Origin: Elusimicrobiota bacterium
Lineage (GTDB): Bacteria; Elusimicrobiota; Elusimicrobia; Elusimicrobiales; UBA9959
Assembly (NCBI GenBank): GCA_016209085.1
Contig: JACQWV010000124.1
Coordinates: forward strand, 1-36,461
Direction: 5' to 3'
Length of the DNA stretch: 36,461 nt
The translations under genes were made by a program, and so were the position numbers. Within the stretch, counting starts at the first letter, position 1, and each line of letters begins with the position of its first letter. Below the pieces are notes generated by a model. The model was not told the origin of the DNA, did no database searches, and was given only the letters and a program-made list of their open reading frames with translations. This document shows positions 1-36,461 of this stretch, one piece after another.

Positions 1-1
1 A

Positions 2-1696
2 AAAAAAATTCTTCTTGTTGACGTTGAATCAAACGAGACGCAGGAACTGAAAAAATTTCTTGAACACCACGGTTACAACGTTCATATCGTGTCCGATTAC
101 CGCTCATCTGTTTCAGCGGTGCAGAACTGGAAGCCCGACCTGGTGATTCTAAACATCTTCATCCGTTCTTTCAGCCCCCTGAACCTTATTGAAGATATTC
201 GGAAAAATCCGTTCACCGAAAACCAGAAGATGCTGATATTGTCCCGTATTCAGAAGATTACGGCGGTCACGGGCCCGTCCCCGGAAGTAAAGGGATATTT
301 AAGCAAGCCCATTGACTTTGAACATCTGAAAGAACTTCTGGTAAAAACAGCCGGCGCGGCAGGCAAAGATTTCCAGATTCCTGTGCTAGTTGCGGACGAC
401 GACCTGGAATTCTGCGACCTTATAAAAATGTTTTTGGAATCCAATTATTACAGGCCGGTAATAGTGACCGACGCGCAGAAAATACTCCAGAAAATCAAGG
501 AAGAAAAACCCTCTTTGATTCTGCTGGATTTAATGATGCCGGGGAAAGACGGTTTCCAGGTTCTGGACGAGCTCCAGGACGAGATAGAGACCTCAAAAAT
601 ACCCATAATCGTGTTAAGCGCGCTCCGCCTGGAATCTTACCAGGAGCGCGGAGCCATGACAGGCCTGCCTGAAATAATATCAAAAGAAATTCCGAAAGAA
701 CTGCTTTTAAACATCATAGAAAAAGAAATAGCGGGCCCGGACCAGCCCTCCGCAGCTCTTGCAATCCAGAAACCGAAAGTTCTGATTGCCGACGACCAGA
801 CCGAACTACTTTACCTGATGAAAGAAACCCTTGAGGAAGCCGGTTTTGAGGTAGTTGTCGCCCATGACGGAGCCGAGGCCCTGAAAGCGGTTTTTGATAC
901 TAACCCGGACATAGCTGTTCTGGATTACAACATGCCCCTAAAAGACGGGCTGGCAGTGGCCGAAGAAATGAAGGAAAATCCTCTTTTCGCGCACATACCC
1001 ATAATAATAGTGACTGCCTTCGGAGAAAAAAAATCAAAACTCAGGGGCTTGAGCATGGGAATTGACGATTACCTTACAAAACCGGTTGACACGGACGAGC
1101 TGATAGCGAGAATAAAAATGATTTTAAAGAGGAACAAGATGGTTCTGGACACCAACCCGCTTTCAAAGCTCCCGGGCAACCCCTCAATACAGGCAAGAAT
1201 AGAGCGGGAGATTTCAAAAAACGTCTCCTTTGCGGTTCTTTATATAGACCTGAATAATTTTAAGGCGTACAACGATTCTTACGGATTTGAAGCCGGCGAC
1301 AGGATCATAAGAGCCACGGCCAACCTTCTCGTGAAATTAACCATACAAAACGAGAAAACCGGCGACTTTATCGGCCATATCGGCGGAGACGATTTTATAG
1401 TCATCACGAGTTTTGATAAAGCGGAAGATTTGTGCAAAAGAATTATAAACGGATTCAATGAAATAGCCCCGTCCTTTTACAACAAAGACGACAGGGAGCG
1501 GGGCCACATAATGTCAACCGACAGGATGGGCAACATCAAAAAATTCCCTTTTCTTTCTATATCAATAGGCGTGGTTCACAACACCATCAGGCGGCTGATT
1601 TCCTTCGCGCAGGTAAGCAACATCGGCACGGAGCTGAAAAAATACGCTAAAGGCTCCTTCGGAAGCAGCTACGTGATTGACAGAAGGAAAGATTAA
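2..1696 (+). CDS. Multi-receiver response regulator with C-terminal GGDEF-like domain (5' truncated by window edge)
   Basis: Reading frame continues upstream of the listed ORF start (KKILLVDVESNETQELKKFLEHHGYNVHIVSDYRSS... from nt 2). Three REC-like units (VILNIF; LILLDLMMPGKDG; IAVLDYNMPLKDG...DDYLTKPVD), then YIDLNNFKAYNDSYGFEAGD...IGGDDFIVI, a GGDEF-type domain. Confidence 0.88.
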   Translation, partial: KKILLVDVESNETQELKKFLEHHGYNVHIVSDYRSSVSAVQNWKPDLVILNIFIRSFSPLNLIEDIRKNPFTENQKMLILSRIQKITAVTGPSPEVKGYLSKPIDFEHLKELLVKTAGAAGKDFQIPVLVADDDLEFCDLIKMFLESNYYRPVIVTDAQKILQKIKEEKPSLILLDLMMPGKDGFQVLDELQDEIETSKIPIIVLSALRLESYQERGAMTGLPEIISKEIPKELLLNIIEKEIAGPDQPSAALAIQKPKVLIADDQTELLYLMKETLEEAGFEVVVAHDGAEALKAVFDTNPDIAVLDYNMPLKDGLAVAEEMKENPLFAHIPIIIVTAFGEKKSKLRGLSMGIDDYLTKPVDTDELIARIKMILKRNKMVLDTNPLSKLPGNPSIQARIEREISKNVSFAVLYIDLNNFKAYNDSYGFEAGDRIIRATANLLVKLTIQNEKTGDFIGHIGGDDFIVITSFDKAEDLCKRIINGFNEIAPSFYNKDDRERGHIMSTDRMGNIKKFPFLSISIGVVHNTIRRLISFAQVSNIGTELKKYAKGSFGSSYVIDRRKD

Positions 1697-2892
1697 ATTT
1701 TGATAACCGGGGTTTCTATTTCTTCCGGATCCGGGTAATATATGGCTGGTTCAATCCTGCCGGGATTTGTGTCCGGAAGGTAGATGGCGGGCGCCGTTCT
1801 GGTCCTTTGAATGGAATCAACGGCTGATTTTCTGTTTATTTCTTTAAGCGCCTTGCCCAAATCCTCTTTAAATTTTTTCTCCGCATCGGTTTCCTTTATA
1901 AAGGACTCTGCTTCTGAAACCTTTGTGGCATCCTCGCCCCTTCCTTCATCTTGTTTTACCGAATGGGTTTTTCCCGGGTCATACATCCATTCAAGGCCTC
2001 TCGGGTCAATTGCTTCCGGCTCGTCGCCGTTGGGATACGCGTAATCAGTGGCGCCTCTTACAAGAATGCCTTCTATAAGGAAGGTTTTGGCGTTAAAAAC
2101 AGGACTGCCCGAATTCCCGACGAATGTGTCCAGATCAGTCACAAAATACCCGTTTTTTTCAACCTTTCTTATTCTGGCGTTACCGGATATTTTTACAGGC
2201 AGGCCGCTGGGATGGCCTATCACAAAAAGCTCAGTCCCTTTTTCAAGCTTCTGCCCCCTGTTGATTGCTATGGGCTGATGGCTCTCAACCGGTTTATCAA
2301 GCTTTATAAGAGCGTAATCCGGGCCCGCATCGTCAACCTTCCGCGCAATTACTGAACTGCAGGAATAGACCTCTGATTTTGCTATTTCCTTCGGATAAAC
2401 CCCTCTCTGTTTGATTGCAAAACCGAACACCACTTTCATCTTCTCGCAGGGGATTCCGCGCCGGTCCGGTTTCAGACAATGCCCGGCTGTCATAACCGTG
2501 TCTTCGGCCACAAGGCTGCCTGAACATAAGGAACCAACAGGCTGGTCGCCGAATTTCTCGCCTTCCCTGAGATTAAATTTGTCTTCCAGCGTCTTTGTTT
2601 TCAAAGAGTAGGCTGTCCCGGCTGAATTTAATTCAAGCTGACTCTCGTGCCAGATGGACACCACTGAGGTGGCAAATGCCGACATAAGAACGTCCCGATG
2701 ATTGCCGCTGTTAAAATATTCATGAAAATCTTTTCTGTCGTCGTCGCCGTAAATGCTTACCTTTATTATGTCTCCGGCATTAAGAGCCAGGACAGTCGTC
2801 GGCATAGCCTCCAACACCTGCGGCCGCAGAGCGGCTGTTCCGAAAGAGAAAACCGCCATGACTGCCGCTGCGCCATAGAGTTTCAGTTTCAT
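1693..2892 (-). CDS. Secreted trypsin-like (V8/S1-type) serine protease
   Basis: N-terminal signal-like segment; catalytic motifs TAGHC, DYALIKLD and GNSGSPVF. Confidence 0.88.
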   Translation of the reverse strand: MKLKLYGAAAVMAVFSFGTAALRPQVLEAMPTTVLALNAGDIIKVSIYGDDDRKDFHEYFNSGNHRDVLMSAFATSVVSIWHESQLELNSAGTAYSLKTKTLEDKFNLREGEKFGDQPVGSLCSGSLVAEDTVMTAGHCLKPDRRGIPCEKMKVVFGFAIKQRGVYPKEIAKSEVYSCSSVIARKVDDAGPDYALIKLDKPVESHQPIAINRGQKLEKGTELFVIGHPSGLPVKISGNARIRKVEKNGYFVTDLDTFVGNSGSPVFNAKTFLIEGILVRGATDYAYPNGDEPEAIDPRGLEWMYDPGKTHSVKQDEGRGEDATKVSEAESFIKETDAEKKFKEDLGKALKEINRKSAVDSIQRTRTAPAIYLPDTNPGRIEPAIYYPDPEEIETPVIKI

Positions 2893-3026
2893 AATTTTCT
2901 ACTGCCTCCAATAATAGCGTAGCCCCGGTCTTGACAAAAGTCAAGGTTTTTGGGTCCTATCCGTCAATAGGACCAAAGGGCACCGGCTGGACGACTCGTT
3001 GCGCGGGAACTTTGTAAAATGTGGGT

Positions 3027-3728
3027 ATGTGCAAAAAACTTGCCTGGCCCGCTGTTTTTGGCATTGCAATGGGATTCCTGGAAGCGGCCGCTGTTGTGTA
3101 TTTAAGACAGATGTTTTACCCCGAAGGATTCAAATTCCCCCTTGCTCCCATAAAACCGGACATCATTCTCTTAACGGAAATACTCAGGGAAGCCGCCACC
3201 CTGATTATGCTTATTTCCATTGCCTGCATACAGGCAAGGAGGCTTATTGTTCGTTTTGCGTATTTTATTTTCGTTTTCGGCATATGGGATATCTTTTATT
3301 ATATATTCCTTAAATTAGCGCTGAACTGGCCTGTTTCTGTCTTTGACTGGGATATCCTTTTCCTTATTCCCATTGTCTGGACAGGTCCGGTGATTGCGCC
3401 TGTCATATGTTCCCTTACCATGATCGGCCTTGCCGGAGAAATACTCTATTTTGAAGAAAAGGGCATTATTGCCCGGTTTGAGGCTCTGGAATGGGCTCTT
3501 TTGATTTGCGGCGCGTTTTTAATATTCCTTTCGTTTATACGGGATTTCGGCCTCATTATTCTAAAAAACAATTTCCTGCCCAGAATACCCTCTCTTATAA
3601 ACGACCCCGAATTCATCCGCCTCCTTTCAGCCTATGTTCCATGGTCTTTCAACTGGCCACTGTTCTGGGCAGGAGAAGCGCTGATTCTCGGGGCGTGCCT
3701 GATATTTGCAAAAAAACGCAAATACTGA
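3027..3728 (+). CDS. Conserved polytopic membrane protein of unknown function
   Basis: About 233 aa with several hydrophobic segments; ATG at 3027 preferred over GTG at 3021. Stop codon lies inside the adjacent repeat element. Confidence 0.75.
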   Translation: MCKKLAWPAVFGIAMGFLEAAAVVYLRQMFYPEGFKFPLAPIKPDIILLTEILREAATLIMLISIACIQARRLIVRFAYFIFVFGIWDIFYYIFLKLALNWPVSVFDWDILFLIPIVWTGPVIAPVICSLTMIGLAGEILYFEEKGIIARFEALEWALLICGAFLIFLSFIRDFGLIILKNNFLPRIPSLINDPEFIRLLSAYVPWSFNWPLFWAGEALILGACLIFAKKRKY

Positions 3729-3991
3729 GCTTCGCAGAAATAATGGATACGCTGGCTGAGCCGATTTTTGAGCGAGACAAGGAGTGAGGAGCGAGCATAT
3801 CTTTTGATATGTAAGCGACGAACGACGCAGTTGCAGCCGAAAAGCGGCCAGCCCCAAAGGGGAGGCTCATATTTGGCCGTCTGCTGCGTTGCTCCTCATT
3901 CACATAGCAAACGCTATGCTCATTCGTCGCGCCTTGCATCCAATCCAAATCTGAGCCTCCAACGTATCCATTATTTCTGCGAAGCTCAGTA
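3723..3991. mobile_element. MITE-like inverted-repeat element, copy A
   Basis: Ends TACTGAGCTTCGCAGAAATAATGGATACG ... CGTATCCATTATTTCTGCGAAGCTCAGTA are exact reverse complements; same family as copies at 4554, 6312 and 36148. Confidence 0.85.
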
Positions 3992-3993
3992 AA

Positions 3994-4021
3994 AACCCCG
4001 CCCTTTTTCAAGAGCGGGGTT
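3994..4021 (-). terminator. Rho-independent terminator for the SWIB gene
   Basis: Minus strand AACCCCGC-loop-GCGGGGTTTTT immediately downstream of the 4043 stop. Confidence 0.75.
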
Positions 4022-4042
4022 ATATTTTCAGTTCAAGCAGGA

Positions 4043-4303
4043 TTATTTCGCGTGTTTGGCAATCAGTTTTGCAAGATCAAACATGCTGACCTGTTTCTTT
4101 CCGCTAAAAAGCTTTGAAAGCTTTTCGTCAGAATTTATCATCCTCTTGTTTTTTTTGTCCTGAAGGCCGTTTCTCTTGATGTATGCCCAGAGTTTTTTTA
4201 CGATTTCGGTTCTCGGCATTGATTTATTGCCCACCACTTCAGCAAGAGTGGAGTCCGGCGTAAGAGGAGTCATGAACTTTGAGTTTGTTTTCGTTGCTGG
4301 CAT
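4043..4303 (-). CDS. SWIB/MDM2-domain protein
   Basis: 86 aa: MTPLTPDSTLAEVVGNKSMPRTEIVKKLWAYIKRNGLQDKKNKRMINSDEKLSKLFSGKKQVSMFDLAKLI, matching the SWIB fold signature. Confidence 0.9.
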   Translation of the reverse strand: MPATKTNSKFMTPLTPDSTLAEVVGNKSMPRTEIVKKLWAYIKRNGLQDKKNKRMINSDEKLSKLFSGKKQVSMFDLAKLIAKHAK

Positions 4304-4423
4304 TTACTTGTCCTCCCTGATACTGTTTCTCCCTATATACTACGTATCTTACATATTAATATTTCCCAATGGAGTTGTCAATAGAAAAATTTGGTTTTTG
4401 GAGATAAGGGGCGGATGCGACAA

Positions 4424-4495
4424 AGGCGCGGGTCGGAATTGAACCGACGCATAGCAGTTTTGCAGACTGCTGCCTTACCACTTGGCTACCGCGCC
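4424..4495 (-). tRNA. tRNA-Cys (GCA)
   Basis: Minus strand GGCGCGGUAGCCAAGUGGUAAGGCAGCAGUCUGCAAAACUGCUAUGCGUCGGUUCAAUUCCGACCCGCGCC plus U73 discriminator; 7-bp acceptor stem, GCA anticodon. Confidence 0.95.
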
Positions 4496-4553
4496 CTAAC
4501 TCAAATACTACAAAAATTCATTGGCGCGGCTCAATAAAACCGGTTTTTGGAGC

Positions 4554-4756
4554 TACTGAGCTACGTATAAATAATTGCACACTTGGCTGAGCCGACCCCG
4601 CACATGATGCGGGGCAAGAAACGAGGAGCGCGCATAACTTGGGTTATGTAAGCGACGAGTGACGCAGCCCTTCGACTTCGCTCAGGGTGGTGAGCTTGCC
4701 GAACCATCGCAGCCGAAAAGCCTCCAACGTATCCATTATTTAGTGAAAGCTCAGTA
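4554..4756. mobile_element. MITE-like element, copy B (internally shortened, with nested palindromes)
   Basis: TACTGAGC...GCTCAGTA ends; shared internal GGCTGAGCCGA, ACGAGGAGCGCGCATAAC, AAGCGACGAGTGACGCAG, GCCTCCAACGTATCCATTATTTAG. Confidence 0.75.
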
Positions 4757-4861
4757 TTATCCTTTTGTCAAGTATCCCCCAAACAAATTGCGGGGATGCG
4801 CGGTTTTGAGCCACCTGTGGGAGCCCTGTTTTTGCTAAAATTTATATATGGAGGTTCCATT

Positions 4862-5926
4862 ATGCTTAAACTAATTTTCCTGATTTTTACTGCCCTGCTA
4901 ATCCATAGTAATGTGTTTGCTAAAACCATTCACCTGAAAGACGGCGTGACAATAGAAGGAACCATTGAGGGGGAAATGGACAACCACATTGTGGTCAGAA
5001 CCGATTACGGCATTCTCAACATAGAAAAAGACAAAATCCAGCCGGACTCTATTTCTGCTTCTGATTTCATTCCCGAAGTGGTGTCAACGGCGCCGTATTC
5101 CTCCTCTGTTTCTTCTGGAACCGAACCGGCGGACAAGCCTGCCCCGTCTCCGGAATATATTTTTAAAACCCTGATGATAAGCACCTGGTCTTTCCATGAA
5201 ACCTATTTAAAAAACGGGGTTTTAATCGCTACTGCGGCATTTGACAACGATAAAAATCTCCTGTCTTTGGAAGGAACAATAGCAGATGGGACTTATTTTG
5301 AGTTTTATGAAAACGGAAACATAAAAACCGAAAAAACAATCCTTAACTTAAAAGAACATGGTCCTGTAAAAGTTTATTTTCCAAACGGCATTTTGCAGAG
5401 CAAGGCCTATTATCTGGAAGGGAAACTAAACGGAACGGTTGAAACCTTCAGCGACACGGGAAAGCTTCTGTTTGAGCAGAATTTCAAAAACGGCATGCCG
5501 CACGGATATTTCAGAACTTTTGACGAGGCCGGCAATATTAAATCCGAAACCTATTACCTTGAGGGAAGAATGGCCGAGCCCCCGAAGCCCGGGCAGCCGG
5601 TCGTTGAACAGAAGACGGCAAAAGAATCCCATGCCCCGGAACCGCCCATGACCACGAAGGTCTACAGAATTGCCCGCGGGGAAATGATTAAATTCTATCT
5701 GAACGGCAAATATGCGGCAAAAATCACCCTGGATAAAGAACACAACCTGATTGCAAAAGAAGGGAAACTGGAAGGCGGCATTGTGAAATCTTATTCAAAA
5801 GACGGAAAACTTGAAAAGGAATTCACTTTTGCCAATAACGAACTTACGGAACTTAAAATTTACAATCCGGACGGAAGCCTAAAGGAATCCTTCGGATATT
5901 CCGAAAACAAAGCAGTTAAGAAATAA
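4862..5926 (+). CDS. Secreted MORN_2/YwqK-like repeat protein
   Basis: Signal peptide MLKLIFLIFTALLIHSNVFA preceded by GGAGG; repeated ENGNIK/FPNGILQSKAYYLEGKLNGTVETFSDTGKLLFEQNFKNGMPHGYF/EAGNIKSETYYLEG units. The listed upstream start (4796) is unlikely. Confidence 0.85.
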   Translation: MLKLIFLIFTALLIHSNVFAKTIHLKDGVTIEGTIEGEMDNHIVVRTDYGILNIEKDKIQPDSISASDFIPEVVSTAPYSSSVSSGTEPADKPAPSPEYIFKTLMISTWSFHETYLKNGVLIATAAFDNDKNLLSLEGTIADGTYFEFYENGNIKTEKTILNLKEHGPVKVYFPNGILQSKAYYLEGKLNGTVETFSDTGKLLFEQNFKNGMPHGYFRTFDEAGNIKSETYYLEGRMAEPPKPGQPVVEQKTAKESHAPEPPMTTKVYRIARGEMIKFYLNGKYAAKITLDKEHNLIAKEGKLEGGIVKSYSKDGKLEKEFTFANNELTELKIYNPDGSLKESFGYSENKAVKK

Positions 5927-5929
5927 AAA

Positions 5930-6005
5930 TTGCCCCCGGTAGGACTTGAACCTACGACCCTCCCGTTATGAGCGGGATGCTCTAACCAACTGAGCTACAG
6001 GGGCA
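5930..6005 (-). tRNA. tRNA with CAT anticodon (Met elongator or Ile2, unresolved)
   Basis: Minus strand TGCCCCTGTAGCTCAGTTGGTTAGAGCATCCCGCTCATAACGGGAGGGTCGTAGGTTCAAGTCCTACCGGGGGCA; complete cloverleaf with loop CTCATAA. Confidence 0.93.
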
Positions 6006-6015
6006 TTTATCGCAT

Positions 6016-6030
6016 CCCGCCTATGGCGGG
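6016..6030. repeat. Short palindrome CCCGCCtatGGCGGG
   Basis: Perfect 6-bp arms, just beyond the tRNA 5' end. Confidence 0.6.
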
Positions 6031-6249
6031 ACGGTTTACCGCTATTTTGTAAATATCAATTTTAGCAAATTTGTTTATTTTGAAAATTTCAGCCGTTTCT
6101 TGTGACATGCCTGCCTGACGGCGCATAGCATCTTGCTCATCGGCAGTCAGGTGGTTTGCCCGCTCCTCCGACCTGCCCTTCTAAGCCTTGCCCGGCCTTC
6201 GTAGCCGAAGCGGCTGTCTCTCAAAATTCAACATTTAAAATTCATAATT

Positions 6250-6275
6250 CCCGAATTCTAACTGCAGAATTCGGG
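6250..6275. repeat. 26-bp palindrome CCCGAATTC-taactgca-GAATTCGGG
   Basis: Perfect 9-bp arms; closely related copy at 13232-13257. Confidence 0.8.
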
Positions 6276-6311
6276 TTAGTGCTGGTGGGTCTCTAATTCC
6301 TGTCCGAACAA

Positions 6312-6581
6312 ACTGAGCTTTCGCTAAATAATGGGCACGTTGGAGGCTCAGATTTGGATTAGATGCAAGGCGCTCCGAGGAAGGCGCACTTGAAAAGTGC
6401 GTCTACGAAGGAGCAACGCAGCAGACGGTCAAATATGAGCCTCCCTTTAGGGCTGGCCGCTTTTCGGCTGCGACTGCGTCGTTCGTCGCTTACATATCAA
6501 ACGATATGCTCGCTCCTCACTTCTTGTCTCGCTCAAAAATCGGCTCAGCCAGCGTATCCATTATTTAGCGAAAGCTCAGTA
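6312..6581. mobile_element. MITE-like element, copy C (opposite orientation)
   Basis: ACTGAGCTTTCGCTAAATAATGG...CCATTATTTAGCGAAAGCTCAGTA ends; interior is the reverse complement of copy A, including GGCCGCTTTTCGGCTGCGACTGCGTCGTTCGTCGCTTACATATCAAACGATATGCTCGCTCCTCACT. Confidence 0.85.
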
Positions 6582-7747
6582 GGTTTTCCTTCGCCGAAGG
6601 GCGAAATTTTTCTCAGACGCGCCACGATGTCCGCCATTTGTTTTGCGACAAAATCAATTTCCTCTTCTGTGTTGTAAACGCTGATAGAAAACCTTATTGA
6701 GCCGTGCGCAAAAGTATGCGGCGACTGCATGGCCATCAAAACGTGGGAAGGCTCAAGGGAGCCGGACGTGCATGCGGAGCCGGATGAGGCGCAGATTCCC
6801 TTTTCGCTTAAAAGAAGCAGAATGGATTCTCCCTCAATGTATTCAAAGCTTATGTTGGTGGTGTTGGGAATCCTTTCGGCTTTCCCGCCGTTTACTCTCG
6901 TATTGGGAATTGAATCCACAATTCTCTTTTCCAGGCTGTCCCTCAGCGCCCTGACCCTGCTGCTTTCGTGTTTCATGTTTTTAAGCGCCAGCTCGCAGGC
7001 TTTCCCGATTCCCACAATGTAGGGCACGTTCTCAGTGCCCGCTCTTCTTCCCTTTTCCTGGTGGCCGCCCATCATAAACGGCACGAATTTCAGGCCTTTG
7101 CGCGCATAGAGCAGTCCGACTCCTTTGGGCGCGTGCAGTTTATGGCCTGAAACAGAAAGCATGTCTATTTTTGAATTCTTCAGGTTTATCGGGATTTTCC
7201 CGGCTGCCTGGACCGCGTCTGTATGAAACAGCGCTCCTTTTGCCCTTGCTATCTGGGCCGCCTCTTCAACCGGAAAAACCACTCCTGTTTCATTATTGGC
7301 CCACATGATTGAAACCACGGCCGTTTCTTTGGTTGCTGCGTTTTTTAATTCGTCCAGGTTCAGCCTTCCTTCCCCATCAACAGCCAGATAAGTGACTTTG
7401 TATCCCTGTGATTGGAGAAATTTGCACAAATTCAAAACAGCCGGGTGCTCCACCTGCGTGGTGACTATGTGTTTTCTCTCCGGGTTCGCCCTGACAGCCG
7501 ACCATATGGCTGTTGAATCGCTTTCAGTGCCGCAGCTTGTAAAAATTATCTCTTCGGGATTCGCCCCTATCAGGGACGCGGCCCGCTCTCTTGCAATATC
7601 CAGATATTTCTGAACCTGTCCGCCGAAATAATGCATGCTTGAGGGATTGCCGTATAATTCGGTCAAAAACGGTTTCATTTCCTCAAGCGCTTCGGGCGCG
7701 GGTTTTGTGGTGGCATTGTTGTCAAAATAAATGATTTTTTCGGTCAT
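6545..7747 (-). CDS. nifS: Cysteine desulfurase, NifS/IscS family
   Basis: FDNNATTKPAPEAL, SVSGHKLHAPKGVG, SSGSACTSGSLEPSHVL motifs. C-terminal residues and stop are encoded by repeat copy C. Confidence 0.93.
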   Translation of the reverse strand: MTEKIIYFDNNATTKPAPEALEEMKPFLTELYGNPSSMHYFGGQVQKYLDIARERAASLIGANPEEIIFTSCGTESDSTAIWSAVRANPERKHIVTTQVEHPAVLNLCKFLQSQGYKVTYLAVDGEGRLNLDELKNAATKETAVVSIMWANNETGVVFPVEEAAQIARAKGALFHTDAVQAAGKIPINLKNSKIDMLSVSGHKLHAPKGVGLLYARKGLKFVPFMMGGHQEKGRRAGTENVPYIVGIGKACELALKNMKHESSRVRALRDSLEKRIVDSIPNTRVNGGKAERIPNTTNISFEYIEGESILLLLSEKGICASSGSACTSGSLEPSHVLMAMQSPHTFAHGSIRFSISVYNTEEEIDFVAKQMADIVARLRKISPFGEGKPTELSLNNGYAG

Positions 7748-8589
7748 ACTGATTCTTCCACTTGAACGGCAAAATCCACTTTTTCCTTCAGTTCTTTTTC
7801 AATAATTGACCTCATCGTAACGCCGGACATGGGACAGCCCACGCAGGCGCCGGAAAACTTTATTCTGACCACGTCCCCATCAATGTCCACGAGCTCGGCC
7901 GAGCCGCCGTCTTTGTTGAGCTTCGGATTGATATCCTGCTCAAGAATTTTTTCAATAAGGTGAATTTTCTTTACGAGGGTCATTTTGCCCTGCGTTTCTC
8001 CGGTTTTGGTCGCCTGTTTTTCCCAGAATTCCTTTAAGAGTTTTTCAAGCTCCGGGACGCACTGGCCGCAGCCCCCCCCGGCCTTTGTATAATTCGTCAC
8101 CTGCTCAACGGTTTTTAGATTGTTTTCTTTTATGGCTCTAAAAATTTTCACGTCCGTAACCTGAAAACATTTGCACACTATTTTTTCCCCGCTCCCCACA
8201 ATGTGTTTTCCTCCCCTGCCGCCCCTGTAATTCTCAACGGCCGCCTCAAGCGCTTCCATTCCCATTACAGAGCAGTGCATTTTTTCGTTCGGCAGCCCGC
8301 CCAGATATTCGGCTATGTCCTGATTCGTTATTCCGGCAGCTTCGTCAATGGTTCTGCCTTTTATCATTTCAGTTAAAGCTGAAGACGAGGCTATGGCGCT
8401 TGCGCAGCCGAAAGTTTTGAATTTTGCGTCAATAATTTTGCCGGTCGCCTTGTCTATTTTAAGCGTAAGCTTGAGAGCGTCCCCGCACACAATGTTGCCG
8501 ACCTCTCCGACAGCGTCGGGGCTTTCAATTTCCCCGACATTTTTGGGGTTCCTGAAATATTCTATCATCTTGTCCGTATAATTCCACAT
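7744..8589 (-). CDS. nifU: Full-length NifU-type Fe-S scaffold (IscU-like, BFD-like [2Fe-2S], Nfu domains)
   Basis: N-terminal YFRNPKNVGEI...VCGD...FGCASAIASSS; central CKCFQVTD...GGGCGQC; C-terminal GACVGCPMSGVTM. ATG overlaps nifS by 4 bp (ATGA). Confidence 0.93.
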   Translation of the reverse strand: MWNYTDKMIEYFRNPKNVGEIESPDAVGEVGNIVCGDALKLTLKIDKATGKIIDAKFKTFGCASAIASSSALTEMIKGRTIDEAAGITNQDIAEYLGGLPNEKMHCSVMGMEALEAAVENYRGGRGGKHIVGSGEKIVCKCFQVTDVKIFRAIKENNLKTVEQVTNYTKAGGGCGQCVPELEKLLKEFWEKQATKTGETQGKMTLVKKIHLIEKILEQDINPKLNKDGGSAELVDIDGDVVRIKFSGACVGCPMSGVTMRSIIEKELKEKVDFAVQVEESV

Positions 8590-8654
8590 AAAAACTTCCT
8601 CCGCCTCTTCTCCCTATATAATATGAAATATAAAATGAAAAATTCAATGCAATT

Positions 8655-9728
8655 TCAGGTCGCCGGATGGGCAGGTTTGCCCGCCGACGCCGCAGCGGCG
8701 GGAAGGGGTTGTTTAAAAAGTTTTTCAGCAAGTTCTATTGCAGAGGAAACGATTCGTCCGGCAGCGGCCGCATTGGTAAAATATCCTGAATTCCTGCTGG
8801 TCCGCTGTCTTATGACAAGAACGTCCACTTCGCTGTCGGAGCTTTCTTCATATACGACATTCGGGGCCGAGCCGACGGCCGACCCGAGAGCCCCGAGCCC
8901 GAAAAAATCAAGAATGCCTCCCACGAAAGAAGCCGGCTGAGCTGCAAAGCTTTTATATCCTTCCAGCAATTCTGAGCCCTTTTTGGCGATTAAAACACAG
9001 TATAGGTAAGGATAATCCTTGCCCTGCACGCTGTTTATTGAAATCTGGGCCTGCACGCCGTAAAACTCTTTGGGCGCGCTTAAAAGCCTTATCATCAGTC
9101 TTGCGTCTTCAGGCGCCTGTTTCCCCGAGTCTGTTTTTCCGACCTCCAGCATGGGAAAAACCTGCACGTTGCTCGGCGAAGCGAGCATTTGCATTATTTT
9201 TTCCAGAAGGTTTATTTTTATTATAAGCCGGTCTTTTTTAAGATAATACCTGTTTCCCGCAAGCCAATGCGGAAGAAAAAGAGCGGCGCAGTCCGCCGCA
9301 AAACAGCGCGCAAACGATACGGGAATAGATTGATTATGGGCCAGAACGATATAAATCAGGGCCGCAATTACGGCTACTGCCGCAAAAACCGCGGTTCCCG
9401 TGGTATTGGTTGCATCAAAAGAATTCTGGTCCCATTTTTCAAGAAGCCCTGCTTTTTCTTTGACCTTTTTATATTCATCCGGCGTCACCCTTTCCCATTT
9501 CCTGTCAATGCTTGTTTTGTATTTTGCGTCGTATCCCTCAACGATGCCTAAAAGGCTGCCGAATAACAGGGGAACAAATCCTATAAAAAACTGGGATAAT
9601 GAAATCTGCAGGAACAGGCCGGCAAGAATCAGGCCAGCTGAGAAAACCATCCGTTTTTTGTAAGGAAGGCTTTTAAAAAAATAGAATTTTATTATGTCTT
9701 GTTTTTCAGGAGGCGGAAAAAATCCCAT
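8655..9728 (-). CDS. Membrane protein of unknown function, last gene of the ACHX/rSAM operon
   Basis: 357 aa; paired hydrophobic segments near the N-terminus and middle; 11-bp gap from the preceding gene. C-terminal LPAAAASAGKPAHPAT is encoded by a GC-rich palindromic stretch. Confidence 0.75.
   Translation of the reverse strand: MGFFPPPEKQDIIKFYFFKSLPYKKRMVFSAGLILAGLFLQISLSQFFIGFVPLLFGSLLGIVEGYDAKYKTSIDRKWERVTPDEYKKVKEKAGLLEKWDQNSFDATNTTGTAVFAAVAVIAALIYIVLAHNQSIPVSFARCFAADCAALFLPHWLAGNRYYLKKDRLIIKINLLEKIMQMLASPSNVQVFPMLEVGKTDSGKQAPEDARLMIRLLSAPKEFYGVQAQISINSVQGKDYPYLYCVLIAKKGSELLEGYKSFAAQPASFVGGILDFFGLGALGSAVGSAPNVVYEESSDSEVDVLVIRQRTSRNSGYFTNAAAAGRIVSSAIELAEKLFKQPLPAAAASAGKPAHPAT
8680..8702. 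repeat. GC-rich palindrome CCCGCCG-acgccgcag-CGGCGGG
   Basis: Perfect 7-bp arms at the 3' end of the 8655-9728 CDS. Confidence 0.55.
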
Positions 9729-9739
9729 ATATTATCGTC

Positions 9740-10186
9740 TCATTTGCGGCAGTTGAGCCTTTCCGGCCCCACCCATTCGTCCCACGAGTGCGGCCAGCCC
9801 GGATAGGTTATCCAGTGAAACCCGTCCCGGACTTTGAGTATCCTGGCGGCGTAAGGTTTGTCGCCCCAGATAACGGTCACGTCTTTGCCGACAGGATAGG
9901 TTTTAAATTCTATTTTTGACGCTCCTTCAGTCGGCGCGGTGGAAACTATCTTGTCGCTGTAATCGTAAAACTCAACCATGTAACCGCCGTCAATGACTTC
10001 CAGTATCCGCGCTGTTCGGCCGGCAGCCGGAACAGCGGCGCTGCCGCCCCAGGTGCCGGAGGCTATGCCGACGGCCGGAACGCTGACATATTCGCCGACT
10101 GAAAAGGCGGGCGATGCGGAAGCAGAGAAGAACGCAAAAGCAGCCGGCGCTGCGCAAAAAGTTTTCAGCGCGATTTCTCTAAACAC
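9740..10186 (-). CDS. Small secreted protein with Tudor-knot/chromo-barrel-like repeats
   Basis: Signal-like VFREIALKTFCAAPAAFAFFSASASPAFS from a GTG at 10186 (upstream start to 10279 also open). Two similar units ARILEVIDGGYMVEFYDYSDK and ARILKVRDGFHWITYPGWPHSWDEWV. Confidence 0.65.
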   Translation of the reverse strand: MFREIALKTFCAAPAAFAFFSASASPAFSVGEYVSVPAVGIASGTWGGSAAVPAAGRTARILEVIDGGYMVEFYDYSDKIVSTAPTEGASKIEFKTYPVGKDVTVIWGDKPYAARILKVRDGFHWITYPGWPHSWDEWVGPERLNCRK

Positions 10187-11499
10187 CGGACGGCTCTTTC
10201 CAGTTCGGCATGGCCGACGCTTTCCCAGTAAAGCGGGCATGCGCCGTTGCAATGAGCTATGTGTTCGCATTTTTTGCAAATTTCGTGCGCAAATTCCTTG
10301 TTTTGAAAATATTTAAAAGGCCCTGATTTCCACAAATCTTCAAAATTGCCTGCTGATTCCAGCATGTTTCCCATGGATTTCCGGTAGCTTGAACACGGCA
10401 AGATGTCGCCGTTCGGGGCGATGCTGAGAAGCCCATCTAAGGCGGCGCAGCCTTTGTTGCCGAGCCCTTTTGAAATGGGATTAAAAATGCATACGGGCGT
10501 CGGCGAATACCACATGAATTCAAGCCCGTCTTCAACCGCTTTTTTGCGTATGCCTTCAACAAGCGGGCCTATTTCAGAATAAGAAACGAATGTTCCGGAA
10601 AAATTTTCCTTTGCGCTCCCCACCGGCATCATCATGTTCATTGAAAATTTATCCAGCCCCGCGTCTTTCACAAAATTTAAAATGTCAAAAAGAAAATTTT
10701 TGTTAAGTCCTGAAATCGTGGTGTTAGTGTGCACGCGGATTCCCGCTTTCATTAGATTTGTTATTCCTTCAGCTGCTTTTTCAAACGCGCCTTTTTTGCG
10801 GACGACCTGATCATGAATGGCCGGATTGCCCGCCTCAATGCTCACCTGCCCGGAATCAAGCCCCGCCGCCTTAAGCTCCGCCGCTTTTTCTTCCGACAAA
10901 AGAGTGCCGTTTGTGATAAGATTTGTCCACATGTTCAGGGACTTGGCGTGTTTTACAAGCTCCGCAAGGTCCTCTCTTAAAAGCGGCTCCCCGCCCGTAA
11001 AGCTGACTGACGGAACTTCCGCCTCCTTGCAGATGACGTCCAGAACTTTTTTGAACCGGTCGGCTGAAAGCTCCGGGAACTGTTCTTCTTTTTTGCATCC
11101 GCAGGCCGCATAACAGAAACTGCAGGCCAGATTGCACCTGTAGGTTACGGCTATCTCGCTTAAAACCGGAAACTCGTTGTAAGGAATTGAAAATCTTTTC
11201 TTTTCTATTGCAATCCTGTCTTCTTTCTCGTTGTAACAGCCCTTTAAAAGAGCCTGCAAATCCATGAAAAACGCATAAACGTCAAAAGAGGCTTTTTCCC
11301 TGTCTTTCTGGGGCTTAACCACGCTGAAAATGCTTCCTCCCGAGAAAAGGTATTTTAAAAGTTTTACCGCCTGCGGATTCAGTTTGTAGGCCTGGTTGGG
11401 GATTTTAATTAAAATGGAGTCTTTCTCCCGCACCCTGACGTGGGGTTTTATTTTTTTGACGTATCCGTCTATCCAGCTTATTCTGTCTTTCCAATCCAT
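10165..11499 (-). CDS. Radical SAM/SPASM enzyme with N-terminal PqqD-like (RRE) region, putative peptide/protein maturase
   Basis: TYRCNLACSFCYAACGC (CxxxCxxC); SPASM GCAALDGLLSIAPNGDILPCSSY...CKKCEHIAHCNGACP; N-terminal SILIKIPNQAYKLNPQAVKLLKYLFSGGSIFSVV resembles PqqD. Confidence 0.9.
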   Translation of the reverse strand: MDWKDRISWIDGYVKKIKPHVRVREKDSILIKIPNQAYKLNPQAVKLLKYLFSGGSIFSVVKPQKDREKASFDVYAFFMDLQALLKGCYNEKEDRIAIEKKRFSIPYNEFPVLSEIAVTYRCNLACSFCYAACGCKKEEQFPELSADRFKKVLDVICKEAEVPSVSFTGGEPLLREDLAELVKHAKSLNMWTNLITNGTLLSEEKAAELKAAGLDSGQVSIEAGNPAIHDQVVRKKGAFEKAAEGITNLMKAGIRVHTNTTISGLNKNFLFDILNFVKDAGLDKFSMNMMMPVGSAKENFSGTFVSYSEIGPLVEGIRKKAVEDGLEFMWYSPTPVCIFNPISKGLGNKGCAALDGLLSIAPNGDILPCSSYRKSMGNMLESAGNFEDLWKSGPFKYFQNKEFAHEICKKCEHIAHCNGACPLYWESVGHAELERAVRCLEKSR

Positions 11500-11500
11500 A

Positions 11501-13162
11501 TTAGTGTCCGCTGCTTACGCATGCGCCGTGACACGCGGAATGACACGCTGAATGACACGCTGAATGGCAGGCAGAGTGGCATGCGTCGTGACATGCGGAA
11601 TGACACGCGTCGTGGCATGCGCTCTGCGCAAAGGCGCCTTCATAACACATTGTTGAAGTCCGGAATCCCGAAAACGAATTTGTTAAATCCGGCATTGACC
11701 GGCCGAGGTTTTGTCCTACTCTGTCCGCGTTCGCGTAATAAGAGTCTTTCCTGCCGCAGGCATAATGTTTGTACCCGCGCCAGTAATAATCCTCGTCCAT
11801 TTCGCCCGCGCCGGGAACGTATTTCTCCAGCCTGTTTCCGTAATATTTTTTAGTCGCCTCTATGTCGCAGTCCCAAATTTTCTGCTCCAGCCCCGCAGCG
11901 ACGGTTTTTATGGCCTGCGTGACGACTCCGTTATCAAGAGTTCCGTCCGGCTTAATCCCGCTTAAAAGAACCGTTTCATACGGGTCATTGCTTGTCGTTG
12001 CCGCCGGATTTCTGGCTATTATCAGCGGCTCCTGATTTTTTATTTTTATAAGCCCTTTCCTTTCCATGTTGCCGAACATAAGGGAAACCAGCTCCTGAAC
12101 CGGCAGTTCAAGCAGCAGCCCGGCCTCCACGGAAGTGAGATTTTTCGCGACTTTTCCCGGGTTCCTGAAAGTGCCGACCTGTATTTTCGGGGGAACCCAT
12201 TCATCGCCGTCCCAGTTTATTCCTGAAATTCCCTCGCTTGCGGTAAGCATGGACATGTGTTTCCTCGTCATTACGAAAACAGGGAACAAAACGAACATGA
12301 CCAGAACCGCAAGAATCAAAAAGAACATCTCCCCGCGGGTCATCGGCATTCTGGAAAAAACGCTTCCCGGAAAGAATCTGTTGAGAATGTATCTCTCCTT
12401 TGCGGGCCGGGTTTGAGGAACCTGGGCAACGCCCATTATGTTTGAAGCAGAAGAAGAAAGATTGAAATTGGAGCCGTCCAGATAAACCTGTATTTGGAAG
12501 TGAAATTTCCTGCCGGGGTTGCGCCTGTGAAATCTGACCGTGAAAATGTTTCGGCCTTCGCTGTTTTTGACCGTGGGATAGTCAATCAGATAGTTTTTGT
12601 TTACGAATTTCTCGGTCAGAAAATTCAGCTTCGTCAGGGTTTCTGGAGAGACCTGTGCCCTTTCAATTTCGGCGGGGAAGTGAACCACGACGGTTTCGTG
12701 CTCCATGGGGTCGTCCCATTGAACCGGCGCCCAGTTGAAAACCGCGAGTTTCTTGTCCCCGGCTATTGTGTAAACGAGCTGGCCGCTCGCCTGCAAATCT
12801 GCCGCGTACCTAAAAAAATAGGTTATTTCCCCCTCATGAAAGGCTGCTCCGTTTGCAAGCGCTATGTCGTATTTAAAAGGCGCAAGCCTTATGATTTCAA
12901 GGCCGTATTTCGCGCCCCTGCCGTCAAGAGCGTACGCCTTGTCATAATCAAAAACCGGAAATTCCTGGAACCCCTCAAAATAAAACCCGTGCAGGGCCGC
13001 TCCCCTGCTTTCCCATCTTACCGCATAACCGACCTGGGCTTTGCCGTTTTTGTCAAGAACAACGTCAACTTCGGTCCATTTAAGCCGGAATCCTCCGGCA
13101 AAAACCGCCAGAGGAAAAAGAACGGACAAAAGCGCCACAACCGGAAAAAAGCGTTTTTTCAT
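11501..13162 (-). CDS. DUF2207-like membrane protein with C-terminal ACHX-repeat tail
   Basis: Signal peptide; N-terminal RLKWTEVDVVLDKNGKAQVGYAVRW; TM FFLILAVLVMFVLFPVFV; LTSVEAGLLLELPVQELVSLMFGNMERKGLIKI; tail SACHDACHSACHDACHSACHSACHSACHSACHGACVSSGH. Confidence 0.85.
   Translation of the reverse strand: MKKRFFPVVALLSVLFPLAVFAGGFRLKWTEVDVVLDKNGKAQVGYAVRWESRGAALHGFYFEGFQEFPVFDYDKAYALDGRGAKYGLEIIRLAPFKYDIALANGAAFHEGEITYFFRYAADLQASGQLVYTIAGDKKLAVFNWAPVQWDDPMEHETVVVHFPAEIERAQVSPETLTKLNFLTEKFVNKNYLIDYPTVKNSEGRNIFTVRFHRRNPGRKFHFQIQVYLDGSNFNLSSSASNIMGVAQVPQTRPAKERYILNRFFPGSVFSRMPMTRGEMFFLILAVLVMFVLFPVFVMTRKHMSMLTASEGISGINWDGDEWVPPKIQVGTFRNPGKVAKNLTSVEAGLLLELPVQELVSLMFGNMERKGLIKIKNQEPLIIARNPAATTSNDPYETVLLSGIKPDGTLDNGVVTQAIKTVAAGLEQKIWDCDIEATKKYYGNRLEKYVPGAGEMDEDYYWRGYKHYACGRKDSYYANADRVGQNLGRSMPDLTNSFSGFRTSTMCYEGAFAQSACHDACHSACHDACHSACHSACHSACHSACHGACVSSGH
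11504..11620 (-). repeat. 12-nt imperfect tandem repeat encoding (ACHX)8-AC
   Basis: Minus strand gca tgc cac gac / gcg tgt cat tcc / gca tgt cac gac / gca tgc cac tct / gcc tgc cat tca / gcg tgt cat tca / gcg tgt cat tcc / gcg tgt cac ggc / gca tgc. Confidence 0.95.
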
Positions 13163-13231
13163 AAAACACGCCCCCTAAACTAACCCGAAAAACTCAGTTG
13201 TCTATGATTTTTATTGATAAATAGGCGCATT

Positions 13232-13257
13232 CCCAAATTCCAACTGAAGAATTTGGG
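13232..13257. repeat. 26-bp palindrome CCCAAATTC-caactgaa-GAATTTGGG
   Basis: Perfect 9-bp arms; related to the element at 6250-6275; directly abuts the ACT gene stop codon. Confidence 0.8.
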
Positions 13258-13701
13258 CTAAACGCCGCTCTGTTCCGCAGAAACCGTTCCGTTGTTCGCA
13301 AGCTCTTTATTCAGGATATCAAGCGTTTTTACCGGGTCTGAAACGTTAAGCAGAATTCTTCCTGTTTTTTCAGCGCCGATGGACGTGCCGTATACCGTAG
13401 TGATGTTGATGCTGTGTTCGGCAAGAATCTTCGTGAGTTTAAAAAATTCTCCGGGCTTGTCCGCGAGCTCCACGGAAATCATGGGCGTTTCAATAGTGGT
13501 AAATCCCGCTTTTGTGACTATATAGCTTATTTTGGAGTCCGTGTCCACGGCAATCCTTACTATACCGGTATCGTCCCTTATTTCAGAGGCAATGCCTATT
13601 ATGTTTACTCCATCGTCGGCAAAAAGCTGTATGAATTTACTGAGAGAGCCCGGAACATTCGGGAGGAACACGCTGTATTGTTTTACGATTTTTACCGGCA
13701 T
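13258..13701 (-). CDS. ACT-domain protein (tandem ACT)
   Basis: KQYSVFLPNVPGSLSKFIQLFADDGVNIIGIA... and MISVELADKPGEFFKLTKILAEHSINITTVYGT. Confidence 0.85.
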   Translation of the reverse strand: MPVKIVKQYSVFLPNVPGSLSKFIQLFADDGVNIIGIASEIRDDTGIVRIAVDTDSKISYIVTKAGFTTIETPMISVELADKPGEFFKLTKILAEHSINITTVYGTSIGAEKTGRILLNVSDPVKTLDILNKELANNGTVSAEQSGV

Positions 13702-13710
13702 ATTTTTCTC

Positions 13711-16221
13711 CTATTTTTTCTCCGTTTCCTGCGTCTTGACTTCTTCTTCCTCGTTCTCCACGACGGGTTCAACGCTCGCTATTTTGTCTCCTTCTTCAAG
13801 CCGCACGAGCCTTACGCCCTGGGTGTTTCTGGAAATGGGTCTTATGTCTTTGCACGCAATTCTTACTATCTTGCCTTTTTCGGTCATGACCATCAAATGG
13901 TCCTCGTTGTCTACAAGATGTATTCCCACGACCGCGCCGTTTCTCTCCGTCGCCTTGATGGTTATGACTCCCGAGCCGCTCCTGCGCTGGTTTTTGTATT
14001 CGTCAAGGTCGGTTCTTTTCCCGTAACCGTTTTCGCACACGGTAAGCAGGGTTTTTTCCGCATCCGGCCTGACGACTTCCATTCCCACGACCTGGTCGTT
14101 CTTGGCAAGCCTGATGCCTTTTACTCCCATGGCCACCCTTCCCATGGGCCTTGCATCGGACTCAGGGAACCTTATTGACATGCCGTGTCTGGTGCCTATT
14201 ATTATTTCATGCTTTCCGTCGGTATGCCCCACGTTGGTCAGAACGTCTCCGTCTTCAAGATTAATGGCGACTATGCCGTTTTTCCTGATATGCGCAAAAT
14301 CTTTAATCGCAGTTTTCTTGATTTTGCCCTTTCTCGTGCACATTACCAGATAGGTTTCCCTTCCCTTGGCCTCTTCAAACGATTCAATCGCTATAACCGA
14401 GGTTATTTTTTCGTCTTTCACCGGCAGAACGTTTATTATGGCCTTGCCCCGGGAAGTCCTGTTTCCCTCGGGTATTTCATAACCCTTGACCGCATAGAGT
14501 TTGCCTCTGGTGGTAAAAAGCAATATGGTGGCATGGCTTGAAGTAACAAAGAGGTGGTCTATGAAGTCCTCCTCTTTTACGTCCGAACCTATGATTCCCT
14601 TGCCGCCCCTCCCCTGCACTTTGTAAGTGTTTACCGGCATTCTCTTGATATAGCCCGCGTGGGAAAGGGTTATGACAACGTCTTCTTCAGGAATCAGGTC
14701 TTCTATGTCAAGCTCCGCCGCCTCTCCGGTAATCTGAGTTTTCCGGCCGTCGCCGTATTTTTCCTTGATGTCTTCAAGTTCTTTTATGATGATTTTCAGC
14801 ACCTTCTGCGGGTCCGCAAGAATGGCTTTCAGCTCTTCTATAAGCTTGAGTAGGCCTTTGTGTTCCTCTTCTATCTGACCCGCTTCAAGCCTGGTCAGCT
14901 GGTGCAGGCGCATATCCAGAATCGCCTGGGCCTGAGCGTCGCTGAGAGCGAACTGGGAAATAAGTTTTTGTTTCGCCTCTGCCGCGTCTTTGGATTTTTT
15001 GATTAAAGCGACCACCGCGTCCAGATTTTTAAGGGCTATCAGGTATCCTTCCAGGATGTGCGCTCTTTGAAGAGCTTTGTTTAAATCATATCTGGTCCTG
15101 TTTACAACCACTGCTTTCCTGTGCTTTACGTACTGGCTGATGACCTCTTTAAGAGACATCACCTTGGGTCTGGAATCCACTATGGCGAGCATTATGACGC
15201 CGAAGGATATCTCCATCTGGGTATGCTTGTAAAGCTGGTTCAAAACCACCTGGCTGTTCCCGTCCCTTTTCACTTCAACGACTATTCTCATCCCCCTTCT
15301 GTCGGACTCGTCGCGTATGTCTGAAATGTCGGTTATTTTCTTGTTTTTTACGAGATCAGCTATTGATTCTATCAAAACGGATTTATTAACCTGATACGGA
15401 ATCTCGGTGACGATTACGGCCTGTTTTCCGCCTTTTATTTCTTCTATCTCGGCTTTTGCCTGGATTTTTACCGAACCCCTGCCTGTTTCAAAATAGTCTT
15501 TTATTCCCTGCCTGCCGCGGATGATGCCTCCGGTGGGGAAATCCGGACCCTTGACGATTTTCATTAATTCTTTTATCTGGACGTCGGGATTTTTTATGAT
15601 TTCTATTGCGGCGTCGCACACCTCCGAGAGGTTGTGCGTCGGAATATTCGTGGCCATGCCGACCGCTATTCCGCTTGAGCCGTTCACCAGAAGATTGGGA
15701 AGTTTTGCAGGAAGAACAACCGGCTCCGTCAGGGAGCCGTCGTAGTTCGGGACGAATTTGACCGTTTCTTTTTCTATGTCCGCAAGCATCTCCGCAGCAA
15801 CGGCCGAGAGACGGGTTTCCGTGTACCTCATTGCGGCCGCCGGATCCCCATCGATCGAACCGAAATTCCCTTGTCCGTCAACCAGCGTGTACCGGAGGCT
15901 GAAATTCTGCGCCATTCTCACCAGGGAATCGTAAACAGCCGTGTCCCCGTGCGGATGGTATTTTCCGAGCACGTCCCCCACCACGCGCGCGGATTTTTTA
16001 TACGGCTTGTTGTGCTGGAGACCCATGTCGTCCATAGTGTAGAGTATGCGCCGGTGCACCGGCTTTAAGCCGTCCCGCACATCCGGAAGCGCTCTCCCGA
16101 CTATCACGCTCATGGAATACTCAATGTAGGACGTTTTCATCTCCTCGCTGAGGTCTCTTGCCACTATGTTTGTAAAAAGATTGTCCGCCGGCGCGTGTTT
16201 CGGCTCTTTATGTTCAGTCAT
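13711..16221 (-). CDS. gyrA: DNA gyrase subunit A
   Basis: [38 protein letters not shown]; GyrA-box-like QGRGGKG; ORF open to 16254, start at MTEHKEP (16221) preferred. Confidence 0.97.
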
Positions 16222-16350
16222 AATAACTCCATAACTACAGAGGATAGAAGTCAATTAAGTAATTAAGTGATTGAGTAATTTAGTGATTTAGTAACTTAAT
16301 TTCTTAATAACTTACTCACTAAATCTCTTTTCTATTCTCTCGCCTCTATT

Positions 16351-20175
<3,825 letters not shown>

Positions 20176-20481
20176 TTAAAAGTCGCTGTTAACCCTTATT
20201 GATTTAATCCACGGCCTGATAAAATATTTGTTGAGACTTTTTATAATCTGCCTGCTTCTTAACGCAAGCTCGTTTGAAACGGCGGCCGAGTCGGTCTTGA
20301 CAATAATGACGTTTTTTTTGATTCCGAGAAGCCGGCAGTGGTCTTTAAGAATTCCTATTTCTTTTGACCATACGGATTCCATGAGGGGAAGGCGTTCAAG
20401 GTTTATCCCGGAAAAAGATTTCCACGCCGTTTTTGCGTCTCCGAGTCGCGTCCAGGAATTTTTTCTTGCGGATAGATACAT
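20176..20481 (-). CDS. DUF721 / DciA-like protein
   Basis: 101 aa between dnaN and gyrB; VWSKEIGILKDHCRLLGIKKNVIIVKTDSAAVSNELALRSRQIIKSLN resembles DUF721. Confidence 0.75.
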   Translation of the reverse strand: MYLSARKNSWTRLGDAKTAWKSFSGINLERLPLMESVWSKEIGILKDHCRLLGIKKNVIIVKTDSAAVSNELALRSRQIIKSLNKYFIRPWIKSIRVNSDF

Positions 20482-20525
20482 AAGAGAAGTTTCCGGGCAG
20501 TTTTGAGTTATGAAAACTTATAACT

Positions 20526-20548
20526 CCCATCCGCTTGAGGCGGATGGG
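20526..20548. terminator. Palindrome CCCATCCGC-ttgag-GCGGATGGG downstream of dnaN
   Basis: Perfect 9-bp arms; lies directly after the dnaN stop. Could be a terminator or a dispersed palindrome. Confidence 0.55.
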
Positions 20549-20549
20549 T

Positions 20550-21665
20550 TTATTGAGTCCTAAGCGGCATTACTATATAAAGCAAATTTTCTTTTTCCGG
20601 CGGCCGGATAACAACGGGACTCGACGGAACCGTAAAATCCAGCGCCACTTTCGGAATTCCTATGTTTCTCAGAATATCTATAAGAAATCTCGGATTAAAG
20701 GATACCTGAAAATCCTTGCCCTTAAAATCAATATCCAGTTCGTCCTCAAAATCCATGTTTTGAGAGGATGAACTTACAATCAGCACTCCTTTTTTAAACG
20801 TGTATTTAACGGCGCCGCCTCTCTCGTTTGAGCAGATGGCGGCCCTTTTTGTCGTGGCGAGCAGTTTCTCGGTATTTATTTCAATGGATGTTTCCCTGTT
20901 TTTGGGAACAATCTGCTCATAAGCCGGGAAATTTCCTTCTATAAGCCTGGAAATAAACATTGTTTTCCCTGTTTTAAAACCTATCTGGTTGGTTGAAATG
21001 CCTATTAACACATCTTCGCTTTTAGGCGAGTTCATGGCCTCTATAAACCTGCCGACCTCATTAAGCACCTTTGAAGGAATAATAACCTTAAAATCCTTTT
21101 TTGCTTTAATTTCATTATTACTTATCAAGGCTAATCTTCTTCCGTCGGTCGCCACAATACTTAACTTGTTTTTTTCATAAATCCACAAGAGACCGTTTAA
21201 AAAATGCCTGTCGTCCTCGGTCGCGGCCGAAAATATGGTTTTCAGAATTATATCCAGTAATATTTCAGCCGGAATTCTAAATAAATTAGTTTCATCCATA
21301 TCCGGAATAACAGGATACTCGCTTTTAGGGCTGCCTATAAGCTTAAATTTTGTTTTGCCGCTATTTATATACACCTTATTTGAATCATCAACCGATACTG
21401 ATATTTCTTCTTCTTCGTTTAAAACATGCAGAATTTCCGCAAATTTTTTTATAGGCACGGTTATGCTTCCGTCGCTTTTAATATCAACGTTTATATAATG
21501 TTTTACTGCCATTTCCAAATCCGTAAAAACAACCTTTAAACCGCTGTCTTCGGTTTCCATAAGGAAGTTCTGGAGAATCGGTATGGTTCCGAGTCTTGAA
21601 GAAACCCCCGACTGTATCCGTTGAATTCCCTTTAAAAGATTTTCTCTGTTACTATTTATTTTCAT
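20550..21665 (-). CDS. dnaN: DNA polymerase III beta subunit (sliding clamp)
   Basis: Clamp-like 371 aa; ATDGRRLALI, C-terminal VIRPPEKENLLYIVMPLRT. Confidence 0.97.
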   Translation of the reverse strand: MKINSNRENLLKGIQRIQSGVSSRLGTIPILQNFLMETEDSGLKVVFTDLEMAVKHYINVDIKSDGSITVPIKKFAEILHVLNEEEEISVSVDDSNKVYINSGKTKFKLIGSPKSEYPVIPDMDETNLFRIPAEILLDIILKTIFSAATEDDRHFLNGLLWIYEKNKLSIVATDGRRLALISNNEIKAKKDFKVIIPSKVLNEVGRFIEAMNSPKSEDVLIGISTNQIGFKTGKTMFISRLIEGNFPAYEQIVPKNRETSIEINTEKLLATTKRAAICSNERGGAVKYTFKKGVLIVSSSSQNMDFEDELDIDFKGKDFQVSFNPRFLIDILRNIGIPKVALDFTVPSSPVVIRPPEKENLLYIVMPLRTQ

Positions 21666-21809
21666 AGTAATAATCCTCTTTAAGCGGAGTGTTAATTCTG
21701 TTTATAATAAAAAAATCTTTTCAATTCAACCCTTTTTTATCAACAGTTTATTATATATTTACTCACTTTCTCCCCAAAAACTCCCCAAAAAAGCAGATTT
21801 TATCTCTTT

Positions 21810-23165
21810 TTATTTATTACTAACAGTTTTTATTTTAGAAATAAGCTCGTTTATTAACGCGTTGTTGTAAGGATCGTTAAGAATCTGATGTTTGATTTTA
21901 TCCCTTGCGTACATAACCGTGGTGTGGTCTTTTCCGAATGCCTCTCCGATGCCCGGCAGAGACATATCCGTTATTTCGCACGCTATATACATGGCAATCT
22001 GTCTGGGGAAAGCAATCGCTTCCGTTCTTTTCTGCGATTTCAGGTCTTTTATTTCTACTTTAAATTTTTCAGCCACGACATTCATTATGGAATCTATGCT
22101 TACTTTTTCATCATGTTCTATTGAAGTGATATGGTCTCTTATTACTTCTTTTACAACATCTATTGAAAGCTGGATTTTCATGTTTACGCCGTAATTTCCC
22201 ACTGTTATCAGACAGCCCTCAAGCTCCCTTATGCTTCTTTTCACATTTTCTGCTATAAATACCAAGACATCGTCCGGCACGCTGAATTTGTAAAGGTCCC
22301 TTTTCTGTCTCAAAATGGCGACCCGCGTTTCAAAATCAGGTATTTTTATGTCCGCCCGCAGACCCGAAAGGAATCTTGAAACGAGCCTTTCGCCTAAAGT
22401 AAGCTCTTTGGGCGACCTGTCAGAAGTGACGACTATCTGTTTTTTTGATTCAAACAAGGAATTGAAGGTGTAAAAAAACTCCTCTTCGCTTCGCTCCTTT
22501 CCTATTAAAAACTGGATATCGTCAAGCAGAAGGCAGTCAAGTTTCCTGTATTTATTTCTGAAATTTTCCGTTGTCTTGTTTTGCAGGGTTGATATGTATT
22601 CGTTTACAAAATTTTCGCACGGCGTATAAGCGACCTTTGCTAAGGGGTTGTTTTTGATTATTTCGTTTCCGATAGCGTGGAGGATGTGGGTTTTGCCGAG
22701 ACCCGGCTGGCTGTAAATAAAAAACGGGTTTGAATTTAAACTTCCGGGATTTTTAGCGACAGATTCGGCAGAACTATAAGTGAATCTGTTTGAAGGGCCG
22801 ACCACAAACGACTCAAAATTATAGTTCGGATTTAATGATGTGTGAACCGCCGGAGAAACCGGCCGCGCTTCAATTATCGGCTCCGGCTTAGGAATATCGG
22901 GCGGAGCAATGGCCATTGAATACTGAATTTGAATGTTTTTGTTTAACAACTCCCGAATATTTTTTATCAATAACTCTTCGTATCTTTCTTTTATTTTGTC
23001 GTAAATTACGGAATCCGGCACTTCCAGCTTTAAAACGTCTCCCTCCATAATCAGCGGATTCAAAGGCCTTATCCATAAATCCATGGATTCAGCGCCTATT
23101 TCTGATTCCATCTTTTCCAGCGCTTTCTGCCAGATGTTTTTTATGTCTATTGTCGTGTTATCCAC
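21810..23165 (-). CDS. dnaA: Chromosomal replication initiator DnaA
   Basis: NPFFIYSQPGLGKTHILHAIGNEI; LLLDDIQFL; LVSRFLSGLRADI; C-terminal FGKDHTTVMYARDKI. GTG start. Confidence 0.98.
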   Translation of the reverse strand: MDNTTIDIKNIWQKALEKMESEIGAESMDLWIRPLNPLIMEGDVLKLEVPDSVIYDKIKERYEELLIKNIRELLNKNIQIQYSMAIAPPDIPKPEPIIEARPVSPAVHTSLNPNYNFESFVVGPSNRFTYSSAESVAKNPGSLNSNPFFIYSQPGLGKTHILHAIGNEIIKNNPLAKVAYTPCENFVNEYISTLQNKTTENFRNKYRKLDCLLLDDIQFLIGKERSEEEFFYTFNSLFESKKQIVVTSDRSPKELTLGERLVSRFLSGLRADIKIPDFETRVAILRQKRDLYKFSVPDDVLVFIAENVKRSIRELEGCLITVGNYGVNMKIQLSIDVVKEVIRDHITSIEHDEKVSIDSIMNVVAEKFKVEIKDLKSQKRTEAIAFPRQIAMYIACEITDMSLPGIGEAFGKDHTTVMYARDKIKHQILNDPYNNALINELISKIKTVSNK

Positions 23166-23177
23166 AATTTATCCACA
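23158..23177. promoter_or_regulatory. oriC: Two tandem DnaA boxes (TTATCCACA x2), candidate oriC/dnaA autoregulatory region
   Basis: TTATCCACA at 23158-23166 and 23169-23177, 11 bp start-to-start; followed by AT-rich DNA to about 23430. Confidence 0.85.
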
Positions 23178-23501
23178 AGTGTTAGTAAATAGGTTTTATT
23201 ACCAAAAAACCCTTAAAAAACAAACAAATTTTATGTTAATAATCATGTTTAAGAATTTTTGAATAAACAGACCTTTAAAAAAATTGTTTCAGAATTATTA
23301 CAAAACCTATATAGCTCAAAATCAACTTCTACTTGACTAATACACCTTTGAGAGAGAGGAGACTATAACCCAAAAACACCGCAATACACCGGCTAATATT
23401 AATTATAATTATAAAATATTGAGTTATAGGAATGCAAGCGGTTTTTATAGTGGATTGTTAAAAAAGGATTCCCCCGCAGTCTTGCGAAAGCAGGGGAAGA
23501 A

Positions 23502-23543
23502 GCCTTGCGCCAACGTATGCGAGGCGGGCGAGTTGCGCAAGGC
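23502..23543. repeat. Inverted repeat GCCTTGCGC...GCGCAAGGC
   Basis: Perfect 9-bp arms; adjacent to CCCCCGCAGTCTTGCGAAAGCAGGGG hairpin at about 23471. Confidence 0.6.
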
Positions 23544-23754
23544 GCTGACAAAGGCGCAGGGAATAACGGCGTTAAAAACCCCGACATGAGCGAGTCTGCA
23601 ATTTGCAGCCATATCTTTGCAGAACTTTCTTGGGACAGCCGTGCGCCTTTGGGCCTATTTTAACGTGGTAAGCTTTCCTGCGGATGAAGAGACTTTAGAC
23701 CCTGTTTAAATCGCGCTCAAAGACATAAAATGAAAAATAGACGGTAAAAGAACG

Positions 23755-24828
23755 ATGAAATCCAAAATATTAAAAATTTTTGCGTGCGCTGTTTTTTTGT
23801 CAGCCGGAGGGATAACGCTTTCTGCCGGGCAGCCCGCTCTTCCTTATCCGGAAGAAACTGAATCCGTCAAACACGGCGTGACTTATTTTCTCAGGGGAAT
23901 TTTCACCAGACAGGAGGAGAAAACGGTTCTTCATACAGAGGACGGACGGGTTTTTTTGCTGGAAGTCTCTCCTGAATTAATCGGCGGATACGAGGGAAAG
24001 ACCGTTGAAATATGGGGGAAGGCAAAGCAAAGCGACGAGATAAGCGAAATTAAAGTGACGGAAGTAAAAGAATACGAACCGCCTGCAGAAGTAATTATCC
24101 CCCCGCCTTATAAAAGCCGCTTCCGGCCGGCCGGACTGCTTGAAGAGACCGCAGAAAGCTTTAAAATAGGAGACGCAAGATGGATTGACCCTCATAATCC
24201 TTCAGAGGAATATCTCTGGAAAGAAGTCGTCATAAAACCGGAATTGCTTAAAAACGCTTATTTCGCCGCAAAAAAGGGAGAAAAAGGACCGGCAGGCCAT
24301 TCTTTGCTGTTCTTTGAATTTGAAGACGGGGGAATAGTTGACCATGACGGAAATTCATCAAGAGGATTTTTTCTCTCAGTGGAAGCCTACGCCAGGGAGG
24401 GCCAGAGCTACTCTGTTTTCACGGGTTTGAAAAACGCCTACGGCATAGTCTGGATGATAATAACTTTTGAGGAATATTCCCTGAGAACGGCTTTTTTCGG
24501 CGACAGCAGCCTGCATTTCTTTCCCATATTGTTAAGCAGGGAGGATAAAATCAGAATGGCGGCAGAGGCCGTCCGCCTTGCAACAATAAACCGCGAGGGA
24601 GAATTTTATCATACGGTTACGAACAGCTGCACCAACAATCTTGTCATAGTCATGAACCGGGTTTTGCCCGAAGATAAAAAAATAAAAATGTGGATAATCC
24701 CCTCGTTTATTTACAATTTCCGCGCCACAATGCCATGGACTGTCCCCCGCTATCTTCAAAGGAAAAACCTGCTCGGCCCGGAGGAATTTGCCATAACAAA
24801 GGAAAACCTGCGGGAATATATCCCTTAA
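23755..24828 (+). CDS. Secreted protein with DUF4105-like domain
   Basis: Signal peptide; YAREGQSYSVFTGLKNAYG and HTVTNSCTNNLVIVMNRVLP resemble the DUF4105/Lnb N-terminal domain. Confidence 0.65.
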   Translation: MKSKILKIFACAVFLSAGGITLSAGQPALPYPEETESVKHGVTYFLRGIFTRQEEKTVLHTEDGRVFLLEVSPELIGGYEGKTVEIWGKAKQSDEISEIKVTEVKEYEPPAEVIIPPPYKSRFRPAGLLEETAESFKIGDARWIDPHNPSEEYLWKEVVIKPELLKNAYFAAKKGEKGPAGHSLLFFEFEDGGIVDHDGNSSRGFFLSVEAYAREGQSYSVFTGLKNAYGIVWMIITFEEYSLRTAFFGDSSLHFFPILLSREDKIRMAAEAVRLATINREGEFYHTVTNSCTNNLVIVMNRVLPEDKKIKMWIIPSFIYNFRATMPWTVPRYLQRKNLLGPEEFAITKENLREYIP

Positions 24829-27065
24829 TGCCTGAAATGCCTTATTCCGGTCAGAACCATTGAAAGCCCCAGTTTATCAGCCGCTTTTATCGCTTCCTGG
24901 TCGTTTACGGATCCGCCCGGCTGTATCACGGCTGTTATGCCTGCTTTTGCCGCCTCTTCAATCGCGTCCGGGAACGGGAAGAAAGCGTCGGAGGCCATGA
25001 CCAGAATCTGCGGCTTCGGGTTGTTTTTTAAAAATTGCCGGTATTTGTGCGCAGCCATAAACACGGAATCAACCCTTGACATCTGTCCCGCGCCGATTCC
25101 GACGGTCCGGTTTTTGTCCGCAAAAACGATTGCGTTTGAGCGCACGTATTTTGCCGCTGTCCAGGCAAAACGCAGGCCGTCTTCCTCGTCTCCGGAGGGT
25201 TTTTTAACAGTGGGGATTTCCCATTTATCCGTCAATAAAATTTTGTCATCCTCTACTGCAAGCGCCTCGTCTCCGACGGATTTTAATATAAAAGTGTCTT
25301 TCGGAAAAGATACCCATTTCAGCGCCCTTAAATTCTGTTTTTTTGAGAGAAGTTCAAGGGCTTTTTCGTCAAAATCAGGAGCGCAGATCACTTCCAGGAA
25401 TTTTTTGCCCAGGAATTCGGCTATTTTAAAATCAAATTTTCTGTTGACTGCTATTATTCCGCCGAATGCGGACAGGGGGTCCGTATTCCAGGCTCTTTCA
25501 AAAGCTTCAATCACGTCATCGCCTGTCCCGACTCCGCAGGGCGTCACGTGCTTGAAAATAACGCAGGCCGGTTTTTCAAATTCAAGGACCGCCTGATGCG
25601 CGCCGTAAGCGTCCAGAATGTTGTTGTAGGACAGCTCTTTTCCCTGCAGTTGTTTAAAAGGCAGACGGTCGTTTTTTGAATATAAAGCGGATTTCTGGTG
25701 GGGATTTTCCCCGTATCTTAAATCAGAAATTTTGTTTAATTTTATTTCAAGCGTTTGAGTAAAATCCCCCTCTTTCCCCCTTTGCAAAAGGGGGACGAAA
25801 GGGGGATTTGTGTCCTGCGCCCCGCCGTTGCCGGCCGGAACGGCGCCGACGGCCAAGGTTTTAAATATGGCGGAGTCATAGCCCGCAGTGTGTTCAAAAG
25901 CCTTGATTGAAAGCTCTTTCCTGCTTTCAATTGAAAGATTTCCGTTGTTTGTCCGCATCTCTGCCAGGATTTTCCCGTAATCGGAAGGCTGCGCAATCAC
26001 CACGACGTCCTCGTAATTTTTGGCAGCAGCCCTTAAAAGAGCGACTCCGCCGATGTCAATGTTTTCTATGAGTTCTTCAGACCACGGAGCGGATTTTTTT
26101 GCGGTTTCCCCGAAAGGATAGAGATTCACCACGACCATGTCAATGGATTCAATGCCGAATTTTATGACCTCTTCCCTGTGTTTAGCGTCCTGCCTTTTGA
26201 AAAGTATGCCTGCGTGAACAGCCGGATGAAGGGTTTTTACCCTGCCGGAGAGAATTTCCGGGAAATTGGTTATTTCTTCAAGAAGCCGGACCGGCATCCC
26301 GGATTCCTTTAACAATTTATAAGTTCCCGAAGTGGATATCAGCTCCACGCCGTTTTTGACAAGCTCTTTTGCAAACTCAACAATGCCGGTTTTGTTAGAG
26401 ACTGAAATGAGCGCCCGTTTTATTTTTTTATTTTCCTCCAATTTTTTAGGAAGAATTTTAACCCTGTTTTCGGTTAATTCCAGCCTGTCTTCACAGAAAA
26501 GGGAAACGGCTCTGGGATAGAGTATGTGCTCCTGGGGGCTTATCCTCTTGGCGAGAGTTTCAGGAGTGTCGTCCTGAAAAACACAAACCGTGTGCTGAAG
26601 TATTATGGGACCGGAGTCATATTCTTCATCAACAAAATGGACTGTGCATCCGCTTAATTTCACGCCTGATTTTATAACTGTTTCATGCACTTTTATTCCA
26701 TACATTCCCTTTCCACCGAAACAGGGTAGAAGTGCCGGGTGAATGTTCATTATCCTGTTGTGATAGGTTTTAAGCATTTGGTGCCCGAGTTTCAGCATGT
26801 AGCCTGCCAGACACACTAAATCAGTCTTGTGTTTTTCGCATAATTGGACAAGATATTCGTCATGTTTTTCAGGAGTTTCAAAATCTTTCGCAGAGACAAC
26901 AAAATTGGGAATGCTTTCTTTTTCAGCCCTTTTTAAAGCGCCTGCATCTTTTTTGCTTGAAACGACAAGACCGATTTTTCCCCTGATTTGGCCTGTTTTT
27001 ACAGCGTCAATCAGGGCCTGAAGATTTGTTCCTTCTCCCGAAACGAACACTGTTATATTTTTCAT
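24825..27065 (-). CDS. purNH: Fused PurN (GAR formyltransferase) - PurH (AICAR formyltransferase/IMP cyclohydrolase)
   Basis: N-terminal VFVSGEGTNLQALID...NIHPALLPCFGGKGMYGIKVHETVIKSGVKLSGCTVHFVDEEYDSGPII (PurN); C-terminal ALISVSNKTG...TLHPAVHAGIL...DLRYGENPHQ...TDPLSAFGGIIAVNR (PurH). Confidence 0.95.
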   Translation of the reverse strand: MKNITVFVSGEGTNLQALIDAVKTGQIRGKIGLVVSSKKDAGALKRAEKESIPNFVVSAKDFETPEKHDEYLVQLCEKHKTDLVCLAGYMLKLGHQMLKTYHNRIMNIHPALLPCFGGKGMYGIKVHETVIKSGVKLSGCTVHFVDEEYDSGPIILQHTVCVFQDDTPETLAKRISPQEHILYPRAVSLFCEDRLELTENRVKILPKKLEENKKIKRALISVSNKTGIVEFAKELVKNGVELISTSGTYKLLKESGMPVRLLEEITNFPEILSGRVKTLHPAVHAGILFKRQDAKHREEVIKFGIESIDMVVVNLYPFGETAKKSAPWSEELIENIDIGGVALLRAAAKNYEDVVVIAQPSDYGKILAEMRTNNGNLSIESRKELSIKAFEHTAGYDSAIFKTLAVGAVPAGNGGAQDTNPPFVPLLQRGKEGDFTQTLEIKLNKISDLRYGENPHQKSALYSKNDRLPFKQLQGKELSYNNILDAYGAHQAVLEFEKPACVIFKHVTPCGVGTGDDVIEAFERAWNTDPLSAFGGIIAVNRKFDFKIAEFLGKKFLEVICAPDFDEKALELLSKKQNLRALKWVSFPKDTFILKSVGDEALAVEDDKILLTDKWEIPTVKKPSGDEEDGLRFAWTAAKYVRSNAIVFADKNRTVGIGAGQMSRVDSVFMAAHKYRQFLKNNPKPQILVMASDAFFPFPDAIEEAAKAGITAVIQPGGSVNDQEAIKAADKLGLSMVLTGIRHFRH
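25762..25809. repeat. 48-bp palindromic element inserted in frame in purH
   Basis: AAATCCCCCtctttCCCCCTTTgcAAAAGGGGGacgaaaGGGGGATTT; encodes NPPFVPLLQRGKEGDF on the minus strand. Confidence 0.85.
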
Positions 27066-27109
27066 AAAACACCCCTATACTAAAATCAAAACGAACGACG
27101 AATACCGCT

Positions 27110-28393
27110 TCAAGCGGGTTTTTTAAACCGGAGTTTAAGCGTCAGTATTGATTCGCCGGAAAAAATCCTTGCGGCCGCTATGACAAAGACCAGAAAAACC
27201 AGGCCCTGATATATTATTCCCCAGATGACCGACATGTTTTTGCCGAGCATTATGTTTTGCGGGGAGATAAAGGCGTGCGTGAAAGGAATGGCCAGAAGAA
27301 CCAGTTTCAGCGGAGCCGAAGCCGCGCTTATGTCCATAAACATCGGCAGCATGTAGGACAGCATCAAAAGCATCATAAGAGGAGTCCCTGCCGCCTGGGT
27401 GCTTTTTACGTCGTCGGAAAGCACGCCGAGAATAATTGCCATGGCCAAGGCGCAGAGTATGCAGAAAAGCACGGAAATTCCTATTAGGCCGTAGCCGAAG
27501 GGGCTTATTATGAGGCCCAGTTTCGCCATGGAAGCGCTTGTTGAGTCCGGCATGGCCGAGGACAATGCCCCGCCCGAAATTCCGGACATGAAAGACCTCA
27601 TTCCCAACATGTAGCCGCCTGACAGCACAAAGGCTATCAGCCCCGAAGCGGTGAGTTTTGAAAAAACAAGAACTTTTCTGTTCACCGGAGAGCTCAGCAG
27701 GATTTCAAGAGTTTTATTTTCTTTTTCGCCTGCAACCGCAGTCATTACTATCTGTGAAGCGTATATAACGACGAGAAATATCACTATTGGAAAAAGTATG
27801 GATTGAGATTGCACGAAAGCAAGGACATGGCTTATGGGTATTTTTTCAACCGCGTTGCCGGCAGCCACGAATTCCTCCACTGAAACCGGGTTTTTAATGA
27901 AATCAGCATCGCGGCCCGCAAAGTTCTTTTTTATCAGAAAATCGCCGATGTTTTTGGTTATGTCGGAAACGGTTTTTCTGATTTTTGAGGAAGAGAGCTC
28001 GGAGCTTTTAAATCCCTTGGTAAACATAGCGTAAATTTGTATTTTATGGCTTTTTGATTTGCTTAAATTTTCTCCGAGCCCCGCCGGGATAACAAGCAGA
28101 AAAATATCCCTGTCGTATTTGCCGCCGAGCAGCGTTTCCTTGATGTCAGCAGGCTCTTCTTTTATGATCTTGTATCTTTTTCCTTCAAGCCCGTCTATTA
28201 TCATTTTTGAAACAGCGGATTTGTCAATATCCATGACCGCTATCTCATTTAACGCATCGGCGGCCTTCTTGTGCGCTCCCACGGTTTTTCCTATGACATA
28301 AAAAATAAAAATCATCATTCCCAGGATAATCAGAAGCTGGCGGGTTAGCAGCTCTTTGAATTCTTTTTTGACGAGAATGAAAAATATTCTCAT
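27110..28393 (-). CDS. ABC-2 type transporter permease (NatB-like)
   Basis: N-terminal TM plus large extracytoplasmic loop; VMTAVAGEKENKTLEILLSSPVNRKVLVFSKL typical of ABC-2 exporters. Confidence 0.9.
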   Translation of the reverse strand: MRIFFILVKKEFKELLTRQLLIILGMMIFIFYVIGKTVGAHKKAADALNEIAVMDIDKSAVSKMIIDGLEGKRYKIIKEEPADIKETLLGGKYDRDIFLLVIPAGLGENLSKSKSHKIQIYAMFTKGFKSSELSSSKIRKTVSDITKNIGDFLIKKNFAGRDADFIKNPVSVEEFVAAGNAVEKIPISHVLAFVQSQSILFPIVIFLVVIYASQIVMTAVAGEKENKTLEILLSSPVNRKVLVFSKLTASGLIAFVLSGGYMLGMRSFMSGISGGALSSAMPDSTSASMAKLGLIISPFGYGLIGISVLFCILCALAMAIILGVLSDDVKSTQAAGTPLMMLLMLSYMLPMFMDISAASAPLKLVLLAIPFTHAFISPQNIMLGKNMSVIWGIIYQGLVFLVFVIAAARIFSGESILTLKLRFKKPA

Positions 28394-29112
28394 GATTGCG
28401 TCAGTTTTATAAAAACGTCTTCAAGGTCGTTGGCGCCGGCCCGTTTTTTTAAGTTTTCCAGAGAGTCCGCCGCAAGCATTTTTCCGGCGTTTATTATTCC
28501 TATCCTGTCGGAGAGAAATTCTATTTCCATCATGTTGTGGCTTGATATCAGGAAAGACATGCCGTCCCCGGCCAGCTGTTTTATGGTTCTTCTTATTTCA
28601 AACGCGTTCACTATGTCAAGGCCGCTGGCCGGCTCGTCCAGTATGGCCAGGCGGGGTTTTGTCATTATTGTCCTGGATAGAAGAAGCTTCCTTGTCATGC
28701 CCTTGCTGTAAGAGCCGATTTTTTCCCTGAGCTTGTCTTTCAGCCCGGACATTTCAGCCCCGTATCCGGCTGAGGCTTTTGCCCGGCCGCTGTCTTCAAT
28801 AAAAATGGAGGCCATGAATTCAAGATATTCCGCTCCGGTCAGGTTTTTGTATGCGCCGGCTTCCTCGGGCAGATAGCTTATTATTTTTCTGGCGGCCTGC
28901 GGGTTTTTTGAGATGTCAATATCAAAAATTTTCACGCTTCCGCCGGTGGGAGAAAGGATGGTGGAAATTATTTTAAGGGTAGTAGACTTCCCGGCGCCGT
29001 TCGGTCCGACAAGGGCGAAAATCTCCTTCTCCTTCACGTCAAAGCTTATGCCCTTGACCGCTTCAAACGCTTTATATTTTTTGACAAGATTTGAAACTTC
29101 AAGCGCCGGCAT
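28390..29112 (-). CDS. ABC transporter ATP-binding protein (NatA-like)
   Basis: GPNGAGKSTTLK Walker A; SYSKGMTRKLLLSRTI signature; LAILDEPASGLD Walker B. Confidence 0.93.
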   Translation of the reverse strand: MPALEVSNLVKKYKAFEAVKGISFDVKEKEIFALVGPNGAGKSTTLKIISTILSPTGGSVKIFDIDISKNPQAARKIISYLPEEAGAYKNLTGAEYLEFMASIFIEDSGRAKASAGYGAEMSGLKDKLREKIGSYSKGMTRKLLLSRTIMTKPRLAILDEPASGLDIVNAFEIRRTIKQLAGDGMSFLISSHNMMEIEFLSDRIGIINAGKMLAADSLENLKKRAGANDLEDVFIKLTQS

Positions 29113-29125
29113 AAATTATATTTTA

Positions 29126-31087
29126 TCATTCATAGCGCAAAGCGTCTATGGGATTTAGTTTAGCGGCCTTGAAAGCGGGCCAGAACCCGAATATCACGCC
29201 CACGCCGGTTGAAAAAAGGAATGCGGTAATTATCACGCCGAGATTTATCACGGGCTGTATATGAATGAAAATGGCGAGTGTTTTTGCTATGCCGAGCCCG
29301 AAAGCCACCCCCAATCCGCCGCCGATAAGACATATTATCACGGCTTCTATCAAAAATTGAGCAAGAATATCCGCTTTCCTCGCTCCCAGGGCTTTCCTGA
29401 GCCCGATTTCGCGCGTCCTTTCCGTTACGCTGACAAGCATTATGTTCATTATGCCTATGCCGCCGACCAGAAGAGAGACTGCGGCTATGCTTGCCAGAAA
29501 AGCGGTAAAAATTCCAAGTCCTTTTTTAATCATTTCAAGCATTGAGGCGAACGAGAATATTTCAAACCCGTCTTCCTGTCCTTCCAGTATGCCGTGGCGC
29601 TGCCGCAGAAGCCTGGCGGCTTCTTCTTTGGCCGCATCCACTTTGTCCGCGCTTAAGGCCTCAATTTCTATCTGGCTGAGATCCTTCTGGCCGAACAAGC
29701 GCTTCATGGCTGTGTTCAGCGGCACTATTGCGGAATTCCGGGGCATGTTCACGGCCAGGCTTTCCTGAGCGTTTTTCGGAATTACGCCGATGACGGTAAA
29801 AATATTTTTATTTATTCTGATTTCCTGATTCAGGGGATTTTCCCCCTCGTCAAACAATTCCTCTGCCGCCTTGCTGTGAAGAATAACCACCCGCGCCCTT
29901 GAAACATCTTCGTTGACGGTGAAAAATCTGCCGTTTAAGGAGGAAATGTTTTTAAGAGCCAGGCCGTCAGCTGTCAGGCCGAATACCGCCGCGTTCATGT
30001 TTTTTCCTCCGCGGGACAGTTGGCCGTAATTCTGAACCACAGGCGAAACCCTTGCAACAGAGGAACATCTTGAAGCTATGTCCTGGCTGTCGTCAAAATT
30101 TATTCTCGTGTATTCCCTGCGCACCCCCTGCTGGCTCAGGCTTCCGGGTATTACCATGAGCGTTTTTGCGCCCATTGCTTCCATGTCGCCAAGAATGATT
30201 TTCTGCGTGCCTTTTCCCAGGGTCAGCATGGCGATTATGGAGCCCACGCCCACGAAAATGCCCAGCATTGTCAGGGAGCTCCGTATTTTATGGCTCCAGA
30301 TGGACACCAGGGCTATTCTGAGCTGTTCCATGACTTCTATTAAACCGAATCCTATCCGGGACTGCGGCAAAGCGATTTGAGCGGCATCCGGCGCGGACGC
30401 ACGAGAGGTTTTGCTCTGGTCGCTTGCAACCCTGCCGTCTTTCATGAGAATTATGCGGTCAGCTGTTTTCCCCAGCTCAGGGTCATGCGTCACGATTATG
30501 ATTGTAAGACCCCTGGAATGGAGATTTTTTAAAAGCGCGGTTACTTCTTCTCTGGAGGCCGCGTCCAGATTCCCGCTCGGCTCGTCCGCTAGTATTATCA
30601 GGGGTTCGTTTATCAGGGCTCTGGCTATTGCGACTCTTTGCTGCTGGCCGCCTGAAAGCTCATTGGGTTTGTGTTTCGCCCTGTCTGAAAGCCCCACGAG
30701 TTTCATGCATTCAAGAGCCCTGTCTTTGCCGCCGTCGCTGGCGCCGGCATACACCATGGGCAGCATTACATTGTTTAAAGCGTTTGTTTTCGCCAGGAGA
30801 TGAAAGGACTGGAAAATAAACCCTGTCATTTTGCTTCGTATGGCCGCCAGCTGGTTTTCCTTAAGATTGTGAACCGCAGAGTCCGAGAAGAAATACTCCC
30901 CGGAATCAGGCCTGTCCAGAAATCCTATTATATGCATCAGGGTGGATTTGCCGGAGCCAGAAGGCCCCATTACGGCTATGAATTCTCCGGGATTTATTTC
31001 AAGAGAAACGTCTCTGAGGGCTTTTACTTCGGAAGAACCTATCTGATAGGTTTTATTAATGTTTTTAAGTCTTATGAGAGAAGCCAT
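29126..31087 (-). CDS. macB: MacB-type ABC transporter (ATPase-permease fusion)
   Basis: GPSGSGKSTLMHIIG; LSGGQQQRVAIARAL; C-terminal MacB/FtsX domain with TREIGLRKALGARKADILAQFLIEA. Confidence 0.92.
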   Translation of the reverse strand: MASLIRLKNINKTYQIGSSEVKALRDVSLEINPGEFIAVMGPSGSGKSTLMHIIGFLDRPDSGEYFFSDSAVHNLKENQLAAIRSKMTGFIFQSFHLLAKTNALNNVMLPMVYAGASDGGKDRALECMKLVGLSDRAKHKPNELSGGQQQRVAIARALINEPLIILADEPSGNLDAASREEVTALLKNLHSRGLTIIIVTHDPELGKTADRIILMKDGRVASDQSKTSRASAPDAAQIALPQSRIGFGLIEVMEQLRIALVSIWSHKIRSSLTMLGIFVGVGSIIAMLTLGKGTQKIILGDMEAMGAKTLMVIPGSLSQQGVRREYTRINFDDSQDIASRCSSVARVSPVVQNYGQLSRGGKNMNAAVFGLTADGLALKNISSLNGRFFTVNEDVSRARVVILHSKAAEELFDEGENPLNQEIRINKNIFTVIGVIPKNAQESLAVNMPRNSAIVPLNTAMKRLFGQKDLSQIEIEALSADKVDAAKEEAARLLRQRHGILEGQEDGFEIFSFASMLEMIKKGLGIFTAFLASIAAVSLLVGGIGIMNIMLVSVTERTREIGLRKALGARKADILAQFLIEAVIICLIGGGLGVAFGLGIAKTLAIFIHIQPVINLGVIITAFLFSTGVGVIFGFWPAFKAAKLNPIDALRYE

Positions 31088-32043
31088 TACCCGCCGCCGA
31101 TTCTTATGGTTATGTCTTCGGATTTTTTTGTTTCCGACGAAATCATCACCGTGTCGCCCTCTACAACTCCGGAAATTATTTCAAAATTTTTCTTATCCGA
31201 AAGCCCCAGCTCCACGGGCCGCTGGACAGGCTCTTTTCCCTGCGTTTCCAGAAACATTACCGTGGGGCTGCCGGCCTTATACGTTACGGCTTCCTTGGGA
31301 ACGAGCAGGGCTTTAAGTTTGGTTTCCACTGTTATATGCACGTCGGCCGTCATGCCGGCGCGCAAATTAGGGGGCGCTTTGAATGGAAGAACTTTAACTT
31401 CATAAGTCGTGATGTTCCCGGTAGTTTTTGCCTCATGGGCTATTGAAACGACCCTGCCCGAATGCGTTTCTTTCGGAAACGCGTCAAGGATAAATTGAGC
31501 GGCCTGATTTTCGCTTACTTTGCCTATATCGGTCTCGTCAACGGAGGTTCTGATAATCAGCCTGTCAGACAGCGCGAGAATGGTCTGGTTTGCCGCAACC
31601 GGCTGTCCCGGCTCCACGGCCCGTTGTATGACGGTTCCGTTTATGGGGGCGACAAGCGGAGTCGGCTTGTAAGCGTTTTCAAAAACTTTCAGTTCTTCCG
31701 AAGAAACGTTTCTTGCCTTTGCAGAATCAAGCAGGGCCGCCCTCTCTATGGAACTCATCCACGCAAGAATCTGGCCGGACGCCACCCGCTGGCCTTCTTT
31801 CACGAGAATATCCTCTATCCTTCCGCCGAAAGTGGGAATGACCGGGACCCTGTTTTCCGGCTCCGCAACGCCGCTCGCGTAGACTTTCACCACAAAAGTG
31901 TTTTTGGATATTTTAAAAGCATACATTGGTTTTGCGGATTTGGCTTTCCTGATTTTTTTAAAATACCCGCAGGATACAAAAGATACGGCGATGAATATCA
32001 ATACGAACCAGGTCAGTTTTCTTTTAAATAGTTTTTTTCTCAT
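31087..32043 (-). CDS. MacA/HlyD-type periplasmic adaptor
   Basis: Lipoprotein-like N-terminus (SFVSCGYFKK); VPVIPTFGGRIEDILVKEGQRVASGQILA; RAGMTADVHI. Confidence 0.9.
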   Translation of the reverse strand: MRKKLFKRKLTWFVLIFIAVSFVSCGYFKKIRKAKSAKPMYAFKISKNTFVVKVYASGVAEPENRVPVIPTFGGRIEDILVKEGQRVASGQILAWMSSIERAALLDSAKARNVSSEELKVFENAYKPTPLVAPINGTVIQRAVEPGQPVAANQTILALSDRLIIRTSVDETDIGKVSENQAAQFILDAFPKETHSGRVVSIAHEAKTTGNITTYEVKVLPFKAPPNLRAGMTADVHITVETKLKALLVPKEAVTYKAGSPTVMFLETQGKEPVQRPVELGLSDKKNFEIISGVVEGDTVMISSETKKSEDITIRIGGG

Positions 32044-33320
32044 GGATTTATTCCTCTCCCCATGGCTTTTTCAAATTCTGCGTATGCGATTTCAAGCTCG
32101 TATTTTGCTGCCAGAAGTTGTTCCTGGGCGCTCGTGAGGTTTTCTTCTGCCTGGCGCCATTCAAAATAAGCGGTCTGTCCGCTCACATACTGGTTTTTGA
32201 CGAGCCATGCCCGCTCGCTTAAGGCGTTGAGGGTGACTTCCCTCACTTTCATAAGCGAGTAGGTTTCCTTCCATTGCAAAAAGGAATCTTCGGCCGAGAT
32301 AAAAACGTCGTCTCTGGTTTTCTTCAGGATTTCCTCAACGCGGTTTATTTCAGCCCGGGCAGACTTGGTATCGTTTTTGGTTTTCCAGCCCGAGAAAAGA
32401 GGCCAGTTTATCTGAAAAGACCAGTTCCAGTTTTTTGCGTCAGGCGGCCACTCGGAATCCGCCCGCCCCCACGCTCCGCTCAGGGACGCTCCGGGCATGA
32501 ATCCTCCGCGGATTCTGGACAGCTCCTCCCTGCTTGCGTTAAGCCCAGCTTCATTGGAAACCACGGAGGGATGCGTTTTTAATTCCGGTTCAAAATCCGA
32601 AAAATCCAAAGGAGGCTCCGGCGAAACAGGGGCGGGCATTATCAAAATCGGCAGGCGAATATCCCTTCCGAGCAGCTGGTTTAATTTTTTTTGGGCTGTT
32701 TTCAGCTCTCTTTCTGTTTTCTGTTTTTTCCATTTTGAAGTTTCAAGAAGAGCCTCGGTCTCAAGCAATGCCGCATTGCTTTCCCTGCCCGCGTTGTACT
32801 TTAATTTGACCAACTGAACGTTCTCCTGTCTCCGCCTTATCACTTCGTGGTTCAAAACCAACTGCTCTTTGGCGGAGGCGATCTGGGCGAAAATGCGGCG
32901 CAGAGAGAAAAATGCCTCTGTCTCGGCTGTTTTATAATCCGAGCGGGCTTTTTGAAGCTCAAAACGGCTTTTTTTCAGGGCAGCGGCGTCGGCCATTCCT
33001 GAAAACAGGGAATAAGAGCCGCTCAGATTATAGTTGTATTGTTTCTGCCTTGCTGCGCCCGCTTCTGTTTCAGTGCGGCCCAGATTAACAGCCAGACTCG
33101 GATAGAAATTTGAATAGGCGGCTTTGTGTCTTGCCTCAAATTCATTGACAAGAGCTTTTGCCGCCAAAACATCAGGGTTGTTAAGAAGAAGTATTTTAGA
33201 AGCATCATTAAGAGTCATTCCGGAGGGCGCAAACTTCTCGCCGCTGCTCTGCGCCCGCGCAACAGAACAAATCAGAGACAAGCAAACCAGATGGCATGCA
33301 AAACAGGTTTTTTTATTCAT
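32040..33320 (-). CDS. TolC-family outer-membrane efflux protein
   Basis: MNKKTCFACHLVCLSLICSVARA signal; coiled-coil repeats ARHKAAYSNFYPSLAVNLG and GARREELSRIRGGFMPGASLSG-like halves; listed start at 33437 would overlap the upstream gene. Confidence 0.88.
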   Translation of the reverse strand: MNKKTCFACHLVCLSLICSVARAQSSGEKFAPSGMTLNDASKILLLNNPDVLAAKALVNEFEARHKAAYSNFYPSLAVNLGRTETEAGAARQKQYNYNLSGSYSLFSGMADAAALKKSRFELQKARSDYKTAETEAFFSLRRIFAQIASAKEQLVLNHEVIRRRQENVQLVKLKYNAGRESNAALLETEALLETSKWKKQKTERELKTAQKKLNQLLGRDIRLPILIMPAPVSPEPPLDFSDFEPELKTHPSVVSNEAGLNASREELSRIRGGFMPGASLSGAWGRADSEWPPDAKNWNWSFQINWPLFSGWKTKNDTKSARAEINRVEEILKKTRDDVFISAEDSFLQWKETYSLMKVREVTLNALSERAWLVKNQYVSGQTAYFEWRQAEENLTSAQEQLLAAKYELEIAYAEFEKAMGRGINP

Positions 33321-34230
33321 AGAAAAAATTTTCGGGTAAATCCTCACTGGTCCGCTGCATAGCGGGGTTAAATTGCACGGACTCTCTTGCTGGGGCGTGT
33401 TGAACTGCGAAGACGCCGGCCAGCACAAGAAGTCCACCCAGAATAATGGTTACTATAACCGGTTCGTGCAGCAAAGTTACAGCAGCAATAAACGTGATGA
33501 AAGGCTCCAGATAGAGGAATGCCGCAACCTTAGATGCCTCTATCCGTTCCAACGCCGTATACCAGAAAAGATAACCGAGCCCCGAGCATCCGACGCCGAG
33601 AAATAAAATAGAGCCGGTGCCTACACCCGACAGCGCACTGTAGTCGCGCCACCCCGCGCCTGCCACGAACAAGGGTAAAAGCATGAGCCACCCGAGAAAC
33701 ATCACGGCGGTTGTCGTACGAACGCTCCCGAGACGCTTCAAGGTGCTGTGACCGAGAACCGTGTAGACAGCCCAGTTAACAGTGCTGGCCAGTATCAGAA
33801 GGTCTCCGCGAGTTGTGGGCAATGTAAGAACGCTCCATGAAAGTTCGCCTCTTGTCAGAACGAGGGCGGAAAGTAATGCGGACCAAATCGGAATCAGTCC
33901 AATCAACCAACCTGTGCGAATTGCAGTGGTGAGTGTGAGTCCATGAATCTGGAGTATTTGGTGGACGAAAATTCCGACAAAGCCCATGAAAGTGAGAGCG
34001 GGCCATGTATCGCGTGGGGGAAGCAGGGGTTCACCCCGGATCCGTAGGATGAAGATGAGAGTGATGACACCGAGGGTGAAGCGGCTGAAGATGATAGTGA
34101 CTGGCGATGCCTCTTGCAGGACAGCCTTTGTTGCTACGAAAGAGACACCCCAGAGAATGACCGCACCGAAAGCGGCAAGCCGCGGAATAAGGGTATTTGT
34201 GTTCATCTCAATACTGCTAATTTTCTCCAA
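33313..34230 (-). CDS. EamA/DMT-family transporter
   Basis: Ten-TM pattern; AFGAVILWGVSFVATKAVLQEASPVTIIFSRFTLG and LEPFITFIAAVTLLHEPV. Confidence 0.92.
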   Translation of the reverse strand: MEKISSIEMNTNTLIPRLAAFGAVILWGVSFVATKAVLQEASPVTIIFSRFTLGVITLIFILRIRGEPLLPPRDTWPALTFMGFVGIFVHQILQIHGLTLTTAIRTGWLIGLIPIWSALLSALVLTRGELSWSVLTLPTTRGDLLILASTVNWAVYTVLGHSTLKRLGSVRTTTAVMFLGWLMLLPLFVAGAGWRDYSALSGVGTGSILFLGVGCSGLGYLFWYTALERIEASKVAAFLYLEPFITFIAAVTLLHEPVIVTIILGGLLVLAGVFAVQHAPARESVQFNPAMQRTSEDLPENFFYE

Positions 34231-34341
34231 TCTTTTGCGATTATATTAGTGTGGACAGATTTATGTATTTTTAAAATCTTTTCTCATAAAATATTATAAC
34301 AGATAATTGAAATTTTTGCATATTTTCCCTATTTTTGCGTG

Positions 34342-34941
34342 TTACGGCTTTATCGGTTCAAGAGCGCATTTATAGGCAGTCAAATCTTTTTGTTCGCGAG
34401 GCGTCAATTTAAGTCTATATACAGGTTCCTTTTCATCGCTTACTTGGATTTCAGCAGGACTGCCTCTTAATGTTACTATTGCGGGGTTATGCAAAAGTTT
34501 CAAAGAGCCGTCTGTTTGTTTTTTGAAGATAGACACATCTATTCTAACCGCTTTCTCATCAAGGGAAGTTACTTTGATTCTCAAAAGCATATTGTTAATT
34601 GTTATTTCTTGGGCTTGGGCATCAGTGACTAACAGGCCTCCGAGAACCTCGGCAGAATCTCTCAGTTGCAGAGAGTAATTGATTGAAAAAAGTTTTTTTA
34701 TGCCGTTTTTTATATTTTCAGAAGCGCCGGGGATAAAAAAAACGACCACAGCCGCACAAACAGCCAATCCTGCAAAAACTGCTGTCCTGGACCATAACGG
34801 CTGCCTTAAGAAACCAATCTGCCTTTTTGGTTTTTCAACGGCATTTTTTATATCAGGCCACAAATCACGAGTCTCAAGCAATTTTGTCTGAGCGCATATT
34901 TTATTAAAAACTCCTTCAAGATTTTCTTTATCTTTTAACAT
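34342..34941 (-). CDS. Putative anti-sigma factor-like membrane protein
   Basis: Single TM (TAVFAGLAVCAAVVVFFIP) with N-terminal cytosolic region; overlaps the sigma-factor 3' end by 14 bp. Confidence 0.65.
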   Translation of the reverse strand: MLKDKENLEGVFNKICAQTKLLETRDLWPDIKNAVEKPKRQIGFLRQPLWSRTAVFAGLAVCAAVVVFFIPGASENIKNGIKKLFSINYSLQLRDSAEVLGGLLVTDAQAQEITINNMLLRIKVTSLDEKAVRIDVSIFKKQTDGSLKLLHNPAIVTLRGSPAEIQVSDEKEPVYRLKLTPREQKDLTAYKCALEPIKP

Positions 34942-35554
34942 AATCAGCCTCCTTTTTATCATGGGTTCCATTTTTAAAATATTCCGGAAATTTCGGAGCT
35001 AATTGTTTATAAAGCAGTTTTCTACCCTTTAAAAGCCTTAAACTGACTGCATTTTGTGAAATACCCAGTCTTATGGAGATATCATTCAGGCTAGTTTCAT
35101 GGAAGTGGAAAAGCACGAAAACTTCCTTGAGAGAAACAGGCAGGTTTCTTACGGCTTTATCAAGACATTTCAATAATTCTTTCTTGGTTAGAGACTCTTC
35201 CGGTTTATCATGCGCGTCAACCGGTTCCGGAGGGGCGTTTTCTCCTTCCGGGAAGCCAAAACGCTCAAGACTGAAGAAATTTATAATAGATAAACGTCTC
35301 AATCTGTTGCGCGTTATGTTAAGTGCAATAGTATAGAGCCAGTTTGAGAAATCATGGGCCGTATTGTAGAGTTTAAGGCTGGCGTATGCTTTGATAAAGG
35401 CAGTTTGCGCTATGTCTTCAGCTTCATGGATATTACCGGTCATTCTTAAAGCCAAATCATAAAGCCGGTTCTGATATTTTTCAACCAGAGGTTTAAAAGC
35501 TTCAGAATCGCCTTTTAATGTTTCTGTTACCATGCGGATGTCTTCCTGCTGCAT
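34928..35554 (-). CDS. ECF RNA polymerase sigma factor
   Basis: FKPLVEKYQNRLYDLALRMTGNIHEAEDIAQTAFIKAYASL (region 2) and LNDISIRLGISQNAVSLRLLKGRKLL (region 4). Confidence 0.94.
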   Translation of the reverse strand: MQQEDIRMVTETLKGDSEAFKPLVEKYQNRLYDLALRMTGNIHEAEDIAQTAFIKAYASLKLYNTAHDFSNWLYTIALNITRNRLRRLSIINFFSLERFGFPEGENAPPEPVDAHDKPEESLTKKELLKCLDKAVRNLPVSLKEVFVLFHFHETSLNDISIRLGISQNAVSLRLLKGRKLLYKQLAPKFPEYFKNGTHDKKEADYVKR

Positions 35555-35628
35555 TAGAACTCCTTTAAAACACTAAGTTATAACAGGGGACCGACCTAAA
35601 ATTTCAGAACGATCCCCCCTAACCTCTT

Positions 35629-35859
35629 TTACCGGACAATACTTCTACATTTTACTTTACCATTTTCCTCTATACAATCGGTCGTTACCTGCTGCGGCGA
35701 GTCGACTTTTCCTCCGGAAGTGGTACAAACTATTTTTCCGTTTTTGTTATTGCAAACAGTTTGCGCTGTTCCAACACTGGCCTTATGAGCATACAGTATC
35801 GTCCCTGTCATGACTCCTGCGGCCAGGATTATTAATGCAAGTTTATGACTATTTTTCAT
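35629..35859 (-). CDS. Small secreted Cys-containing protein upstream of the ECF sigma gene
   Basis: 76 aa with signal/anchor LALIILAAGVMTGTILYA; NKNGKIVCTTSGG and EENGKVKCRSIVR similar units. Confidence 0.6.
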   Translation of the reverse strand: MKNSHKLALIILAAGVMTGTILYAHKASVGTAQTVCNNKNGKIVCTTSGGKVDSPQQVTTDCIEENGKVKCRSIVR

Positions 35860-35956
35860 TTCCGCACCTCCTTATTGGCTCCTCATTATATATACAATCC
35901 GCAATTTAAAATCTTTCCAACAGTTACTGAAGTGTAATTTCGGGTTAGTCTTTATA

Positions 35957-36010
35957 ACCCCGCCACCCACTTAAGGCAGAATGCCCTTTTCTGGCAAGTG
36001 GGTCGTGGGG
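35957..36010. repeat. Hairpin CCCC..CCACCCACTT...AAGTGGGT..GTGGGG
   Basis: Inverted arms ACCCACTT/AAGTGGGT with outer CCCCGCC/GTGGGG extension. Confidence 0.6.
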
Positions 36011-36064
36011 TAAAAGGCACGGGTGATTCTGTTAGGCTGGACTATTTTGCAATTATTGTCTTAA

Positions 36065-36089
36065 CCCTCTCCAGAGAACGGGAGAGGGA
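36065..36089. repeat. Palindrome CCCTCTCC-agagaac-GGGAGAGGG
   Basis: Near-perfect 8-bp arms. Confidence 0.65.
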
Positions 36090-36147
36090 AAGGCGAGGGC
36101 GGGGCCGATTGTGTTGCCCGGATATATGTGTTATAGATATCTGTATT

Positions 36148-36460
36148 TACTGAGCTTCGCAGAAATAATGGATACGCTGGCTGAGCCGATTTTTGAGCGA
36201 GACAAGCCTGCCTGCCGAAGCCTCGGCGCAGGCAGGGAACGAGGAGCGCGCATAACTTGGGTTATGTAAGCGACGAGTGACGCGCTCTAAGCCGAAAAGC
36301 GGCCAGCCCCTTTCCCTTCAAGGGAAAGGGGAGGCTCATATTTGGCCGTCTGCTGCGTTGCTCCTCACTCACATAGCGAACGCTATGCTCGTTCGTCGCG
36401 CCTTGCATCCAATCCAAATATGAGCCTCCAACGTGCCCATTATTTCTGCGAAGCTCAGTA
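36148..36460. mobile_element. MITE-like element, copy D (longest, with nested palindromes)
   Basis: TACTGAGCTTCGCAGAAATAATGG...CCATTATTTCTGCGAAGCTCAGTA; same interior as copy A plus a CCTGCCTGC...GCAGGCAGG insert and an enlarged central hairpin. Confidence 0.85.
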
Positions 36461-36461
36461 A

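Follow-up and report, generated by a model that had tools for sequence, protein, structure and literature searches.

A three-gene module pairing an Ala-Cys-His-X-tailed membrane protein with a radical SAM/SPASM enzyme in Elusimicrobia and other bacteria

Introduction

The DNA analysed here, a stretch of 36,461 nucleotides from an Elusimicrobiota bacterium (contig JACQWV010000124.1; hereafter the window), encodes a membrane protein with a regular run of Ala-Cys-His-X (ACHX) repeats at its C-terminus, and immediately after it a radical SAM/SPASM enzyme. This arrangement raises the questions of whether the two proteins form a system of their own, which of the adjoining genes belong to it, and what the enzyme might do to the repeat. 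A first-pass annotation of the locus had proposed a previously undescribed four-gene system in which a repetitive Cys/His substrate is coupled to an enzyme carrying its own PqqD-like region. We find strong support for the central idea, although the conserved unit comprises three genes rather than four.

Organization of the locus

The source assembly of the window totals 2.35 Mb. All four ORFs are encoded on the minus strand and have the ends and spacings assigned in the first pass: 13162-11501 (553 aa), 11499-10165 (444 aa), about 10186-9740 (148 aa) and 9728-8655 (357 aa). A gap of 1 bp separates genes 1 and 2 (TAA-T-ATG), genes 2 and 3 overlap by 22 bp (10165-10186), and genes 3 and 4 are 11 bp apart. 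The features considered below are as follows.

11501-13162, minus strand: gene 1, proposed substrate; signal peptide, secreted DUF2207-like beta-sandwich domain, one transmembrane helix, TIGR04222/DUF2207-type C-domain and ACHX tail
11504-11620, minus strand: ACHX tail (residues 515-553), proposed modified region; nine Cys at four-residue spacing, eight of them with His next
10165-11499, minus strand: gene 2, radical SAM/SPASM enzyme; CxxxCxxC at C122/C126/C129, invariant C337, C351, C369, C408, C411, C417 and C421
11200-11499, minus strand: PqqD-like (RiPP-recognition-element-like) N-terminus of the enzyme, about residues 1-100, assigned from Pfam PqqD matches in orthologues and a conserved pattern
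9740-10186, minus strand: gene 3, Tudor-knot-like small protein, a passenger that relatives lack between genes 2 and 4
8655-9728, minus strand: gene 4, core third component; membrane protein (transmembrane segments at about 23-60 and 109-157) with a predicted cytosolic alpha/beta domain (about 164-339)

The conserved module is made up of three of these genes, encoding the tailed DUF2207-like membrane protein, the radical SAM/SPASM enzyme and the chaperone-domain membrane protein, and no curated NCBIfam family covers any of the three proteins. The first-pass annotation had asked whether homologues of 8655-9728 and 9740-10186 travel with the first two genes; the former does and is a core component, whereas the latter does not, its relatives being unlinked and contained in larger ORFs.

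The tailed membrane protein

The C-terminal tail of gene 1 reads SACHDACHSACHDACHSACHSACHSACHSACHGACVSSGH. No other part of the gene 1 protein is as conserved as this tail, which has a mean major-residue frequency of 0.94 (0.42-0.55 in the other regions) and an entropy of 0.18 bits (1.73-2.35 in the other regions). Of 56 tail sequences, 54 contain eight or nine Cys, and the usual ending is CVSGGSH, CVSSGH or a closely similar sequence. Conservation at the Ala and Ser/Asp positions nearly equals that of the Cys/His ligands. At the nucleotide level, codon sharing between adjacent tail units is 0.456, against 0.442 expected from independent draws, and is thus at chance level. Since near-invariant residues are here combined with scrambled codons, we conclude that selection acts on the amino acids of the tail and that the repeat is old; a recent tandem duplication or repeat expansion is ruled out by the same codon analysis.

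The secreted domain of gene 1 is modelled as beta-sandwiches that resemble the N-terminal domains of ribophorin I and of M1 aminopeptidases. DUF2207 (PF09972) matches the window protein below threshold (E-value 0.0052; 17.5 bits against a cut-off of 24.4 bits), but it also matches 31 of 51 orthologues at E-values up to 0.1 (best 6.7e-9), so the gene 1 family is related to DUF2207 with the window member falling beneath the cut-off. A single transmembrane helix, at about residues 272-303 by hydropathy and structure model, separates the secreted domain from the tail domain. For the C-domain, similarity to TIGR04222 is sub-threshold in 19 of 51 orthologues (E-values up to 0.1); three members scanned individually score 24.3-32.1 bits against a cut-off of 43, and no match was found in the window protein. 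One predicted transmembrane helix together with a signal peptide would place the tail on the cytosolic side, the charge bias flanking the helix being weak. The tail itself is modelled with low confidence. No conserved leader for a PqqD-like domain was identified beside the tail, and genes 1 and 4 have no sequence relatives in the PDB.

A departure from this organization is seen in genome UASB270, where a TPM domain takes the place of the DUF2207 N-domain while the C-domain, the tail and the enzyme are unchanged; the tail side is therefore the constant part of the protein. At this locus (L087, 3275-5625) two TPM proteins are encoded in succession, the first with a Gly-rich tail and the second with the ACHX tail and then a Gly-rich end, which suggests a domain swap onto the tail scaffold.

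The radical SAM/SPASM enzyme

The product of gene 2 contains Radical_SAM (PF04055, 1.5e-28) and SPASM (PF13186, 5.7e-9) domains together with the CxxxCxxC motif, and its seven invariant Cys besides those of the radical SAM cluster are consistent with SPASM auxiliary clusters. We note that residue 354 is Leu in the window enzyme, a position occupied by Cys in at least 90 % of orthologues (consensus GCAACDG); the other cluster Cys residues are intact. PqqD (PF05402) matches 9 of 54 orthologues at E-values up to 0.1 (best 9e-5), and although Pfam detects no such domain in the window enzyme alone, its aligned N-terminus follows the conserved pattern of the orthologues. The window protein falls below the cut-off of every NCBIfam radical SAM family, including ACGX, Cxxx, PqqE, NirJ, AhbC/D and GeoRSP; the top-scoring relatives are the heme-pathway enzymes NirJ2 and AhbD, far below cut-off. 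A role in defence was also rejected, PADLOC giving only superfamily-level viperin matches to the radical SAM core and none to the other proteins.

Genes 3 and 4

Gene 4 could be assigned to no family in profile-library searches. Its structure model is confident (pLDDT 88), and the best plausible structural match is to the type III secretion chaperone Spa15/YbjN fold (probability 0.90), though at a weak E-value of 0.05, so that a chaperone-like nature of the predicted cytosolic domain is best treated as a lead.

Read from a GTG, gene 3 encodes 148 aa; the same open frame has a further start, TTG 10279, upstream of it. Its match to Tudor-knot is weak (E-value 0.0055, below cut-off). No homologue was found in 19 Elusimicrobia neighbourhoods of the module; relatives that are 68 % identical lie inside larger ORFs of two related genomes, unlinked to the module, and there are short partial matches elsewhere in the window's own genome. 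The Tudor-knot-like gene was rejected as a component, since it stands in the operon only in the window's genome and its relatives are unlinked.

Linkage, co-occurrence and distribution

Named GTDB genomes were scanned with a profile of the enzyme and with two enzyme motifs, and 73 loci were recovered, a number that is a lower bound for the family because of the reliance on these motifs. The genomes are labelled as Elusimicrobia, Omnitrophota, Armatimonadota, Bacteroidota/Bacteroidetes, Lentisphaeria/Victivallales, Gemmatimonadota, Planctomycetota, Sedimenticola and other Gammaproteobacteria, Desulfobacterales, Acidobacteria, Cloacimonetes, Aminicenantes, Gaiellales and others. These labels span more than a dozen phyla, with the proviso that most of the genomes are MAGs, some of whose labels may be wrong.

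Gene 1 lies directly upstream of the enzyme in 62 of the 65 loci with at least 700 bp of upstream sequence, and gene 4 is present in all 70 loci with at least 600 bp downstream. The three exceptions are as follows. In a Cloacimonetes genome (L100) a gene 1 with a complete tail is found on another contig; at L108 the upstream gene is unrelated and no tail is present in the genome, which may be incomplete; and at L078, in a genome where no tail was found either, the gene upstream resembles, on reading its sequence, a reverse transcriptase of a group II intron. Wherever the contig allows, genes 1, 2 and 4 form one co-directional block in the 19 Elusimicrobia neighbourhoods.

The association holds equally at the level of whole genomes. 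Gene 1 was found in 20 of 295 genomes of the phylum Elusimicrobia; the tail pattern is present in 18, all of them among the 19 that have the enzyme, and in none that lack it. The pattern matches 16 of 294 Planctomycetota genomes, of which 13 have true tails, every one alongside the enzyme (13/13), while the three matches without an enzyme proved to be spurious, in unrelated frames. A further 40 enzyme-bearing genomes include 38 with the tail pattern, at one locus each among those listed; G336 has one extra, unrelated repeat that matches the pattern. Gene 4 was found in 9 of 41 relatives, all nine of which also have gene 1. Pairwise distances of the three proteins, calculated with the gene 1 tail removed, correlate at 0.91-0.94, against 0.18 or less in shuffles, and the three proteins are thus co-inherited. 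The enzyme and its tailed partner remain together in relatives and no curated family covers the enzyme, the two points on which the first-pass proposal of an undescribed system could have fallen.

Other features of the window and of related loci

NifS-like and NifU-like Fe-S assembly genes (6545-8589, minus strand) are located 65 bp downstream of the module in the window. In about ten further Elusimicrobia loci, genes of the NifU/NifS type are likewise found downstream; in other phyla they were not seen with any consistency. In three gammaproteobacterial loci (L094, at 8772-10570, L103 and L116) a small protein and then a ZnuA-SCO1 fusion are encoded after the module, which hints at a metal context in that clade. 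A dispersed imperfect palindromic repeat is present in the window at 3711-4000, 4553-4766 and 6307-6585, its copies agreeing at 94 % over as much as 139 nt. At its 3′ end the nifS-like ORF runs into one of these copies, which may have altered the C-terminus of the protein. The window also encodes a gyrB (16351-20160, minus strand) with an in-frame intein (Intein_splicing, PF14890, residues 454-877) situated just before or within the Toprim region.

A proposed function for the module

We consider it probable that the three genes constitute a protein-modification module in which the enzyme modifies the ACHX tail in the cytosol with the help of the third protein. That the tail is the substrate we infer from the peptide-recognition-like domain of the enzyme, its constant repeat-bearing partner, and the prediction that the most conserved element of that partner, a Cys/His repeat, shares the cytosol with the enzyme. 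The gene 1 product would have its sensor-like domain secreted, cross the membrane by one helix, and present to the cytosol a further domain and a tail of eight or nine ACHX repeats; the enzyme would bind this protein through the PqqD-like domain. Thioether formation is well documented for Cys-rich substrates of SPASM enzymes, as in the sactipeptides and ranthipeptides (PMC8326336), and the most likely chemistry in the tail would be thioether crosslinks from Cys, with His or Ser/Asp as possible acceptors, although it could be of another kind. Gene 4 may encode a partner anchored in the membrane, with a chaperone-like domain that probably serves to hold the flexible tail or to recruit the enzyme. 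The finished tail could serve as a rigid redox-active or metal-binding element that reports on, or controls, the state of the outer domain.

The main rival of tail modification is a plain metal-binding tail, in which the repeats bind metal or Fe-S unmodified and the enzyme either senses the tail or acts on some other molecule, such as a cofactor or a lipid, the whole forming a metal- or redox-sensing complex. The density of Cys and His, with ligands at every fourth residue, the NifU/NifS genes that come after the module here and in several other Elusimicrobia, the ZnuA-SCO1 fusion in three gammaproteobacterial loci and the heme-pathway affinities of the enzyme (distant as these are) all lend it some weight. 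These metal-related neighbours are clade-specific, however, and the PqqD-like domain suggests a peptide substrate; moreover, the exact Ala and Ser/Asp positions, held at nearly the level of the ligands, are needless for simple chelation. On balance we regard a plain metal-binding tail as unlikely.

Comparison with described systems

The closest described arrangement is that of TIGR04222 membrane proteins with Cys-rich tails encoded beside MNIO (DUF692) enzymes (PMC12452194). Both have a membrane protein with a related C-domain (sub-threshold in our case), a low-complexity Cys tail and an adjoining gene for an oxidative peptide-modifying enzyme. They differ in that the module enzyme is a radical SAM/SPASM protein, the tail is strictly ACHX rather than Gly/Ser-rich with Cys and is almost invariant across phyla, a third membrane protein is added, and the association is near-total rather than partial. 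In the TIGR04222 proteins the tail has been inferred to be periplasmic (PMC12452194), a point against the cytosolic position proposed here for the ACHX tail. No MNIO gene was noticed among the module neighbours inspected, the adjacent enzyme being a radical SAM protein.

The N-terminal secreted domain and membrane topology of gene 1 recall DUF2207 and TPM proteins, which are often encoded with LemA, and a TPM variant is represented by L087. Typical DUF2207/TPM proteins end in Gly-rich tails, as does the TPM neighbour at L087, and are not known to be radical SAM substrates. No LemA gene was noticed beside the module; a cluster of DUF2207, LemA and 5-thiohistidine genes has been judged unlinked by its own authors (PMC12631010).

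Two further systems share the short Cys periodicity, and membership in either would make the module RiPP-like, with the tail cleaved off as a modified peptide. In the ACGX system (TIGR04340) a radical SAM/SPASM enzyme is likewise encoded beside a substrate with regularly repeated Cys, but that substrate is a short peptide with Cys-Gly in place of Cys-His and there is no membrane protein. The window enzyme scores 105.3 bits with TIGR04340 against a cut-off of 400 and against 571-579 for true members of the same phylum; a genuine ACGX enzyme from this phylum is only 24 % identical to it, and is adjoined by a short ACGT-type peptide in the only locus where a target was found. Identity with the ACGX system was rejected on these scores and on the nature of the substrate, a 553-aa ACHX membrane protein. 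The Syntroph_Cxxx target (TIGR04117) also has Cys at every fourth residue and is a proposed radical SAM target, and some tails resemble it weakly (best orthologue, E-value 0.0019; window gene 1, E-value 0.58, 10.3 bits against a cut-off of 50), whereas the repeat of the module is the tail of a full membrane protein. Since, in addition, a conserved protease or export gene was not seen beside the operon in the neighbourhoods inspected, we think it very improbable that the module belongs to either system and releases such a peptide.

Short repeats can be generated by slippage, but the notion that the tail is a neutral repeat within a neighbourhood conserved for no biochemical reason is already contradicted by the near-invariance of the tail despite its scrambled codons, the exceptionless co-occurrence in genomes of two phyla, the retention of an unlinked tailed gene at L100 and the mirror-tree correlation, and we give it almost no credence. 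A limited search of the literature on ACGX, on DUF2207 with radical SAM enzymes and on the tail motif found no description of the module, although it may be mentioned in the 2011 survey of radical SAM target peptides by Haft and Basu.

Biological implications

The analysis defines a widespread enzyme-substrate pair that is missing from the family libraries searched. The motif of the presumed substrate is extremely constrained, which makes the putative modification directly testable. If the tail is modified, as we favour, the range of radical SAM/SPASM peptide modification would grow beyond small peptides to include the tail of a complete membrane protein. The parallel with the MNIO/TIGR04222 arrangement, in which another enzyme is used, suggests that equipping this membrane scaffold with modified Cys-rich tails is a strategy of general use. 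The module also offers a first entry point to the functionally uncharacterised DUF2207-type proteins of uncultured phyla. We advance more tentatively, as a specific form of this proposal that may well need revision, the suggestion that the cytosolic end of a transmembrane sensor is given a Cys-His tail with regular crosslinks by the enzyme, so that a signalling protein conserved in many phyla would carry a permanent redox or metal device of peptide origin. Crosslinking of Cys-His tails would then be a protein modification that serves housekeeping and not the production of a secreted natural product.
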